From positions 1 to 64,000 of the forward strand of contig JAVYOA010000003.1 in the NCBI GenBank assembly GCA_038734945.1: a stretch of 64,000 nt of DNA. The letters run 5' to 3'. Numbering within the stretch: the first letter of the stretch is position 1; each line of letters starts with the position of its first letter. The position numbers and the translations under genes were made by a program. Under the pieces are notes generated by a model that was given only the letters and a program-made list of their open reading frames with translations, was not told where the DNA came from and made no database searches. This document shows positions 1-64,000 of this stretch, piece by piece. Source of the DNA: Fervidicoccaceae archaeon. GTDB taxonomy: Archaea; Thermoproteota; Thermoprotei_A; Sulfolobales; Fervidicoccaceae.

Positions 1-313
1 GACCATCATGCCAAGTGGCATTGGTTCTCAGCTTAAATACGTAGCAGCCACATGTGGTGTTTACATAATAGCTCTCTGCCAGTCCCGGAACCAAGTTCAG
101 GTTATTGTCGAACCTAAGCAGCGTGTCGAAAATCTGAGCAGCTACAAAGGCACCATTCCATGAGCTCGATGCTGTTATTTGTGTAGGCTCTGAAACCATT
201 GCAATGGTCAGTGTTCCTCCAACCTGAATTTCGCCTGCCTCTGTATATAGGAACGATGCTATAAGAGATATAATTGCAAGAGCTATTGCCAGAGTTATAT
301 AGATCTTCTTCAA
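1..313 (-). CDS. ABC transporter solute-binding protein, peptide/oligopeptide type (5' part only)
   Basis: Only the first 104 codons lie in the window; the gene runs off the left edge. The product starts with a positively charged LKK, then a hydrophobic membrane or signal segment of about 20 residues (IYITLAIALAIISLIASFLY). It continues GGTLTIAMVSEPTQI and AQIFDTLLRFDNNLNLVPGLAESY. This matches the start of family 5 extracellular solute-binding proteins (DppA/OppA), which capture peptides or sugars outside the cell for an ABC importer. The start is TTG at 313, chosen because an AGGTGG Shine-Dalgarno sits just upstream and no in-frame ATG precedes it. The substrate cannot be judged from this fragment. 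Permease and ATPase genes, if linked, are to the left. Confidence 0.8.
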   Translation of the reverse strand, partial: MKKIYITLAIALAIISLIASFLYTEAGEIQVGGTLTIAMVSEPTQITASSSWNGAFVAAQIFDTLLRFDNNLNLVPGLAESYYVNTTCGCYVFKLRTNATWHDG

Positions 314-510
314 TGGGAACCACCTAAGTTGGGAAGTTTCATTGGTGGGAAAATTCGCTGTAGACTGTAGATTAAAAAGTTGATGTTCTACTCATGACAA
401 ATTTAAAAAAAGCTGCGGAAAAAACATTCGGTTAACTGGAATGCTGTTTGAGATCCTATGCTTCAAGCTTCTACTAAGAAAGGGGAAACTCTCAATCCGA
501 AAAAGCCCTT

Positions 511-1716
511 TTATTTTGCTTCATTTAGATACTCTCCCAAAGTCTCTATACCTTTCTCTATCTTTTCTTCAGGCTGGGTCACAAACGTTATCCTCAGATG
601 CCCTCTTCCACTACTTCCAAAAATTGAGCCTGGCAGCATTATCACTTGCCTTTCCTCAGCAAGCCTGTAGGCGAATTCCACGTCATCCTTTATATTATAC
701 TTCTCCATGTAGGCTGATATATCTGGAAAGAGATACATTCCCGCTGGAGGCTTCCAAACCTTTGCTTCAGGAAGATACTTCCTAACAGCCTCGTAGGCTT
801 TGTCTCTTCTGTTTTTGTAGAGAGGAATAACTCTTCTCAGGTATTCCTCCTTTATGTTTGTGGTAAGAGCAAAATATGCCATCCATTGAGCGGAAGTAGA
901 AGATGAGATCGAGGTAAGTCCCTTCAGCTTTGCAAGCTCCTTGATAACTTCCTTTGGAGCATATGTGTATCCAAGCCTCAGACCTGGTATAGCTATGTCC
1001 TTGGAGAAAGAATTGATGCCAACCAGCCTCTCCATAGTTCTGCTGTATCTTTGGATCCAAACGTGCTCTCCTTCGTACACTATGTGCTTATATGCTTCAT
1101 CATACAGCAGCCACACATCATTATCTATAGCTAGATCAGCAATCAGCTTCATTGTGCTCTCTCTCAATATTCTCGAAGTAGGATTATCTGGACTCGTCAC
1201 AAGCACAAAAGATGTAGTTCTTGTAATCTTTTCCTTAAGACATTCCTCATCAGGCTGAAACTCATTGTCTATGGTCTGAGAGCAAGTTTTCAATTTCAAA
1301 CCGTACATCTTTGCTAGGTCCCAGTAGACACTGTATGAGGGATCAAGAAAGAGAACCTCATCTCCAGGATCAGCAAGGGCAAAGAACGTGAGATTCAGTC
1401 CCTCTATTCCTCCTTCGGTTATAACTATATTGCTTGGCTCAACATCAAATTTCCCATATTTCTTCAGATCATTGGATACAGCCACTCTCAGCTCTTCGAG
1501 TCCTGCAGGTGGGAGATATTTATAGTGATTGAAGCTGTCTTTCAGCGCATGCTCGAATGTCATTCTTATCAAATTCTCATCGGGAGGAAAACCAGGCTGA
1601 CCAGCAGAAAAATTATAGACCTTCTTGCCACTCCTTATTAGTTCATCAAGCTTAGAAACGAGAATGCGATGAGGAGATGGAGAAATCTGCTTGCTTCTGG
1701 ATGAAATCTTTCTCAA
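511..1716 (-). CDS. PLP-dependent aminotransferase, class I/II (aspartate aminotransferase-like)
   Basis: Fold-type I aminotransferase of 401 residues, usual length for the family, probably cytosolic. Visible motifs: GQPGFPPDE near residue 39, the SPDNPTSR loop near 175, DEAYKH near 206, and SFSKDIAIPGLRLGY, where Lys239 should form the Schiff base with pyridoxal phosphate. HLRITFV near the C-terminus carries the carboxylate-binding Arg. The start is TTG at 1716, preceded at four bases by GGTGA. It is monocistronic, between the solute-binding protein gene and ribonucleotide reductase. The amino donor cannot be read from sequence; archaeal relatives are annotated as aspartate or broad-specificity aminotransferases. 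Confidence 0.88.
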   Translation of the reverse strand: MRKISSRSKQISPSPHRILVSKLDELIRSGKKVYNFSAGQPGFPPDENLIRMTFEHALKDSFNHYKYLPPAGLEELRVAVSNDLKKYGKFDVEPSNIVITEGGIEGLNLTFFALADPGDEVLFLDPSYSVYWDLAKMYGLKLKTCSQTIDNEFQPDEECLKEKITRTTSFVLVTSPDNPTSRILRESTMKLIADLAIDNDVWLLYDEAYKHIVYEGEHVWIQRYSRTMERLVGINSFSKDIAIPGLRLGYTYAPKEVIKELAKLKGLTSISSSTSAQWMAYFALTTNIKEEYLRRVIPLYKNRRDKAYEAVRKYLPEAKVWKPPAGMYLFPDISAYMEKYNIKDDVEFAYRLAEERQVIMLPGSIFGSSGRGHLRITFVTQPEEKIEKGIETLGEYLNEAK

Positions 1717-1867
1717 AGTATCACCATAATTAAAAATGATGCTATTTTTGTAATAAACTTTTTGAATTTTGAGAAAATATGCATAAAATTTTACTTTTAA
1801 TAGTTTTTCATTTTATAAAAAGTCAATGAAATTCCTCATAATAGATGTTTTCTGAAAAGCTGAGAAA

Positions 1868-4453
1868 TCACGCTTCACATGTAGGACATCCTCCTGCATA
1901 ATCCTCTTCAGCAGCCAACATCTCCTTCTTTCCAATTCTGAGCCTTTTCGCCGTTTGTTTAACCTCTCTGAACTCCTCCAATTTTTTCTTTATTGCTTCA
2001 TCGCTCTGCATGCTGCCTTTTTTGGTTACCCCTTTGTTGAGAACCTGTATGCTTTTGCTCTTGTCTCTGTAAACAGTGACTCCCTTTATTCCAAGCTTCC
2101 ATGCTAGCTTGAAGATTTTGCTCACCGTCTCGCTTGGCTCGCTCTCCCTCAGGTTTATTGTCTTGCTCGTCCCAGCATCAACCCATGCCTGCCAAGCTGC
2201 TTGATGTAGCAAATGCCATATGGGATCGATATCGTGAGCTGTTTTGAAAACTTCTTTAAGAGCGGGATCAATACCATCTATTTCCTGAATGGATCCCGTT
2301 TCTGCAATTTTCTCTATGAGCTCTCTCGATCCTTTCCCTCTTCTGTCGAGTTCCTTCATGAACACTTTATCAATCTCCATGAAAGTTCCTACAGATACAA
2401 TTCTCATAAATGCAAGAGCGAACAGAGGCTCAATGCTGCTACTTGTTCCTCCTATTATGCTAATTGTCCCAGTAGGAGCAATACTGGTAACTGTAGCATT
2501 TCTAAGTCCATTCTCCTCGTACAGCCTATCGATCAATGACCAGTCCGGCTTAGGAAGATCCATAGACACCTTTTTCTGAACTTTTATGTTTGCTTTCTCG
2601 AGCAGATCCTCAATTTTTATGGCATCTCTCCATATAGGTCTGTATTTCCTTGGATCGAATGAGGGGAATGGGCCTTTCTCCTTTGCCAAATATATGCTCT
2701 CCAAATATGCGTTGTAGGCTATCCACTCCGAAATCTTGTATCCAAGATAAACAGCATCAACTGAATCGTAGGGAATTCCCAGCATTCCCAACATGTGGGC
2801 CCATCCCATTACACCAAGTCCTATCTTTCTTGTTTTCCTATTGGCCTCTGTTATTTGAGGAAGTGGATGCTTGTTTGCATCTATCACATTATCAAGGAAT
2901 CTCACAGCGATCCTTACATCTTCCCCAAGCCTATTCCAATCAATAGTTAGGCCGCTTTCTCCCTCTACTACGTACTTTGTTAGATTTATGCTGCCCAGAT
3001 TGCAGTTCTCCCAATCAAGAAGTGGTTCCTCTCCGCACGGATTTGTTGAATTTATCTTTCCTAGGTACCATGTGGGATGCCTCCTATTTATTGTGTCGAT
3101 GAAAAGCATGCCAGGATCTCCGCTATCCCACGCACCGTTCACAATTTCCTCGAATAGCTCTCTGGCTCTAACCCATCCAACTATGGCATTTTCATTCTCG
3201 GCTATCGCGAGAGCTTCCTCCCATGTTATTATAGAGGAGCTTGTGAGAGCAATGGACCAGTCATTTTCCTCAAGCTCCTCGTAAATCTCTTCCTGAACCC
3301 ATTCCTCGCTTATGCTATATCTCATCAGCCTTGTAGCGTAGAACCTGCTGTCCAGCTCTTCAGTATTCCTCAGCCAAGTCCTTCTTGGATTAATGAGAGG
3401 CCACATCCCATCCTTCTCTACTGCTTCCATGAACTTGTCATAGATTCCAACGCTTATGTTGAAGTTCTGGAGCACCACGTCCTTCAGTTCTCCCGTTTTC
3501 GCCTTTATGAACTTTCTAATATCTGGATGGAATACATGGAGAACCCCCATATTTGCTCCTCTTCTCTTTCCTCCTTGCTTTATCACCTCTGTAGTTGTAT
3601 CAAAAAGTCTCATGAAGCTGAGAGGACCACTCGCTATACCTTGTGTTGACTTGACTATATCTCCCTCCGGTCTGAGCTCTGAGAAGTCAAATCCAGTTCC
3701 TCCTCCCTGTTGCTGTATGAGAGCCTGGGCTCTCAAGGAATCCATTATGCCGTCTCCCTTTTCAGTTGTAAGGGAATCTCTGACTGGAATAACATAGCAT
3801 GCACTGAGGACACCGTTTCTGGTGCCAGCATTCATGAGAGTTGGTGAGTTTGGCATGAATCGAAGTTCAGAAATTATTTCATAAAACTTTTTTGTATAAT
3901 AATTCTTTTTTTCTTGGTCATTTTCAACTGATGCTATGAAGCTTGCTACACGATAGAACATCATGGAAGGTGTTTCAGCATATCTGAGAGTTTCGTGATT
4001 CTTTACCAAATACCTAGCTTCAAGGACCTTGAGGGCATTGAAGGAGAGCCTGAGGTCCTCTTCCTTGAAGGAGCTCCATTTGCCCTTTCCAAATACATGA
4101 TTGTAAATCCTGCCCAGAACATAGCGCTTAGCTGCTTCTTCCCAAGCTGGATTTTCAATCATCAGAGATATCATGTTTTTTTCCACAAGATCAGAGATCT
4201 GCCATGTCGGTACTTCGTTTCCTCTTAGTCCTACATCTCTTAGAATCTGCTCTAATATCTGCTCTTTCTCTTCTTCAATTATTTGAGATATCCCGTTTGT
4301 GGCCTTTCTAATTGATGCTCTGATCTTCTCCACATTAAGTTCCTCCTTCCTTCCATCCCGCTTCACTACTGTTATCTTCACATCGACAGGACTATCGCCA
4401 TTTTTTGGCTCAATAATTTCCTGTTTCATAAGATAACACCGCACAGCTTTCAT
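1868..4453 (-). CDS. nrdJ: Adenosylcobalamin-dependent (class II) ribonucleoside-diphosphate reductase
   Basis: Reduces ribonucleotides to deoxyribonucleotides by radical chemistry started by adenosylcobalamin. The 861 residues begin with an ATP-cone regulatory domain (about 28-115). The catalytic barrel follows, with Cys219 in SACYVIP, the NPCGEE motif at 471-476 (radical Cys473, Glu475) and Cys484. [15 protein letters not shown] phosphate loop comes later. The C-terminal GGCPTCEA supplies the redox Cys pair that re-reduces the active site. No small radical subunit gene is nearby, as expected for class II. Met9 (4429) is an alternative start with a GGTG-like site before it; I kept the longer form. 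Together with ThyX at 27264 it supplies dNTPs. Confidence 0.95.
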
Positions 4454-4781
4454 TCTATTTTCGGAGAAGCGCCCCCGATAAAATCTAGATCATCGTTTAT
4501 GTTATAGAAATTTATCCTTTTTGTATTTTTGCAAGTTTTGGAAGTTATCAGATCAGTAATATTTCTGAGAGAATGGTTGGGCACCATTTTTCGAAAAACC
4601 TTAAAATATCAAATTTATGATGCTTTTAGGATTCAGGAGCTGCTTTCGTGCTGATTGGTTTGAAATTATATCGAATTTAACAAATATTAGGCATGTATTA
4701 TGAATTAAAATCAAGAGAATTTTCAAAAAAAAAGAGAAGAAAGTGCTTAGTTTAAACAACGTAGCACAAAATAAGTTATTC
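4454..4781. other. Intergenic region with divergent promoters
   Basis: About 330 AT-rich bases between the divergent ribonucleotide reductase and Ncs6-like genes. I see no convincing gene. A TTTAAA element at 4751-4756 lies 26-28 bases before the ATG at 4782 and is a likely TATA box for a leaderless transcript. Weak box-C-like (ATGATG) and CTGA strings near 4618-4655 do not form a full C/D-box arrangement. Confidence 0.5.
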
Positions 4782-5702
4782 ATGAGAAGTGAGAGAAAAT
4801 TGATGTGCACCAGATGCAAGGGAAAGCCAGCAATAGTGAAGAAGCCATTTACGAGTGAGCTACTCTGCAGGGAATGTTTTTTGAGTGACCTTGTTAAGAG
4901 AGTGAAGAGAAACCTCTCTAGAAGCAAGCAGCTGAACTATGGAGAGAAGGTTGCCTACCTACTACCTTCCCGTTTCCTGATCTCTGGAGCACTCGGCTTA
5001 AAAATAGTTAGCAGTATAGAAAAGAAATACTCCTCGGAGGTACATGTCTTTTTGGATAGCAGGAAGAGTGCAGAGGTTATTGAGAGGGAGGTTAAAATTG
5101 ATGGGGGGAGCATGTATATTCTCAATATACCACAAAAGCTGAAGAAGTTGATTGATAATGATAGTCTTCTTGCTTGGTGGAGAAGATACAGGGCAATAGC
5201 CAGCCATGCTTTATCGAAGAGAGGATTCAGATCCATCCTTTTTCCCATATGTGCAGAAGCTTCTCTAAAAATGGAGATATCTTCTATATTGGCTGCTGAA
5301 CTGGATGGTGTGGGGGAAAGCAAGCTATTCTTTCAGAGGCCGGATGGTTTCAGCTTTGTTAACATTTTTCATGGCATCTCTTGCCGCGAAGCTTATTTCC
5401 TTTCTTATCTAACTTTTCCCTCTCTCTTCAGCATTGAAGGTACTGTAGGAAAAGTATGGATAGAGAGCTTGAATGATAAATATGCCGAGAGGCTCCTTCT
5501 CAGTGCAATAAAGTTCAGAAGCGGGGAAATACTGCATTCCGTTGATAAATCTATGGAATGGCTTTTGGGGTCATCTATCACAGCGAGATGCAGATTCTGC
5601 GGAGGTCTGTCAATAGGAAAAGATACCTGCAATGCCTGTACTTACTTCGAAAATCCGGAGATCGCGAGCCTACTTTCTGATATCGACCTTGAGGAGTACT
5701 GA
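4782..5702 (+). CDS. Ncs6/TtuA-like zinc-ribbon protein with lost PP-loop (Ncs2/CTU2-like)
   Basis: Looks like the tRNA 2-thiolation family (Ncs6/CTU1/TtuA) at both ends. Near the N-terminus are CTRC and LCREC, then a helix and NYGEKVAYLL, where the family has its nucleotide-binding strand. The C-terminus has CRFCGG...DTCNACTYFENPEI, closely matching the family's second zinc ribbon. The PP-loop SGGKDS is absent (the sequence there reads LPSRFLISGALGL), and so are the catalytic cysteines and the GHNxDD motif. ATP pyrophosphatase activity is therefore unlikely; a partner role like eukaryotic Ncs2/CTU2 is my inference. The start at 4782 is chosen for its TATA spacing; GTG 4743 and ATG 4803 are alternatives. 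About 306 residues. Confidence 0.6.
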   Translation: MRSERKLMCTRCKGKPAIVKKPFTSELLCRECFLSDLVKRVKRNLSRSKQLNYGEKVAYLLPSRFLISGALGLKIVSSIEKKYSSEVHVFLDSRKSAEVIEREVKIDGGSMYILNIPQKLKKLIDNDSLLAWWRRYRAIASHALSKRGFRSILFPICAEASLKMEISSILAAELDGVGESKLFFQRPDGFSFVNIFHGISCREAYFLSYLTFPSLFSIEGTVGKVWIESLNDKYAERLLLSAIKFRSGEILHSVDKSMEWLLGSSITARCRFCGGLSIGKDTCNACTYFENPEIASLLSDIDLEEY

Positions 5703-5731
5703 GGCGAATGAAAGTGCCTGGTTCTATGTCT

Positions 5732-6070
5732 CTATGTACCTCTCCCCTCATCTTTTTCTCCTTTTCTAATAAGCTCCATCCTTCTTATTTCGCTATATCT
5801 GTTTATGAGATATGAAAGGAGGACCTTGAGCCTACCGTAATACCTAGGACTCTTGTACCTTCTCAGTTTAGTTTTCAGCTCGTTCAGATCGGGTTCTTTT
5901 CCCCCAAACCAGGACTTCACTAGCGATCTGTATACATACATCATGAGGCGCTCATATTCATCTTCTAGAGCGAAGGATGAATCATCCATTTTCTCCTCTA
6001 TAATTTCGAGGACATCGTCGCCAATGTAGGAGTCAAGAACATTAATTATTTCGGTGGCTTTTCTTCTCAT
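5732..6070 (-). CDS. Hypothetical helical protein, 112 aa
   Basis: I do not recognise it. The product is highly charged and predicted largely helical, with a hydrophobic centre (YERLMMYVYRSLVKSWFGG) and a basic middle (LKTKLRRYKSPRYYGRLKVLLSYLINRY). No cysteine clusters, membrane segments or enzyme motifs are visible. Its codon use resembles its neighbours. It is convergent with the Ncs6-like gene, 30 bases away, and divergent from the DUF711 gene. Its ATG at 6070 has a TATA-like TATATAAG about 70 bases upstream on the minus strand. It could be a small nucleic-acid-binding or complex subunit, but nothing proves that. Confidence 0.55.
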   Translation of the reverse strand: MRRKATEIINVLDSYIGDDVLEIIEEKMDDSSFALEDEYERLMMYVYRSLVKSWFGGKEPDLNELKTKLRRYKSPRYYGRLKVLLSYLINRYSEIRRMELIRKGEKDEGRGT

Positions 6071-6213
6071 CTAAAGCACCTTCGGAGAAGGGGCCATTTA
6101 GTTTTTGTGGTGTACTAGGAATTTTAATTTTTTCCCTCTCCCTTATATACATGCTTTTTCTACAAAGAATTTCGCTCGTGCTGAAAGGATTTCTGAAATC
6201 CCATCTAAATAGA

Positions 6214-6222
6214 TATTTAAAT
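6214..6222 (+). promoter_or_regulatory. TATA box for leaderless DUF711 transcript
   Basis: TATTTAAAT is centred about 26 bases before the GTG at 6244. Transcription would start at or next to that codon, so the mRNA would be leaderless. No Shine-Dalgarno precedes the GTG. Confidence 0.5.
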
Positions 6223-6243
6223 TTGTCAATCCATCCTCTTTGT

Positions 6244-7323
6244 GTGGTCAAATTGAAAATAAGGGCATTAACACTGCATATAAGCGTACCACAGGGGATC
6301 AAGGAAAGTGAGCTTGAAAAGCTCCTTTCAGATAAGACGAATCTGCTTCTCAATTCAGCTGAAAAATTGGAGGCTGAAACAGGAATTGAGGTCTGGTCAG
6401 CGAGAATTTCCCTTCATTCAATGCAAGACAATCTAATAGATGAGGCAATAGCTACTTTGAAAAAATATCCGAATGTTAGAGCCATGATTTACGAGAGGAA
6501 AGTTTCTGAGATGGACATAGATCTCTTGAAGAAAGTTACCAAGGAAGGTATGTATGCTGCTATAAAAGTAGAGCATCATGGAGAGCTGGAGAAGCTTGCT
6601 AGGGCCATTGAGAGAGTTTCCGAAGAAAATCCTGAGCACGCTACAAGATTTGCTGCAGAATTGAGCGGCGAAAGCCTTGAGACTGCTTATTTTCCTCTTT
6701 CTCTTCATGGTGGTGGAAAAGAGGATAAGTTCACTCTGGCGCTTCTCTATCCAAATGATGCCATGCTTATTCCCGAGGAGATAGCCAAGTCTCTTGAAAT
6801 TGTGCTAGAGAAGTTCTACGAGAAGATTTCTTTGTTTCTGAAGGAAGGTCTCCTGGGGACAAAAATTTCAGGCATTGACTACTCCCTCAGCCCTTGGATG
6901 GAGGAAAGCGTAGCAAAGCTTATTCAGGAGAAGGGGAAATGCAGATTGGAAAGGGCTGGATGTCTTGGTGAAGTATGGGAAGTGAACAGGGTCCTTCAAG
7001 GAATTGCGAGAAAAAGGATGGGGATTGGGTTCAATGAAGTTATGCTGCCATTATCCGAAGACGATGAGCTTAAAAGCTTAGTTAGCCAGGGAAAGCTGGG
7101 TATTAGAGACTTCCTGCTTTACTCATCAGTTTGCGTGGCTGGATTGGATATGATTCCTCTCAGTACAAGCTCCAGAGAATTGCGGGAGATACTTCAGGCA
7201 GCTTATGCGATTGCAAGAACAAAACAGAGACCATACGGTGTAAGGCTCATATTGGTGAAAAATGCTGATGGGAAAGTTCGCTTAGGGGGGTTCGGAGATG
7301 TGCCAGTGCTAGTGAAGTATTAG
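6244..7323 (+). CDS. UPF0210/DUF711 family protein
   Basis: About 359 residues, matching the DUF711 (UPF0210) family, which is found with a pyruvate-formate-lyase-like fold in bacteria and archaea but has no established reaction. Recognisable segments are RALTLHISVPQ at the start, FPLSLHGGG in the middle, GTKISGIDYSLSPW, then CLGEVWEVNRVLQGIARKRMGIGFNEVMLPLSED, VAGLDMIPLS and a C-terminal GGFGDVPV. GTG 6244 is chosen from the TATA spacing; TTG 6253 is the alternative, and a longer ATG at 6151 would lie upstream of the promoter. Cytosolic. The stop overlaps the convergent CoxG-like gene by four bases. Confidence 0.8.
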   Translation: MVKLKIRALTLHISVPQGIKESELEKLLSDKTNLLLNSAEKLEAETGIEVWSARISLHSMQDNLIDEAIATLKKYPNVRAMIYERKVSEMDIDLLKKVTKEGMYAAIKVEHHGELEKLARAIERVSEENPEHATRFAAELSGESLETAYFPLSLHGGGKEDKFTLALLYPNDAMLIPEEIAKSLEIVLEKFYEKISLFLKEGLLGTKISGIDYSLSPWMEESVAKLIQEKGKCRLERAGCLGEVWEVNRVLQGIARKRMGIGFNEVMLPLSEDDELKSLVSQGKLGIRDFLLYSSVCVAGLDMIPLSTSSRELREILQAAYAIARTKQRPYGVRLILVKNADGKVRLGGFGDVPVLVKY

Positions 7324-7754
7324 GCGCTTACCCTCTTCTCGGCACACTCAAATAGCTGCCTTACGATATCGGCTGCAACATTCTCAACGACCTTTCCTAG
7401 AGCAGCAAGCATGCCTCCCAGTTTCGCATCAGCTGTGTAATCGAGCTTTGTTTTACCCTGATCTTGATCTGCAAGGATAACGCTCGCTTTTGCTTCAAAA
7501 GAGTTTCCTATGCTTCCACCCTTGAGAAATACCTCATATTCTTCCTGAGGCTTCTGCTCTTTTATGTATCCTTCTATGTTGAAAGTCCCGGAGATAGCCC
7601 CAACCTTGAACTTCACTTTTGCCTTGAAGTTTGTTCCTTTTATGTCATAGCTTTGAATGCCAGGAACACATTCAACAACCTTCGCGGGATCGTTGAAGAA
7701 CTCAGCTACTTTTGCCCTACTTGCGTTTATCAGAAGTGTGTTTTTTATTTGCAT
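7320..7754 (-). CDS. CoxG-like SRPBCC-fold protein (CO dehydrogenase subunit G family)
   Basis: About 144 residues with the CoxG pattern: NTLLINASRAKVAEFFNDPAKVVECVPGIQS, then KAKVKFKVGAISGTFNIEGYI and a C-terminal amphipathic helix (GKVVENVAADIVRQLFECAEK). CoxG proteins have a START/SRPBCC hydrophobic pocket and in bacteria help recruit molybdenum hydroxylases to the membrane. No molybdenum hydroxylase genes flank it here, so a role in aldehyde or CO oxidation is not supported by context. The ATG at 7754 is preferred over GTG 7763 because GGTGA lies five bases before it. Confidence 0.75.
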   Translation of the reverse strand: MQIKNTLLINASRAKVAEFFNDPAKVVECVPGIQSYDIKGTNFKAKVKFKVGAISGTFNIEGYIKEQKPQEEYEVFLKGGSIGNSFEAKASVILADQDQGKTKLDYTADAKLGGMLAALGKVVENVAADIVRQLFECAEKRVSA

Positions 7755-7927
7755 TTTTTTCACCGATCAAGAGATATTTTTCGAGGAATTAATTTTTTTC
7801 GCATGTTAGCGACAAAAATGAAAAATAGTTTTGAACCATTCGAGAACATACAAAATAAAATAATTACGATATATTTATATGAATTGAAGCTAAAGGTTTA
7901 TGCAACATATTTAGGAGGATGGAAAAT

Positions 7928-8302
7928 ATGAAAAAGTTTGGGGATTTGATTTATTCACCTGAGCAAGCAGCCGGAGAGGCGATAAGCAAAGTAGAGACGC
8001 ATACTCCGAAAATCGAGGCTCCAGAAAAGGTTAAGGCCAACGAGCCATTTGAAATTAAATTGTTCGTGGGTCCACATCCTAACCAAGTAGCCCACTCAAT
8101 ACGCTACATAAAGGTATACTTCGAGGAGGAGGGCAGAGCTTTCAATCCGGTTCACATTGCAACAACTTATCTTGAGCCTGAATACGCTGAACCAAAAATA
8201 ACTCTCACTGTGAAGCTTAAGAAAAGCGGAGTGATTTATGCCATAGAGTACTGCAACCTGCATGGCCTCTGGGAAGCGAAGAAGGAAATAAAGGTGGAGT
8301 GA
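7928..8302 (+). CDS. sorA: Superoxide reductase (neelaredoxin type)
   Basis: Small mononuclear-iron enzyme of 124 residues that reduces superoxide to hydrogen peroxide in anaerobes. Iron ligands are visible: HTP near residue 25, HPNQVAHSIRYI (two His) in the middle, and EYCNLHGLWE near the C-terminus with the Cys-Asn-Xaa-His pair. There is no N-terminal desulforedoxin Cys4 domain, so this is the one-iron form. Start ATG 7928 is chosen because AGGAGG at 7913-7918 is nine bases upstream; the earlier ATG at 7919 overlaps that site. Monocistronic, with AT-rich promoter sequence (ATATTTATAT) upstream. It suggests an anaerobic or microaerophilic host. Confidence 0.93.
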   Translation: MKKFGDLIYSPEQAAGEAISKVETHTPKIEAPEKVKANEPFEIKLFVGPHPNQVAHSIRYIKVYFEEEGRAFNPVHIATTYLEPEYAEPKITLTVKLKKSGVIYAIEYCNLHGLWEAKKEIKVE

Positions 8303-8344
8303 ATTTTTCATCTCTGTTTTTTTCCGCGAACCCTTGAACTGTTT

Positions 8345-8902
8345 TTATTTCTTTTCACTGAAAAATAGAAGTATGAAGCCGGAAAAATAGCAGAATATAT
8401 TGAATAATTCGAGAAGAGCCACAGACGGCCACGAGATTGCTATAGAACCTCCTATGCTTGCTGCAAATATAGCTATTAAGGCTAATCCATGTAGTTTCTT
8501 TCCTGATCGCATTAGCGAAATCCCAAAAATGAATAGGGAAAACGTCATGATGATGAAGAACTCGAGTGAGACGAACATATGCGGTTTTGTTCCCTCGGGA
8601 AAAAGTCCTATAGCCGCAAGAGAAAAGGTCCCAACCAGATATATTCCTGCTCCAATGCAACCAATTCTATTGGGCAAGAGCTTTAGGATATATACTGAAT
8701 AAATGGAGGCAAAAATCGATGATGCAATTAACGTATAGTTGAATATGAACGAATTTTCTATCCCTATTCTACCTAAATCGCTAAGAGCATTTTCCCATAC
8801 ATTGAACCAAGGATTTAGAGAAATGGAAATTCCTATTCCAGTGAAGGCTATTATGAAGGACAAAATTCCAAAGTACTTAAGTAAACCTGTTGACAGTTTC
8901 AT
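8345..8902 (-). CDS. DUF998-type membrane protein
   Basis: A 185-residue integral membrane protein with about six hydrophobic segments. It has the DUF998 signature near the start (GIGISISLNPWFNVWENALSDLG) and GLFPEGTKPHMFVSLEFF in the third loop. The function of DUF998 is unknown. It lies 20 bases downstream of proteasome alpha on the same strand, so the two may be co-transcribed. No Shine-Dalgarno is obvious before its ATG. It is convergent with the superoxide reductase gene. Confidence 0.75.
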   Translation of the reverse strand: MKLSTGLLKYFGILSFIIAFTGIGISISLNPWFNVWENALSDLGRIGIENSFIFNYTLIASSIFASIYSVYILKLLPNRIGCIGAGIYLVGTFSLAAIGLFPEGTKPHMFVSLEFFIIMTFSLFIFGISLMRSGKKLHGLALIAIFAASIGGSIAISWPSVALLELFNIFCYFSGFILLFFSEKK

Positions 8903-8921
8903 TTTTGAAGCACGCTTGAAT

Positions 8922-9641
8922 CTAGAGCCTCTTCAGAAGTGATTCAATCTCATCTATTGTCAGCTTCCTGTATTCCTTCCGCTCCGCTTCTATCACGCCA
9001 ATATCGAAGTTAATTGCCTTGAGCTCCTGGTCGCTGGATTCCTTCAGGACTCTTATTGAAAGAAGTATAGCATCCTCGAGGCTCATGTCCTGCTTGTAGC
9101 TCTTTTCCAGTTTCTCCTCAATTGTAGATTCGCCCCTTCCTATGGATGTAGCGTAGTACCCGAAGTATTGTCCAGCAGGATCAGTCTTGAATAACTGGGG
9201 ACCTGAGGAGTCAACACCTCCTATGAGCAATGAAACACCGAACGGCCTAACTCCTCCGTGCTGTGTGTATGCTTGCTTTAGGTCGCTTATCTGCTTGGTA
9301 AGATACTCTATTGGAATTGGCTCTCCATATGTCAGTCTGTGCCCCACCGCTAGTTGCCTCGCATACTCTATAAGTATTCTTCCATCTCCTCCAAAGCCAG
9401 CGAATGATACACCTATATGAGAATCTATAGTGCTTACCTTCTCAATACTTGCAACATCTACTAGTGACTTGGTAATAGCCTTCTCTGCAGCTAGTACTAC
9501 GCCCTGTTTTACTCTTATTCCTACTGTGCTCCATCCCTGTTTTACAGCTTCAAACGCATACTGAACTTGATAGAGCCTTCCATCTGGTGAAAACACGGTT
9601 AATGCTCTGTCATATCCCATCATAGCAGGGGAGAATGCCAT
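8922..9641 (-). CDS. psmA: Proteasome subunit alpha
   Basis: Outer-ring subunit of the archaeal 20S proteasome, 239 residues. The typical N-terminal gate and helix are present: GYDRALTVFSPDGRLYQVQYAFEAVKQG, followed by AAEKAITKSLVDVASIEKV and GVRPFGVSLLIGGVD. There is no catalytic N-terminal threonine, as expected of an alpha subunit. The segment usually reading SGLVADARVL is AGFGGDGRILIEYAR here. A GGTGG site seven bases upstream supports ATG 9641. A TATA-like CTTAAAAAG lies about 35 bases upstream. No beta subunit gene is in the window. Confidence 0.96.
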   Translation of the reverse strand: MAFSPAMMGYDRALTVFSPDGRLYQVQYAFEAVKQGWSTVGIRVKQGVVLAAEKAITKSLVDVASIEKVSTIDSHIGVSFAGFGGDGRILIEYARQLAVGHRLTYGEPIPIEYLTKQISDLKQAYTQHGGVRPFGVSLLIGGVDSSGPQLFKTDPAGQYFGYYATSIGRGESTIEEKLEKSYKQDMSLEDAILLSIRVLKESSDQELKAINFDIGVIEAERKEYRKLTIDEIESLLKRL

Positions 9642-9903
9642 GGATCTTCCACCTTCTATTTTTCCCTTTTCTTTTTAAGTTGAAAGCTATTAATAGTTTC
9701 GCTCGTGCTTTTTTCAATATAGGCGAAAAATTTCATGTACTGCCTGGAATTCCATTTGCTATTAATACAGAAAAAATGTTATTCCTTTGCTCTTTTATGA
9801 GCAAGCAGTCTTTCTATTCCTTAAATATTAGGAATCCACTTTTATCCAATTTATCTCTTTGAGAATTCGAGAAAACTAATTGAGAATCAGGTCAGGTCGT
9901 CGC

Positions 9904-9956
9904 GAGGCATTCATCGGCGGACGTTCTCCGCCTAATTCCCATTTTGGGACGGCCTC
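9904..9956 (-). ncRNA. Candidate structured RNA (three-way junction)
   Basis: A GC-rich island in a 380-base AT-rich gap. It has a closing stem GAGGC (9904-9908) with GCCTC (9952-9956), and inside it two hairpins: GGCGGA/TCCGCC (9916-9921, 9927-9932) and TCCC/GGGA (9937-9940, 9946-9949). On the minus strand a TATA-like TAAATAAA at 9975-9982 lies about 24 bases before the closing stem, which favours that strand. A box-C-like ATGATGA and CTGA strings also occur on the minus strand, but the spacing is too long for an ordinary C/D sRNA. Family unknown. The rest of 9642-10021 holds only promoter-like sequence. Confidence 0.4.
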
Positions 9957-9998
9957 ATCATTCCCTTATCATGATTTATTTAGCAAAAGAATATAAGT

Positions 9999-10013
9999 GT
10001 TGACCGCATCAAC
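9999..10013 (-). terminator. Possible hairpin terminator after the XPB gene
   Basis: Inverted repeat GTTGA/TCAAC around a five-base loop, beginning nine bases past the helicase stop. It is followed on the minus strand by T-rich ACTTATATTCTTTT. The stem is short, so this is tentative. Confidence 0.3.
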
Positions 10014-10021
10014 CGTTCTAT

Positions 10022-11704
10022 TTATTTTCTCTTCTGAATGTCCCCATTATTGGAGCTTCCTGTTCCGAAGAAGTCCAGGCTGAGTTTCTTTCGCTTCTTC
10101 ATCTGAGCTTCCTCTGCTGTTCCCGTGGTAACTATTTCGTAGAGCTTTGCAATTTTTCCAGGACTTGGCCTGAGAAGCCTACCGAGCCTCTGAACGAATT
10201 GCCTCCTGCTTCCAGTCCCAGCCACAATAATCCCAACGTTCACATCAGGAATGTCTAAGCCCTCATCACCAACGGTTGTGAGGACAAGCACACCCTTTTC
10301 TGATGCCTTGAACTCCTCCAGGATTTTTCTTCTTTGTTTGGGATCAGTCTCGCCAGTGAGAACACCTGCCCCAAGGAGCTTTCCTAGCTCCTCAGCCTGA
10401 TCAACGTATTGCGTGAAGACTAGAATCTTAGATCCTGCTTCCAGCTCCTTCTTAACTAAGTTCATAACAGTCTTTTCCTTTTCCTTTGCCTTTTGATAGA
10501 TTTGTAGCATCTCATTATGAATTTTCAGAGCTCTAGCCATCAGAGGATTGCCCTTCTGAGCCCTCGCCAGAACTTCCTTGAATGGAATTCCCTTTGTTAT
10601 ATTCTTATATGACTCCTTGAGCCTCTCATATCTTGCTCTTTCCTCATCAGTCAATCTCACTTTGATAATGAAGGTCTCGTATGGAGCTAAATACCCTTTG
10701 TCTACCATTTCCTGGGGGGTTTTGTAATAAACGATCCCTCCCATAAGTGGGAAGAGATCGACGTGCCTACCATCCTCTCTTATGACTGTTGCACTCAAAC
10801 CCATTCTCACAGGGGAATACATTCCCAGAGCTATTTCTCTGAACTTATCTGCCGGAAGATGGTGAACTTCATCTACTATGAGAAAGCTGTAGCGGAAGGA
10901 TAGTTGATCTATATATCTGAAGGCTGTCTGATATGTGGATACCGTTATGGGAGCTAGCCTTTTTTCTTCGCTATAGAATGGAGCTATCATGCTGCTGGGT
11001 ATATTCGTATACTTCATAATCATTTCGATCCATTGATTCAACTGCTCTTTAGTATAAGTTATTATGAGGGTCCTCTCTCTGGCTTTCGCTATAGCCGCTA
11101 TCCCTATGATAGTCTTGCCTGAACCTGTCGGCAATGCAACGATTCCCCTTTTTCCATTTTCCAACCACTTTGAAATTGCTTCAATTTGATAGTCTCTCAG
11201 CTCAGCTCTAAGCTCTACTTCAAAATTGAGTGGGATGCTTTTCATTATACTCGTTCTATCGTCTATCTTTACTCCCTTGGAATTCAGCGTCTCCAGCAGC
11301 TCGAAATATTTTCCAGGAGGAATGATGTATGCCTTAAGATCCCTATCATATGTGATGAACCCTGAGAGGTTACCCAGAATCCCCTTGAGAAAGAAGTTCG
11401 ATCTCAGTAGAATACGATTCCCACTTAGAAGAAGGTATGCGCTCATTACCTGCTGTTCTTTCGATTCAGCATCCGTTGCGTTTGAGAGTATCTTCCCACT
11501 CTTCTCGAGCTCTTCTAGTCTGTTCTTCACATAGTCCTCGCTTAACCCATTTTTCCTTGCTTTCTCCATATTTACAAAGAAAATTTTCGAGCCATCTGAA
11601 CTTGTTCCTCCATAATCACTGAACTTGAGAAGTTCTCTGAATACCTCTTCGCTCAGCCAACCTTTTATGAGGATCCTTCGCCGAGCATCAGTCAGCCCAG
11701 CCAT
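10022..11704 (-). CDS. xpb: XPB-type superfamily 2 DNA helicase
   Basis: About 560 residues, the archaeal homologue of eukaryotic XPB (TFIIH, nucleotide excision repair and promoter opening). An N-terminal damage-recognition-like region comes before the helicase core. RDYQIEAISKWL is the Q-like motif, LPTGSGKTIIG is Walker A, DEVHHLPA is motif II, and SATVIRED is motif III. Domain 2 has ILVFTQYVDQAEELGKLLG, LTTVGDEGLDIPDV and RRQFVQRLGRLLRP. ATG 11704 is chosen because GGAGGTG (11712-11718) lies directly upstream; a longer in-frame start at 11761 lies inside the upstream gene. It overlaps the 150-aa gene by 17 bases, implying co-translation. No Bax1 nuclease gene, the usual partner, follows. 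Confidence 0.93.
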   Translation of the reverse strand: MAGLTDARRRILIKGWLSEEVFRELLKFSDYGGTSSDGSKIFFVNMEKARKNGLSEDYVKNRLEELEKSGKILSNATDAESKEQQVMSAYLLLSGNRILLRSNFFLKGILGNLSGFITYDRDLKAYIIPPGKYFELLETLNSKGVKIDDRTSIMKSIPLNFEVELRAELRDYQIEAISKWLENGKRGIVALPTGSGKTIIGIAAIAKARERTLIITYTKEQLNQWIEMIMKYTNIPSSMIAPFYSEEKRLAPITVSTYQTAFRYIDQLSFRYSFLIVDEVHHLPADKFREIALGMYSPVRMGLSATVIREDGRHVDLFPLMGGIVYYKTPQEMVDKGYLAPYETFIIKVRLTDEERARYERLKESYKNITKGIPFKEVLARAQKGNPLMARALKIHNEMLQIYQKAKEKEKTVMNLVKKELEAGSKILVFTQYVDQAEELGKLLGAGVLTGETDPKQRRKILEEFKASEKGVLVLTTVGDEGLDIPDVNVGIIVAGTGSRRQFVQRLGRLLRPSPGKIAKLYEIVTTGTAEEAQMKKRKKLSLDFFGTGSSNNGDIQKRK

Positions 11705-12140
11705 AATAGCAAAGCACCTCCGGATCTTCAATAGCACTGAGGATCTTAATGGCATCTTCAACAGAGAGGTTTGGGGAAGTGCACTCTACAAGCACTATAT
11801 CCTTCTGTCTGAGGATCCTGCTCTCTCTGCATGCTCCCAGCGCCTCTGTAAGCAATGTCCAATCCTCATCTGCTCTGAATATGTGAAGTTCCTTCCATTC
11901 CTCGGGGATGGAGTCCAGCAATGATGGATCGTACCTTGTAACTACCTTCACTCCTCTTCCAGTTTTCCTATCTATTATTAAGATGATTTCATTCCCTTCT
12001 ATCTCGCAGTCAGTAATTGATTCGAGGACTTCATCTAACCATGGCTTTCCTTCCTGAGTTTCTCTAAGTATATAGTAGAGGCCCTCATTGCGTGGGTTAC
12101 TCTTCATCTTTTTATCATCTGCATTTAGGATCCTCTTCAT
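11688..12140 (-). CDS. Hypothetical protein, 150 aa, upstream of XPB
   Basis: I do not recognise a family. Soluble and acidic, with alternating strands and helices: CEIEGNEIILIIDRKTGRGVKVVTRYDPS, an acidic middle (EEWKELHIFRADEDWTLLTEALGACRES) and a C-terminal CYYGWAD. No metal cluster or nucleotide-binding motif is visible. It is transcribed just ahead of the XPB helicase, its last 17 bases overlapping the helicase start, so a linked role in repair or transcription is plausible. ATG 12140 has only a weak upstream AGGTT; Met12 is an alternative start. Confidence 0.65.
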   Translation of the reverse strand: MKRILNADDKKMKSNPRNEGLYYILRETQEGKPWLDEVLESITDCEIEGNEIILIIDRKTGRGVKVVTRYDPSLLDSIPEEWKELHIFRADEDWTLLTEALGACRESRILRQKDIVLVECTSPNLSVEDAIKILSAIEDPEVLCYYGWAD

Positions 12141-12257
12141 CGGAACCTAATACAATATTTTCAATAGGGCCCTTAATAATTGAATGCTTCTACAGACAAG
12201 GAAAAATAATAAGGTCTATCAGAAAAATTCATTTTCGATAGATGAGGAGGACTAGTC

Positions 12258-13106
12258 TTGGGGACAAACTATGCTGAAATGATGAGAAAGGAAGCTGAGA
12301 TGAAGATAAAGGCCCTCAGAAAAACTGCGGAAATCCCCATAAAGATTGTTGTTCTAAGTGGAAAGGGGGGTGTTGGAAAGAGCGTTACAACAGCAAATCT
12401 AGCTCTTGCTTTTTCAAGGATTGGATATAGAGGAAAAGTATCCATATTGGATGGTGATATACACGGTCCAAGCATCCCGATATATCTTGGCATGGATTCT
12501 CTCCAGTTAGGTGTCGATGGTGAGACAATTATTCCAGCTGAGGGACCTATGGGAGTTAAAGTTGTAAGTGCTAGCTATTTCCTATCAAAGCCGGATCTCC
12601 CAATTATATGGAGAGGCCCCCTCAAGATGAAGTTCATAAGGGATATGCTAGCCTCGGTTGCATGGGGTAATACGGAAATACTGCTCATAGATACTCCACC
12701 TGGAACTGGAGATGAAATTCAGAGCGTGACTGAATATGTCAGCAAAATGAGCGGGGCTGTAGTTGTAACGTCTCCCTCAGATGCCTCAATCAATGTTGTG
12801 AGGAGGGCAGTTACTTTTCTCAGGATAAAGAAGATACCACTTCTTGGGATAGTGGAGAATTTTAGCTATATAAAGTGTCCAAGTGGAGAGGAAAGAAGAA
12901 TAATGGGAGAGGGAGGGAAAAAAGTGGAAGAGCTGCTTGGAGGAAAAATAATAGCAGAAGTTCCCTATGACCCTCTTCTAGCATCCCCATTAACGGATAT
13001 AGGGAATCCATATGAGCTGGAAGACCTTGGTGGAAACAGAGCCGCAGAAGCGTTTCTCCTAGCAGCAGAAAGCATATTGAATCAAGTGAGAGGTGGTCAG
13101 AAATAA
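12258..13106 (+). CDS. Mrp/NBP35 family P-loop ATPase (Fe-S cluster carrier)
   Basis: Member of the Mrp/ApbC/NBP35 group, which bind and transfer [4Fe-4S] clusters in the cytosol; 282 residues. The deviant Walker A SGKGGVGKS is at 34-42, LDGDIHGPSIP carries the switch I aspartate, and LIDTPPGTGDE is Walker B. NFSYIKCPSGEE holds a single Cys where many members have CxxC, so cluster binding by the usual pair is not obvious. The start is TTG 12258 with GAGGAGG about eight bases upstream. A tiny zinc-ribbon ORF overlaps its stop. Confidence 0.9.
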   Translation: MGTNYAEMMRKEAEMKIKALRKTAEIPIKIVVLSGKGGVGKSVTTANLALAFSRIGYRGKVSILDGDIHGPSIPIYLGMDSLQLGVDGETIIPAEGPMGVKVVSASYFLSKPDLPIIWRGPLKMKFIRDMLASVAWGNTEILLIDTPPGTGDEIQSVTEYVSKMSGAVVVTSPSDASINVVRRAVTFLRIKKIPLLGIVENFSYIKCPSGEERRIMGEGGKKVEELLGGKIIAEVPYDPLLASPLTDIGNPYELEDLGGNRAAEAFLLAAESILNQVRGGQK

Positions 13107-13252
13107 CGAAGTGGCAACTCAAATGCAACGAATGCGGTACAGAGTGGTATCTCGAAGTTAGCTTCAATTTGGAAGAAATGGGAAAGATATTTCACTACTG
13201 CAAGACATGCAGAAAGAATACATTTCATTCAGTCATTAGCAGAATAGAGTGA
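13103..13252 (+). CDS. Small zinc-ribbon protein, 49 aa, with apparent AUA start
   Basis: A compact reading frame encoding about 49 residues with two knuckles, CNECG and CKTC, separated by about 20 residues (EVSFNLEE in between). This is a plausible zinc ribbon. The frame has no ATG, GTG or TTG before the first CxxC. GAGGTGG (about 13089-13095) is placed correctly for translation from ATA at 13103, which overlaps the TAA stop of the Mrp gene in the sequence AATAACG. Tight coupling to the Fe-S ATPase is therefore likely. The start codon is an inference; the coding potential rests on the cysteine pattern. Function unknown. Confidence 0.55.
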   Translation: MTKWQLKCNECGTEWYLEVSFNLEEMGKIFHYCKTCRKNTFHSVISRIE

Positions 13253-13257
13253 ACCAA

Positions 13258-14625
13258 TTAATCCAGCCAGTCACCAGTCTCTATTTTTCTTGGAAGATAT
13301 TCCTCAGCAAGAAACTTTAGCCCTTTGCTTGCCATTGCCTCGATCTCGAGCTTGCTATGAGTAAGGAAGAACAGCCCTATTTCCTTGATCCATTTGGGAT
13401 CTTGGAACCACTGATAGCCTGGTGATCTCTTTACACTTTTCTTTCCACTTCTTGATGTTTTCAGCTGCTCACCAGCGAATGCTCGGTATACCTTGTCTCC
13501 AACTAGCTCCACTGCTCTCTCTAGATCCTGCTCTTTAGCTCTAATTATGAAGTTCTTCCTCTCCTCTGCTGTCATAAATGGCTCCTTATTCAGCTTTCCC
13601 TTATATCCGAGCTCCTTCAAGGCTTTCAAAAACCTTTCCTTTTTCTCCTTCCTCATCTTCTCTGGGTTTCCCATTTTAGACTCCTCTGGGGTTAGATAGA
13701 TTTCGGCAAGTGGCACATCATCTCCGAAGACATCGCTCATTGTTACCCCAAGAAATCTGGCCTTTGGTGTAGCCAGTCTCTCACTTTCATAGCTTAGAGT
13801 TATTGAGCCTATTTTGAAGACGCTATATATGTAGAATCCATAAGGATCAGAGTCAGCCAGAATGTATACAGGAAGCTTCAGTTCCTCGTTTAGTCTCCTC
13901 ACAAACCTTCTGGTTGCTCTGTCAGGCTGCCCCGCGCTAGTAACTAGAATTACCTTGTTCTTTTTCCAGAAACCATATCTGTGAAGCTGCTGAAACACTG
14001 CATCCTTCTCCACTACCAGAACATATTCCGCATTTAAATCAACAAAATCAATTAGATCAGGTGTCGATTCTATGGCATATGCACCGTGCCCCATCTTGCT
14101 AAGATCGATTGTATCGTTACCGCTCCTGAGTCTCATGTCTCCTACAACTTTTCCCTTTTCCTTGCTCAGAATAAGCATCTCTTCTCTGAGCTTGTTAGTA
14201 AGCACCTCTACGTCTCTCAGAACTGCATCGCTTTCTTTTTGCTCTTCCCAAGTATTCTTGAACTTATCTCTAGGGGAAACGTATGGAAGGGTGTGTTTCC
14301 CCCTATAATAGAGATCTCTTATTGTGGGGTACTCGTTGTTCTTGAGAGATTCGTAGATTATCTTGGCCATCAGAACGGTCTGCATGAAAGTTCTGGCCTC
14401 TGACTCATCAAAAAGTCTTCTGACTAGCTTCTGGTTCCCGAGAAGCAAGAGTTTTCTTCTCGCATCATAAATTGTATTTGAGAGGGTTCTCTTCTTTATT
14501 ACAAGTGAGGGTTCCTCGCCTCTCTTGATTTGCTCAACGAGCTTTGCGAATATTTCCCTTATGACCTTCATTGATTCCTGTCTAGCCCTTAAGTCCGCCT
14601 TGTCTTGAAAGGCTTCATTGGTCAT
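13258..14625 (-). CDS. top6A: DNA topoisomerase VI subunit A
   Basis: Spo11-like cleavage subunit of the type IIB topoisomerase that relaxes and decatenates DNA; 455 residues, somewhat longer than usual. The catalytic tyrosine lies in TIRDLYYRGKH. The Toprim domain is marked by VLVVEKDAVFQQL (Glu) and YILADSDPYGFYIYS (DxD magnesium site). The lysine/arginine-rich linker KTSRSGKKSVKRSPGYQWFQ near residue 385 is notable and may account for the extra length. ATG 14625 follows GGAGGTGATG. It lies immediately downstream of top6B (18-base gap), so the two subunits are co-expressed, and is convergent with the zinc-ribbon ORF. Confidence 0.96.
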   Translation of the reverse strand: MTNEAFQDKADLRARQESMKVIREIFAKLVEQIKRGEEPSLVIKKRTLSNTIYDARRKLLLLGNQKLVRRLFDESEARTFMQTVLMAKIIYESLKNNEYPTIRDLYYRGKHTLPYVSPRDKFKNTWEEQKESDAVLRDVEVLTNKLREEMLILSKEKGKVVGDMRLRSGNDTIDLSKMGHGAYAIESTPDLIDFVDLNAEYVLVVEKDAVFQQLHRYGFWKKNKVILVTSAGQPDRATRRFVRRLNEELKLPVYILADSDPYGFYIYSVFKIGSITLSYESERLATPKARFLGVTMSDVFGDDVPLAEIYLTPEESKMGNPEKMRKEKKERFLKALKELGYKGKLNKEPFMTAEERKNFIIRAKEQDLERAVELVGDKVYRAFAGEQLKTSRSGKKSVKRSPGYQWFQDPKWIKEIGLFFLTHSKLEIEAMASKGLKFLAEEYLPRKIETGDWLD

Positions 14626-14643
14626 GCCACATCACCTCCATCT

Positions 14644-16392
14644 CTATTCTTCCTCATTCTCTCCACCATCTTCAGAGGGATCTGATACTTCAGCAGCAGA
14701 TTCCTTCTCGGCTGAAAGCTGAACTATGTGAGGTTCTGAATCGGTCTGCTCTATCTGAATCCTGATCTTCTTCTTTGCCATCTCTATGAGAGTGCTCTCG
14801 ATTTCCTTTGCTAGAGATGAATAGTTCTTCTCTTCATTGGAAGCGAGGTAGGCGAGGTTCTGAGCGATTTCCGGAATATACTTCATGAAAATTCTTAACT
14901 TCTCCTGCGCTTCCTGTCTCTTCCTCTTCTTCGTTAAATAGACCCTGAGCCTCCTCGCTACTTCCTGTACTGCTGCCTCAATTTCCTTTCGTAGCTCTTC
15001 AACCGGTGCTATGCTCTCTTTTCCCACTCCTTTGTATGGCACCTTAGTTGAAGCTATGTGGACCAGAACTGCCACAACGTCATTTTGCTCTAGCTTGTAT
15101 GTTGTTCTCCAGCTGAATTCGTCTGAGTTAACAATGCTCCATATGACATCGGCCTTTTCGTCGAATAGAAGTGGGATCTTATTGGAATACCTGAGAAGAG
15201 CTATATAGGGTCCCTGCTGTCCCTTCAGAGAATCTTTAGCTATCTCATCGAGATTCTCAACTAGCTTTCCTCCATAGGCAATTCCCGCCTCCACTATGAA
15301 AGGATGACCGCCATAGGACTTTGGCTTTCTTGTGACTGCATCGACGAACTCTGCCTGCAGCACTTCCTTCAATCCTATCTTTATGAGATCCTCTCCTATT
15401 GGTGAGAGAGATTCCGCTGATGGAGCGATGAACTTCGTTTCTCTGATGGCTTTATATAGGTTCTCCAGCTCAGCATCTGTCAGAGAAGAAGCTCTCTTGT
15501 TTGGAGGTATTCCGGCCTTTTCCAAGATTTCCTCTGCTTTCTTTTCTCCAACTCGCTGAAAGCTCTTCATAAGGAACTCCTTCATTGTTGCTGATGGTCT
15601 CTCTGAGATCATCATTTTCAGCATCTCCAAGTCAACTCCTATCGGATGGGGCTTGGTTTCTTTTGGTGGAGATGGGAGCTTGGTTGTAACCCTTCTGTAG
15701 ACATTTATCTCGAATTCCTTCTCATTTCCTTCTAGTTTTGGAGATATGAAGACTATGTCTGCGTAGGGAGCTATAATTGCAGTCCTCTTCAGGTAAACGG
15801 AAATATAGTCCCTCGTTCTCTTGCTCCATTCTCCCTCCAGAGTTAGACGAACAATTGTACCATGCCAATCGGAAGACTTGGGCCATTCACCTTCTTCTAG
15901 CACTAGTGGCTCATTCTTATCCATTCTTATCATTATCTTATAGTAATAGATCTTTTTGGAGTGGGCTGTACTGCTGTAAATTTCAAACGGTTTTCCCGTG
16001 TTCTGCTGCCCATACAATATTGCCATTTTTGCACCTAATCCATACATCCCTCTTGTCTGCCTGAGCTTATACTTCGATGAGAACAGAACTCTACCAAAGG
16101 CATCTGGTATAACTGTGCTTGGTATTCCTATACCGTTATCCTCTACGGTGATTGTATAATAGCTGGGGTTGTTTGGATCCTCCCTTGAGATCCTCAAAAC
16201 AATTCTTGGGAGAATTCCGTGAACTTCTGTTGCATCCAAGCTGTTCTCAAAGAACTCTCTGACTGCTTGGTACATTGCTCTCGAAGCACTGGTAAATCCT
16301 GCTATTTCCTTGTTCCTGTAAAAGAATTCAGCAGGGCTCATTTGTCTGAATGATTCAGCCGACATCTCGCCCATCGCCATCGCTTCCAGCAA
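14644..16392 (-). CDS. top6B: DNA topoisomerase VI subunit B
   Basis: GHKL-ATPase subunit of topoisomerase VI, 582 residues. The N-box is EFFENSLDATE, followed by DNGIGIP and RGMYGLGAKMAILYGQ, which close over ATP. An H2TH-like segment and transducer domain follow, with the switch-lysine region ALLRYSNKIPLLFD. The acidic tail (DPSEDGGENEEE) is unstructured. The first codon is TTG 16392; ATG 16380 or 16374 are also possible because the conserved part begins only at MSAESFRQMSPAEFFYRN. Transcribed before top6A. Confidence 0.96.
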   Translation of the reverse strand: MLEAMAMGEMSAESFRQMSPAEFFYRNKEIAGFTSASRAMYQAVREFFENSLDATEVHGILPRIVLRISREDPNNPSYYTITVEDNGIGIPSTVIPDAFGRVLFSSKYKLRQTRGMYGLGAKMAILYGQQNTGKPFEIYSSTAHSKKIYYYKIMIRMDKNEPLVLEEGEWPKSSDWHGTIVRLTLEGEWSKRTRDYISVYLKRTAIIAPYADIVFISPKLEGNEKEFEINVYRRVTTKLPSPPKETKPHPIGVDLEMLKMMISERPSATMKEFLMKSFQRVGEKKAEEILEKAGIPPNKRASSLTDAELENLYKAIRETKFIAPSAESLSPIGEDLIKIGLKEVLQAEFVDAVTRKPKSYGGHPFIVEAGIAYGGKLVENLDEIAKDSLKGQQGPYIALLRYSNKIPLLFDEKADVIWSIVNSDEFSWRTTYKLEQNDVVAVLVHIASTKVPYKGVGKESIAPVEELRKEIEAAVQEVARRLRVYLTKKRKRQEAQEKLRIFMKYIPEIAQNLAYLASNEEKNYSSLAKEIESTLIEMAKKKIRIQIEQTDSEPHIVQLSAEKESAAEVSDPSEDGGENEEE

Positions 16393-16454
16393 TTAGAACT
16401 ACATTCTCAATTAATTCTCTCAAAGGTTATTATGAGACATTGAGGTTATAACCT

Positions 16455-17402
16455 CTAGTACAGCACTGAGACGATTATCGGCAATGTTATTGTAGCATCG
16501 CCATAAACAACTATGTGCTTTGCCTCCTTCTTCAGCTTTCCCCACGATATTGCCTCTCTTGTTTGTGCTCCGCTCAAGCTGCCATCATACTCAAAAGCAG
16601 TAGTGAGGTAAACAGCATAGTCTAGACCTCCCTTGAACTGATTCCACCAAATGACGTGGTGTTTGCTTATTCCTCCCCCGATAGATAAGGCAAGGCTTTT
16701 TTCATTAACAGATTCAAATACTAGATCCTCGATCAGTTTTTGATCGAGGGAGAAATCAAGCTCCACGTTGTTCAGCCTACCATATATTAGTGCGTTGGTT
16801 CCAAAGCTACCGTCATAAAATCCGGGAACAATTATCGGAACTTTTCTCTCATATGCAGCTCTAAGTATCGAATTGGGATCATCTATCCTCTTGCCAGCAG
16901 AATAAAGAAGCTCATTTGGAGATATTTTTTTCCCCTTGAACTCCTCCATAATTGTTTTTACGAATGATTCGATCACTGGTCCATAGCTCTCCATGGGAAT
17001 GAGAATGTTTCCTAGTCTATGAATTTCTAGGTCACGAAGCATTAAATCATCTAGTTCAAACCTTCCCCTGAAGTAACCAGGTCCAAGGGATTTAGCTATA
17101 TCATGATCTAGTGTTCCAGTCGTAGTTACTATTATATTGAAATGCCCGTCTCTGATCAGCTTCGCTATTAAACCTCTGAGACCAGTTGATACGATGTTTC
17201 CCGTAAAGGAAAGGAATCTCAATTTGCTCTCTCTTACCCCTTCTTTTAGTATCTCTGCTGCCTCTGATAGATGCCCAGCTGTGAAGCCATGAACCATTGA
17301 ATAGTATCTTAGGAGCTCCTTGCAGCTCCTTAGAACTTCGATGCTGGGGGGATCATCGATGATCTTTTCCCTGATCACGTCTTGTCTTCTCATTCTCTTC
17401 AT
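16455..17402 (-). CDS. dys: Deoxyhypusine synthase
   Basis: Transfers the aminobutyl group of spermidine to a lysine of aIF5A, the first step of hypusine formation; NAD-dependent, 315 residues. Signature segments are FLSFTGNIVSTGLRG, TTTGTLDHDIA, VPIIVPGFYDGSFGTNALIYG and GGGISKHHVIWWNQFKGGLDYAVYLTT. It ends with SGAQTREAISWGKL, whose SWGK lysine is the enzyme-intermediate residue in characterised homologues. It overlaps the upstream rtcB by four bases (ATGA), so the two are translationally coupled. The aIF5A gene is not in the window. Confidence 0.95.
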   Translation of the reverse strand: MKRMRRQDVIREKIIDDPPSIEVLRSCKELLRYYSMVHGFTAGHLSEAAEILKEGVRESKLRFLSFTGNIVSTGLRGLIAKLIRDGHFNIIVTTTGTLDHDIAKSLGPGYFRGRFELDDLMLRDLEIHRLGNILIPMESYGPVIESFVKTIMEEFKGKKISPNELLYSAGKRIDDPNSILRAAYERKVPIIVPGFYDGSFGTNALIYGRLNNVELDFSLDQKLIEDLVFESVNEKSLALSIGGGISKHHVIWWNQFKGGLDYAVYLTTAFEYDGSLSGAQTREAISWGKLKKEAKHIVVYGDATITLPIIVSVLY

Positions 17403-18847
17403 CCCTTCGTGACTCCAATTGGCTTAAGTCTTGCGACCAACTTCGCTATTCCAACTCTATCAGCCACTAGCGCAACCCTATCTACATCCTTGTAAGCAGA
17501 GGGTGCTTCCTCTACTAACACTCCCTTTGAGGCCGCTCTAACATATATTCCCTGCCTATTGAGCTCTCTAATGAGCTGGTCTGCTGTGTAGTTTTTAAGA
17601 GCCTTGGATCTGCTCATCCACCTGCCTGCTCCATGGGGAGCTGTGTACCACGTTCTTTCTCCTTTAGCAGATCCCACAAGAACATAGCTGGCTGTACCCA
17701 TTGAACCTGGGATTAACACTACCTGCCCCACGCTTCTATGATCGCTTGGAATCTCTGGATGTCCGGGAGGAAATGCCCTCGTAGCTCCTTTTCTGTGAAC
17801 TACAAGCCCTCTTCGCTTTCCATTCAAAGTATATTCCTCGTATTTTGCTATATTATGGGCTACATCGTAAACTATTTCCAATCCCAGCTTCTCATCATCT
17901 GTAGATAGGACTTTCTTGAAGGATTCCCTGACCCAATGTGTTATTAGCTGTCTGTTTGTCCATGCGTAGTTTGCTGCTGCTGCCATCGCCTTAAAATAGC
18001 TTTGTCCCTCTTCCGAGTTAAAAGGTATGCTTGCCAGCTCTCTGTCGGGAGGATTTATGCCGTATTTTCTCATTGCTCTCTCCATTATCTGGAGGTAGTC
18101 ACTAGCTACTTGGTGTCCAAGGCCTCTGCTCCCTGTATGTATCATGACTGTGACCTGACCCACGTTGGTAATTCCTATCTGCTTTGCTATCTGCTCATCG
18201 TATATTTTATCAACAACCTGGATTTCAAGGAAATGGTTTCCACTACCTAAGCTCCCTAGTTCTGGAGCTCCTCTGCTTTTAGCCCTTTGAGAGACCTTCT
18301 CGGAATCTGCCACTTTCCAGCTACCTCTCTCCTCAATATGTTCAGGATCTTCATTTCTTCCGTATCCCTTCTCTATTGCCCACTCCACGCCTCTATCAAG
18401 AACCTCATCAAGCTGCGCAGTTGAGACTTTGATTTTCCCCTCACTTCCAAGGCCGCTGGGGACATTTACTGAGAGCTCATCCACTAGGTCCTTTATTTTT
18501 CCTTCAATATCCTTTAGTTCGAGCTCGGTCCTCAACAGTCTTACTCCGCAGTTTATATCGTAGCCAACGCCTCCAGGGCTTATGACTCCCCCTTCCTCGA
18601 CGCTCATTCCAGCCACTCCTCCTATTGGGAATCCATATCCCTGGTGACCGTCTGGCATCACATAGCTTGCCCCCACAATTCCATTCAGACATGCCACATT
18701 TGCTGCCTGTTCGAGTGTCATATCCTCTCTCATCTTTGATAGGAGGAAGTCATCTGCAAATACTACTGCGGGAACCTTCATGCACGGCTTTTCTCCCTTC
18801 TCGATTATCCATTCATAGTCGTTCAATTTCCTGACGTTTACAGGCAC
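17399..18847 (-). CDS. rtcB: RNA-splicing ligase RtcB
   Basis: GTP-dependent ligase that joins 2',3'-cyclic-phosphate and 5'-OH ends, in archaea mainly tRNA exons after intron removal; 482 residues. Metal ligands appear in VMPDGHQGYGFPIGG, GYDINCGVR (Cys100), LGSGNHFLEIQ and MIHTGSRGLGHQV. The guanylated histidine lies in TAPHGAGRWMSRSKA near residue 405. No intein interrupts it. GTG 18847 follows GGTGGTG. The archease cofactor is not in the window. The presence of a probable split tRNA at 24308 in the same window makes its ligase role directly relevant. Confidence 0.96.
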   Translation of the reverse strand: MPVNVRKLNDYEWIIEKGEKPCMKVPAVVFADDFLLSKMREDMTLEQAANVACLNGIVGASYVMPDGHQGYGFPIGGVAGMSVEEGGVISPGGVGYDINCGVRLLRTELELKDIEGKIKDLVDELSVNVPSGLGSEGKIKVSTAQLDEVLDRGVEWAIEKGYGRNEDPEHIEERGSWKVADSEKVSQRAKSRGAPELGSLGSGNHFLEIQVVDKIYDEQIAKQIGITNVGQVTVMIHTGSRGLGHQVASDYLQIMERAMRKYGINPPDRELASIPFNSEEGQSYFKAMAAAANYAWTNRQLITHWVRESFKKVLSTDDEKLGLEIVYDVAHNIAKYEEYTLNGKRRGLVVHRKGATRAFPPGHPEIPSDHRSVGQVVLIPGSMGTASYVLVGSAKGERTWYTAPHGAGRWMSRSKALKNYTADQLIRELNRQGIYVRAASKGVLVEEAPSAYKDVDRVALVADRVGIAKLVARLKPIGVTKG

Positions 18848-19047
18848 GTTTCACCACCCTGCTCTTCTGAAGCTCCTGAGATTTTTGTGAAAATTCAATT
18901 TGCGAAAACTGAGCAATAGCAATTCTATTATAAGAAAATACCATTATAAGCTTGTCCGATGCATTCCGAAGCAAACAGTTATTTTTTTCCTCTTCCACAT
19001 AGGAATTGGGCAATGATTTGAATGGCGCAATATATGCCTCTCTGAAT

Positions 19048-19752
19048 TCATGATGAGGGGCCAAAGCTATGAGCCCGGTCAAGCAAAATTGCTTTTCCAT
19101 TTTCCATGTATATGACCCTTGAATTTTGAAATCTCGATATAATCCCCTCGTCGTGAGATGTCATCACTATGCCTGTCTCTCTCAGCTCCTCTCTGAGTAT
19201 TCTTTCAAGAATAGCTCTCCTCTCTTTATCCAGATGGGAAAAAGGTTCATCTAGGAAAAGAAGGGATGGTTCTATTGAGATTGCTCTTACTATGGAAACA
19301 AGCTGCATTTGACCAGAAGAAAGCTTCCTAGCATCTTTCTCGAGTATATCCTCAATTTTGAGCTCCTCCATCAGCTTAATTGTTCTCTCATATACTTCCT
19401 TTCCATTCTTTCCTCTTATGCTTAGCCCAAGCAGGAGGTTTTCAAGAACTGTTCCCCTTACAATAATAGGCTTCTCATGAACAAATGTTATCTCTCTTCT
19501 GATTTCGATTTTCTTATTCTCAGGGAGAGACCAGAAGTTGGAATTGTTTACAAGGACATCTCCCCTAGAGGGTTTGTATATGAGTGCTGCTATTTTCATC
19601 AGGGTTGTCTTTCCTGCTCCATTTGGACCGAAAATTATTGTGGTCTCTCCACTTCGAAACGAAATAGTAATACCATCCAGAACCAAGTGGGCCTTGTTTC
19701 TATATTTATATTCAACGTCTTTCAAGACAACCTCAATCGGTTTCGCTTGCAC
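19048..19752 (-). CDS. tupC: Tungstate-type ABC transporter ATPase
   Basis: ATP-binding subunit of about 234 residues, third gene of an importer operon. Walker A GPNGAGKTT is near 41, the signature is LSSGQMQLVSIVRA, and Walker B is LLFLDEPFSHLD, followed by the switch histidine in VMTSHDEG. GTG 19752 is preferred over TTG 19758 because GGTGAT then has five bases of spacing. It overlaps the permease gene by 20 bases. There is no C-terminal molybdate-binding domain, in agreement with the TupC type. Confidence 0.85.
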   Translation of the reverse strand: MQAKPIEVVLKDVEYKYRNKAHLVLDGITISFRSGETTIIFGPNGAGKTTLMKIAALIYKPSRGDVLVNNSNFWSLPENKKIEIRREITFVHEKPIIVRGTVLENLLLGLSIRGKNGKEVYERTIKLMEELKIEDILEKDARKLSSGQMQLVSIVRAISIEPSLLFLDEPFSHLDKERRAILERILREELRETGIVMTSHDEGIISRFQNSRVIYMENGKAILLDRAHSFGPSS

Positions 19753-20374
19753 TGCCAATCACCTTTAGTGCTAATCCTATTCCGATCATCAGTGCGAGTA
19801 AAGCGAGCCCGAGTTGAAGGCTATCAGCAAATTCCCCCTTTGATACGCCCAGAGCTATAGCAGTCGTCATGACCCTAGTGTATCCAGCTATATTTCCTCC
19901 AAGCATAAGAGCAATCCCCAGTTCTCCAATTGCTCTCGAAAATGCCATTACTGCTGTGGCCAGGAGTCCATTTATGGATTCCCTTAGAATAAGCATGGCT
20001 GTCTGTATCTGCGTTGCACCAAGAGTGATAGCAAGCTCCAGTATGCTATGAACTTTCTCCCTGAGAAGCCTGTAGCCCATAGAAACTATTATTGGAATAA
20101 TTAGAATTGCTTCTCCGATTATCATTGCCATAGGAGTATATAAGAGATGAAGGCTGCCTAGCGGTCCTGAAGAGCTTAGCAGAAAGTAAAGCAGTAGCCC
20201 AAGAACAACTGTAGGGAAGCCGACAAGGGATTCCACTATGGCAGATCCCCATTCGGGAAGGCCTTTGAGTGAGAGCCTATATGCTAGTAAAATTCCAATT
20301 GGAAGCGCTATAATTGTGGCAACTCCAGAAATATAAATGGATCTCAATATTGTCATGACTGTTTCGTACTCCAT
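19733..20374 (-). CDS. tupB: Tungstate-type ABC transporter permease
   Basis: Membrane subunit of about 213 residues with five to six transmembrane segments (for example TIIALPIGILLAYRLSL and ESLVGFPTVVLGLLLYFLL). The coupling loop is ELAITLGATQIQTAMLILRESINGL. A conserved SRAIGELGIALMLGGNIAGYTRVMTTAIAL follows, typical of TupB/WtpB. ATG 20374 is chosen since GGAGATGG is six bases upstream. It sits between the ATPase and the binding protein, all on one strand. Confidence 0.87.
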   Translation of the reverse strand: MEYETVMTILRSIYISGVATIIALPIGILLAYRLSLKGLPEWGSAIVESLVGFPTVVLGLLLYFLLSSSGPLGSLHLLYTPMAMIIGEAILIIPIIVSMGYRLLREKVHSILELAITLGATQIQTAMLILRESINGLLATAVMAFSRAIGELGIALMLGGNIAGYTRVMTTAIALGVSKGEFADSLQLGLALLALMIGIGLALKVIGSASETD

Positions 20375-20376
20375 AT

Positions 20377-21282
20377 TCAACCATCTCCTGCTAGCATGTT
20401 CCAGACATTGTTCAGAAATTCCTCTTTTCCATATGCTGGAAAAAAGAGAGGCGAGCCGTAGTCAGATACTCCAAAATTGCCAATGAGCTCTTGACTTCCA
20501 TCAACAAAATCAACAAACTCCTTTGCAGCTTCAGCTTCACTCCCCCTGCATCCAGAAACTAGATAGGAGCTATAGACGTTTATGAGCTCAGTCGAGTTAT
20601 AAAACAGAATAGTTAAATTGGGAATGCTTCCGCTCTTCTCGAATACAAGATAGGTTCCTATGTCGCTGAGAGTGTAGGCTTTGAGCTCGTTTGCCATTAT
20701 CAAAGCCTGATCCATTCCTCCTCCTATTACTTTATACCATTTCTTTCCCATAGGGTTCAATCCAGTTTCATTCCAAATCTGGAGCTCTTTCACATTTGTA
20801 CCTGAGTTATCTCCCCTGCTTATAAAAACAGCTTCATCTCTCTCTCCAGCTAAGAATATCCTAGTGAAAGCTTCCGAAGCATTATGAGCTGTGCTCACGT
20901 TAGCAGGATCGTTCTTAGGACCAACAATCACAAAGAAGTTATAGGCAAATATGTGATGGTAATAAATCGAGGAAGTGGATAAGTATTTTTTTTCTAGGCT
21001 CGGTGCATGGACGAGAACAGCGCAGGATTCTCCTCTCCTGGCTAGCTCAAGAGCAGCTCCGCTTCCAACTGGTATGAACTCTACGGAAATCCAGGGATGG
21101 GAGGACTCAAAAGCTGAGCCAAGATAGTCCAAAAGCCCCGTAGCATAAAGCGAAGTCGTAGTTGAAACTAGGAGTCTCGTCTGCTGCGGGAAAAGAATGT
21201 GATATGTGAAAATGGAGAGAATCGCTATAGTAGCAAAAGCTGCCAGAAAAACATAAACAATTCTGAAGCTAAGCTTGTACAA
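20377..21282 (-). CDS. tupA: Tungstate/molybdate-type solute-binding protein
   Basis: Extracellular oxyanion-binding protein of 301 residues with an N-terminal hydrophobic anchor (IVYVFLAAFATIAILSIF). The TupA hallmark regions are LLVSTTTSLYATGLLD, IPVGSGAALELARRGE, LVHAPSLEKKYL, FISRGDNSGTNVKE and KAYTLSDIGTYLVF. These fit TupA, which prefers tungstate, more than ModA. Tungsten import fits thermophiles that use tungstopterin oxidoreductases. It is the first gene of the operon; the 5' region (21283-21431) is shared with the divergent pelota gene. Confidence 0.87.
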   Translation of the reverse strand: MYKLSFRIVYVFLAAFATIAILSIFTYHILFPQQTRLLVSTTTSLYATGLLDYLGSAFESSHPWISVEFIPVGSGAALELARRGESCAVLVHAPSLEKKYLSTSSIYYHHIFAYNFFVIVGPKNDPANVSTAHNASEAFTRIFLAGERDEAVFISRGDNSGTNVKELQIWNETGLNPMGKKWYKVIGGGMDQALIMANELKAYTLSDIGTYLVFEKSGSIPNLTILFYNSTELINVYSSYLVSGCRGSEAEAAKEFVDFVDGSQELIGNFGVSDYGSPLFFPAYGKEEFLNNVWNMLAGDG

Positions 21283-21431
21283 CTTTATTCACCATTCATT
21301 TCTCCTGCCTTCCAGCGTACAGTTTATTTGACTCGTAGTTATTTAAAAAAATATTATGTATAACAATAGACATTTGCATTCTATCCCTTTTCGGTCTTCA
21401 ATGTAGGAAAAATGCTATGGGGGGGTAAGAG

Positions 21432-22511
21432 CTGATATTTGAATTTGTTGATCCAAAGAAAAGAGTGCTGAGATTGAGAGTTGAGAACTCGGATGATCTC
21501 TGGGTGCTTTACACCCTGCTCAGAGAAGGAGATCAAGTTACAATGAGGACTCTAAGAGAGATCAAGCAGGGTGAAGGAGGAAGAAGTAGAAGAGTCCCAA
21601 TGATATTAACAATAGTTATGAAGCACATGGAATTTCAACCATTCACTAACAAACTCAGAATAAGGGGATCTGTTATAGAGGGGCCTGATGTCTTTGGTCT
21701 CCTGGGATCGCATCACACGCTCTCAGTGGATGTCGGTGATGAGCTCATTGTCTTCAGGGAGGATGGATGGAGCGGAAGAGATTTACAGAGATTGGAGAAA
21801 CTGTCAATGAAGTTAGGCTCCATTCTAATAGTGGCAATTGATTATGATGAAGTTGGAATCAGCATTTATAGGAGACAGGGGGTGAAAGGAGTTCTCAACA
21901 GAGATCTGAAACTCAGCGGGAAGGGAAGCGAAAGCAGGGATGTTGAGCTCAGAGATGCATTGAGAGAAATTGCTAGAGACATTGAACTGATTCTGAAGAA
22001 AGAAAGTGACATTGTTGGAATTATAGTAGCAGGACCTGGGTTCTTGAAGGAACAACTGGCATCTGAGCTATCCGAACTGGTGAGAAATATGCCTATTGCT
22101 GTCGAGAGTGCGAGCATGGGGGGAGAAGCGGGAGTGAGGGAAGCAATAGCCAGAGGTAAGCCAGCTGAGCTGTTGAGAAGCCAGGAAATGCAGGAGATAG
22201 ATCGCATTTTGGATAGAGCACTGGAGCTATTGGGAGAGAAGCCTGGTTACATTGCTATTGGATTGGAGGAATGTGAAAGAGCTTCATTGATGGGAGCTGT
22301 GGATCTTTCCTTGGTTCTCGATGAGCTCCTTTCCGTTCAGAGAAAAGAAATGAGGGAAAAGGTCGAGGCCATACTAGAAAGGATTTACTCGTATGGAGGG
22401 AAAATACATGTAGTCCCAAGCAGTTCTCCCGCAGGTGAAAGAGTTTTTTCTCTTGGTGGGATCATATGCTTGCTAAGATTCCCAGTTAAGGAAGAGAGGG
22501 GGAATAATTAA
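21432..22511 (+). CDS. pelA: Pelota (Dom34) mRNA surveillance protein, likely non-canonical start
   Basis: Ribosome rescue factor related to aRF1, about 359 residues. RVENSDDLWVLYTLLREGDQVTMRTLREI is the Sm-like N-domain. HHTLSVDVGDELIVFRE follows, then the eRF1-like central domain (GIIVAGPGFLKEQ) and a C-terminal L30e-like domain (SSSPAGERVFSLGGIICLLRF). The homology extends upstream of the first canonical codon (GTG 21465), as FEFVDPKKRVLRLRVEN. A GGGGGT Shine-Dalgarno at 21421-21426 points to CTG 21432 or ATA 21435 after an in-frame TAA at 21426-21428. I place the start at 21432. The 3' end overlaps the radical SAM gene by four bases. Confidence 0.88.
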   Translation: MIFEFVDPKKRVLRLRVENSDDLWVLYTLLREGDQVTMRTLREIKQGEGGRSRRVPMILTIVMKHMEFQPFTNKLRIRGSVIEGPDVFGLLGSHHTLSVDVGDELIVFREDGWSGRDLQRLEKLSMKLGSILIVAIDYDEVGISIYRRQGVKGVLNRDLKLSGKGSESRDVELRDALREIARDIELILKKESDIVGIIVAGPGFLKEQLASELSELVRNMPIAVESASMGGEAGVREAIARGKPAELLRSQEMQEIDRILDRALELLGEKPGYIAIGLEECERASLMGAVDLSLVLDELLSVQRKEMREKVEAILERIYSYGGKIHVVPSSSPAGERVFSLGGIICLLRFPVKEERGNN

Positions 22512-23560
22512 AACATTATCCTCTCTCTATTGAGAACAAACCTATCATCTGTTGGATGCGATTCTATAATCTCCGCTGCTCTTCCCACATTTATCTTTCT
22601 TATTGTCTCTAGATCATCCGGGTGAAAGCAGAGCCCCCATCTGCATTCAAACAAAATACCTTTCTCTACATATGAAGCTGTCCTGTGCGCATCATAATCT
22701 AGAAGAACTCCAAATATCACTGTTCCTTCACTCGTACTCTTCTCATATATCTTCAGATCGCTTCGAATGGTCCTTAGAAATCTGTTCCTAGTTTGAATTC
22801 TATCCTTAAATGATGCGGGGCAAAAGTGTATTGGTATTTTCAATCCCAGCTTCATAGCTTCTCTCATAGCATTTAGAGCAGTTTCAGCACTTCCCACAAT
22901 AGACTTCCCATCCTTTGACACGATGAATCCAGCTAGTTGGAGAGAATCAACATTGCTTTCGCTCACGTCAAGCTCATTTATGTTTAAGAAGTCAGCTCCA
23001 ATGCTATCAAGAAAAACAGCTAAGTCCACAATTTCCTTCTCTCTTCCTGGAATTGCTGGAATCTCGGCTCCTACTGACATCGATGTTTCCCTTTTTGCTT
23101 CATTAATCCTCTTAAGAGTAGCTATTTCTGTTGGATGAAATCTTATCTCATCCAACCCTGCTCTATCCAATCTCTTTAGAATGTCCCTCCTGATCAAGAT
23201 CCCATTTGTGTACAAATGAAGATGAAAGGATGAGCCAAAGGAGGATTTTAGTGCCTCTATGATGGAAATTGTTCTTTCTAATCTTTCCAGCGGGTCTCCT
23301 CCGGTTAGACTCGCCGAATCAGCTCCGCTCCTTTCAATCTCAGATATCATGTCATCGATGCTCTTCACCTCTTTCTCGTTCACATAGAAAACATCTTTTC
23401 TAATTCTGTTTAACCCAACTGGACAGTAATAGCACCTTTCCCTGCACAGACCTGTAACAAAGATAACTGCCTTGCTTCCCTGAAAGCATAGAGAGCAGCC
23501 CCTCGAAACTCGATCTCCATATATTGCCGAATAATTTGCGATCTTCAAGCTATAGCTCAA
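22508..23560 (-). CDS. Radical SAM protein (PFL-activase-related, COG2108-like)
   Basis: A 350-residue radical SAM enzyme. The cluster motif is CRERCYYCP (Cys-x3-Cys-x2-Cys) near residue 38, preceded by RGCSLCFQGSKAVIFVTG. SLTGGDPLERLERT is the GGE-like SAM-binding motif, and HLHLYTNG plus DEIRFHP are later strands of the barrel. Further cysteines at FCPAS and FECRWGLCFHPDD could serve a second site. The substrate is unknown. TTG 23560 follows the stop of the upstream nucleotidyltransferase gene by a few bases with GAGGGAGA as Shine-Dalgarno, so they form an operon. Confidence 0.85.
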   Translation of the reverse strand: MSYSLKIANYSAIYGDRVSRGCSLCFQGSKAVIFVTGLCRERCYYCPVGLNRIRKDVFYVNEKEVKSIDDMISEIERSGADSASLTGGDPLERLERTISIIEALKSSFGSSFHLHLYTNGILIRRDILKRLDRAGLDEIRFHPTEIATLKRINEAKRETSMSVGAEIPAIPGREKEIVDLAVFLDSIGADFLNINELDVSESNVDSLQLAGFIVSKDGKSIVGSAETALNAMREAMKLGLKIPIHFCPASFKDRIQTRNRFLRTIRSDLKIYEKSTSEGTVIFGVLLDYDAHRTASYVEKGILFECRWGLCFHPDDLETIRKINVGRAAEIIESHPTDDRFVLNRERIMF

Positions 23561-23564
23561 GAAG

Positions 23565-24281
23565 CTATCTCCCTCTCAAAGCTCTTCTGACAGCAGGGTC
23601 CCTTTCCGCTATTTCCTTCAACTTCTGTTCAAAGCTCTCACCTGTGCTCACAAGCTCGCTTAAGTAAACTCCTGTTCTTCCTATTTTATCCCTTCTACTG
23701 AGAACTCTCATTCTTTCCAAGACTGTTTCGAGGCTTATGCCAAGCAGTGATGCCACTTCCCCCTCCCTTCCTAAAATGCTGGACACCAGATAACCGTGCT
23801 CAATCGGCTTGATCAATTCCAATCTCTTATTGACGCCCAGGACTCTTTTCCCTTCTTGAAGCTCCTCAAGAGAAATTGAACCTCCAAACTTATAGAACTC
23901 AACCTCCCTGCTTTGAAGCCTCGCAAGCGGAAAGCTGACAACTATTAAACCCTCTGGATCTAATGTTATGTATCCCTTTGGAGTGCTCATGGGCGTGGCT
24001 TGAACAATTTTTCGCTCGAACTGCTTGAGCCCAAATCTATCTAGAGCTATTTCTATTATATATGATGGAGTCATATTGAGGACAGCTATATCAACATCGC
24101 TCTTTTCGTGAACATCTCCTCTTGCAACACTTCCGTGGAGAAGGGGATCAGCTCCCGCTTTCTTGAGAGCTTCCATAATTTTTGAGGCAATTTTTCTCTT
24201 CTCCGTGAGAAGCTCTATATCCTTCTGTTCATATAGTATGATCCGCTCATCCAGATTTCTGGATATCTTCTCTCTGACCAT
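23565..24281 (-). CDS. Predicted nucleotidyltransferase-domain protein
   Basis: About 238 residues. The polymerase-beta-type nucleotidyltransferase core is clear: LLHGSVARGDVHEKSDVDIAVLN gives the GS motif and the DxD metal site. A later aspartate appears in YITLDPEGLIVVSF. The C-terminal half contains a helix-turn-helix-like stretch (REGEVASLLGISLETVLERMRVLSRRDK). This matches archaeal COG2413-type proteins, whose target is not established. ATG 24281 is chosen because GGGGA is five bases before it; TTG 24293 is the alternative. The 5' tRNA half ends only about 25 bases upstream on the same strand. Confidence 0.8.
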   Translation of the reverse strand: MVREKISRNLDERIILYEQKDIELLTEKRKIASKIMEALKKAGADPLLHGSVARGDVHEKSDVDIAVLNMTPSYIIEIALDRFGLKQFERKIVQATPMSTPKGYITLDPEGLIVVSFPLARLQSREVEFYKFGGSISLEELQEGKRVLGVNKRLELIKPIEHGYLVSSILGREGEVASLLGISLETVLERMRVLSRRDKIGRTGVYLSELVSTGESFEQKLKEIAERDPAVRRALRGR

Positions 24282-24307
24282 CCTGTTCCCCAATTTCTAC
24301 AAAGAGA

Positions 24308-24362
24308 GGGGGGAGGAGGCTGGTCCAAAGCCCCGCATCCTTGGCCGCTAGACTACCCGGCT
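24308..24362 (-). tRNA. 5' half of a split tRNA-Gln(UUG) with GC-rich pairing tail
   Basis: Read on the minus strand: acceptor AGCCGGG (24362-24356), TA at positions 8-9, a D-arm GTCT/GGAT enclosing AGCGGCCAA, G26, anticodon stem CGGGG and loop CTTTGGA with anticodon TTG (24328-24326). The 3' side of the anticodon stem (CCCCG), variable loop, T-arm and CCCGGCT acceptor are all missing. After G37 (24325) comes ACCAGCCTCCTCCCCCC, then T-rich sequence, then a protein start at 24281. A TATA box (centre about 24393) sits 31 bases from the mature end, as for tRNA-Pro in this window. These are the features of trans-spliced split tRNA genes. No matching 3' half is in the window. Confidence 0.7.
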
Positions 24363-24479
24363 GCTGTCATAAAAGTTAGTTAGGCAAGCTTTTAAGTTTT
24401 AGCCCACTCTGAAATGCGGATAACCATCAATATTCACAATGAGATTCTAGGAAATGACTTCATGAACTGAGCAAGGGCT

Positions 24480-24959
24480 CTATTCTTCGCTCTCTTCCTC
24501 TAGCTCCAGTTCCTTTTCCTCTTTAGCTAGCTCCTCCAAGGATGGCTTTCTAGTTGTTTCCTCCAAGAGATCCTCCAGGATTTTTGCATCATCTTCTCTT
24601 ATGTATGGAGCGACTGCTGCAACCCCCCTATCATGATAATTCTCCTCGCTTACTTTCAGACTCTCATAGACTATGAGATACACAGGAAGGGTTGCTATTA
24701 TCGTGTCCTTGCCGGTTCTCTTAAGTCCAAAATCTCTATATCTCGCAATAACTTCTTTATCTGAGCCTACCTTCAGTTCTATTTCTATGGAATCTCTTAG
24801 GATCATGAAGTCGCTAAAAGTTGGTAACCACTCATTCATGAGAAGATCCTTAGCAACGCTCTTAACGACATCCTCCAGTTGACCTTCTAATACTTCCTTC
24901 TTTTTGATCTTACCTGAATGTGCCTGAATTACAATGCAACTCTGCCTTTGAGATGACAT
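24480..24959 (-). CDS. Conserved hypothetical protein, acidic tail (DUF2286-like)
   Basis: A 159-residue soluble protein. The front two thirds form alternating strands and helices: SCIVIQAHSGKIKKKEVLEGQ, LLMNEWLPTFSDFMILRDSIEIELKVG and ATLPVYLIVYESLKV. The last 40 residues are strongly acidic and helical. It resembles a crenarchaeal family of unknown function (possibly DUF2286), but I am not certain of that assignment. ATG 24959 follows GGTGTCCGGG. It appears monocistronic, with the tRNA half downstream on the same strand. Confidence 0.6.
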   Translation of the reverse strand: MSSQRQSCIVIQAHSGKIKKKEVLEGQLEDVVKSVAKDLLMNEWLPTFSDFMILRDSIEIELKVGSDKEVIARYRDFGLKRTGKDTIIATLPVYLIVYESLKVSEENYHDRGVAAVAPYIREDDAKILEDLLEETTRKPSLEELAKEEKELELEEESEE

Positions 24960-25024
24960 TACCCGGACACCAAACTAGCTGCTCTATTTAAGAATAAGGA
25001 GAGGTTAAAAAAGGTTCTCAATTT

Positions 25025-26248
25025 TTAGGATGAAGGTGTGCTTCCTCTCATCTCGAGAAAAGCTTCTTTCAGGAGGTGCATTCCATTTACTATTTCCTTC
25101 TCTGTTGGATAGCTAAAGTTAAGCCTCATAGTATTGGTGCCACTTCCATCATGGAAGAATGCTTCTCCTGGAACGAAGACTACTCCTTTCTTCATTGATA
25201 TCTTAAGAAGATCTCTAGTGTTTATCTTATTATTGAACGACATCATCAAAAAAAGCCCTCCTCTTGGCTTGGTCCACGTTCCGTAATTGCTGAAATTTTC
25301 CTCCAGAGAGGATAGCATCATGTCCCTCTTTCTTCTGTACACGGGAAGGGACTCGGTTAAAAATTCTTTGTAGATCTTTCTCTTGATCCATTCTATAGCT
25401 ATGAATTGGGAGAGGGTAGAAGTATGCAGATCTGCCACCTGCTTCACGAGCTCGAGTGCCTCAATCAGAGGACGCTCAGCCATTATCCACCCAATTCTCA
25501 GACCTGGGGAGAGTATCTTGCTCAGAGTGCTCATGTAAATTACCCTTCCCTCCTGATCCAAGCTCTTTATTGGCTTCATTGGCTCTCCCTCAAATGTGAT
25601 TAGATTGTAGGGATCATCCTCGTATATGAGGAAATCATACTTTACAGCAAGCTCATATAGATGCTTCCTTCTATCCTCAGGAATTGTTGTTCCAGCTGGA
25701 TTGTGATTGGAAGGTATTGTGTAGAGTAATTTGACCTTCTTTCCCTGGGAATATATCTCCCGCAACAAAGATTCCAGCTCATATGTGTTGAGACCATTTG
25801 AATCTTGATTAACTCCGTATATAATGGGCTTTCTTGGTCTGAAGGAATTCAGTGCTGCTAAGTATGTGGGTTTTTCTACTATTATTATGTCCCCTGGATT
25901 AATGAGAGCTCTCGCTGTTAAGTCAAGACCCTGCTGGCTTCCGGTAAGAATTATTAGATCATCATATTCTTTTCCTTCTAACTTATACTCCAGTTTCATT
26001 AAGTCCTTCAGAGCATCGATTAGCTGAGAGATTCCTTTTGTTGGAGCGTACTGCATCGCCTTCTGAAAGTTAATTATAAGAGTTTCTTCAAGCAGTTCGA
26101 TTGCCTTCTTGAAAGGGAAAAGGCTGAAGTCTGGAAGTCCGCCTCCGAAGCTTATCACTTTCTTCTGTTCAGTGACTTTGAGAAGCTCTCTGACATCGCT
26201 TTGCCTGTACAACTTCAATTCATCGCTAAAGAAATTCGAGATTAGCAT
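25025..26248 (-). CDS. PLP aminotransferase, 2-aminoadipate/LysN type
   Basis: Class I aminotransferase of about 407 residues related to 2-aminoadipate and aromatic transaminases (LysN/ARO8-like). Motifs: ISFGGGLPDFSLFP, AMQYAPTKGISQLIDAL, LTGSQQGLDL, TIPSNHNPAGTTI, IYEDDPYNLITFEGE, and STLSKILSPGLRIGW with the PLP lysine. PRGGLFLMMSF and TNTMRLNFSYP follow, the latter with the carboxylate Arg. ATG 26248 is supported by GAGGGGA; a longer form from 26296 would start inside the TATA-like sequence. A role in lysine or aromatic amino acid metabolism is possible, with no neighbour to decide it. Confidence 0.85.
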   Translation of the reverse strand: MLISNFFSDELKLYRQSDVRELLKVTEQKKVISFGGGLPDFSLFPFKKAIELLEETLIINFQKAMQYAPTKGISQLIDALKDLMKLEYKLEGKEYDDLIILTGSQQGLDLTARALINPGDIIIVEKPTYLAALNSFRPRKPIIYGVNQDSNGLNTYELESLLREIYSQGKKVKLLYTIPSNHNPAGTTIPEDRRKHLYELAVKYDFLIYEDDPYNLITFEGEPMKPIKSLDQEGRVIYMSTLSKILSPGLRIGWIMAERPLIEALELVKQVADLHTSTLSQFIAIEWIKRKIYKEFLTESLPVYRRKRDMMLSSLEENFSNYGTWTKPRGGLFLMMSFNNKINTRDLLKISMKKGVVFVPGEAFFHDGSGTNTMRLNFSYPTEKEIVNGMHLLKEAFLEMRGSTPSS

Positions 26249-26524
26249 AATTTCCCCTCTATAAAAATTAATAGTTTTATATCTATTTAAATGCATCTGT
26301 ATTTTTTGAATTATATAATAAAAAATTAGAATTAGTCAAATAAGTCTCAAGATCTATGCGTTTTTTAAATAAACAATTTCATTTGTCTTATGTAATAAGT
26401 TCAATATTGGATCATCCTCATCTGCTCTGTTGAGAGAATTTGAGAGCAAAAAATATTAAAGTTCAACCCTTCTGAATTCTTTACAGCTTATTTCAATTTT
26501 TCCAAATATGTAAAGGGGATTCTA

Positions 26525-27226
26525 TTGCCTATATCTATAGAGAGCTTGGTTGAATTCCTCTTACAAGAAGAGTCTGTATCCATAGACTACTTGGAGAAAT
26601 TGCTTACTGCAAATAGAATGCAAGTTACTTCTGCACTTAAAGGACTTGAAGGTGTGAAAGTAGAAGGTGAAAGAGTGATAGTTACAAGCAAGGTTTGGCT
26701 CGCTATCTCTGCTATCAAGAAGGGGGCAAGAGCAAAAGCTATATCGAAGAATCTCAGCTGGAAGGAGTTCGAAGAAGAGGTTGCGAGGATATTTGAAGAA
26801 GCAGGCTTTGCTGTGGAAAAAAACTTTAGGACTTTTAGACCGAATAGGACTGAGACCGACGTCCTAGCAGTAAGGGGAAATGTGGTTATTGCTGTGGACT
26901 GCAAGCACTGGAAGCTCTCTGGACCTGGTCCTTCAAGCTATTCCATCGCTGCTCTTAATCACCTTGAGAGAGCTAAAAAGCTTATAAAAAGTCCAGATTT
27001 TCGAGCTTGGGTTTTCAAAAATGCACTGAGTGAAAGAAACATACGAATAGTTCCTGTGTTAATAACCCTCGCTGAAAAGGCAAAGGGAAAACAATCAGGA
27101 GTTCTTGTTATTCCGATTGCATATCTCCAGGAAGCTCTACATCAGCTTGATGAAATTCTTTTGGATTCCGAGGTGCTAACAATAGAGGGGAGCCTATCGT
27201 CCTCCAATAAAAAGAGCTTGGGTTGA
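26525..27226 (+). CDS. Mrr-like restriction endonuclease-fold protein
   Basis: About 233 residues. The N-terminal 65 residues look like a winged helix (VEFLLQEESVSIDYLEKLLTANRMQVTSALKGLEGVKV). Then LSWKEFEEEVARIFEEAGF, RTETDVLAV and VVIAVDCKHWK give the PD-(D/E)xK catalytic core, with the usual E/QxK written as D-C-K. This pattern is that of Mrr_cat-type nucleases. No methylase or other restriction gene is nearby, so a DNA repair or recombination role is as likely as restriction. TTG 26525 has AGGGGAT six bases upstream. The following thyX gene begins 37 bases later. Confidence 0.75.
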   Translation: MPISIESLVEFLLQEESVSIDYLEKLLTANRMQVTSALKGLEGVKVEGERVIVTSKVWLAISAIKKGARAKAISKNLSWKEFEEEVARIFEEAGFAVEKNFRTFRPNRTETDVLAVRGNVVIAVDCKHWKLSGPGPSSYSIAALNHLERAKKLIKSPDFRAWVFKNALSERNIRIVPVLITLAEKAKGKQSGVLVIPIAYLQEALHQLDEILLDSEVLTIEGSLSSSNKKSLG

Positions 27227-27263
27227 AAATGCTCATCTAGAGCAACAAAATGGTGAAAATTGA

Positions 27264-28079
27264 ATGAAAGTGAGCATAATTTCATACACAGATGAATGCG
27301 AACTGATTGTAGCCTCAGCTGGAAAAGCAACAATATCTGGCAAGAGTGCCGAGGAAATAATGGGCTCTATGAGTAGTGAAGCAGTTGAAAGATGGATCAG
27401 AGAAATAATTACTAGGGATCATGGAAGTGTTCTTGAGCACTGTGTTTACACATTCTCTGTGGAAGGCATATCTAGAGTTGCTTCTCATCAATTGGTTCGT
27501 CATAGGATAGCGAGCTACTCTCAGCTCAGTCAAAGGTACAGAAAAATTGAGGAGGAAATTTTCGATGTTGTAGTTCCACCAAGCGTCAGGAAAATGGGAA
27601 AACAAGCTGAGAGCTTTTTCAGAGAATATGCTGACGAAGCATTCAAGCGCTACAGAGATCTTATTTCGCATGGGATTCCACCCGAAGATGCTAGATACAT
27701 CCTTCCGCAGGCAGTTACAACTAAGCTGATTATAACAATGAATGCTAGAGAGATCATGCACTTCTTATCGTTAAGGCTTTGCTCCAGAGCTCAATGGGAG
27801 CTTAGATCGATTGCCTGGTGCCTGTTGAGAAAGCTCTTGAAACTGCATCCCAATATATGGAAATGGGCAGGTCCTAGATGTGTGATGATAGAGAATGTGA
27901 TCAAAAGCTCTCCTCAGCCAATTATAGAAAAAATTCTGGCTGACGAAGATGTAGACTACTCATTTGTTTCACAGAAGTGCCCAGAGGGTATACCAAGAGA
28001 AAAAATTGCCAAATGCATACTCAACGGAAAAAGAGATGTTTGGGAAATTATCAAAAACTGCGAACAATCTGAAATTTAA
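27264..28079 (+). CDS. thyX: FAD-dependent thymidylate synthase ThyX
   Basis: Makes dTMP from dUMP with methylenetetrahydrofolate or an archaeal folate analogue, using FAD; 271 residues. The diagnostic motif RHRIASYSQLSQRY is at 79-92. HGSVLEHCVYTFSVEGISR comes before it and LPQAVTTKLIITMNAREIMHFLSLRLCSRAQWELR after it. The C-terminus is extended by about 45 residues with two Cys pairs, including KCPEGIPREKIAKC. ATG 27264 has GGTGA about eight bases upstream. It is convergent with the next gene, overlapping it by 29 bases. Confidence 0.96.
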   Translation: MKVSIISYTDECELIVASAGKATISGKSAEEIMGSMSSEAVERWIREIITRDHGSVLEHCVYTFSVEGISRVASHQLVRHRIASYSQLSQRYRKIEEEIFDVVVPPSVRKMGKQAESFFREYADEAFKRYRDLISHGIPPEDARYILPQAVTTKLIITMNAREIMHFLSLRLCSRAQWELRSIAWCLLRKLLKLHPNIWKWAGPRCVMIENVIKSSPQPIIEKILADEDVDYSFVSQKCPEGIPREKIAKCILNGKRDVWEIIKNCEQSEI

Positions 28080-28728
28080 CACTATCAGAGTCTATGAGCA
28101 TTTCCAATGGTGAAGAGGGGGGATTTGAGAAGCTCAATTTAATTAAGGCAAGCTCTCTTCCTCTCGTCTTCTCATTGACCCTCAAAACATAGATGGCATC
28201 ACTGTAGTACTTTAGAAGTCTCGCTTCTTTTTTCTCCATAAGAGCAATATCAATGAATATGTTCACAGTTGCACTTCTCCTGCCGGTGGTCTTAATTTTC
28301 TTGAGTAAAGCAGCCAATTTCTCCAGGAATTCCAGCTCATTTTCTCTCAAGTGAGGGATGAAAAGATAGAGATGATTTGAACTTCTATAATACAGGTCTA
28401 CTGCTCTCAGAAGCTCTTCCGTTGCCTCATATGTTCTGAAATGAATGTTTGGGGATTCGTTTATTATGAATCTGAACCTTGAAGTAAGAGGAGTTGGAAT
28501 GACTGAACTGCTTATTATGCCTTGAAAGTCATATTGAAATGTTCCAACAAATATATCCTTATCAGGTTCAAGCTCGCTTCTCGACAGAACTAAGTAGAGA
28601 AAGAGGGCCTCTGGGTTAGCAATTGGATCTACAGCATAAATGTTGAGGGAAATTGGGGGATAGTATATCCTCATTTCGCGAAGAAGCCCTATTTCTGGCT
28701 GATTGATTCTCAGCTCCTCTTCTTTCAT
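28051..28728 (-). CDS. Hypothetical protein, 225 aa
   Basis: I do not recognise a family with confidence. The layout is alpha/beta: YYPPISLNIYAVDPIANPEALFLYLVLSR, DIFVGTFQYDFQGIISSSVIP, NHLYLFIPHL and VNIFIDIALMEKKEARLLKYYSDAIYVLRV. The pattern is reminiscent of RecA/KaiC-like folds that have lost their P-loop, but no Walker motif is visible. ATG 28728 has GGTGACC eight bases upstream. The 3' end overlaps thyX antisense by 29 bases. Confidence 0.6.
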   Translation of the reverse strand: MKEEELRINQPEIGLLREMRIYYPPISLNIYAVDPIANPEALFLYLVLSRSELEPDKDIFVGTFQYDFQGIISSSVIPTPLTSRFRFIINESPNIHFRTYEATEELLRAVDLYYRSSNHLYLFIPHLRENELEFLEKLAALLKKIKTTGRRSATVNIFIDIALMEKKEARLLKYYSDAIYVLRVNEKTRGRELALIKLSFSNPPSSPLEMLIDSDSVKFQIVRSF

Positions 28729-28795
28729 TTTTCAGGTCACCGATGAAGGGGTAACCAGCTTATATATTATCTCTTCCCTTTCAAGCAAATTTACC

Positions 28796-29242
28796 TCAGT
28801 CCTCTTTCTCCGTATACGGCGTTATCAGCACATCTCTATTATGAACTAAATTCAGGACTGTCTGACTTACGCTTCCTACCAGCACTCTCTCCAATATCCC
28901 CTTTTTGCTCTTTCTCCCCATAACAATGAGCTCCGCTCCCTCTTCCTCGGCAACTTTGACAATTTCATTTGCCGGAAGTCCTGTACGAAGAATGTACCTC
29001 ACTTTTTCCAATTTCAGAGAATCAATGTATCTCTTAGCCTTCTCAATTATTTTTTGGGCAATCTCTCTCTGCTTGGTAACTACTTCGGGCGGAATCGGCT
29101 CTCCATAGAATACCTCTATTGGTTCGATAACTGTCACAACAAGAAGCTCGGCATCAAATCTCTTTGCTATTTCACAGGCTCTATCAAGAGCTAGCTTAGA
29201 TGATGGGCTACCATCATATGCTAGTAGTATTTTAGAATACAA
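28796..29242 (-). CDS. Universal stress protein (UspA family)
   Basis: About 148 residues with the ATP-binding type of Usp fold. YSKILLAYDGSPSSKLALDRACEIA forms strand 1 and the first nucleotide loop. LLVVTVIEP follows, and VMGRKSKKGILERVLVGSVSQTVL gives the G-2x-G-9x-G(S) phosphate motif. TTG 29242 is chosen because GAGGAG precedes it at proper distance; GTG 29260 would leave an odd extra six residues. Role in stress response is inferred from family. It is the only gene of its transcription unit. Confidence 0.9.
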   Translation of the reverse strand: MYSKILLAYDGSPSSKLALDRACEIAKRFDAELLVVTVIEPIEVFYGEPIPPEVVTKQREIAQKIIEKAKRYIDSLKLEKVRYILRTGLPANEIVKVAEEEGAELIVMGRKSKKGILERVLVGSVSQTVLNLVHNRDVLITPYTEKED

Positions 29243-29341
29243 AGCTATCTCCTCTTCCACTATTTTTTATAGAGATCATTTAGCTTTAGCTATCATATTA
29301 AGCTTTCCATTTTGATGAAAATTAAAAGGCTCTGTTGGAAG

Positions 29342-29761
29342 CTAATATGATTTCAAAACCATTACAGTAACTGTCGATGTTACTGTCTGTATTTCTCTGA
29401 TTTTATCAACTGCATCGTTCAAAACTTCCACAGTTGGTGCTGAGACGAGAGCCACTAGGTCATAATCTCCAGCTACTTCATAGACTTTATCAACATAGGG
29501 AAGTTTAGAGATGATATCTGCTGTTTCAGCTGTTCTAACCTTAGCTGTTGTTTTGATGAATATGAGCGCTTTAACTTCTGCCCTCGCACTTAGCTCTATT
29601 GTGAATTTAGAAATTATGCCTTCTCTCACAAGTCTATCTATCCTCTTCTTTACAGCAGTCTTGCTTATACCAAGTTCCTTTGCAATGCTGCTTAGAGAGG
29701 CTCTTGCATTCGCTCTCAATATCTTGATGATTTTATCATCAACTTCGTCCAAATCATTCAA
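29342..29761 (-). CDS. Lrp/AsnC family transcription regulator
   Basis: A 139-residue regulator. The N-terminal winged helix contains ILRANARASLSSIAKELGISKTAVKKRIDRLVREGII. The C-terminal RAM ligand-binding domain has KAREISKL-like features as ADIISKLPYVDKVYEVAGDYDLVALVSA. Archaeal members sense amino acids and regulate amino-acid metabolism or themselves. TTG 29761 follows GGGGGAGAT. It faces away from the aIF1 gene across about 105 bases holding both promoters, including a TTTATTTA element. Confidence 0.93.
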   Translation of the reverse strand: MNDLDEVDDKIIKILRANARASLSSIAKELGISKTAVKKRIDRLVREGIISKFTIELSARAEVKALIFIKTTAKVRTAETADIISKLPYVDKVYEVAGDYDLVALVSAPTVEVLNDAVDKIREIQTVTSTVTVMVLKSY

Positions 29762-29867
29762 GAAATCTCCCCCTCTTAAAGAGTTTTTGAGAAGTAAGCT
29801 TTATTTATTTGGTATGCATTCGAATACACTTGGGGAATAAATAACCAATCCAAGGGTTGCTAATCAG

Positions 29868-30182
29868 ATGGCGGAAAAAGATATTGAATCCCTATGTGGA
29901 GGTCTTCCTCCAGAGCTTTGTGAGCAGCTTGTTAGGGAGCAGCAGCTTATAAAGATTAGGCTCGAAAAAAGAAAGTTCGGCAAGGAAGTCACGATAATAG
30001 AGGGAATAGATGAGAGAGATGTTGATATCAAGAAGCTGGCATCTCAGCTCAAATCAAAGCTTGCCACAGGGGGAACGGTAAAAAATGGAAAAATTGAGCT
30101 CCAGGGAGATCATAGAGGAGTACTTAGAGATTTGCTAGTAGAACTAGGCTTCCCCCCAGACAATATAGTTGTACTGAGCTAG
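29868..30182 (+). CDS. Translation initiation factor aIF1 (SUI1)
   Basis: The 104-residue SUI1 protein that monitors start-codon fidelity on the small ribosomal subunit. [13 protein letters not shown] forms the N-terminal knuckle-like part. [48 protein letters not shown] and the C-terminal [10 protein letters not shown] are diagnostic. It lies 130 bases upstream of TFB with a separate promoter in between. Given the apparent AUA and CUG starts elsewhere in the window, its fidelity role is of interest. Confidence 0.95.
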
Positions 30183-30284
30183 AGACAGCAGTGCTTCCAA
30201 TATTGAGCTGCTTAAGAAAAATTTATAAAGGAGAAAGAGAAAAATTTATAAACGATTTTTTAATTTCAATTAAAAAATAAATCG

Positions 30285-30311
30285 CCGGGCTTCTACCGGT
30301 GAAGCAATAGC
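30285..30311 (+). promoter_or_regulatory. TFB 5'-leader hairpin motif shared with the glycosyltransferase gene
   Basis: Between the TATA box (AAATTTATAAA, about 30243-30252) and the TFB ATG lies a GC-rich leader. GCTTC (30289-30293) can pair with GAAGC (30301-30305), with loop TACCGGT; the loop CCGG is self-complementary to CCGG at 30285-30288, so a pseudoknot is possible. The tail CCGGYRAAGCAATAGCA recurs before the gene at 48150. The rest of 30183-30284 holds two TATA-like repeats. Confidence 0.45.
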
Positions 30312-31271
30312 ATGTCTGAAAAAACTTCTAAGGAATCCAGCGAAGAATCAAAGAAGGAATCCAAGAAGGAAGAGCTTCCTTGTCCACCAGAAGCGATTGT
30401 ATTTGACCAGGAGCGGGGAGAGTACATCTGTACTACCACTGGAGAAGTTCTAGAGGAAAAGCTAGTTAATCAGGGTCCAGAGTGGAGGGCCTTTACACCT
30501 GAGGAAAAGGAAAAAAGGGCCAGAATAGGTGGTCCTCTTTCTCCCACTGTCCATGATAGAGGATTGACCACACTCATTGATTGGAGGGATAGAGACGCCA
30601 GCGGAAAGAAGCTTGAACCTAAAAAGAGACTGGAGTTTCTAAGATATAGAAAGTGGCAGATTAGGAGCAGGATTCAGTCTAGCATTGATAGAAACCTTGC
30701 CCAAGCTATGAACGAGCTGAACAGAATCTCCAATCAGCTTCACCTCAATAGAGCTGTCAGAGAGGAAGCGGCAATAATTTACAGAAAGGCAGTTGAGAAA
30801 GGTCTCGTGCGTGGAAGAAGCATTGAAAGTGTTGTTGCTGCATCTGTTTATGTTGCCTGTAGGCTCAAAAAGCTCCCCAGAACGCTTGATGAAATAGCGC
30901 AACACACGAGAGCTAACAGAAAGGAAATAGCTAGGTGCTACAGACTTCTGGTAAAGGAGCTGCAAATAAAGGTTCCAATAGTTGATCCTATAGATTATAT
31001 TCCTAGGATGGGGAGTCTTTTAGATCTGAGCGGAAAGGCAATGAATATAGCAGCGAAGATAGTGAAGGCAGCTAAGCAAAAAGCCTTAACAGCAGGAAAA
31101 GATCCAACTGGGCTGGCGGCTGCAGCAATTTACATAGCAACGTTGCTGGAAAATGAGAGAAGAACTCAGAAAGAAATAGCAAACATAGCTGGAGTCACGG
31201 AAGTAACTGTGAGGAATAGGTATAAAGAGCTCGTAAGTGAGCTGGACCTAGATATTCCTGAAGAAGAGTAA
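30312..31271 (+). CDS. tfb: Transcription initiation factor B (TFB)
   Basis: The archaeal TFIIB homologue that bridges TBP and RNA polymerase; 319 residues. The N-terminus is a degenerate zinc ribbon, with [27 protein letters not shown] keeping only two of four cysteines. The B-finger and linker are [31 protein letters not shown]. Two cyclin repeats follow ([17 protein letters not shown] and the [15 protein letters not shown] core, then [12 protein letters not shown] and [13 protein letters not shown]). [23 protein letters not shown] forms the BRE-binding helix-turn-helix. ATG 30312 follows the leader directly with no Shine-Dalgarno. Confidence 0.97.
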
Positions 31272-31330
31272 AAGAGTTTTTTAAAAACAATGCTTTTTAC
31301 AAAAAAGAAAAAAAGTCAATTTGAGAGTAT

Positions 31331-32770
31331 TTATTTTGTTTTCTTTTCTGGTAGAGCATATGTTTTGAAAGCCAGCGAGAGTATTGAGTACAGCAGCAGT
31401 GAAATGAAGAAGCCATAGTACCAAGCTAGCTCTTCTCCAGGAACTGGTATTCCATAATAGAACTGAAGCGTTCCTCTAGCCCATGAGATGATGTACTCTC
31501 CCAAAATGCCTAGCAAGAATGAACCTACTCCCATCCAGTTTATACCAGAGCTGTACCAGTACTTACCTTGCGGGCCTATATTATAGAGCTCATCCAGTAG
31601 GTACTCCCTTTTCCTTATGACCCAAAAGTCAATTACCATGATTCCAGCGATGGGACCCAGCCACATGCTATAGTACCAATTGAAGTTTGTTAGATAGTTG
31701 GCAACATCGAGGGACTGCTTCCAGTAGACTATACTGTATGGTCCTATGACAAGCCATCCAAGAACGGTTGCAATAGTGAGAGATTTAACCCACCCCAGTC
31801 TTGTTAATCTGATTATTGCGTTAGTTGCTGCAGGAACATCTCCAGTGAGGTTTGTGCTAGCTGTTGCCATAAAAGCAAAAACTAGGCCAAAGAAGGCAAC
31901 TCCAGCAGAGGGTGTATATTTTGCTATAATGTCAATAGGACTATAGGTTCCTCCAGTTAGCGTGGTAGCTATGAATCCGAGAGCTGTTCCAACGACCTGT
32001 GGAGCTATTAATCCTAGAATATGCCCAGAGATCAGGCTCTTGGTTCCCTTGTTCCATCTGCATATGTCACTCACGTTCAATGCTATGGTTCCCCACCAGG
32101 CCGTTTGCACAGCAACTGCCAGGAAGAAGCTATTGCTTATCCAGGGGACTCCACCCTGAGTCCATGAGGGCATCTTTCCTGGCAGGTTTGGAAGACCAGC
32201 CATGTAGTAAGTGAACCATGCAAAGAATATGAGGAGTAGGGGTCCTGCCAGCGTATCAAAGTACTTTATTCCTGTGATCCTGAAATAACCGAAGGTCCAA
32301 ACAAGCAGCAAGTAGAATATGAACGTATACGGCGTGTAGAGTAGTCCATTGGCAATAATCCAGTCCGATGGCTTCCCCAAGAGTACTAAGATCATCTCCG
32401 TCATTGCCCAAGCAGCTATGTAGCCGTCAACGCCATACCAGAATATGCTCACGATGGCTCTAACGAGCATTGGGAGTATGGAACCTCTGTAGCCGAATGC
32501 TGGTCGAAGCTGAACCGGGAATGGTATTCCATATTTGATTCCAACATATCCGTTGAAGTACATAACTAATGCTATAACGGTGTTTCCAATGAAGGCTGCT
32601 ACTACTGTCTGCAGTAAATTAAGTCCAAGGATCTGGCTAATCCATCCTAGAAAGAATATGGATGTTGTTATTGCCATAGAGAGTATCATTAGAACGTACT
32701 GCCATCCTGTAGTGCTCCTCTTGTCAGATGGGATTGGAAGAAGGTCGGGATGGTCTTTGTAACTACTCAT
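31331..32770 (-). CDS. NCS1 family nucleobase:cation symporter
   Basis: A 479-residue membrane protein with about 12 transmembrane segments, of the NCS1 (cytosine/uracil/allantoin/hydantoin) family. Characteristic parts are NTVIALVMYFNGYVGIKYGIPFPVQLRPAFGYRG, IFWYGVDGYIAAWAMTE, SFFLAVAVQTAWWGTIALNVSDICRW and MASTNLTGDVPAATNAI-like LTGDVPAATNAIIRLT. The exact substrate is unclear; pyrimidine or hydantoin uptake is likely. ATG 32770 has GGTGG six bases upstream. It is convergent with TFB and separated by a short AT-rich spacer. Confidence 0.88.
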   Translation of the reverse strand: MSSYKDHPDLLPIPSDKRSTTGWQYVLMILSMAITTSIFFLGWISQILGLNLLQTVVAAFIGNTVIALVMYFNGYVGIKYGIPFPVQLRPAFGYRGSILPMLVRAIVSIFWYGVDGYIAAWAMTEMILVLLGKPSDWIIANGLLYTPYTFIFYLLLVWTFGYFRITGIKYFDTLAGPLLLIFFAWFTYYMAGLPNLPGKMPSWTQGGVPWISNSFFLAVAVQTAWWGTIALNVSDICRWNKGTKSLISGHILGLIAPQVVGTALGFIATTLTGGTYSPIDIIAKYTPSAGVAFFGLVFAFMATASTNLTGDVPAATNAIIRLTRLGWVKSLTIATVLGWLVIGPYSIVYWKQSLDVANYLTNFNWYYSMWLGPIAGIMVIDFWVIRKREYLLDELYNIGPQGKYWYSSGINWMGVGSFLLGILGEYIISWARGTLQFYYGIPVPGEELAWYYGFFISLLLYSILSLAFKTYALPEKKTK

Positions 32771-32884
32771 TAAACCACCTTTTCATTTTAATTGTTATTT
32801 GTTAAAATTATATTAAAATTTTTCTTCAATAATATTTAAATTTTTATGTGCTAGTTAGAGATGATATTCAAGTTAAAAGCAATT

Positions 32885-32892
32885 TTTTAAAA
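32885..32892 (+). promoter_or_regulatory. TATA box of tRNA-Pro
   Basis: TTTTAAAA is centred 32 bases before the mature tRNA 5' end. The same spacing is seen for the tRNA-Gln 5' half. Confidence 0.5.
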
Positions 32893-32920
32893 GGGGAAAA
32901 GATTCTTATTATAAGTGTGC

Positions 32921-32997
32921 GGGGCCGTAGTCTAGCTTGGTAGGATGCGAGGCTTGGGCCCTCGTGGTCCGGGGTTCAAATCCCCGCGGCCCCACCA
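32921..32997 (+). tRNA. tRNA-Pro (anticodon TGG), CCA encoded
   Basis: A complete cloverleaf: acceptor GGGGCCG pairing with CGGCCCC, D-arm with GTCTAGCTTGGTAGGAT, anticodon stem CGAGG/CCTCG around CTTGGGC (anticodon TGG), variable GTGGT, T-arm CCGGGGTTCAAATCCCCG. Discriminator A at 32994 is followed by encoded CCA. No intron. Beyond it, 32998-33155 holds only AT-rich promoter sequence for aRF1. Confidence 0.97.
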
Positions 32998-33155
32998 CGA
33001 TGTTTTCCTTCATGCTCAAATCCAAGGCATTCTCTATACAATTTCCGAAGAAGCAATGGACTTAGCTTTATTTTTCCTAGAGAAAAACAATTATTAAGTA
33101 TAATGTAAGTTCTTCCATATGACCTTGGAGAAAGGAGGTAAAAGAGGTATCTGCA

Positions 33156-34250
33156 ATGAGCTTCCAGATTTCTAAGGAGCAGCTGAGGGCTTTGCTCAAG
33201 GAGCTGAAGCAGTGGAGGGCGCCTGCAACAACACTGCTTTCCTTGTATATTCCCCCAGGGAGGCCCGTTAGCGATGTTGTCAACATGCTGAGAACCGAAC
33301 TGAGTATAACCGATAACATTAAGCTAAAGCGAACGAAGGATGCCGTCCAAACATCCTTGAGCATGGCTATAGACAGGCTTTCAAGCATTTCCAAAATCCC
33401 TGAGAACGGGTTAGTTCTATTCTGTGGAGTCAACTCGGATACGGGAAAGCAGATATGCATGATGTTTTCCCCTCCTGAGACTGTTAAGATCTATTACTAC
33501 AGAACAGATAAGTGGTTCCACACAGAGTTTCTCGAGGAAATGGTTTCCGAGAAGAACTATTATGGGCTAATAATAATTGAGAGGGATGAAGCAACAATAG
33601 GGCTTCTGAAGGGAACTACTATAGAGCTTCTCGACAACCTCATGAGCTATATTCCGGGAAAGCATACAAAAGGAGGGCAGAGCCAAAGGAGGTTCGATAG
33701 GATAATTGAGCAGATGGTTGAGGACTTCTACAAGACTGTGGCTGAGAGGGTCAAGCAGCTCTTTGAACCAATCCTTCTTGAGGGAAAGTTAAAGGGAATA
33801 CTGATTGGCGGCCCGGGCTATAGTAAGCAAGACTTTGTGAATGGGGAGTATCTTGAGAAGCGGTTCAGAGATCTGGTCATTAATAAGCTTATAGACGTTG
33901 GTTACCAGAATGAAGCGGGATTGAGAGAGCTGGTGATAAAGGCCTCTGATGTTCTTCAGGACCACAGATATTCAGATGCATTCAAGAGGGTTGAGGAATT
34001 GAAAACTCATATGGCTAAGGCAGATGGACTGGCCATTTTTGGCTATGATGAGGTTAAACAGGCTGCTGATATTGGAGCTCTTCAGGTCTTGCTTGTTGTG
34101 GAGGATCACCCCCTCATTGACGAATTGGAAGCTCTAGCAAAGAAGTCTGGTGCAGAATTGGTAGTTGTTCCCCTGAATTCTCCGGAGGGGGAATGGCTCC
34201 AGAGCTCCTTTGAAGGAATTGCAGGCATAGTGCGCTACAAGATATTCTAG
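33156..34250 (+). CDS. prf1: Peptide chain release factor aRF1
   Basis: Recognises all three stop codons and releases the nascent chain; 364 residues. The peptidyl-tRNA hydrolysis motif GGQ is at 173-175 (KHTKGGQSQRRFDR). The stop-decoding NIKS position reads NIKL (54-57) in ITDNIKLKRTKDA; I do not know how common this variant is. GILIGGPGYSKQDF begins the third domain, and the L30e-like C-domain contains AKADGLAIFGYDEVKQAADIGALQVLLV. ATG 33156 has AGAGGT upstream. It is the lead gene of a group with nreA and a protease-like gene. Confidence 0.95.
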   Translation: MSFQISKEQLRALLKELKQWRAPATTLLSLYIPPGRPVSDVVNMLRTELSITDNIKLKRTKDAVQTSLSMAIDRLSSISKIPENGLVLFCGVNSDTGKQICMMFSPPETVKIYYYRTDKWFHTEFLEEMVSEKNYYGLIIIERDEATIGLLKGTTIELLDNLMSYIPGKHTKGGQSQRRFDRIIEQMVEDFYKTVAERVKQLFEPILLEGKLKGILIGGPGYSKQDFVNGEYLEKRFRDLVINKLIDVGYQNEAGLRELVIKASDVLQDHRYSDAFKRVEELKTHMAKADGLAIFGYDEVKQAADIGALQVLLVVEDHPLIDELEALAKKSGAELVVVPLNSPEGEWLQSSFEGIAGIVRYKIF

Positions 34251-34353
34251 TCTCTCTTCAGAGGCTCTGGGATCGTGTGAAATGAATAAAAAGGTCCTTT
34301 GCTAATTTATTACACGAATAGAGCAGCTCATTATTTCAATGCGCTGATGCAGG

Positions 34354-35595
34354 ATGTCCAATAGAACCTCCATATGTGTTCTGTGCAAGGGCAATAAGGG
34401 TCTCTGCGGACTTAGAGAATGCCCTCTGCTAACAAGAACAAGGAGTATGTTCAAGATATATAGCAGAATAGTTAATGACTTGGACATAAGCGGTATGACG
34501 CCTCCCAGTGCAGTTGTTGGGGAAAAAGGCTATCCAGAGGTTCCACTTTTATTCAATATTGCAGAAGCTGTGGAGAAGGAGAAAGCCTCCATCTATGATG
34601 ATCCTAAAGCATGGCACGGAAAACTTGGCCTAAAGGAAATAGTTGAGCTGAGGACTTCAATGATCAGCGGTCTATTGAGAGTCCCAGTATTTGACCCATG
34701 GAGGCTGTATGAAAAAGAAATCTCTCTTGCACTCGTCAGCACTACACCAGTTGATAGCGAAGCTTTCTTGAAGAAGCCTCCCAGGCTAGATCTCTCTTTT
34801 GACAGCGTTCTGAGACCAGTGGGTCTCATATCCCCCCTGCAGAGGCTCATAATTGAGGGGTCTCCTAAAATTCACAGAAGCCTGGAGAAAATGATTTGGG
34901 ATGATGTCCTGGCAAGGAATGCAGTCATAGAGCTCTATATTAGCGGAATAGATGTATATGTGCTCGAGAGGGCACTGAGCCTAGGTTTGCTCGGTATGAA
35001 GAAAGGAAGAAAGCTTGTCCCAACTAGATGGGCAATAACTGCTATAGATGACATAATAAGCGACTTTTTGAGGGATAAAGTTCAACAGTTTGAGGAGCTA
35101 AGTCAACCTGAAGTATACTATGGAGAATATCTCTACAATAAGTTTACTATTGTTCTCCTTCCGGGCACTTATGAGGGCATTTGGATAGAAGTGTGGCATC
35201 CTCGTAGCATATGGGCAATGGGCTCAAGAGCTCCGGAGATAGCAATAGTTAGAGAGGGGGTAAAGGGAAAGCCAAGACCTCCCGATGGTGGCTTCTCTGC
35301 AGCAAGATTGGCTGTTCTGGAGCACCTATTCAATGAGAGGAGAAACGCAAAATTCATAATATTAAGGGAGGTTATGCCTCAATACAGCGTTCCTCTGGGG
35401 AACTGGCACATAAGAGAGACTGTTAGGTCTGCTCTCCGCTCGCCTCCCTTGAAAGTCAATAGCATTGACGAGATTTTCGATCTGCTGGAGATGAGAGCTA
35501 GTTCGAGGGAGGCTATAGAGCTATTCAGAGATGCTTTAAATAGGATTATTAGCCAGAAGAGTATTCTTCAGTACCTAAACTGGGGAAAAGAATAG
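34354..35595 (+). CDS. nreA: DNA repair protein NreA
   Basis: A 413-residue archaeal protein linked to repair of alkylated or crosslinked DNA. The N-terminal zinc motif reads CVLCKGNKGLCGLRECPLL. Conserved blocks are GMTPPSAVVGEKGYPEVPLLFN, DDPKAWHGKLGLKEIVELRT and RNAVIELYISGIDVYVLE, and a C-terminal part has PQYSVPLGNWHIRETVRSAL. The end, QKSILQYLNWGKE, resembles the PCNA-interacting peptide known for NreA. Cytosolic. It starts about 100 bases after aRF1 and is followed 15 bases later by a membrane protease-like gene. Confidence 0.92.
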   Translation: MSNRTSICVLCKGNKGLCGLRECPLLTRTRSMFKIYSRIVNDLDISGMTPPSAVVGEKGYPEVPLLFNIAEAVEKEKASIYDDPKAWHGKLGLKEIVELRTSMISGLLRVPVFDPWRLYEKEISLALVSTTPVDSEAFLKKPPRLDLSFDSVLRPVGLISPLQRLIIEGSPKIHRSLEKMIWDDVLARNAVIELYISGIDVYVLERALSLGLLGMKKGRKLVPTRWAITAIDDIISDFLRDKVQQFEELSQPEVYYGEYLYNKFTIVLLPGTYEGIWIEVWHPRSIWAMGSRAPEIAIVREGVKGKPRPPDGGFSAARLAVLEHLFNERRNAKFIILREVMPQYSVPLGNWHIRETVRSALRSPPLKVNSIDEIFDLLEMRASSREAIELFRDALNRIISQKSILQYLNWGKE

Positions 35596-35610
35596 ATAGC
35601 GTGAAGGAAA

Positions 35611-36162
35611 ATGTTTGCAGGAATCATATATAGACTGAATGAGAAGGAAGGATATTCCTTGGCAGTTGGTGCTGCCGCCGTTGTTTTGGCGCTTGTTGGT
35701 AAATTCTCTTATCTTGGAATAATTTCTGTCCTTATAGGATTCTTTATGCACGAGATGGCACACAGGTTCTTTGCTAGAAGAGCTATGTGCAGCAGCAGGT
35801 TTGTTCTTGATCCTTTGGGTTTAGCTATAACACTGATATCATCTATCCTTCCCCTTGCATTTCTTGCGCCAGGATATGTTGGAATTTATTGCTATGGGAA
35901 TGTTCTGAGAAGAGGGGATATGCTAAAAATAAGCTCTGGAGGTATAGCAACTAACTTAGCTCTTTCTATTATTGGAGCGATTCTCTATCCTATTTCTCCT
36001 GCCTTTTTCTCGACATTCTCAGTGATAAATGCTTGGTTTGCTCTATTCAATTTGATACCGTTCGGTCCATTTGATGGTGCCAAGATCTTCAAGATAAGTA
36101 AGCTGATCTGGATTATTATGTTTATTTTGTCTCTTTCCCTCTACCTATACTGGATAATCTGA
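35611..36162 (+). CDS. Site-2-protease-like M50 membrane peptidase
   Basis: A 183-residue integral membrane protein with four to five hydrophobic segments. The zinc motif HEMAHR (HExxH) lies in segment two (IGFFMHEMAHRFFARRA), and NLIPFGPFDGAKI near residue 150 is the NPxPxGPLDG-type second motif. Both are hallmarks of intramembrane metalloproteases that cleave membrane-anchored regulators. It lacks PDZ and cytoplasmic domains, so it is a minimal form. ATG 35611 follows nreA by 15 bases with GAAGGAAA between, so they are probably co-transcribed. Substrate unknown. Confidence 0.85.
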   Translation: MFAGIIYRLNEKEGYSLAVGAAAVVLALVGKFSYLGIISVLIGFFMHEMAHRFFARRAMCSSRFVLDPLGLAITLISSILPLAFLAPGYVGIYCYGNVLRRGDMLKISSGGIATNLALSIIGAILYPISPAFFSTFSVINAWFALFNLIPFGPFDGAKIFKISKLIWIIMFILSLSLYLYWII

Positions 36163-36259
36163 TATTCCTCTGATCATAAATTGGTGAGGATTCCAGCTGT
36201 AGGGCTCTGACATACAAGCGGCTAATCTATATAAGAGGAGAAAGAAAAAGAGAAAAGCG

Positions 36260-36598
36260 GTGCACAATTTGACTGAGAAGGTCAGAAAGATAGCTGTTTT
36301 TGAGGGAAAAGCCAGAATTGGAGAGATCATGGGAGGGCTGACAAATATACAGCTGAGACCTGAAGACTTCTCCAGTCCTGTCGCTCTCCAGATGGCCTTT
36401 TCAAGAATATATGAAGGTGTGATAAAGGCTCTAGAGGAGGGGCCCAAGAAGAGGTTTGTAGCAGAGGTTAAAATGACTGATTCTCTTGGTAATCAGATTG
36501 TCATGGGCATTGATCTTGGAGAGGCTCCACCTCCATTTAGCAAAAGCGAAGTGAAAGCAAGAATTACAGTTGAACTCTTTGAGGAAGAGGAGGAATAG
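36260..36598 (+). CDS. Hypothetical protein, 112 aa
   Basis: Not recognised. A small alpha/beta protein: EKVRKIAVFEGKARIGEIMGGL, then ALQMAFSRIYEGVIKALEEG, RFVAEVKMTDSLGNQIVMGIDLGE and a C-terminal acidic tail EEEEE. A TATA box (CTATATAAG, 36228-36236) is 28-29 bases before GTG 36260, suggesting a leaderless transcript; TTG 36269 with GGTG upstream is the alternative start. It opens a three-gene unit that runs to 37329. Confidence 0.65.
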   Translation: MHNLTEKVRKIAVFEGKARIGEIMGGLTNIQLRPEDFSSPVALQMAFSRIYEGVIKALEEGPKKRFVAEVKMTDSLGNQIVMGIDLGEAPPPFSKSEVKARITVELFEEEEE

Positions 36599-36643
36599 CA
36601 CCACAGTATCTTTGATAAGGATATCACATTAGCTGGACTGCGG

Positions 36644-37030
36644 GTGGGCAGAACGAGACTTCCAAAAAGCTACATTCTATATGATAAAGCATTGGAAGAA
36701 TATGGAGCACTCATTGAGAGAGTGAAGAAAGAGGGAAAAACCCATTTTAGCGAGATCATCGTAACTTGTGAGCCTGTTTCAGTAGTCGGCACAATTTTCA
36801 TTAAGAACTCTCAAGTTATCTCTCACGTTGAACTTGTGGCGGGATCCAACTCTATACTACTGCCTCCACCTCCCCTGGCTGAAAGCTACGTAGTTTTGGA
36901 AGCTGATGGTTGGGGAGAGGCTATAAAAATTGATATTCAAAATGTGAGGGATCCTTCTTCGAGGATTCTCGATGTCCTCTCCGCACTGGAGTCTGGTGCT
37001 TTCAGCTGCAAGGAAAAGGGGAGAGAATAA
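36644..37030 (+). CDS. Hypothetical protein, 128 aa
   Basis: Not recognised. A soluble protein with a strand-rich centre: FSEIIVTCEPVSVVGTIFIKNSQVISHVELVAGSNSILLPPPP, then SYVVLEADGWGEAIKIDIQN. This pattern suggests a beta-sandwich or small barrel. GTG 36644 is the first reasonable start; no strong Shine-Dalgarno is seen. It is the middle gene of the unit and its TAA stop overlaps the next ATG by one base (TAATG). Confidence 0.65.
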   Translation: MGRTRLPKSYILYDKALEEYGALIERVKKEGKTHFSEIIVTCEPVSVVGTIFIKNSQVISHVELVAGSNSILLPPPPLAESYVVLEADGWGEAIKIDIQNVRDPSSRILDVLSALESGAFSCKEKGRE

Positions 37031-37329
37031 TGAGATGGCCAAAAAAGAGAGAGCTCTTGGCCTTCTATTTTCTCTCGAAGGAAATGCAAGAGAAGGAGGT
37101 TTCTGCCTTTGAAATTGCAAGTGCTCTCAAAACGGAGCTCTGCTTATCCATGGCAACTTCGAGGAGAATAGTGAAGAGGCTGCTATCTCTTGGAATGCTT
37201 GAAAGAGGCTCTGAAGGAAGGCTGAAAGTGAGGAAGATGGAAGATTACTTTGAAAAAGCTTACAGCAAATATAAGGAAGATAGGTGCAGAAGAAAGAAGC
37301 GTATGGGTAAGATAGAGAGAGGGAAGTGA
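37030..37329 (+). CDS. Small winged-helix-like protein, 99 aa
   Basis: A basic protein whose centre reads ASALKTELCLSMATSRRIVKRLLSLGMLERGSEGRLKV, a good winged helix-turn-helix with a recognition helix around SMATSRRIVKRLL. The C-terminal 30 residues are very basic (DRCRRKKRMGKIERGK) and could bind nucleic acid. It is translationally coupled to the preceding gene. It may be a local regulator or a ribonucleoprotein; the target is unknown. Confidence 0.65.
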   Translation: MRWPKKRELLAFYFLSKEMQEKEVSAFEIASALKTELCLSMATSRRIVKRLLSLGMLERGSEGRLKVRKMEDYFEKAYSKYKEDRCRRKKRMGKIERGK

Positions 37330-37407
37330 ACTTATCTTCTTCACATTAAAAATAAAATTTTAGAGTAAAAACCATTATATTGTTTTCAAAATATTTTGAA
37401 TTGAATT

Positions 37408-38691
37408 ATGGTGATGAGATTGACATTTGATGTGGACAGAGTCAGAGAGGATTTTCCTATATTAAACAGAAAAATAAATGGACGACAGCTGATATACTTT
37501 GACAATGCAGCTACAACCCAGAGGCCAAAGCAGGTAGTAGAGGCTATAGCAAGATTCTACCTTCATAGCAATGCTAATGTCCATAGGGGAATGCATGCTC
37601 TTTCTCAGGAAGCTAGCCAGATGTTCGAGGAAGCTCATGAGACTGTTGCTAAATTTATCAATGCAGATTCATGGCAAGAAATAGTTTTGACATTGAACAC
37701 GACAGATTCCATAAACTTGGTTGCTTGGGGATGGGGGCTGAAAAATCTATCTCCAGGCGATGAAATATTGCTAACAGTTATGGATCATCACAGCAATATG
37801 CTGCCCTGGAGAATTGTTGCTAGCAAACTTGGTGCAGTTGTGAAGTATGTTGATATAGATGATGAGGGAAGAATTAACTATGATGACCTCGAAGAGAAGC
37901 TCAATGAGAGGACTAAGATAGTTGCCTTCCCTATGGCGAGCAATGTTGTGGGAACAATTAATGATATTAGAAGAATATCGAGGCTTGCTCACTCAGTTGG
38001 AGCGATAGTTGTTGGAGATGGTGCCCAATATGTTCCACATGTACCAACAGATGTTAGGAGCCTAGAGCTTGACTTCATGGCATTCAGTGGGCATAAAATG
38101 CTAGGCCCCATGGGAGTAGGAATTCTATGGGGAAGGAGAGATGTGCTTGAGGAACTCATGCCATTCAGGGTTGGAGGAGAGACTATTGAGGATGTGACTC
38201 TGGAGAGCATCAAGTGGCAACCCCTTCCCTGGAGGCTAGAAGCTGGAACTCCGAATGTTGCAGGGATGATAGGACTGGCTGAGGCAGTGAAGTATTTGAG
38301 TAGAATTGGAATGGAGAATGTGAGAAAACATGACATTGAGCTAACCGACAGGGCTCTTAGATTATTGATGGAGCTTGGAGAGGAAGTCTCAATTCTTGGT
38401 CCAAAGAGAGCGGAAGAGAGAACGGGATTAATAGCATTCAATATAAAGGGACTGCATTATCACACTGTTGCAAAGGCTCTGGATATCTTTGGAATCGCTG
38501 TTAGGAGTGGAGGACATTGTGCCCATCCGCTCCATTATAGGCTCGGAACGAGGGGAAGCGTAAGGGCAAGTTTCTACATATACAATACAGTTCAGGAGGT
38601 CAATGCCTTCTATGAAGCTCTGAAAGCCATATTATCGCTGAGAGAGAGGCTTTCTTCTGAGCCTGTAGAAGAGGTTTGCACGGGCACTTGA
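37408..38691 (+). CDS. sufS: Cysteine desulfurase, SufS type
   Basis: Releases sulfur from cysteine for Fe-S clusters and thio-modifications; 427 residues, cytosolic PLP enzyme. YFDNAATTQRPK is at 30-41, SNANVHRGMHALSQEAS near 54, and DHHSNMLPW near 126. VVGDGAQYVPH precedes FSGHKMLGP with the PLP lysine K230. RSGGHCAHPL carries catalytic Cys371 in the SufS-type short loop. No sufBCD genes are adjacent. ATG 37408 may be leaderless; TTG 37420 with GGTGATG before it is the alternative. The end is convergent with the DHH gene. Confidence 0.94.
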   Translation: MVMRLTFDVDRVREDFPILNRKINGRQLIYFDNAATTQRPKQVVEAIARFYLHSNANVHRGMHALSQEASQMFEEAHETVAKFINADSWQEIVLTLNTTDSINLVAWGWGLKNLSPGDEILLTVMDHHSNMLPWRIVASKLGAVVKYVDIDDEGRINYDDLEEKLNERTKIVAFPMASNVVGTINDIRRISRLAHSVGAIVVGDGAQYVPHVPTDVRSLELDFMAFSGHKMLGPMGVGILWGRRDVLEELMPFRVGGETIEDVTLESIKWQPLPWRLEAGTPNVAGMIGLAEAVKYLSRIGMENVRKHDIELTDRALRLLMELGEEVSILGPKRAEERTGLIAFNIKGLHYHTVAKALDIFGIAVRSGGHCAHPLHYRLGTRGSVRASFYIYNTVQEVNAFYEALKAILSLRERLSSEPVEEVCTGT

Positions 38692-38698
38692 GGCAGCA

Positions 38699-39664
38699 CT
38701 ACTGCACAGAAACGCACCCAACTCTCTCGACAGCATTTCTTACTATTCTCGCAACTAAGCTGATTCCAACTTTGCTTGGCATAAGCTTCATCGCGAACTT
38801 TGCATATGTTGGTATTGGGGATCCACTTGCTTTTGGATGTCCGCCCCCTCCCAGCTCATATGCTATGTTTCTAACATTGCATCTGTTCGATCTGAACTCG
38901 AGCTTCCCCCTCTCATTAACGATTACTGCTATATCTGCATTGAATCGGGCCAGCATGAATTGTCCAAGCAAGCTAGAACTAATTTCGGGCTCTTTCTTAA
39001 TACCAATAGCAATTTTCAACTTCCCGCTCTCTAAGAGAAACACTTTTTCAATAAAGCTCTTTATATTCCTGAGCTCTAGCTCATGAATCTCTATTGCTCT
39101 AGGTATTGCCAATTTCATCAAGCTATCTATGCTTTCAGAAGATAGGAATGCTCTGTGCACCTTTGTCAGCCAAGATGGATCTCTACTGAAGCCGACATAT
39201 CTGACTAAAAAGGGAGAAAGTGGTTCATCGAACCTCCATTGATCTGCTGAGCATGTAATCTTAGCAAGATCAGCTATATAGGAATCTCCTTTGGCTTCTT
39301 CAGCTGCTATGCCAGTAGCGCATAGATCCTCATTCAATTTCAGCTCAATATTGGAATGCAACGCCGCATTCTTCCATTCATCTCTCCAAACATGATGATC
39401 AATCCATACCACTCTTTTTCCTCTTTTTCTAGCAGAAGACAAAATTTCCAGAGCATCCTCGAAAATTGCGGGATTTGGGCCGAGATCTGTTATAGCTATT
39501 AGTTCGACTTCCTGCATCCTCCTGCGAAATGATCTGAGAGTTAAGTGAAGAGAGTCAGGTTCAGTAAAAGCAACAGTATAATCATTTACATTCCATGCTC
39601 TCAGAAGGACTGCTGACGAAGCTACCCCATCAAGGTCCGTATGAGTGATTGAAAGCACAGTCAA
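38699..39664 (-). CDS. DHH/DHHA1 family phosphoesterase
   Basis: A 321-residue metal-dependent phosphoesterase of the DHH superfamily. HTDLDGVASSAVLLRAW at the N-terminus is motif I, ITDLGPN motif II, and VWIDHHVW the DHH motif III. The C-terminal DHHA1 substrate domain ends with YELGGGGHPKASGSPIP. The family contains nanoRNases, RecJ-like nucleases and cyclic-dinucleotide phosphodiesterases; this one is of the short, single DHH plus DHHA1 type. No neighbour decides the substrate. Convergent with sufS with seven bases between. Confidence 0.9.
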   Translation of the reverse strand: MTVLSITHTDLDGVASSAVLLRAWNVNDYTVAFTEPDSLHLTLRSFRRRMQEVELIAITDLGPNPAIFEDALEILSSARKRGKRVVWIDHHVWRDEWKNAALHSNIELKLNEDLCATGIAAEEAKGDSYIADLAKITCSADQWRFDEPLSPFLVRYVGFSRDPSWLTKVHRAFLSSESIDSLMKLAIPRAIEIHELELRNIKSFIEKVFLLESGKLKIAIGIKKEPEISSSLLGQFMLARFNADIAVIVNERGKLEFRSNRCNVRNIAYELGGGGHPKASGSPIPTYAKFAMKLMPSKVGISLVARIVRNAVERVGCVSVQ

Positions 39665-39753
39665 ATCCCACGTCGCCTCAATCTATACAAGTTTAGAAAT
39701 TTTCCATTTTAAAATAGATGCTTTTTCGAGTTGATTGGCTTCTGAGCATGGAT

Positions 39754-40740
39754 TTATGAGATAGAGCTTTCTCCTTTAAATAGAACAAGAGACGAAGAAT
39801 GCACTGCTACGTATGCTTTTTCACCCTCTTTCCACTCCTCATCAGCTCTTACCCTGACGAGAACTTTCAATCCACCATCGAGTTCGAGCTCCACTAGCTT
39901 GTAGGAGCCAAGGTACTGAATCCTCTTGATTGTTCCTTTCAGCTGTCCTTCTGTTCTGCTTAGCTGAGCATCCTCAGGTCTAAAGCCAACAGAGTCTGCA
40001 CCGTCTATGCCTAACAGATTTGCTGGAAGAAGGTTGCTATGACCGATAAAATTGAAGACAAACAAGTTCTTGGGCTTCCTGTATATCTCAAAGGGAGATC
40101 CGCTCTGAACAATTTTCCCATAGTTAAGCAGCATTATTCTATCGGCAAGCGCCATAGCCTCTTCCTGGTCATGTGTGACATGTATTACTGTCATCTCGAG
40201 CTCCTTTTGAAGTTCTTTTAGGAAGCCTCTAACCTCAATTCTAACTCTCGCATCAAGGTTGCTCAGAGGCTCGTCCAATAGCAATATCCGTGGCTCCTTT
40301 ACGAGAGCTCTTGCTATGGCTACTCTCTGTTGCTGTCCTCCGGAGAGCTGTGATGGGTATTTCTCGAGCTCGCTGGCTATTCCAAGTATCTGAGCTACTT
40401 GCCTTATTCTTTTATCTATATCTGCTTTACTAAGCTTCTTTATTCTGAGAGGCACAGCAATGTTTTCATACGCTGTTAGATGGGGATAAAGTGCATAGTT
40501 CTGAAAGACAAGTCCTATGTTTCTCATATATGGAGGAAGATATGTTATATCCTCCTCATCGAGAAGAACTTTACCAGCATCAGGATACTCAAGGCCAGCT
40601 ATAATTCTAAGAGTTGTCGTCTTTCCTGAACCGCTTGGTCCCAGCACTACATTGTAGCTCTTGTCGGCAAATACGTAGTCCTCTATCATGAGCTCGAACT
40701 TACCATACTTCTTCCTAATTCCTTTCAATCCAAGGGCCAT
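39754..40740 (-). CDS. Sugar-type ABC transporter ATPase (MalK/UgpC-like)
   Basis: About 328 residues, ATPase of a CUT1-type importer. Walker A GPSGSGKTT is near residue 36, LSGGQQQRVAIARAL is the signature, and ILLLDEPLSNLDARVR is Walker B, followed by IHVTHDQEEAMALADR. The C-terminal 110 residues form the TOBE/MalK regulatory domain with SVGFRPEDAQL. ATG 40740 is chosen because GGAGGTG is seven bases upstream; a longer start at 40791 lies in the permease gene. Third gene of the operon 43938-39754. Confidence 0.9.
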   Translation of the reverse strand: MALGLKGIRKKYGKFELMIEDYVFADKSYNVVLGPSGSGKTTTLRIIAGLEYPDAGKVLLDEEDITYLPPYMRNIGLVFQNYALYPHLTAYENIAVPLRIKKLSKADIDKRIRQVAQILGIASELEKYPSQLSGGQQQRVAIARALVKEPRILLLDEPLSNLDARVRIEVRGFLKELQKELEMTVIHVTHDQEEAMALADRIMLLNYGKIVQSGSPFEIYRKPKNLFVFNFIGHSNLLPANLLGIDGADSVGFRPEDAQLSRTEGQLKGTIKRIQYLGSYKLVELELDGGLKVLVRVRADEEWKEGEKAYVAVHSSSLVLFKGESSIS

Positions 40741-40744
40741 ATAT

Positions 40745-42430
40745 TCAGACACCTCCTGAACCCCAGATCTTCTGCAGATTGTTCCTTCCAAAATAAAGTA
40801 GGAAAAGCGGAGGTATCGAGCTTATCACTCCCGCTGCTGCAACACCGCCATAGCTCATTGATACTGGACTCATGAGAAGCCCAATGAAGATAGAGAACGT
40901 TTGGGCTCCAGATAAGGATAGGGGATGGGAAAGATCAAGAGGAGAGTAGGTAAATGCTAGGGGGAATATCAGGGCTCCCCATGAATAAAGAAAAGCATAG
41001 ATAGCGGCAACGCTCAATCCGCTTCTACTCAATGGAAGGACCATTCTAGCAAAAGTCCTCAGGGGATTAAGACCGTCAACCTGGGCAGCCTCCTCAAGTT
41101 GCTTTGGAAACTTGAGATAATAGTTGTAGAGAATCCATGTGGTTACAGGAATTGTCATTATAGGATATGTTAGGATAAGAGCCCACCATGTGTTTATGAT
41201 TCCTAAATACTTCAGTATTGAGAACAGAGGAATTATGTAAATTAGTGTTGGAGTGGCATTCAGATAAAGAATGTAAATGAGCAGATTTCTTCCCCCTGCT
41301 TTGTGCAGGGCCATAGAATATGCCAATGGAGCAGAAAATCCTAGTGTTATAATTGTATTTATTGATGATACTGCTAAGGTCGTTATAATATATGGAAGGC
41401 CTTCGGTGAACATCAGCCTGAAGTTCGACATTGATAGAGTTTTTGGAAAAATCGTTGGAGGAATGCTGATCAGTTCAATGGGAGTCTTCAGAGAGACAAC
41501 AATTACCCAATACATTGGCACTAGAAAGAAAATTAGGTAGAGAGCCATTACTATCTTGTGAACCCAAAGCGGTAGGTCAAAAGATGGAAGGAAAGATGGA
41601 GCGGGGAACTTGACAAATTTTCTCGAACCAAGTGCCTTTATGTATAGCACAGCCAGCGCAGTTGAGAGTATGCTCATTAATACAATGATAGCAGCTGCAT
41701 ATCCTGGAACGCCAGAGTAGAACTGATCGAAAGCATAGTAAGCTAAGTTATCAAGAATGCGGGGACCTGCCTGAGAGGTTCCTATATAAATGGGATCGAA
41801 TGTGAAGAGGCCTGTTATTGTCATCAAGACGAATGCTGCTATTATCTGTGGCACAATGAGGGGCAAGTCAATCATAAATAGCTTTTTGGCTCCGCTTACT
41901 CCATCAACGCTAGCAGCTGCTTCTATTTCCTTTGGAATTGATGCGAGGCCTGAGTAAATAATGAGAGTTGCCATTGGGAGGCTTCTCCAGACGTTTACTA
42001 GAACAACTGTCCAGATGGACGAAGCCAGGTTCTCCTTTGTAAAATAGTATGCAAGTCCAAAAAAAGGATTTATCATTAGATACCACATGCTCGCAGCAGT
42101 TACCGGGGGTATGAAGGCAGGCAGCATTATGAGGAAGAGCCATTTGTTCCCTACTCTTTTAAGAGCGACAGCAAGTGGAATAGCTAGAAGAACGTCCAGA
42201 ACAGGAGTGCTTATCATGTACAATATGGTGTTGAACGTTATTCTAGTAAGATATGGATCTTTCTGGAACCACAAATAATTATCAAGTCCAGAGTAGTGAA
42301 GGTTCCCAAGAACGTCCTGAGTATATAAGCTTAAAATGAAATTGCTAACTATGGGATAGATTGTAAATATAAGAAGATAGGCTATGGCAGGTATAGAGAG
42401 TAAAAAAATGTATTTGTTTATCCTTCTCAT
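40745..42430 (-). CDS. Fused two-domain ABC sugar permease (MalF-MalG fusion)
   Basis: About 561 residues with 12 or so membrane segments arranged as two complete permease units. Unit one (residues 1-275) carries the EAA loop EIEAAASVDGVSGAKKLFMIDLPL. Unit two (about 290-561) carries QLEEAAQVDGLNPLRTFARMVLPL. In most CUT1 importers these are separate MalF- and MalG-like proteins, so the single polypeptide is unusual. Start ATG 42430 follows GAGGGGC; a longer form would overlap the binding-protein gene. The ATPase gene begins four bases past its stop. Confidence 0.88.
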   Translation of the reverse strand: MRRINKYIFLLSIPAIAYLLIFTIYPIVSNFILSLYTQDVLGNLHYSGLDNYLWFQKDPYLTRITFNTILYMISTPVLDVLLAIPLAVALKRVGNKWLFLIMLPAFIPPVTAASMWYLMINPFFGLAYYFTKENLASSIWTVVLVNVWRSLPMATLIIYSGLASIPKEIEAAASVDGVSGAKKLFMIDLPLIVPQIIAAFVLMTITGLFTFDPIYIGTSQAGPRILDNLAYYAFDQFYSGVPGYAAAIIVLMSILSTALAVLYIKALGSRKFVKFPAPSFLPSFDLPLWVHKIVMALYLIFFLVPMYWVIVVSLKTPIELISIPPTIFPKTLSMSNFRLMFTEGLPYIITTLAVSSINTIITLGFSAPLAYSMALHKAGGRNLLIYILYLNATPTLIYIIPLFSILKYLGIINTWWALILTYPIMTIPVTTWILYNYYLKFPKQLEEAAQVDGLNPLRTFARMVLPLSRSGLSVAAIYAFLYSWGALIFPLAFTYSPLDLSHPLSLSGAQTFSIFIGLLMSPVSMSYGGVAAAGVISSIPPLFLLYFGRNNLQKIWGSGGV

Positions 42431-42441
42431 ATTAAAGCCCC

Positions 42442-43938
42442 TCAGGAAGATACTTTCATTAGCTTTACCCACTGCTCGGCAATATAGTTCATTGCATACT
42501 CAGCTGTTATCTTACCTCTGAAGTAATCGGCTACTGTATTTATGAATATTGGCCTCAGGTCGGTGAAGAAGTTCGTTATATAGTTAACGAGAGCCATTCT
42601 CTTTAGATCAGGAATGCTCATTTCCTTCAGCAAAGGTATGAAGTTAGCAACCCAAGCAGTTTGATTTACCTTGGCTGCTTCCTCCATTCCGGAGAACGTT
42701 GCTGGGAGGAATCCATATAGCTGTGCACCCTTCCTATATTCTTCTGGAGTCATCATGAAGGCGATGAATTGTGCTGCTAGGTCTGGATCCTTTGAGTTCG
42801 GATTGATTCCTATGAAGGTTGGAGCCTGACCTGTTGCCACGCTGGGGAGAGGAGCAATGCCTATGTTCCCTGCAACTTTCGACATGGAGGCGTTATTGTA
42901 AATTGGTATAAAGCTTGTCCATGCAGCTACCATAGCATAGTCTCCTGTCAAGAAGAGATCTCTGAGCTGATCGTATTCCATCGCCTGCTGGTCTATTGGT
43001 GGCTCAAACTGTATCAGAGCCTTATGAGTTTCTAGAGCCTTTATTCCTGCTGTGCAGTTTATTGTAGGTACTATAGTTCCGTTAACGCTCTTGAATAATG
43101 CCCAATATCCATGAACTGGAATCCCCTGCGATGAGACTGCTGGAACAGCTGTGCATGAATCATTTAGAGCATACGTAAAAAATATTGCTACATATCCATT
43201 GAAAATCGACTGCGTCAATCCATCTGGAAAGAGAAGAGCATATTTTGTAATTCCTTTTGACTGGATAAATTGAGCAGCTGTTATCAGCTTATCCCATGTA
43301 TCCCACTTCGTTGGATCGAATGGAAAGCCATACTTGCTCTCGAACTCATTCTTCAATGTTTGATTTTGGAAGATGCTCTTCTGATAGACTAGGGCATAAC
43401 CGAAAACCTGTTGGAACGGCACTCCGGAAATCTTCACTATTCCTCCTTGGCTATCCAAAAGATATGTTGGAAGCAGAGTTGATGGTGGTATGTCGCTTAA
43501 ATTGAAGACACCCTTTGTGAAGTATGGTCTTACATCGAGGAGATACGGACCAATCGTTGATGCCTGAGAGGGGTAGTATATTATGAGATCTGGTGAGGGA
43601 TTTTGATTTCTGAGAGAAGTGAGTGCTGTGGTTACTAGCTGAGCGTATGGCACAGGCTGAACCTGTACGGTTACTTTCGGATATTTGGCCATAAAGTCAT
43701 TTGCAACCATCTGAATGAATGGCAAGAGAGTTGGATCGCCGGATGGAACCAGAATGCTCAGTGAACCGGAAAGCGAGGATGTGGTTGTTTGTGTTGTTGT
43801 TGGAGAAGTTGTTGTAGTAGTTGTTGTGGGAGCTCCGCCTCCTCTTGTGGCGAGATAGGCTCCAACAGCTACCACTGCCAGTATAACTACAACTATTCCA
43901 ATTAGGGCTGCTGATGATATTCCCCTCTTTCGAGACAT
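42442..43938 (-). CDS. Extracellular sugar-type solute-binding protein (family 1)
   Basis: A 498-residue lipid- or membrane-anchored binding protein. It begins MSRKRGISSAALIGIVVVILAVVAVGAYLATRGGG, with a class III-like signal or anchor. A Thr/Ser-rich linker (TTTTTTTSPTTTQ) follows, typical of archaeal cell-surface binding proteins and probably glycosylated. The core has SILVPSGDPTLLPFIQMVANDFMAKYPKVTVQV and DPDLAAQFIAFMMTPEEY, characteristic of SBP family 1. ATG 43938 is preceded by AGGTGA. First gene of the operon; sugar specificity cannot be told. Confidence 0.87.
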   Translation of the reverse strand: MSRKRGISSAALIGIVVVILAVVAVGAYLATRGGGAPTTTTTTTSPTTTQTTTSSLSGSLSILVPSGDPTLLPFIQMVANDFMAKYPKVTVQVQPVPYAQLVTTALTSLRNQNPSPDLIIYYPSQASTIGPYLLDVRPYFTKGVFNLSDIPPSTLLPTYLLDSQGGIVKISGVPFQQVFGYALVYQKSIFQNQTLKNEFESKYGFPFDPTKWDTWDKLITAAQFIQSKGITKYALLFPDGLTQSIFNGYVAIFFTYALNDSCTAVPAVSSQGIPVHGYWALFKSVNGTIVPTINCTAGIKALETHKALIQFEPPIDQQAMEYDQLRDLFLTGDYAMVAAWTSFIPIYNNASMSKVAGNIGIAPLPSVATGQAPTFIGINPNSKDPDLAAQFIAFMMTPEEYRKGAQLYGFLPATFSGMEEAAKVNQTAWVANFIPLLKEMSIPDLKRMALVNYITNFFTDLRPIFINTVADYFRGKITAEYAMNYIAEQWVKLMKVSS

Positions 43939-44040
43939 ATTATTCACCTGATATAAATTTTTCATTATCAAAGTGGTATAAATGACTTTTTAGAGATCAT
44001 GTGAGGTTACTATTTAATTTTTTTCTTTTAAAATGAAAAA

Positions 44041-45672
44041 TCATGCTGTTGGAGAAATTCCCGTTGCTACCGCCTTTGTGAGCCTCGAAAACAGCCATGT
44101 AGTAAATAGCGTTATAGCTATAAGTATTGTGGTTAGGGCTGCTCCATCTCCGAAAAATCCCTCCGAGAACATCATAAACGCTACAACTATGGCTGTCTCG
44201 ACCTGTACAGACAGGATAGCACTAGCACTGAGCTCCTTCACAGAGCTGTTGAAAACGAACACCCAGGAGCTGAGAAGACCTCTCATCAAAATAGGTAAGA
44301 CTATCCCTCTTAGGGTTTTGAAGAGGCTGACGCCGTGTATTCTGGAAGCCTCTTCCAGCGATTCATCCAGCTGCATTATGTTGGACTCAAGCGTCCTCGT
44401 AGCATATGGAAGGAATCTAATAATAAATGCGATTAGCAACATAACCCAAGTTCCGTATATGAGAGGATAAATTTTCCCGCTGGCAACTATAAGCCCCACA
44501 CCAATCACCAGTCCGGGAATACTGAACGGCAGAAATATGACGTAATCTGCTATTTTCGATGATATACCCTTTTCTCTAACGATCATATAGGCTACCAGGA
44601 AACCGAATAAGGAAGCAAAAGTAGCTGCAAGGACGCTTACTAAAAAAGTTACAGAGAGAGCATTGAGCACTCTGCCCATGCTGAGAACTCTTTGAAAATG
44701 ATATAGGCCTATGTTCTCGAGTGTGATTGGCAGGCCTATAGTTTTTATAAATGAGCCAAATGCCACTGATCCTATTGGAAGATAGACGAGAAGTAGGAGA
44801 ATAGAGATGAGCAATATTCCTATCTTGCCTCCTTTTTTCTTCTCTAATCTTCCGGCCTTACCTGAAATTGCTACATATTTTTTTCCTTTCAGCACGAGGT
44901 AGTTGATAGCGAGAAGTGAAATTCCTATGGCAGAGAGAATTAGAGAGAGGGCCTCAGCAAGTTCGTATTCAATAGGAGCTACAGTCATGAAGGAATAAAT
45001 CATTGTTGTGAGCACTGGATAGCCCACTGGTATTCCAAGGACTGCTGGTGCTCCGAACTCAGAAATGGAATATGCAAAGGAAAGAATAAAGCCTGAAAGA
45101 ATGTGCGGCCTGATTAGAGGGAGCACGATCTTCGTTGCTACCGATCTTGAGGGTATGCCATGTATCTTTGCTGCTTCTTCGAGCTCTGGGTTGAGGTTCT
45201 TGAGGCCTGTGTATATGCTTAGCAGAGCCAGAGGGTAGTTGTGCAGAGCAAATATTACTATTAAGCTGAATGGCCCATATGGATATATGGGACTCTGCAT
45301 TCCAAAAAGCTTTTCAAAGAATCCATTCTTTGTCCATATAAGGACCCAACCTATTGCCATAGCAAAGGATGGCATTATATAGGGGCCAGTCAGGAGAGAG
45401 AGAAGGAGTTCTTCTCTTCGATAGCTTCTTCTGGCTAGAATCCAGGCCAAAGCCAAGCCCAAAAGTGTTGATAATGCTGCAGAAATACCACATACGAAAA
45501 TTGAGTTCATCAGTGGTATTTTCAAGTAATATGGCTTTGAAAAAAGCGATTCGATCTTGTAACTTTCAGTCACACTGAGGTAAGCTACATCCCAAACTAT
45601 GAATGCTATAGGGGGTAATACTAGGAAAAAAATTAATGTTATAAGAATTGCTTTTGTTGTTGCCGGAATCAT
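44041..45672 (-). CDS. Iron(III)/thiamine-type ABC permease, two-domain (FbpB-like)
   Basis: About 543 residues with 12 membrane segments in two units. The EAA loops are LEEAAKIHGIPSRSVATKIVLPLI (about residue 175) and LEEASRIHGVSLFKTLRGIVLP (about 445). Both are characteristic of the FbpB/ThiP/PotB-C group, where the fused form is normal. ATG 45672 is preferred to GTG 45684 because of GGTGCC upstream. It is the second gene after the binding protein (24 bases away), and its ATPase partner is divergently encoded at 46826. Confidence 0.87.
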   Translation of the reverse strand: MIPATTKAILITLIFFLVLPPIAFIVWDVAYLSVTESYKIESLFSKPYYLKIPLMNSIFVCGISAALSTLLGLALAWILARRSYRREELLLSLLTGPYIMPSFAMAIGWVLIWTKNGFFEKLFGMQSPIYPYGPFSLIVIFALHNYPLALLSIYTGLKNLNPELEEAAKIHGIPSRSVATKIVLPLIRPHILSGFILSFAYSISEFGAPAVLGIPVGYPVLTTMIYSFMTVAPIEYELAEALSLILSAIGISLLAINYLVLKGKKYVAISGKAGRLEKKKGGKIGILLISILLLLVYLPIGSVAFGSFIKTIGLPITLENIGLYHFQRVLSMGRVLNALSVTFLVSVLAATFASLFGFLVAYMIVREKGISSKIADYVIFLPFSIPGLVIGVGLIVASGKIYPLIYGTWVMLLIAFIIRFLPYATRTLESNIMQLDESLEEASRIHGVSLFKTLRGIVLPILMRGLLSSWVFVFNSSVKELSASAILSVQVETAIVVAFMMFSEGFFGDGAALTTILIAITLFTTWLFSRLTKAVATGISPTA

Positions 45673-45696
45673 TTTTCGAGGCACCGATTTATTCGT

Positions 45697-46755
45697 TCAT
45701 CCTCCGAATATAGATGTCCAGTTATCTCTCAGTCCAGCAACGTATGGCTGAAGATCATTTATTGTGACATTGAACGTTTTCATTTGACTCAATGGAGGAA
45801 GGCCAGGAGGTGTTGGTCCATCGATTCTGCTAGAATATGTATAAGCATTTGCCAAAGATATAGCGGCCTGTTTCGACAAAAGATATCTTAGAAGAAGGGT
45901 GGCATCTGATAGATGCTTGGTACCATTGATTATTCCGATGGGGCTTGGTATAATAATAGCACCATCATTTGGAATAGTATAGTTCAGGTTCGTGTATGTC
46001 TTCAGATACATTGTCAGAGTAATTCCAACAGGCCTTTCTCCAGTGGCTACTGATCTGGCAACGTCGGGGACGTCTTGAACCACGAGCGGATTGTTCTGTT
46101 TAAGCTGCTGGAAGTATCCCCAACCATACTTTGAGACCAGAGCTAGAACAGAGTACTGCCACGATCCTGAAACCATTGGATTAGCGATAACTAACTTGTC
46201 CTTCCATTGCGGCTGGAGCAGCTCCTGCCAAGACCTGGGGGGATTGCTGACAAGGGCTGGATTATACACTATGACCATTACCAGAAGTCTTCCCATAACG
46301 TAGTAGCCATTCGGATCTTTGTAAATGTTGGGAATGTACTGCATTTCGGGAACTGAGGGAATTTTTGCTATTAGTCCATTGTCCTGAAGGGTCTTGAAGT
46401 CAAAGTATCCAGCAAGATAGACAACGTCTGCCTTAATGCTTCCTGCTTTTTGTTCGGCCAAGATTTTCGCAACTACGCTACCAGATCCAGCTCTGTAATA
46501 GTCTAGCTTGGAAAAGTTGGAGAAATAAGTGTTCCAGTCCTTGATCCATCCGTCCATGATTTCCTGTGGAATTGATGTATATAGCATCACGCTTCCTGTT
46601 AGATCTGTGGGAATCTCTATTGTTTCTCCTGTTGACATAGTCACATGAGCTAAAGCTGGTCCTCCACCAGCTTCTCTTTCATATAGATAATATCCTAAAA
46701 CAGCTGCCACGATAACTACAGCAATGGCTATACCTAAGACTGCTTTGGATACCAT
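45697..46755 (-). CDS. Iron(III)-type solute-binding protein (FbpA/AfuA-like)
   Basis: A 352-residue surface binding protein with an N-terminal membrane segment (AVLGIAIAVVIVAAVLGYYLY). The core SVMLYTSIPQEIMDGWIKDW, YYRAGSGSVVAKILAEQKAG, ADVVYLAGYFDFKTLQDNGLIAK and WQELLQPQWKDKLVIANPMVSGS match the FbpA/AfuA family, which includes iron, thiamine and phosphonate binders. ATG 46755 follows GGAGTGGGATC. No cysteine or lipobox is seen. First gene of the permease operon; its promoter region is shared with the divergent ATPase gene. Confidence 0.85.
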   Translation of the reverse strand: MVSKAVLGIAIAVVIVAAVLGYYLYEREAGGGPALAHVTMSTGETIEIPTDLTGSVMLYTSIPQEIMDGWIKDWNTYFSNFSKLDYYRAGSGSVVAKILAEQKAGSIKADVVYLAGYFDFKTLQDNGLIAKIPSVPEMQYIPNIYKDPNGYYVMGRLLVMVIVYNPALVSNPPRSWQELLQPQWKDKLVIANPMVSGSWQYSVLALVSKYGWGYFQQLKQNNPLVVQDVPDVARSVATGERPVGITLTMYLKTYTNLNYTIPNDGAIIIPSPIGIINGTKHLSDATLLLRYLLSKQAAISLANAYTYSSRIDGPTPPGLPPLSQMKTFNVTINDLQPYVAGLRDNWTSIFGG

Positions 46756-46825
46756 GATCCCACTCCGAAAAATATTTTAAAAATTTTTTCAACAAGATTG
46801 CAAATAAATCTTTAGTTGAGTGGAA

Positions 46826-47911
46826 ATGCCTGAGCTTTTTCTGGACGGGATCAGTAAGCAGTATGGAAAAGTAGTTGCTGTGAAAGATGTAACCCTGAAA
46901 GTAGAGGATGGGAAGATAGTGAGCTTGTTGGGTCCAAGCGGCTGCGGAAAGACGACAACCCTTAGAATCATTGCTGGGCTTACCTTGCCGGATAAGGGAA
47001 AAATTCTGCTTGGGGGAAGGGACATAACTTTCTTTCCACCAGAAAAAAGAGGCATGGGAATGGTATTTCAGAACTATGCAGTATGGCCCCACATGACTGT
47101 ATTTGATAACGTAGCCTTTCCATTGAAAAGCAAGGGTTTAAGCAAGGGAGAGATAGCATCGAGAGTAAAGGAAGCTCTCGAGCTCGTTAGAATGTACGAG
47201 CTGAGAAACAGGTATCCTCACCAGCTTTCTGGTGGACAGCAGCAGAGGGTTGCTCTAGCAAGAGCGCTGGCAGTATATCCAGAGGTGCTATTGCTCGATG
47301 AGCCCCTGAGCAACCTTGATGCCAGGTTGAGAGAGGAAATGAGATTTGAGATAAGGGAGCTACAGAGGAGGCTTAAGCTTACTGCTGTATATGTAACGCA
47401 TGACCAGCTTGAGGCATTCACAATTTCTGATAAAATAGCTGTAATGAACGAGGGGAAGATTCTTCAGATTTCTGAGCCCAGGGAGCTCTACAATAACCCA
47501 GCAAACGATTTCGTAGCCACATTTCTCGGTAAGCTGAATGCGATGAGAGGAGAGGTCACATCGGTTCTCGAGAACTGCTTCGCTCTGATAAGAACACCTA
47601 TAGGAATTCTGAGGGCAAGAATGACTAAGTGTGGAGAGGGCTTGAAGGGATCGAGAGTTTTAGTTGGGATAAGACCGCTCAGTTTGAAGATAGTCAAGAG
47701 AGAAGTCAACAAGGATGAGTGGAATTATGTTAGAGGAACTGTTGTTTCTTCAGTGTTCCTCGGAGATCTGTTCGAATACAAGGTCAAGGTTTCCGAGGAA
47801 GCTGTTCTTATAGTACAGTCCACAGAGGAAGCGAATGAGGGGGAAGAAATAGGACTTCTTCTTGATCCTGAAAGGCTTCTTGTTGTACCAATATACTCGG
47901 AGATTGCATAG
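46826..47911 (+). CDS. ABC transporter ATPase (FbpC/PotA-like)
   Basis: About 361 residues, ATPase of an iron- or polyamine-type importer. LLGPSGCGKTTTLRIIAGL is Walker A, LSGGQQQRVALARAL the signature, and VLLLDEPLSNLDARLREEM Walker B, with YVTHDQLEAFTISDK the switch. The C-terminus has a TOBE domain (GIRPLSLKIV, VSSVFLGDLFEYKVKV). It lies 70 bases from the divergent binding-protein gene and most likely serves that importer. ATG 46826 is preferred to GTG 46820. The following 47912-48149 is AT-rich. Confidence 0.9.
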   Translation: MPELFLDGISKQYGKVVAVKDVTLKVEDGKIVSLLGPSGCGKTTTLRIIAGLTLPDKGKILLGGRDITFFPPEKRGMGMVFQNYAVWPHMTVFDNVAFPLKSKGLSKGEIASRVKEALELVRMYELRNRYPHQLSGGQQQRVALARALAVYPEVLLLDEPLSNLDARLREEMRFEIRELQRRLKLTAVYVTHDQLEAFTISDKIAVMNEGKILQISEPRELYNNPANDFVATFLGKLNAMRGEVTSVLENCFALIRTPIGILRARMTKCGEGLKGSRVLVGIRPLSLKIVKREVNKDEWNYVRGTVVSSVFLGDLFEYKVKVSEEAVLIVQSTEEANEGEEIGLLLDPERLLVVPIYSEIA

Positions 47912-48100
47912 ATTTTCCATAGAAAAGTTATGGGCTCTAACACGCAAATAAAGTTTATCTTGGACCTTGCAGTAATTTGCAAGAGAAAACAACTCTATAA
48001 CAAACAGACTGAATATATTCATGAAACATTTTAGCGATTATTTTAAAAACTTAAGGTGTAGCATTTAATTTGTTATGATGACAAAATGATATGAAGATTT

Positions 48101-48125
48101 CGGTTTTGCCGGCAAAGCAATAGCA
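48101..48125 (+). promoter_or_regulatory. Leader motif with palindrome, second copy of the TFB leader motif
   Basis: TTTGCCGGCAAA (48105-48116) is a perfect palindrome, and CCGGCAAAGCAATAGCA (48109-48125) matches the TFB leader tail. It lies between a TATA-like TTTTAAAAA (about 48033) and the glycosyltransferase ATG at 48150, so it would be in the 5' leader. Confidence 0.4.
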
Positions 48126-48149
48126 GAATTTCCATAGGTGCCAGAACGC

Positions 48150-49616
48150 ATGTTACCTCCAGTGATACCTCAGTTCATTGAGGTTGATGATATCGTAAAG
48201 TTCAGCATGTTCTTGACATATATCAAATATGGGCTTTATTTTATTTGGATAGTTCCACTTTATAGAGGAATAGTAACATTCAAGTCATGGAAAACCCATT
48301 ATCAGAGCCTTGTGAAGATTCCCGCGAGAACTGAGGCTATACCCATTCTTCGCTATCCAACTGTAGCTGTTGTTATACCAGCTAGAAATGCATCCAAGTT
48401 CATAAGAAGCTCGATCCTTTCCGTTCTCAACCAAAGTGTTTTACCTAGAACTATATATGTTCTGAATGATGCATCCAAGGACAATACCTTAGAAGTTGTT
48501 CAAAATTTAATAGGAGAGCTATCGGGAGAGCTTATTGAAGTGAGAGCTGAAAAAGGGAGAACGCTTCTGAAGTATCGCGTTCACCTGAGAACAGGGAAGG
48601 AAATATATATAGCTATCATGTCATTCGCCTCCCATTCGGGAAAGCCAAAAATGATAAATTCTGTGCTAGGAGAAGTAGCAAAGGAACATGACTACATGCT
48701 AGTGTTAGATTCTGATACTATAGTGGAGAAAAAATATATTGAAAAATTAATGCATTTCATGAATAAGGACGAGAGTGTTGTTGGGGCAAATGGCACGGTA
48801 CTACTATGGAAACCGGAGGGAAGCGGAAAAGCATCATGGTTCTTCGCAAGAGCCTTTAGGAATATCGCCTCCCTCTATTATCTTCTCACAGTAAGATTCT
48901 CGGAAAGTGTTTTTAAGAGTGTTAACAGCCTAAATGGTAGCTGTGCTCTATATAAAGTAAAACCACTTATAGAAGTTGGAGGAATACCAGAGGATACTTA
49001 TGTAGAGGATACTTCAATAAGTTGGGAGCTTCAGCTTAGAGGATATAATGTTCTATACATACCTGGAGCTTATTCCTACACGGTTGATCCATCCTCTCCA
49101 AGAAGATTTTTCTCTAAGGTCTTCAGAATAACCTTGGGTATACAGAAGCTTTTCATTACAAGAGCAAAGAAGCTTGTTAGGAAAAGGAGGAGAAATCTTG
49201 TACTTACTTCTCTCTATACAAGCCTAGGCAGTCTTCCTTTCATTTTTGTCATTGCCAACACCATAATTTCAGCTATTCTTGCAGAGTTTGGAATCTATGG
49301 TGGCGGTCTATCTCAGTATATTTTCGGATCTCTCCAGTTCACTCCCATATCAATCGTACTAGCATTCATCTATAAGTACCCTCTCAGCTACTTGCTACTG
49401 AGCTATCTGATAGGCATACTTGAATCCTTTGCGATCTATAAGTTCCTAGAAAGGCTGTACAGAGAGGAGCCAAGCATAAGAGTATCCTTGAAGTCAGCAG
49501 GAAAAACAATAGTACTCGTGCCTCTAATACTGTGGGTGCAGGCATTCATAGCTCTAATTTCTCTCCCAATCTCAATATATCATGTCATTGCGAATAAGAA
49601 AATCAGCAGGTGGTAG
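48150..49616 (+). CDS. Membrane glycosyltransferase, family 2
   Basis: About 488 residues, GT-A fold enzyme anchored by an N-terminal segment (MFLTYIKYGLYFIWIVPLYRG-like region) and four or so C-terminal segments. VAVVIPARNASKFIRSSILSVLNQS opens the domain, VLDSDTIV supplies the DxD metal site, and EDTSISWELQLRGYNVLYIPGA is the acceptor motif. Like cellulose/chitin/hyaluronan synthase relatives it likely extends a surface polysaccharide or glycolipid. ATG 48150 has TAGGTG nine bases upstream; GTG 48138 is an alternative. It precedes a deacetylase-like gene by four bases. Confidence 0.87.
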   Translation: MLPPVIPQFIEVDDIVKFSMFLTYIKYGLYFIWIVPLYRGIVTFKSWKTHYQSLVKIPARTEAIPILRYPTVAVVIPARNASKFIRSSILSVLNQSVLPRTIYVLNDASKDNTLEVVQNLIGELSGELIEVRAEKGRTLLKYRVHLRTGKEIYIAIMSFASHSGKPKMINSVLGEVAKEHDYMLVLDSDTIVEKKYIEKLMHFMNKDESVVGANGTVLLWKPEGSGKASWFFARAFRNIASLYYLLTVRFSESVFKSVNSLNGSCALYKVKPLIEVGGIPEDTYVEDTSISWELQLRGYNVLYIPGAYSYTVDPSSPRRFFSKVFRITLGIQKLFITRAKKLVRKRRRNLVLTSLYTSLGSLPFIFVIANTIISAILAEFGIYGGGLSQYIFGSLQFTPISIVLAFIYKYPLSYLLLSYLIGILESFAIYKFLERLYREEPSIRVSLKSAGKTIVLVPLILWVQAFIALISLPISIYHVIANKKISRW

Positions 49617-49620
49617 ACCC

Positions 49621-50739
49621 TTGATTGGCAGAAATTTGAGATATGCTGCCATATTAGTAACTATACTGGTGATTTTCCTCTCAATTGCAACTTTTACGGA
49701 GGTTTTCAGCGAAAAAGAACCAATAAGGTACGTGGGCCCCACTAAGTTCTATGCAAATTATTCATCTGCCTGCATTTTCCGTGTTGATGATTTTGTAGCG
49801 GATCCTTCAGAAATTTATAATATAACCTTTCATATTGGTTCTAAGAATATTACGCTTCACAACTACCAGATGGATCTGATAAATTACTTGCTCACATCAC
49901 ATCCAGAAGCTAGGCTAGTATTTGGTGTAATAACTGGTGATCTTTCTGGCGAAAACAACAGTGAGCTGTGGTCCCTCTATTCTGTGCTGGTTAAGGAATA
50001 TGGGTGGGAAGCTGCCTCTCATACACGATATCACTTATTGCCTCCAAGGAGCACGAATGATATCCTCGGTTCGATAAGAGATATAGAGGGGAACATAACT
50101 GGCTATAAGGTTCTCACATATATCCCTCCATATGGAAAAACCGATAAGAAAGAGCTGGGGCTTCTCAAAGAAGCTGGAGTAAAAATAATCATGAGCGATA
50201 AGCCTTTCCAGTTCAGAGAGCCAGCAGAATGGAGTAACCTTCATATAACGCTAAAAATCTCTCCTTCAATTCCTTGGGTAGAGCCGCTGAAAATATTGCA
50301 CTCCATTGAAAACAGAATTGGAGGAATAATGGTTATATATACACATGCAACCAGCTTCGACTGGAAGAACAGCAGACAATTGGAAGATGCTTTTAATACA
50401 GCTCTCTCTGTAGTTGAGGATGGAAGAACTTGGATAACGGTACCTTCAGAGCTCTACAAGTACTACGTTGAAAGAAATAATGTTCAGGTCTACTTGATAA
50501 ATGGAAACCAATTCAAAATAGAGCTCAGAAAGGCCATCGATTTTCAGCCCATTCCCATAACCTTCAAATTCATTGTAGATAGAGAAGTTAAAGCTGTTTA
50601 TTTCAACAACTCAGCTATACCTGAACTTGATTCCTTCGGATATATACCAAAAGTAGGATATAAGCAAATTGGAAACACGCTATTAGTATCTGTTTTACCC
50701 AATGGAACCCTGGAAGTTCTTTTCAGCGGGGGCAGCTAA
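49621..50739 (+). CDS. Polysaccharide deacetylase-like membrane protein
   Basis: About 372 residues with one N-terminal membrane anchor (YAAILVTILVIFLSIATF) and an extracellular domain. CIFRVDDFV gives the DD metal site and EAASHTRYHLLPP the two histidines of a NodB/CE4-like fold. LTYIPPYG and GIMVIYTHATSFDW are further conserved strands. Substrate unknown; the preceding glycosyltransferase suggests a role in making or trimming a surface polysaccharide. TTG 49621 is chosen for AGGTGG seven bases upstream; an earlier ATG at 49582 lies inside the glycosyltransferase gene. It overlaps panE by one base. Confidence 0.72.
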   Translation: MIGRNLRYAAILVTILVIFLSIATFTEVFSEKEPIRYVGPTKFYANYSSACIFRVDDFVADPSEIYNITFHIGSKNITLHNYQMDLINYLLTSHPEARLVFGVITGDLSGENNSELWSLYSVLVKEYGWEAASHTRYHLLPPRSTNDILGSIRDIEGNITGYKVLTYIPPYGKTDKKELGLLKEAGVKIIMSDKPFQFREPAEWSNLHITLKISPSIPWVEPLKILHSIENRIGGIMVIYTHATSFDWKNSRQLEDAFNTALSVVEDGRTWITVPSELYKYYVERNNVQVYLINGNQFKIELRKAIDFQPIPITFKFIVDREVKAVYFNNSAIPELDSFGYIPKVGYKQIGNTLLVSVLPNGTLEVLFSGGS

Positions 50740-51653
50740 TGCAACAGGATTTCTACTTTGATTATTGCATAGTTGGCCTTGGAAACATAGGAATTCTGAT
50801 TTCATATTTTCTCAGAGAAAGGAAATATGCTGTTATTTCGAGGAGAAGCAAAGGAACTCACATGAAGGTTGTTCTCAAGAGGGGGGGAGAAAAAATATGG
50901 TCCGAAAATGTCAATACTTTTCCACCAGATTCTAAAATAAAATGCGACATCCTTATACTCTCCCTCAAGGCTTATGACATACCATGGGCTTTGTCCTATT
51001 TGAAAGATAAGGGAAAAAGGGTTGCGATATTTTCCAATGGCCTTGGATTGTTGGAGATGGCATCCACAAGTTTTGGTATCAACAATTCTGTGGCTACTTC
51101 CATCACCTATGGACTAACAAGCTGCGGCGAGAACTGTAGCGAAATTAGGGGAGATGGTGAAATCAGAATAGGGGGAATGGGTTCATCTGAAGCCCTGAAA
51201 ATGGCAGAGCAGATAGCAGAAGAAATAAGAAGGGGCGGAGGCAAAGCGCATGCTGAGATGAACATCTTACCACATCTATGGCTCAAGGGAATTGTGAACT
51301 CCGCAATAAACCCAGTCACAGCCATTCTAAGAAAACCCAATGGATTTGTTGTAGAGAATGAATATGCTCAAGAAATAGTAGAAAAGGTTGCAGAGGAGGG
51401 AAAGGAAATTGCTGAAAAGCTTGGAATAAGCCTTGAAAGAGATCCTCTGGAAGCAATAATCGATGTAGCTTCAAGGACCAAATCCAATTACAGCAGCATG
51501 CTTCAGGACATTTTGAATGGAAGAAGGACCGAAATAGATTTCATAAATGGATATATAGTAAGGGAAGGTATACGATTGGGCATCAAAGTGGATGTCAATC
51601 TTTCTCTATATCTCCTCGTTAAGGCTCTTGAAAATAGAATGGGAAGTGGATAA
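50739..51653 (+). CDS. panE: Ketopantoate reductase
   Basis: Reduces 2-dehydropantoate to pantoate using NADPH, in the CoA pathway; 304 residues. The dinucleotide fold is GLGNIGILISYFL near residue 12. DILILSLKAYDIPWAL is the conserved Lys-containing segment. LWLKGIVNSAINPVTAI carries the substrate-binding Lys and Asn. RTEIDFINGYIVREG near the end holds the glutamate and asparagine of the ApbA/PanE C-terminal domain. ATG 50739 overlaps the previous stop in TAATG and has GGGGG upstream. It is followed about 110 bases later by panB, the preceding enzyme of the pathway. Confidence 0.92.
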   Translation: MQQDFYFDYCIVGLGNIGILISYFLRERKYAVISRRSKGTHMKVVLKRGGEKIWSENVNTFPPDSKIKCDILILSLKAYDIPWALSYLKDKGKRVAIFSNGLGLLEMASTSFGINNSVATSITYGLTSCGENCSEIRGDGEIRIGGMGSSEALKMAEQIAEEIRRGGGKAHAEMNILPHLWLKGIVNSAINPVTAILRKPNGFVVENEYAQEIVEKVAEEGKEIAEKLGISLERDPLEAIIDVASRTKSNYSSMLQDILNGRRTEIDFINGYIVREGIRLGIKVDVNLSLYLLVKALENRMGSG

Positions 51654-51767
51654 AAATGCACGGCTGTGTTTTAAGTTTTTAATAAGAAAAATCTAAATAA
51701 TAGATATAATACTTTACATGACATTTATTTTTGAGATGTTTTCTATCGAATTCGGAGGAGCACAGAA

Positions 51768-52562
51768 ATGAGCGAAAGAATGACAGTGAGGAAATTTTTG
51801 AAGAAGAAAGAACTCAAGGAGAAAATAGTCATGATAACAGCCTACGATGCACCATTTGCTAGAGCAGCAGACGAAGCAGGTGTGGACTCGATACTTGTAG
51901 GAGATTCGATGGCAATGGTTGTTCTTGGTATGGAGAACACGCTAGGTATTACGCTAGAAGAGATGATTGAGCACACAAGAGCAGTTTCTCGTGTCAGGCC
52001 CAGAGCATTAATAGTCGGAGATATGCCCTTCATGAGCTATGAGACTGGACCTGCTAGGGCTATGGAAAGTGCATCGCTTTTTGTGAAGGCTGGAGCTGAT
52101 GCCGTTAAGCTTGAGGGGGGCGAGGAAGTTTCTGAGCAAATAAGGGCTTTGGTTAAAGCCGGCATCCCAGTCATGGCTCACATAGGCCTCACTCCTCAGC
52201 GCTTTCTCAAGTTAGGAGGATATAGGATTATAGGGAAAAGAAGCGAGGAGGAGGAGCAACTTTATAGGGATGCTGAAGCTATTCAGGAGGCAGGTGCCTT
52301 TTCTGTTGTGCTCGAGTACGTAGTTTCTGAGATAGCGAGGAAAATTACAGAAAAGCTAAGTATTCCAACTATTTGCATCGGTGCTGGTCCCTACTGCGAC
52401 GGCCAGGTTCTTGTGCTACACGATGTTCTGGGTCTATCTCTACATTCCCCACCATTCGCTAAGAGATATGCTGATCTATATTCAATAGCCCGCGATGCTA
52501 TCTCTAAGTATGCGAGAGAAGTAAGAAATGGAGAATTCCCGTCACAGGAATTTTACAAATAA
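51768..52562 (+). CDS. panB: 3-methyl-2-oxobutanoate hydroxymethyltransferase
   Basis: Makes ketopantoate from alpha-ketoisovalerate and a folate-type one-carbon donor; 264 residues. MITAYDAPFARAADEAGVDSILVGDSMAMVVLG is the beta-alpha barrel front with the magnesium-binding Asp. VGDMPFMSYE, AVKLEGGEEV and VMAHIGLTPQ follow, with catalytic Glu in VVLEYV. IGAGPYCDGQVLVLHDVLGL is the C-terminal barrel motif. ATG 51768 has GGAGGA eight bases upstream and its own AT-rich promoter. panE is directly upstream. Confidence 0.96.
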   Translation: MSERMTVRKFLKKKELKEKIVMITAYDAPFARAADEAGVDSILVGDSMAMVVLGMENTLGITLEEMIEHTRAVSRVRPRALIVGDMPFMSYETGPARAMESASLFVKAGADAVKLEGGEEVSEQIRALVKAGIPVMAHIGLTPQRFLKLGGYRIIGKRSEEEEQLYRDAEAIQEAGAFSVVLEYVVSEIARKITEKLSIPTICIGAGPYCDGQVLVLHDVLGLSLHSPPFAKRYADLYSIARDAISKYAREVRNGEFPSQEFYK

Positions 52563-52581
52563 ATTGGGGGAAAGATGTGCA

Positions 52582-53355
52582 ATGAAGAGTTTTATAGACG
52601 AGCTCTATGACTACTTGATAAAAATTGCGGAAGGGCAGAGAATTGAAAAGGCTGTAATAGGAGCGGGCTATACTTTTGTTGAGCTCAACGATGGAGGCGC
52701 AGGGGTTTCTTACAGCAATAGAGATGGGGGTATTAAAGAGGGTTTGCCGGGAAACTTGGAAGGCATGCGAGTTGAGGATGCTATCTCCTATTTGCTTTCA
52801 GGAAGAGGTCTGGATGTTAGTTTTGGTTTAGCATCGGCCAATGCTCTGGTAAACCGGATAAGAAAAGAGATGATTGAGAGAGACGCTCTTGTAGAGGAAG
52901 AGCTCAGTCCCAATGATGTAGTAGTTCTGATAGGTTATTTTCCGTCATACATAAGGAGGCTAAAAGGAAAAGTGAAGGAAATATATGTGCTCGAAATAAT
53001 GGAAGTTGCTTCCAGAGAAGCTGAAGTTTATCCGTGGTGGGCCTATTCAAGGCTGTTCCCAAAAGCAACAAGGCTATTCATAACGGGTACCACAATCTCG
53101 AACCACACAATAAACTACATCCTTCCTTCCTCTATGAATGTAGAGCACAAAGTTCTACTAGGTCCATCAACTCCCATGATAGAATGGCCATTTGCTAAAT
53201 ATGGAGTTGAGGGGCTGTGTGGAAGCATAGTAACGGATAACAAGCTTTGCTTCAAAATAGCATCGCAGGGAGGTGGTGCTAGGGAGATGTTTGATAGGGG
53301 ATGCCTGAAGAAAGTTTATCTTCCAATAAGGAAGAGCCAGTCCAATCCCACTTAA
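52582..53355 (+). CDS. DUF4213/DUF364 family protein (putative metal chelation)
   Basis: About 257 residues. The front carries the DUF4213 segment (YTFVELNDGGAGVSYSNRD), then LSGRGLDVSFGLASANALVNR. The second half is DUF364: DVVVLIGYFPSYIRRLKGK, FITGTTISNHTINYILPSS, VLLGPSTPMIEWPFAKYGVEGLCGSIV. The family is described as a putative heavy-metal chelation domain; no reaction is proven. ATG 52582 follows the panB stop by 20 bases with GGGGG in between, so it is probably in the panB transcript. The link to CoA synthesis is by position only. Confidence 0.8.
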   Translation: MKSFIDELYDYLIKIAEGQRIEKAVIGAGYTFVELNDGGAGVSYSNRDGGIKEGLPGNLEGMRVEDAISYLLSGRGLDVSFGLASANALVNRIRKEMIERDALVEEELSPNDVVVLIGYFPSYIRRLKGKVKEIYVLEIMEVASREAEVYPWWAYSRLFPKATRLFITGTTISNHTINYILPSSMNVEHKVLLGPSTPMIEWPFAKYGVEGLCGSIVTDNKLCFKIASQGGGAREMFDRGCLKKVYLPIRKSQSNPT

Positions 53356-53378
53356 GCATTTTCGGGAATTGAAATGTT

Positions 53379-54029
53379 TCAAAGGTATTTGGAATCTTTT
53401 TCTCCTAGTTTATCGACCTCGCTTATAAGTTCTTCGAAAATTGCAGCTAGCTCCGGTCTGTACTTCTTTCTCTGAACGAGAAAGCTCTTTATTAGAGGAA
53501 TATATTCTAGTGCGGAAGGAAGAACAGGACCATAGCTCTTCACTATTTCATTGAAAGCCTCCAATGCTAGCTCTCTATCACGCTCTCTATGGTATATTGA
53601 AATCATTGAGGTAGAAGCCAAATCAACCAAATCCCTTACTATGCCTTGACTATCTATTATGATGCCTGCTTCCTCGAAATCCAAACCATATATTTTTCCT
53701 TTATTAAGAATGAAGTTCCTCGGGTTGCAGTCTCCTTTCTCGATGCCTATTGAGTGTAGCCTTCTCAACCATCCTACAACCAAATGTACAGCACTGAAAA
53801 ACTCCTTGATGCTAAGATCAGAGAACGGAGTTCCTTCGATGTATTCGAGAAATATCTCCTTTTTCTCAATTCTCGTAGATATGACCTTGGGAACTTCGAT
53901 TCTGTCGCGCAGAAAGTTGAGGATGATCAATTCTCTGAAAAGGCTTTTCTCGTTATTGAAGATCTTTCTCACAACTGGCTTGTCTTCAGTCTCGAGAAAT
54001 ACAAGATTTTTTCTACTGAACAGCCTCAT
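53379..54029 (-). CDS. Small protein-kinase-like / aminoglycoside-phosphotransferase-fold protein
   Basis: About 216 residues. KPVVRKIFNNEKSLFRELIILNFLRDRIEVPKV contains a kinase-like beta3 lysine and alpha-C glutamate. IFLEYIEGTPFS is the hinge. KGDCNPRNFILNKGKIYGLDFEEA gives the catalytic HxDxxxxN-like loop (here GDCNPRN) and a DFE metal motif. These place it among atypical kinases (APH/RIO/Kdo-kinase-like). The substrate, protein or small molecule, is unknown. ATG 54029 follows AGGGGGC. The gap 54030-54323 is AT-rich, holding only promoter-like sequence. Confidence 0.72.
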   Translation of the reverse strand: MRLFSRKNLVFLETEDKPVVRKIFNNEKSLFRELIILNFLRDRIEVPKVISTRIEKKEIFLEYIEGTPFSDLSIKEFFSAVHLVVGWLRRLHSIGIEKGDCNPRNFILNKGKIYGLDFEEAGIIIDSQGIVRDLVDLASTSMISIYHRERDRELALEAFNEIVKSYGPVLPSALEYIPLIKSFLVQRKKYRPELAAIFEELISEVDKLGEKDSKYL

Positions 54030-54323
54030 TAACTTGCCCCCTGAAGAAAATCTGCATGGAAGAGAATTAAGCAATTTGTATTTTTTAATTTTTCAATTCA
54101 CTTGGGAAAATGCATGAAATCAAGGTGAGCAGGCAACGCAACGATTAATAATTTTTTAAAATTATCTATTGATATGAAAGAGGGCTTTTTAGTAAATATT
54201 CAATCCCTTTGAGCTGTTTATGGTATTCCTTGTTTGTTCAAATCAATCCCCTTTTTTAAATAAAATACTTAAAACTTAAAAAAGGAAACTAAAAAATCCA
54301 ATGCCTTAAAGAGGATTTAAAAA

Positions 54324-55235
54324 ATGATGGGAAAGAAAATTACATCAGAGAGAGTGTTTTTCAAGTTTGACCCAGATATTTCTCCAATTGCTAAAGTCCA
54401 TCCCAACGAAAGCATTATTATAGAGACGAGAGACTGCTTCTCCAATCAAATTAAGGACGAATCGCAGCAAATATCTTCTATAGATTTTTCCCAAGTAAAT
54501 CCAGCCACAGGACCTATTTTCATCGAAGGTGCGAAAAAAGGAGACGCGCTGGCTGTTCATGTCAGGAAGATAAAAACAAGCGACTCAGGTCTCGTGGTCG
54601 CTATACCTGGAGAGGGTTTTCTTGGGGAAGATGTTAAGGAATCGAGGAACAGAAAGTGCAGGGTTCTGGGAAATTGGGTGGAGATCAGTGGAGTTAAAGT
54701 CCCGTATAGACCAATGATAGGAGTAATAGGTGTAGCTTCAAGCGAGAGAAACCCAACAGGAGTTCCGGGAAGGAATGGTGGAAATCTCGATACAAGGCAA
54801 ATAACGGAGGGTGCTACAGTCTACCTTCCAGTAGAATTTGAAGGTGCTTTATTTGGAATAGGAGATCTCCATGCTGCTATGGGAGATGGAGAAATATGTG
54901 TTTCTGGATGCGAGGTCAGGGGAGAGGTGGAGCTTGAGTTCGGCATAATCGAAAATCTTGCTCCACCATGGCCCATAGTAGAGTACGGCGATTCTTTGTA
55001 TATAGTAGTTTCAGCTGGATCCGTCGAGGATTCTCTAAAAGAAGCGTCAAGAATAGTGGTATCTGCTCTATCAAATGCTTTCTCAATTGACTGGATTGAT
55101 GCATACCTTCTTTCAAGTTTGGTTGTGGACATGCAGATAAGCCAGCTAGTTGATCCGAAGAAAACAGTGAGAGCTCGAATTCCCACTTCTGTTATCAGTG
55201 CTAGACTTCTTCTTGAAGCGCTTAGGAGGCGGTAA
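54324..55235 (+). CDS. Acetamidase/formamidase family amidohydrolase
   Basis: A 303-residue soluble enzyme of the FmdA/AmdA family, which hydrolyse short amides to ammonia and acids. NPATGPIFIEGAKKGDALAVHV, VPYRPMIGVIGVASS, RNGGNLDTRQITEGATVYLPVEFEGALFGIGDLHAAMGDGEICVSGCEV and DAYLLSSLVVDMQISQLVDPKKT are conserved blocks. ATG 54324 has AGAGGAT upstream. The permease gene begins two bases after its stop, so substrate uptake and hydrolysis may be coupled. The exact amide is not known. Confidence 0.88.
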   Translation: MMGKKITSERVFFKFDPDISPIAKVHPNESIIIETRDCFSNQIKDESQQISSIDFSQVNPATGPIFIEGAKKGDALAVHVRKIKTSDSGLVVAIPGEGFLGEDVKESRNRKCRVLGNWVEISGVKVPYRPMIGVIGVASSERNPTGVPGRNGGNLDTRQITEGATVYLPVEFEGALFGIGDLHAAMGDGEICVSGCEVRGEVELEFGIIENLAPPWPIVEYGDSLYIVVSAGSVEDSLKEASRIVVSALSNAFSIDWIDAYLLSSLVVDMQISQLVDPKKTVRARIPTSVISARLLLEALRRR

Positions 55236-55237
55236 AA

Positions 55238-56551
55238 ATGGAGGGCGTAAAGGAAAAAGAACAGCTGAAAAGAGTTCTGAAGATGAGAGATCTAATAGCT
55301 TTCGCTATAATGACCATGGTTCCCATTGCCCCGATGGGAATTTATGGTGTGGTCGCTGTATTGAGCAATGGACAGGTTCCTCTTACATATGCAATAGGAG
55401 CAATTGCAATGTTCTTCACAGCATGGGGATATGGACAATTTGCCCTGAGATTCCCTGAAGCTGGCTCGGTCTATGCGTATGTGCGTGAAACGCTTGGACA
55501 CAATGTTGGATTTATAGCAGGCTGGGTTATATTGCTTGATTATATTCTGATTCCGGCGCTAGTTATACTCGTTTCAGCACTTTGGCTGGAAGCTCTAACA
55601 GGGATCAGCTTGATTGTTTGGGCAACAATTTTCATAGCAGCAGCAACAATCCTCAACGTACTTGGTGTAGAGCTAACAGCGAGAGCTTCGATGGCTCTCT
55701 TTTTATTCGAGGACTTTGTGCTAGTAGCTTTCGTTGCTGCTGCTCTATATAGGGTAGCTACTGATCCTTCCCTTAGCTTCAATTTGCTGCCATTTTACAA
55801 TCCGGCAGAGTTCTCGTGGGGAGCCGTGCTCTCGGGAACTTCGGTTGCTGTGCTAAGTTTCTTGGGATTTGATATAATGACAACATTGGCCGAGGAGACC
55901 ATAGAAGCAAGAAAAGTAGTTAGCAGGGCTGTTATCCTAGTAATTCCCATAATTGCTTCCATGTTCATTCTCCAAACATATTTGGCTGCTTTAATTCATC
56001 CTGGATACTCCTTTGAGTCTCCCGACGTTGCTTTTTACTACATAGCTGAAGAGGCAGGAGGTAGGGGTCTTCAGCTTCTAACCCTCTTGGGAACAGTTCT
56101 GGCTTGGGGAGTTGGAGATACTCTGGCAGCTCAAGCAGGAATATCTAGAGTGCTGTTCTCTATGGGAAGACAAGGACATCTTCCAAAGATATTTTCAAAG
56201 GTCCATCCGAAGTACAAGACACCCTACTTCTCAACAATATTCGTGGCATTAATTACAGCCCCTCTAGTCTATTTGCTCACATTGAAGGATCTTTCTTCTG
56301 TTGTAAACTTTGGAGCGCTAACTGCGTTCGCAATAATGCACATTGCTCTTGCATATAGATTCATTAAGCTTGAGAAAAGAACAGTGCTCGCAGTAATGCC
56401 ATTCATAGGATTTGTGATCACGGCAGCCATTTGGTATGGCTTAGATGTTTATGCGAAGGAGCTTGGTATTGTTTGGCTCATCCTTGGAATAGCTTACCTG
56501 GCATATATCACAAGGGGGTTCAAAGTTAGAACAGTAATTCCTGTTGAGTAA
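55238..56551 (+). CDS. APC family amino acid permease
   Basis: A 437-residue membrane protein with 12 segments. MRDLIAFAIMTMVPIAPMGIYGVVAVLSNG is the first, unwound helix of the APC fold. RFPEAGSVYAYVRETLGHNVGFIAGWVILLDY, LSFLGFDIMTTLAEETIEARKVVSRAV and AQAGISRVLFSMGRQGHLP are signature regions. It imports an amino acid, amine or perhaps the amide used by the preceding amidase. AGGAGGCGG lies within the amidase end, giving translation coupling. There are no other subunits. Confidence 0.9.
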   Translation: MEGVKEKEQLKRVLKMRDLIAFAIMTMVPIAPMGIYGVVAVLSNGQVPLTYAIGAIAMFFTAWGYGQFALRFPEAGSVYAYVRETLGHNVGFIAGWVILLDYILIPALVILVSALWLEALTGISLIVWATIFIAAATILNVLGVELTARASMALFLFEDFVLVAFVAAALYRVATDPSLSFNLLPFYNPAEFSWGAVLSGTSVAVLSFLGFDIMTTLAEETIEARKVVSRAVILVIPIIASMFILQTYLAALIHPGYSFESPDVAFYYIAEEAGGRGLQLLTLLGTVLAWGVGDTLAAQAGISRVLFSMGRQGHLPKIFSKVHPKYKTPYFSTIFVALITAPLVYLLTLKDLSSVVNFGALTAFAIMHIALAYRFIKLEKRTVLAVMPFIGFVITAAIWYGLDVYAKELGIVWLILGIAYLAYITRGFKVRTVIPVE

Positions 56552-56637
56552 TTTTCTGCCATTTTTGAAAATGGCAATAAAGACCAAAGCTTTTTTCTTT
56601 GTGTTGGAACTTTCTCATTTACTGTTGGGTGGTTATT

Positions 56638-57801
56638 ATGAAAAAGGGCACAGTTTCAATTCATGGGCATGAGTACTATGATGAAGGATATGGTATCAGG
56701 ATGCCTCCTGTGTATTTGACGTCGCTTTTCGAGCAGCCAAACAGGAAGACGGGAGAAACAAAAATAATAGATGGGGTAAGGGAGCTCAAGTATTCGAGAG
56801 AAGAAAATCCTACTACGAGGTCTCTGGAAAAAGCCATTGCCAAACTGGAAGAAGGAGAAGATGCTTTGGCCTTCAACAGTGGAATGGGGGCTATATCAAG
56901 CGTACTCCTTTCTAGGCTGAGTTCTGAATCAAAAGTTGTAATACCAATGGAGGCTTATTCAGGTACGATTGCATTGTTGGTCAATCTCTCAAAAAAAATT
57001 GGATTCAAGCTTGAAAAGGTTTGGCCTTCAACAGAAAAGATCATTGAAGCTATTGAGAAAGATGCAGATTTAGCGATAGTGGAGACGATAACTAATCCAA
57101 CTCTGAGAGTTGTGGATATTGGCGAGATAGCCAAGGTAAGTGCCGAGAAAGGAACTTTCTTGATTGTCGACAACACTTTTGCTTCTCCCATATTGTATAC
57201 TCCATTATTGCATGGAGCTTCCTTAGTTATAGAGAGCACAACTAAGTATATCAGCGGTCACAACGATGTTGTGGGTGGAGTAATTGCTGGTAAAAGGGAA
57301 GATGTTTTATTTCTATGGGAGTGGAGAAAGCTCCTTGGTACAATAATGCAGCCATTCGAGGCTTTTCTGGTTCTCAGGGGCATGAAAAGTTTTGCAGTTA
57401 GGATGGAGGCACACTCCAGGAATGCTCTCGCGGTTGCTGAGTTCCTATCGGAACATCCAAGAGTCTCTGAGGTTTACTATCCTGGATTAGAGAGCAATCC
57501 TTATAGAGAAATTGCCTCTAGACTGTTTAGGAAAAAAATGTATGGGGGAGTTGTTTCCTTCAAAGTTAAAGGAGGAAGAGATTTTGCTCTCTCTGTGCTG
57601 AGAAAGCTGAAAATAATAATTCCCTCTCCTAGCTTTGGAGGACCTGAAAGTCTGTTAACCTATCCCATAATTTCCGCTTCAAAATATATCCAGGAGGAGG
57701 ATCGGAGGGCGTTGGGAATAACGGAGGATTTGCTTAGACTCTCAGTTGGACTGGAAGATGTAGATGATATTATCGAGGACCTTGATCAAGCTCTCTCATG
57801 A
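56638..57801 (+). CDS. Cys/Met metabolism PLP enzyme (cystathionine gamma-lyase/synthase family)
   Basis: A trans-sulfuration-type PLP enzyme of about 387 residues. YSREENPTTRSLEKAIAKLEEGEDALAFNSGMGAIS, METYSGT-like EAYSGTIALL and IVETITNPTLRVVDI precede IVDNTFASPILYTPLLHGASLVIESTTKYISGHND, where K203 binds PLP. ESLLTYPIISASKY and LRLSVGLEDVDDIIEDL end the chain. It could be cystathionine gamma-synthase, gamma-lyase or methionine gamma-lyase; sequence alone does not decide. ATG 56638 with GGGTGG upstream is preferred to ATG 56599. The neighbour amidase and permease hint at catabolism. Confidence 0.87.
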   Translation: MKKGTVSIHGHEYYDEGYGIRMPPVYLTSLFEQPNRKTGETKIIDGVRELKYSREENPTTRSLEKAIAKLEEGEDALAFNSGMGAISSVLLSRLSSESKVVIPMEAYSGTIALLVNLSKKIGFKLEKVWPSTEKIIEAIEKDADLAIVETITNPTLRVVDIGEIAKVSAEKGTFLIVDNTFASPILYTPLLHGASLVIESTTKYISGHNDVVGGVIAGKREDVLFLWEWRKLLGTIMQPFEAFLVLRGMKSFAVRMEAHSRNALAVAEFLSEHPRVSEVYYPGLESNPYREIASRLFRKKMYGGVVSFKVKGGRDFALSVLRKLKIIIPSPSFGGPESLLTYPIISASKYIQEEDRRALGITEDLLRLSVGLEDVDDIIEDLDQALS

Positions 57802-57830
57802 TAAATAAGGATTAAGTATTTACCCAATGC

Positions 57831-58604
57831 CTAGCTCTTTTTTCCAAAGGTAGCCAGCAGATCCCTCGAAAGTTGCTTAAGCGCAGCATACACAGTAGTT
57901 TTCCTCAATAAATCGGGATTTCCATAGGCATTCTCTATTCTATCATCTCTCTCTATCCTGAAGATCTTTCCAATGTTTTCCTTCTGATATGCATCCAGAA
58001 TCTCAGAATAAAGTTTTGGAGAACCAGCACCCTCATTCAGAATTAAGGCTATGGGCAAAATCCCTATTTCCGAGAACATTCGTATAAGGTTGATTGTCGG
58101 ATGTATCGAGAGCTTGCTCGATGAAGATATCACGAGGGGGTAAAGCTTTTCTTTCATGAATCTCAGCACATTCAAAGTGATATCGGAGAGACCTGGGGGC
58201 ATATCTATGACTAAGAAGTCCAACTTCCCCCAAATGGTTATGGAGAGTATTTCCTTAAATGCCTCATTGAGCTCTTTTCCCCTTAAGGGAGTTGGATTAT
58301 TCTTTGTGAAAAAGGCAAGTGTCATTAGCTTTATGCCTTCTACTTCCACAGGCAAAATTCCCTTATCTTCTCTGGGCATAGCCACATTCAAGTCTAATCC
58401 AAGTACCAAATGCGTGCTTGGATTAGTGAAGTCGAGATCAAGCAGTCCAACTGATGCTCCTGAATCAGCAAGAGAAAGGGCTAACAGAGAAGAGATTGTT
58501 GTCTTTCCTACTCCTCCCTTGTAGCTAACGGCTGGGAGTATAACGGAGATCTCTTTCAGTCTGATGGGGATTGTGTTATCTCTGGGATCTTCATTCCTCA
58601 TCAT
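57831..58604 (-). CDS. MinD/Mrp-type ATPase, probable ATPase-type HypB
   Basis: A 257-residue MinD/ParA-type ATPase. The deviant Walker A is SYKGGVGKTT near 27-36, LLDLDFTNPST is switch I, and LVIDMPPGLSDITLNVLRF is Walker B. It overlaps hypA by 14 bases. In Thermococcus the GTPase HypB is replaced by an ATPase of this Mrp/MinD family that acts with HypA in nickel insertion, so I read this as an ATPase-type HypB. That identity rests on context more than on motif. ATG 58604 is preceded by GAGGAG. Confidence 0.78.
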   Translation of the reverse strand: MMRNEDPRDNTIPIRLKEISVILPAVSYKGGVGKTTISSLLALSLADSGASVGLLDLDFTNPSTHLVLGLDLNVAMPREDKGILPVEVEGIKLMTLAFFTKNNPTPLRGKELNEAFKEILSITIWGKLDFLVIDMPPGLSDITLNVLRFMKEKLYPLVISSSSKLSIHPTINLIRMFSEIGILPIALILNEGAGSPKLYSEILDAYQKENIGKIFRIERDDRIENAYGNPDLLRKTTVYAALKQLSRDLLATFGKKS

Positions 58605-58989
58605 AGCTGATCTCCTCTATGTATATCCCTCTTCCTTTCAGCACTTCATAATCTCTTGATCCGCATCTAGGACATTTGATGAATGAATGAATTGCTTCAG
58701 GTATGAAGTGGATCATCTCTGATGCCTCAGCCCCAAGCTCTTCTGGGAGAAGCTTCCAAGAATATCCACATGCTCTGCACTTCAGCTCTACCTCAATTGT
58801 CCTATATTCGATCTTTGCTACCTTAACATTATATTGATTCAGAAGCTCCCTCAATGCGAAGTCCAAAATATCTAAGTCAATGGATTGGAGAATGCCTACG
58901 CCTATGACTATTTTATTGAAAGCTCTGCCCCCGTGCTTTTCTGATAGATATGTAGCTATCGATTCCGCCAATGCCCATTCGTGAACCAA
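58591..58989 (-). CDS. hypA: Hydrogenase nickel-incorporation protein HypA
   Basis: A 132-residue metallochaperone that delivers nickel to [NiFe]-hydrogenase. The N-terminus reads MVHEWALAESI (usual form MHEWALAE), carrying the nickel-binding histidine. The zinc domain has CRACGYSW and, about 45 residues later, CPRCGSRDY. Start TTG 58989 is the only canonical one; the frame reads TTG-GTT-CAC. GTGGTG is seven bases upstream and an A/T box (CTTAAAAAAAG) about 29 bases before. It is first of a two-gene unit with the MinD-like ATPase, downstream of the membrane module on the same strand. Confidence 0.92.
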   Translation of the reverse strand: MVHEWALAESIATYLSEKHGGRAFNKIVIGVGILQSIDLDILDFALRELLNQYNVKVAKIEYRTIEVELKCRACGYSWKLLPEELGAEASEMIHFIPEAIHSFIKCPRCGSRDYEVLKGRGIYIEEISYDEE

Positions 58990-59009
58990 TCTGGAGCACC
59001 ACGCATTTT

Positions 59010-59032
59010 CTCTTTTTTTAAGAAAAAAAGAG
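59010..59032 (-). terminator. A/T-rich inverted repeat between membrane module and hypA
   Basis: Perfect 10-base arms CTCTTTTTTT / AAAAAAAGAG around a three-base centre. The T-run on either strand could terminate transcription of the membrane module; the same sequence on the minus strand contains a TATA-like element for hypA. Confidence 0.35.
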
Positions 59033-59074
59033 TTCCGCTTATCTGTACTTGAGGAGAATCAGCGTCGGCAAAAT

Positions 59075-60382
59075 CTATGGAGAGAAGCCCAAGAAGTATT
59101 GAAGTATTGAGCTCTGCAGGGGAGAGAGCAATATTGATAAGAGAAAGAAGAGCAGAATTAATAGACCCATAGCATCAGTTCCTATCCTTTCACTTTCAGC
59201 TGCCCCCTCGGCATATGTGTATATAATTTTAAAGGCATATCCAGTGGACAGCACGATGGCTGTGAAGTATACTATAGCTAATATGTTCCATGGAGTCCCT
59301 GCTGAAAATGTGCCCAAGAATATGTAGAGTTCACTCCAGAAGCTCAGGAATGGTGGTAGACCAAGAAGGGCTAGAGCGCTTCCTATCACTACGAATTTAT
59401 AGCTACCTCCAAGTCTTGAGAGGCTGTTGACTTCGCTTGTTTTGAGCCTGCTCAGGAGTGCAAAGGATATCAGAAGCAGTGAGGCCTTGGGAATTTCATG
59501 TGCGATCATCTGCAGAATAGAGTAGCTCCTGGCTAAAGTAGTTCCTGCAGATAGACCTAGAACTATGTATCCTATCTGAGAGAGAGTGCTGTAGGAAAGA
59601 AGTTTTCTCAGGTCACCCTGCACTATAGAGGAGAGAGAGCCAACGAGGGATCCTATTAGGGCTAAGGAGGATATAACAAGAGCTGTCGCAGGACTCATAG
59701 AAGCTATGGTTCCAACAATGTAGGATGTCGCTGGCAAGATTGAGGATACCTCAACTGCGAGGAGAAGGGGGTGCATGCCAACGTACACGCTTGGAAGCCA
59801 CACATACATTGGAAAGAGAGCAATTTCAGCTCCAAAGCCTATAGCCATGAGAGCTTTGGAGAGAGAAGCTGCGCCGAGGAGAAGTTCTGGAAAAGCAAGA
59901 GATCCTGTCTCTGAAATAGCTAAAATTAGGCCAAACAGTCCTACTATCGAGCTGGGTAAACAGATAATAGCATATTTTAATGCAGCCTCATAGCCATCAT
60001 TGCTCCTATAAAGTGCGAGGCTTCCTATCATGACCATTGCTATTATTTCCCAGTAGATGAATAATCTGAGGGCACTGTCTGTTATCAAAAGGAGTATGGA
60101 TGTGCCAACGAAGTAAACTCCTAGCATTGAAAACATTGCCCTTCTCTCTACCCTATATAGCTCTGCTATGAGAAGCGATACTATTAGTGTCAGTACTCCC
60201 ATTGAACCAATTAGACCAGCCACGCCTCTAGCATTGAAGCATAGATATGCCATAGCTATTCCTGTAGCTATGGACAGCACATTTACGATTAGGTCCTTCA
60301 AGTACCTTGCTATGACGTGTATTGAATATGAGAGAATAGTATAAGCAAGTAGTAGCACGGCAATCTGAGACTCCAAATTCAT
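59075..60382 (-). CDS. Proton-translocating antiporter-like subunit (NuoN/MrpD type)
   Basis: A 435-residue polytopic membrane protein of the NuoL/M/N family with about 12-13 segments. FIYWEIIAMVMIGSLALYRS has the conserved TM5 glutamate. VSSILPATSYIVGTIASM, LSSIVQGDLRKLLSYSTLSQIGYIVLGLSAG and MIAHEIPKASLLLISFALLSRL supply the channel Lys and His. GLPPFLSFWSEL is the usual downstream motif. It is the last gene of the module, overlapping the previous one by four bases. Couples redox energy to ion pumping. Confidence 0.88.
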   Translation of the reverse strand: MNLESQIAVLLLAYTILSYSIHVIARYLKDLIVNVLSIATGIAMAYLCFNARGVAGLIGSMGVLTLIVSLLIAELYRVERRAMFSMLGVYFVGTSILLLITDSALRLFIYWEIIAMVMIGSLALYRSNDGYEAALKYAIICLPSSIVGLFGLILAISETGSLAFPELLLGAASLSKALMAIGFGAEIALFPMYVWLPSVYVGMHPLLLAVEVSSILPATSYIVGTIASMSPATALVISSLALIGSLVGSLSSIVQGDLRKLLSYSTLSQIGYIVLGLSAGTTLARSYSILQMIAHEIPKASLLLISFALLSRLKTSEVNSLSRLGGSYKFVVIGSALALLGLPPFLSFWSELYIFLGTFSAGTPWNILAIVYFTAIVLSTGYAFKIIYTYAEGAAESERIGTDAMGLLILLFFLLSILLSPLQSSILQYFLGFSP

Positions 60383-62061
60383 GGAGCAAACACCACCAGA
60401 GCAATTATTATGAGAACCACTATTGCTATCATTCCTCTCAGCCCCTGAGAAGCTTTCCCACTGTTCAGTTTGGAAGCTGCCATTGATATGTATCGGTAAA
60501 AAACCTCTCCGATCCTATTATATGCAATATCAATTCCAAATGAGGACTCAATGCTCTTTCTCATGATGTTGCTTATGCTCACATTTGTCCTAGGTATGAA
60601 GAATGCGCAGAGTATTCCAAGCAGAACTCCAAGGAATGGAAGTGTCTCTATCTCTAGCTTGAGGCCGCTTCCTCCTAAATACCTAGAGATGATTATAGTT
60701 GGGACAATTGCTATTAGAGTCATCGCGAGAAGGAATAAATTCACGCCTGTCATCAGAGGTGTTCTCTCTTTATCATGAGCTCCTTCATTGCTAGTTCTTC
60801 CGAGAAAGGACAAAACGAATGGCCTCATTATGAAAATGGCCATCAGGAAGGACATAGTTCCAGCTATCAGATAATATTCCAGAAGGGAAAAGTGGGGAAT
60901 CATCCCGACAAACAGCTCTTCCTTCACAATTCCAGCAGATAGAGGAGGAAGACCTGCAGCGCTTAGAGCCCCTATTAAGAATCCAGCTGTCTCAATTTTG
61001 AATCCCTTTCCCCAAAGTCCCTTCAGCCTCGAGATATCCCTTGTGTGGAGGGAGTGCTCTACTCTTCCACTCACAAGGAATAAAAGTGCCTTGAAGAGAG
61101 CATGATTGAAGAGGTATAGTAGGGCAACGTAGAACTCCCCAAGACATATTGCTATGAACATGAGTGAGAGGGAACTAAGTGTGCTGAAGGCCAGGACTCT
61201 CTTTATATCCATTGAAACCAAGCCAGCTAGCGAAGAGAGGTAAAGAGTAATTATAGATACTGCTAGAAGAAAAGCAACAGCTGCTTGATTTCCAAGGAAA
61301 ATTGGATAGAATCTTAGCATGAGATATACTCCAGCTTTAACCATTGTGGCAGCATGGAGCAGTGCGCTTACTGTGGTGGGCCCTTCCATAGCATCGGGAA
61401 GCCATGTGTGCAGCGGAAATTGAGCGGACTTCCCCATTGCCGCGAGAACCAGGAGTGGTAAAAAGGGAATAAGTTTCAATGAAAGCTGCTGAGAGGACAG
61501 AATCGCTGGAATGCTGGATTCTCCGTAATATAGAGCAATAGAGGCAAATGCCATTAAACCAACGTCTCCAATTCTGGTCATGATCAGGGCCTTCATTCCA
61601 GCCCTCCTGGCTTCTTTCCTTTCCCACCAATACGCTATTAAAAGCGCACTGCACACTCCAACAAGCTCCCAATTGAGGAGTAGATATATTATGTCGGAGG
61701 CTAGAACTAAGTTCAGCATTGCTCCAACGAAGAGAGAAATCAGAGAATAATACCTTGTAAAGTCCTTAGCATTCTTCATATAGTCAACACTGTAGATAGC
61801 GACTGCACTTCCAATGAGGCTCACAACAAGGGAGAAGAAGGCGGATAGCCTATCTAGATATAGCGATATATGTGGAAGAAATTGTATCTCTATTGGAAGA
61901 TATGGCAGAGATATTAAATACATTGATATTGCTAGAGAAAGAATTGCTGAGGCAATTGCAAGCAGCTCAGCAATTGCTCTCCTTCTGAAAAGAAGGATAA
62001 GAGCAGAGGCTACAAAGCTGTTGAGGGAGAGGATTGCGAGAAGATTTGTTGTGGTTTCCAC
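60379..62061 (-). CDS. Proton-translocating antiporter-like subunit (NuoL type)
   Basis: A 560-residue membrane protein. HISLYLDRLSAFFSLVVSLIGSAVAIYS and LLLNWELVGVCSALLIAYWWER carry the conserved Trp/Glu. FPLHTWLPDAMEGPTTVSALLHAATMVKAGVYLMLR is the NuoL hallmark, followed by LVSMDIKRVLAFSTLSSLSLMF and HALFKALLFLVSG. About 15 segments including the C-terminal ones, although the long lateral helix of complex I NuoL is not clearly seen. GTG 62061 follows GGTGATG. It precedes the NuoN-like gene; I see no NuoM between them. Confidence 0.92.
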   Translation of the reverse strand: METTTNLLAILSLNSFVASALILLFRRRAIAELLAIASAILSLAISMYLISLPYLPIEIQFLPHISLYLDRLSAFFSLVVSLIGSAVAIYSVDYMKNAKDFTRYYSLISLFVGAMLNLVLASDIIYLLLNWELVGVCSALLIAYWWERKEARRAGMKALIMTRIGDVGLMAFASIALYYGESSIPAILSSQQLSLKLIPFLPLLVLAAMGKSAQFPLHTWLPDAMEGPTTVSALLHAATMVKAGVYLMLRFYPIFLGNQAAVAFLLAVSIITLYLSSLAGLVSMDIKRVLAFSTLSSLSLMFIAICLGEFYVALLYLFNHALFKALLFLVSGRVEHSLHTRDISRLKGLWGKGFKIETAGFLIGALSAAGLPPLSAGIVKEELFVGMIPHFSLLEYYLIAGTMSFLMAIFIMRPFVLSFLGRTSNEGAHDKERTPLMTGVNLFLLAMTLIAIVPTIIISRYLGGSGLKLEIETLPFLGVLLGILCAFFIPRTNVSISNIMRKSIESSFGIDIAYNRIGEVFYRYISMAASKLNSGKASQGLRGMIAIVVLIIIALVVFAP

Positions 62062-62068
62062 TTTTTCA

Positions 62069-62350
62069 TCACCCCGAGTGCTCTCTCAGTTCATCGAAAT
62101 CCTCAACCTTCCTGCTCTTAGAAAGGGATATGAGAAAGGATATGAGAACAGCTTCCGAAATTCCAGAAATGCTTGCTATTAGAACTATGGCAAATGAAGA
62201 TGGACATATGGAGGAAATAAGATAAACTGCTCCAATTGATGCTGAAAAGATTCCCAATATGAACCTAAAGAGGCTTCTATAGGTTAGAATAGCAGCTATG
62301 CCCGCACTTATGAGGAGAGAAGATAAAATTGCTGTCAATACTGGTATCAT
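62069..62350 (-). CDS. NuoK-like membrane subunit
   Basis: A 93-residue protein with three transmembrane segments, the size and shape of NuoK/MrpC. VLTAILSSLLISAGIAAILTY, ILGIFSASIGAVYLISSI and FAIVLIASISGISEAVLISFLI hold the channel, the last with the conserved glutamate. One of the two usual buried glutamates (second segment) seems absent. ATG 62350 follows GGAGGTG in the preceding gene, with which it overlaps by four bases. It forms the membrane arm with its neighbours. Confidence 0.82.
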   Translation of the reverse strand: MIPVLTAILSSLLISAGIAAILTYRSLFRFILGIFSASIGAVYLISSICPSSFAIVLIASISGISEAVLISFLISLSKSRKVEDFDELREHSG

Positions 62351-62802
62351 TTTCTAGCACCTCCAAGCAAAATTATGATTATTCCTATGGCTATCACTAG
62401 AGCAGTAGCAAGGGAAGTTATGTCTAGATAGCTTATCGGGAGAGTGGGGGAAAGAATGCATGAACCCCCTCTAGGACCCGCTATTTTAATTGCTGTTGAA
62501 AAGAGAACAGAAACTAGGGCAGGTATAACTATCAGCTTCAATAGCTTGCCCGATGAGGCTATTACTGCTTCTTTTTTGCTGAGAAGAATGGTTGAGACAT
62601 ATGTGAGAGCAGTTAGTCCGCCGCTGTAAATGAGAACGACTGCTAATCCTGCCTTAGGATCCACTTCAGCAGCTATGGAGAGACCTATGAGCAGAGAGCC
62701 AAAAAGGATAGATACTATGCTGAGAGACCACTTCTCTGTAATCAATGAAAATATGATGACAGCGCTCCCTAGTATGGCCAGGGCTGAAGCGATAATGTCC
62801 AT
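62347..62802 (-). CDS. NuoJ-like membrane subunit
   Basis: About 151 residues with five hydrophobic segments: IASALAILGSAVIIFSLI, LSIVSILFGSLLIGLSIA, AGLAVVLIYSGGLTALTYVSTILL, LKLIVIPALVSVLFSTAI and SLATALVIAIGIIIILLGG. The third carries the SGGLTALTYV motif of NuoJ where complex I has a pi-bulge. ATG 62802 is preferred to GTG 62814 because GGTGGG lies just before. It lies between the ferredoxin-like and NuoK-like genes on the same strand. Confidence 0.82.
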   Translation of the reverse strand: MDIIASALAILGSAVIIFSLITEKWSLSIVSILFGSLLIGLSIAAEVDPKAGLAVVLIYSGGLTALTYVSTILLSKKEAVIASSGKLLKLIVIPALVSVLFSTAIKIAGPRGGSCILSPTLPISYLDITSLATALVIAIGIIIILLGGARK

Positions 62803-62814
62803 CTTTCCCACCAC

Positions 62815-63171
62815 TCATTTTATTATGATTATTGGATCCACATTCTTCCTCATCTCTATGGCATTCTGCCTGCACACCTGGGCGCATAGACCACAATAGA
62901 TGCACTTTGAATAATCGAAGCTTGGATTCTTGATTTCAACCTGTCTATTGCCAAGCATTCTCTTTCCTCCAGGTATCATGGTTATTGCCTGAGCTGGACA
63001 GGATAATGCGCAGAGAGAACAACCAATGCACTTATCTGCTATCAGGACTGGTATGCCTCTTGAAACTTCTGTGAATGCTCTTTCAGTATCTTCTGATGGA
63101 AAAGTCTCCGGTCTTGAAAAAAAGCTCTCTATAGCTTCAAACACTGTCTTCACGCTTTTTTTCGCTACCAT
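62815..63171 (-). CDS. Two-[4Fe-4S] ferredoxin-like subunit (NuoI type)
   Basis: A 118-residue electron-transfer subunit. The two cluster motifs are CIGCSLCALSCP and CIYCGLCAQVCR, each Cys-x2-Cys-x2-Cys-x3-Cys. GGKRMLGNRQVEIKNPSFDYSKC lies between them, as in NuoI and group-4 hydrogenases. It links a catalytic arm to the membrane arm. ATG 63171 follows GGAGGATGGG and overlaps the NuoH-like stop by seven bases. Confidence 0.92.
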   Translation of the reverse strand: MVAKKSVKTVFEAIESFFSRPETFPSEDTERAFTEVSRGIPVLIADKCIGCSLCALSCPAQAITMIPGGKRMLGNRQVEIKNPSFDYSKCIYCGLCAQVCRQNAIEMRKNVDPIIIIK

Positions 63172-64000
63172 AATCCCATCCTCCAGCTTGTTATTATTAG
63201 CGCCTGTATCACGAGCATTGATGCTAATGGAAGAGCAAGCCTCATGGGAAGGAGCATGCTCCTCACTCTCACAGCTACTCCCTCAATGAATGCTAGAAGT
63301 ATAATTAGTGCGATAGACTTGAGAAGGAAGTATATTGGCCAAAGAATTGGTAAGCTTGAAACAAGGGGACCATAGCCTCCGCCAAGGAATAGGGACACTA
63401 TAAGAAAAATGCTGAGGGTAAAGTCCATGTCGCCAGAGAGTCTTATGTAAGCCAGAGTCCTGCCTGAAAGCTCACTCATCCAACCTGCTGCAATTTCCTG
63501 CTTGGCGTGAGGCAAATCGAATGGAGGCTTCTCTAGCTTTGCAAGCAAGGAGATAACTGCTACAGCAAAACCTATAGGCTGATAAACAATGATAGGAACA
63601 TTCTGTACCTGGTACTGAACGATCTCACTAATCGTAGCTGATCCTACCTGCAAAAATATGATTGCAAAGCAAGACAAGAAGATCAGCTCATAGAGAGAGT
63701 ACTGCACTATTAACCTGCTTGTACCCACTAGTGTGAAGGGAGTCTTTATGGACATTCCCGCCATGAGATAGGAAAAAGATGTCAAGGCAAATATAACTAA
63801 TATGACCAACAGATCTCCGTTGAAGCTGAGAATAGAGCTCTTGGAAAAAAATGGTATGTGGAGAAAACCGTAGGTGAGAAGTGTAACTCCCACGAGTGGA
63901 GAGAGCCTGTACAGGAGTATATCTGTTCCCTCTGAAATTATCTCCCTCTTTCCCAATAGCTTCAGGAAATCAGCTACAGGCTGCAGGATGCCTCCAGGTC
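63165..64000 (-). CDS. NuoH-like membrane subunit (5' end beyond the window)
   Basis: The frame stays open to the right edge (at least 278 residues), where it reads PGGILQPVADFLKLLGKREII, the usual NuoH start region, so the true N-terminus is outside. Seven or so segments follow, with FTLVGTSRLIVQYSLYELIFL and AKLEKPPFDLPHAKQEIAAGWMSELSGRTLAYIRL, which is the quinone-chamber/PFDxPEA loop of NuoH and of group-4 hydrogenase small membrane subunits. It is the first gene of the module seen here; the NuoB-, C- and D-like genes should lie to the right. Confidence 0.9.
   Translation of the reverse strand, partial: PGGILQPVADFLKLLGKREIISEGTDILLYRLSPLVGVTLLTYGFLHIPFFSKSSILSFNGDLLVILVIFALTSFSYLMAGMSIKTPFTLVGTSRLIVQYSLYELIFLSCFAIIFLQVGSATISEIVQYQVQNVPIIVYQPIGFAVAVISLLAKLEKPPFDLPHAKQEIAAGWMSELSGRTLAYIRLSGDMDFTLSIFLIVSLFLGGGYGPLVSSLPILWPIYFLLKSIALIILLAFIEGVAVRVRSMLLPMRLALPLASMLVIQALIITSWRMGLW

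What the first reader, a model, noticed from the sequence alone, without database searches (positions are those of the whole stretch)
24308..24362. Probable split tRNA: only the 5' half of tRNA-Gln(UUG), with a GC-rich pairing tail
The minus strand carries acceptor AGCCGGG, T8-A9, a D-arm, anticodon stem CGGGG and loop CTTTGGA. The 3' stem CCCCG, T-arm and CCCGGCT never appear; instead ACCAGCCTCCTCCCCCC follows, then T-rich DNA and a protein start at 24281. Split tRNAs in Nanoarchaeum and some Thermoproteota have exactly this layout: 5' half, GC-rich tail that pairs with a matching 3' half, and bulge-helix-bulge cleavage at position 37/38. The TATA box spacing (31 bases) matches the complete tRNA-Pro, so the half looks transcribed. 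RtcB, which would join the halves, is in the window.
Basis: partly seen in the sequence, partly recalled or inferred. Interest (0 to 1): 0.85.

Follow-up and report, generated by a model that had tools for sequence, protein, structure and literature searches.

The report
Split glutamine tRNA gene, partner found
This hot-spring archaeon keeps its glutamine tRNAs in pieces: the fragment in the window is the front half of one, its back half lies on another contig and seems to be shared with a second front half, so the cell must join separate RNAs to read both glutamine codons.

Summary
The finding holds. Window 24308-24362 (minus) is the 5' half of tRNA-Gln(UUG), cut at 37/38, with a C-rich tail. 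The predicted 3' half exists once in the same genome (C9:274213-274274, minus). Its G-rich leader pairs with the tail in a canonical bulge-helix-bulge. The joined 76 nt are called tRNA-Gln(ttg) by ARAGORN. No complete tRNA-Gln gene was found in this 99.95%-complete genome. tRNA-Gln(CUG) is split too (5' half C4:17898-17953), and only one 3' half was found, so both probably share it. All three pieces have tRNA-like TATA boxes; two EndA paralogs and RtcB are present. In all eight genomes of the family (Fervidicoccaceae, judging by a named relative) tRNA-Gln(UUG) is split and tails co-vary with 3' leaders. Three other Desulfurococcales/Sulfolobales clades also have split tRNA-Gln; relatives carry a short intron at the same site. 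The single 3' half of the window's genus sits where two other genera hold their second, CUG-type 3' half, so the UUG half appears to have switched partner. Split tRNAs, split Gln (Nanoarchaeum) and shared 3' halves are known; this taxon, family-wide retention and the switch were not found in the papers searched. There is no RNA evidence.

The parts
24325..24362 (-). Exon of the 5' half of split tRNA-Gln(UUG): positions 1-37, ending CUUUGG before the cut
   Evidence: joined to the 3' half it is called tRNA-Gln(ttg) by ARAGORN
24308..24324 (-). 3' tail of the 5' half (ACCAGCCTCCTCCCCCC): first base is the third bulge base, the rest pairs with the leader of the 3' half at C9:274274-274251 (outside the window)
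   Evidence: Cofold gives an 11-bp helix, a 2-nt bulge and a further short helix; tails and leaders co-vary in relatives
24388..24400 (-). TATA-like promoter box AAAACTTAAAAGC, 25 nt upstream of the half
   Evidence: Score 13.2 against a median of 6.9 for intact tRNA promoters of the genome; 0 of 4000 random stretches as good
24298..24307 (-). T-rich stretch after the tail, possible transcription end of the half
   Evidence: Read directly; termination here is inferred
17399..18847 (-). RtcB, tRNA-splicing ligase expected to join the halves
   Evidence: PF01139, E=3.6e-175
23565..24281 (-). Neighbour: nucleotidyltransferase-domain ORF directly downstream of the half in all eight family genomes (synteny marker, not part of the tRNA)
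   Evidence: PF01909, E=7.9e-07; synteny
24480..24959 (-). Neighbour: DUF2286 ORF upstream of the half (synteny marker)
   Evidence: PF10051, E=1.3e-40; found upstream of the half in G001, G003, G006 and G007 too

Best explanation
The feature is the gene of the 5' half of a split tRNA-Gln(UUG). It is transcribed from its own promoter as a short RNA (exon 1-37 plus C-rich tail). The 3' half (C9:274213-274274, minus) is transcribed separately with a G-rich leader. Tail and leader anneal and form a canonical bulge-helix-bulge at 37/38 (stem CGGGG/CCCCG, central helix CUUU/GGAG, bulges GG^A and AU^C, outer helix of 11 bp, a 2-nt bulge and a further short helix). The two-subunit EndA cuts both bulges and RtcB joins G37 to C38, giving a 76-nt tRNA-Gln(UUG) with encoded CCA. 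A second 5' half with anticodon CUG (C4:17898-17953) very probably uses the same 3' half, so both glutamine tRNAs are made by combination. Shown by sequence and computation: the halves, their pairing, the lack of complete genes, promoters, enzyme genes, and conservation with covariation in relatives. Inferred from known split tRNAs: transcription, cleavage, ligation and use in translation.
For: 3' half found at the predicted sequence, once in the genome. Unconstrained cofold gives the canonical BHB, and the joined RNA is tRNA-Gln(ttg). 41 tRNAs over the Rfam cut-off, none Gln. CUG 5' half at C4 with a tail pairing to the same leader. Promoters of all three pieces score 9.5-13.2 against a median of 6.9 for intact tRNAs. 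Two EndA genes and RtcB. Split UUG half in all 8 family genomes, 5 genera. All 33 pairs examined in 20 genomes keep the 4-bp central helix and 3-nt bulges; cognate tail-leader duplexes average -37.5 against -22.8 kcal/mol for leaders of other clades.
Against: No RNA data. Two GU pairs in the central helix of the UUG form. For some relatives the free minimum-energy fold lies several kcal/mol (up to 8.5) below the BHB form. The genome is a draft in 9 contigs, so a second 3' half in a gap cannot be wholly excluded; that would touch the sharing, not the split.
Confidence: 0.96

Rival explanations
1. Pseudogene or integration scar: a tRNA-Gln fragment left by a mobile element or rearrangement, with an intact gene elsewhere doing the work.
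For: tRNA genes are common integration sites, and a tyrosine-recombinase gene lies beside the 3' half.
Against: No intact tRNA-Gln was found. The exon is free of decay, has a strong promoter and a pairing tail that co-varies with the 3' leader across the family.
Confidence: 0.02
2. The UUG half is split but does not share the 3' half: a second Gln 3' half lies in an assembly gap.
For: G006 and G007 of the same family have two 3' halves. The pairing of each tail with the one leader has a small internal loop or bulge.
Against: Completeness is 99.95% and one 3' half was found with up to 3 mismatches. One-contig G003 also has two 5' halves and one 3' half. Both tails match the leader far better than leaders of other clades. 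The single-3'-half state recurs in G002, G008-G014.
Confidence: 0.06
3. Very long intron or permuted tRNA: both parts come from one transcript.
For: In G015 and G017-G019 the halves are only about 185-260 nt apart on one strand.
Against: In the window's genome the parts lie on different contigs (C3 and C9), each with its own promoter. In one-contig G003 they are 46 kb apart.
Confidence: 0.005
4. Assembly artefact: the contig was misjoined inside an ordinary intron-containing tRNA-Gln.
For: The genome is a draft in 9 contigs.
Against: The same 5' half lies upstream of the same gene in all eight family genomes, including one-contig G003. Pairing tails and promoters are not explained by a misjoin.
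Confidence: 0.005

Closest known systems
Split tRNAs of Nanoarchaeum equitans, Gln(UUG) and Glu(UUC/CUC) (PMC3218864, PMC4390854)
   Same: Separate 5' and 3' half genes, GC-rich pairing tails, BHB at the joint; Gln(UUG) is among them; one Glu 3' half is shared by two 5' halves.
   Different: The N. equitans Gln(UUG) is cut at 32/33 in a reduced symbiont; here Gln is cut at 37/38, both Gln isoacceptors are split and the family is free-living Thermoproteota. Sharing there concerns Glu.
Split tRNA-Asp of Aeropyrum pernix and Thermosphaera aggregans; tRNA-Lys of Staphylothermus (PMC3218864)
   Same: Thermoproteota, 37/38 cut (Asp), promoter before each half, G/C-rich stem of 13-14 bp; adjacent halves resemble G015 and G017-G019.
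   Different: Other isotypes, no sharing of halves, reported as sporadic and recent; here the split is kept through a whole family.
Split and tri-split tRNAs of Caldivirga maquilingensis (PMC4390854, PMC4033280)
   Same: Free-living host; synonymous tRNAs made by swapping anticodon-bearing pieces onto a constant half.
   Different: Gly, Ala and Glu isotypes, some made of three pieces; a different order.

Membership tests
Archaeal split (trans-spliced) tRNA | 5' and 3' parts of one tRNA encoded at separate loci | tested here: met
   Window C3:24308-24362 and C9:274213-274274
Archaeal split (trans-spliced) tRNA | Joined exons form a complete, identifiable tRNA | tested here: met
   ARAGORN: tRNA-Gln(ttg), 76 nt
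Archaeal split (trans-spliced) tRNA | Complementary tail and leader forming a bulge-helix-bulge at the joint | tested here: met
   Canonical hBHBh' in an unconstrained cofold; register kept in 33 pairs of 20 genomes
Archaeal split (trans-spliced) tRNA | Each half has its own promoter | tested here: met
   TATA-like boxes 22-25 nt upstream scoring 9.5-13.2; prediction only
Archaeal split (trans-spliced) tRNA | No complete gene for that tRNA | tested here: met
Archaeal split (trans-spliced) tRNA | Heterotetrameric (two-subunit) EndA and an RtcB ligase in the genome | tested here: met
   Two PF01974 genes; RtcB at 17399-18847; assembly as (alpha-beta)2 is inferred
Archaeal split (trans-spliced) tRNA | Half transcripts and joined mature tRNA seen as RNA | not testable with these tools
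   No RNA data are held
Alternative combination: one 3' half for two anticodons (N. equitans Glu type) | Two 5' halves with synonymous anticodons and only one 3' half whose leader pairs with both tails | tested here: met
   UUG and CUG 5' halves; a single 3' half; both BHB-compatible, -46.4 and -46.0 kcal/mol constrained. The joining itself is not shown

The most novel reading that the evidence does not exclude
Split tRNA-Gln is a stable, lineage-wide trait of Fervidicoccaceae and at least three other Desulfurococcales/Sulfolobales clades, arising repeatedly at the 37/38 intron site. In the window's genus the UUG 5' half lost its own 3' half and its tail evolved to capture the 3' half of tRNA-Gln(CUG), a documented route by which combinatorial tRNA assembly arises late instead of being primitive.
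Probability: 0.6. Interest if true: 0.72.

Novelty: new member of a known kind. Interest (0 to 1): 0.64.

Why it matters
By 2011, 18 rearranged archaeal tRNAs in seven species were listed (PMC3218864), mostly single-species cases, and whether split tRNAs are relics or recent products is debated. Here an essential pair of tRNAs is split throughout a family and, by a one-gene tree, in at least four clades, with intron-bearing relatives, adjacent halves, distant halves, separate 3' halves and a shared 3' half all present for one isotype. This lets the order of events, the co-evolution of tails and the origin of combinatorial assembly be tested by comparison. It also means annotation pipelines will probably report these genomes as lacking tRNA-Gln.

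Tried and rejected
An unconstrained motif search for promoters converged on a non-TATA pattern and was replaced by one limited to 20-36 nt upstream. A constrained dimer fold crashed and was redone with a linker. I asked whether one inversion through the intron explains the convergent halves 3.4-3.9 kb apart in G004, G005 and G007: the intact relative L132 has a complete tRNA-Gln(CUG) on the same side of the same pair of neighbouring genes, which a simple inversion of that segment does not predict, so the splitting event stays open. I looked for an intact relative with a tRNA-Met directly behind tRNA-Gln and found none in the loci held. No 5' half for the second 3' half of G007 (L091) was found. 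Near-matches to the tail complement elsewhere, e.g. C9:187809 with one mismatch, have no tRNA 3' arm behind them.

Full report
OBSERVATION. The minus strand at 24362-24325 is positions 1-37 of a tRNA-Gln with anticodon UUG. It is followed by the tail ACCAGCCTCCTCCCCCC (24324-24308), a T-rich stretch and the start of a nucleotidyltransferase-domain gene at 24281. Nothing resembling the rest of the tRNA follows. ARAGORN and Rfam find only the tRNA-Pro in the window.

PARTNER. One of them, C9:274257-274272, overlaps a weak Rfam tRNA hit at C9:274216-274262. The sequence there reads GGGGGTTGAGGAGGCTGG GGAG AT C CCCCG CGAC CGGGG TTCGAAT CCCCG CCCGGCT A CCA: leader, anticodon stem 3' strand, variable loop, T-arm, an acceptor strand pairing 7/7 with AGCCGGG, discriminator and encoded CCA. 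RNAcofold of the two RNAs, without constraints, pairs the anticodon stem and forms the two bulged junctions and an 11-bp outer helix, a 2-nt bulge and a further short helix. With the central helix written out (CUUU/GGAG, two of its pairs GU) this is the canonical hBHBh' motif with bulges GGA and AUC and cut sites GG^A and AU^C, i.e. 37/38. The joined 76 nt are tRNA-Gln(ttg) for ARAGORN.

NO COMPLETE GENE. 41 places reach the Rfam tRNA cut-off and none is Gln. The Gln-type T-arm plus acceptor strand occurs once with up to 3 mismatches; the only other hit is a different tRNA-like place. The 5' pattern hits that are tRNA-Gln are the window half and C4:17898-17935, whose loop is CUCUGG, anticodon CUG. 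The CUG half is also followed by a pairing tail (TCCTCCTCCTCAACCCCC) and no 3' part. 41 tRNAs, 3 weak tRNA-like places (L044-L046) and 2 split Gln make 46, the number reported for Staphylothermus marinus and Thermofilum pendens (PMC3218864). Both Gln codons are used (46 CAA, 101 CAG in 12 window ORFs), so both tRNAs should be needed.

SHARED 3' HALF. Both tails pair with the one leader: UUG with 11 bp directly behind the bulge, CUG with 2 bp, a small internal loop and then a long uninterrupted helix. With the BHB enforced the energies are -46.4 and -46.0 kcal/mol, against -48.1 and -46.7 free. Sharing is the most economical reading. It is the arrangement known for N. equitans tRNA-Glu and for C. 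maquilingensis (PMC4390854, PMC4033280).

EXPRESSION AND MACHINERY. In a matrix trained on 30 intact tRNA promoters of the genome (median score 6.9), the UUG half, CUG half and 3' half score 13.2, 9.5 and 12.1 at 25, 24 and 22 nt from the gene or leader start; 0, 0.1 and 0 percent of random sequences do as well. Two splicing-endonuclease genes (PF01974) fit the (alpha-beta)2 type associated with split tRNAs (PMC3218864). RtcB is at 17399-18847.

CONSERVATION IN THE FAMILY. All eight genomes of the family held (5 genera) have a split UUG half, and each has at least one Gln 3' half. G001, G002, G004, G005 and G007 match public records by their contig places and sequences; one is titled Fervidicoccus sp. 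ARK-14, hence the name Fervidicoccaceae, which is my inference. Tails and leaders changed together: for example CCCCCCUACCCUCCC with GGGAGGGUAGGGGGG in G004, CCUCCCCCACCC with GGGUGGGGGAGG in G006, CCUCUCUCCACCCCC with GGGGGUGGAGAGAGG in G007. The UUG half lies upstream of the same nucleotidyltransferase gene in all eight.

OUTSIDE THE FAMILY. A scan of the genome collection (84,980 species) for a Gln 5' part not followed by CCC returned 79 stretches, nearly all Desulfurococcales, Sulfolobales or other Thermoproteota, with a few chance bacterial hits. Most are complete genes with a short intron at 37/38. The remainder are further split cases: six related MAGs (G008-G013) with both Gln split and one 3' half; Desulfurococcaceae archaeon AG1 (G014), the same; G016 with CUG only; and G015, G017, G018, G019 with halves about 185-260 nt apart, like A. 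pernix tRNA-Asp. All 33 pairs I examined in 20 genomes fit the same BHB register. Cognate duplexes average -37.5 kcal/mol against -22.8 for leaders of other clades. On an EF-2 tree of 30 genomes the split state forms four separate clades and needs at least 4 changes (3 forced by well-supported branches); two of them have intron-bearing sister rows with strong support, Zestosphaera/G027 beside G008-G013 and Tiamatella beside G015/G018/G019. Caveat: one gene, and the scan excluded intronless genes, so gains versus losses and the ancestral state are not settled.

HOW SHARING AROSE. In G000, G001 and G002 the single 3' half lies between an ERCC4 (XPF-like) nuclease gene and a tyrosine-recombinase gene. 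In G007 the second 3' half (L091) lies between homologues of both, and in G006 the 3' half that pairs with CUG (L090) lies next to the nuclease homologue. The UUG-type 3' halves of G004, G005, G006 and G007 lie elsewhere, directly before another tRNA gene beginning GCCGCCGTAGCTCAGCC (one search names it Met in G007). So the single 3' half of the window's genus corresponds in position to the CUG 3' half of its relatives. The simplest account is that the UUG-specific 3' half was lost and the UUG tail now pairs with the CUG leader. This is an inference from synteny.

KNOWN OR NEW. Split tRNAs are known, as are a split Gln(UUG) (N. equitans, cut at 32/33; PMC3218864) and shared halves. I found no report of split tRNA-Gln in Thermoproteota, of splits in Fervidicoccus, or of family-wide retention, but most subscription papers and all preprints are outside the library. 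I file it as a new member of a known kind, with an unusually wide comparative setting.

WEAK POINTS. No RNA evidence. For some pairs the free minimum-energy fold lies up to 8.5 kcal/mol below the BHB form. The splitting event itself is unexplained: convergent halves 3.4-3.9 kb apart in three genomes hint at an inversion, but an intact relative (L132) does not fit the simplest version.

Noticed in passing
L091 (G007:C33:110432): A second Gln 3' half with a long leader (GGGGTCAGGAGCCGAAATCTTTGTGGGAGATC) for which no 5' half was found; the genome is 91% complete.
   Followed up: partly
L044, L045, L046 (G000:C9:428078, C9:44240, C2:36269): Three tRNA-like places below the Rfam cut-off and not called by ARAGORN, with a good T-arm and acceptor end but disturbed 5' parts; probably tRNAs with several or unusually placed introns. 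L045 holds GATGAAATGTGACTGG-like sequence and may be tRNA-Trp with a guide-RNA intron.
   Followed up: no
L084:1563-2690 (G000:C9, beside the 3' half): Tyrosine recombinase (PF00589) with a C-terminal zinc ribbon, transcribed away from the 3' half, next to an ERCC4 nuclease gene; the neighbourhood is kept in G001, G002 and G007. Whether it is chromosomal XerA or of mobile origin was not tested.
   Followed up: partly
L086, L087, L088, L089: The UUG-type 3' half lies about 10 nt before a complete intron-containing tRNA gene on the same strand, so half and tRNA may be one transcript.
   Followed up: no
L190 (G015:C18:13442): A complete intronless tRNA-Gln whose anticodon loop reads CCUUGGC, with C instead of the nearly universal U33.
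   Followed up: no
L138, L141, L157, L163 (G015, G017-G019): Split tRNA-Gln with halves about 185-260 nt apart on one strand; a TATA-like sequence precedes the second half in those read by eye, like A. pernix tRNA-Asp.
   Followed up: partly
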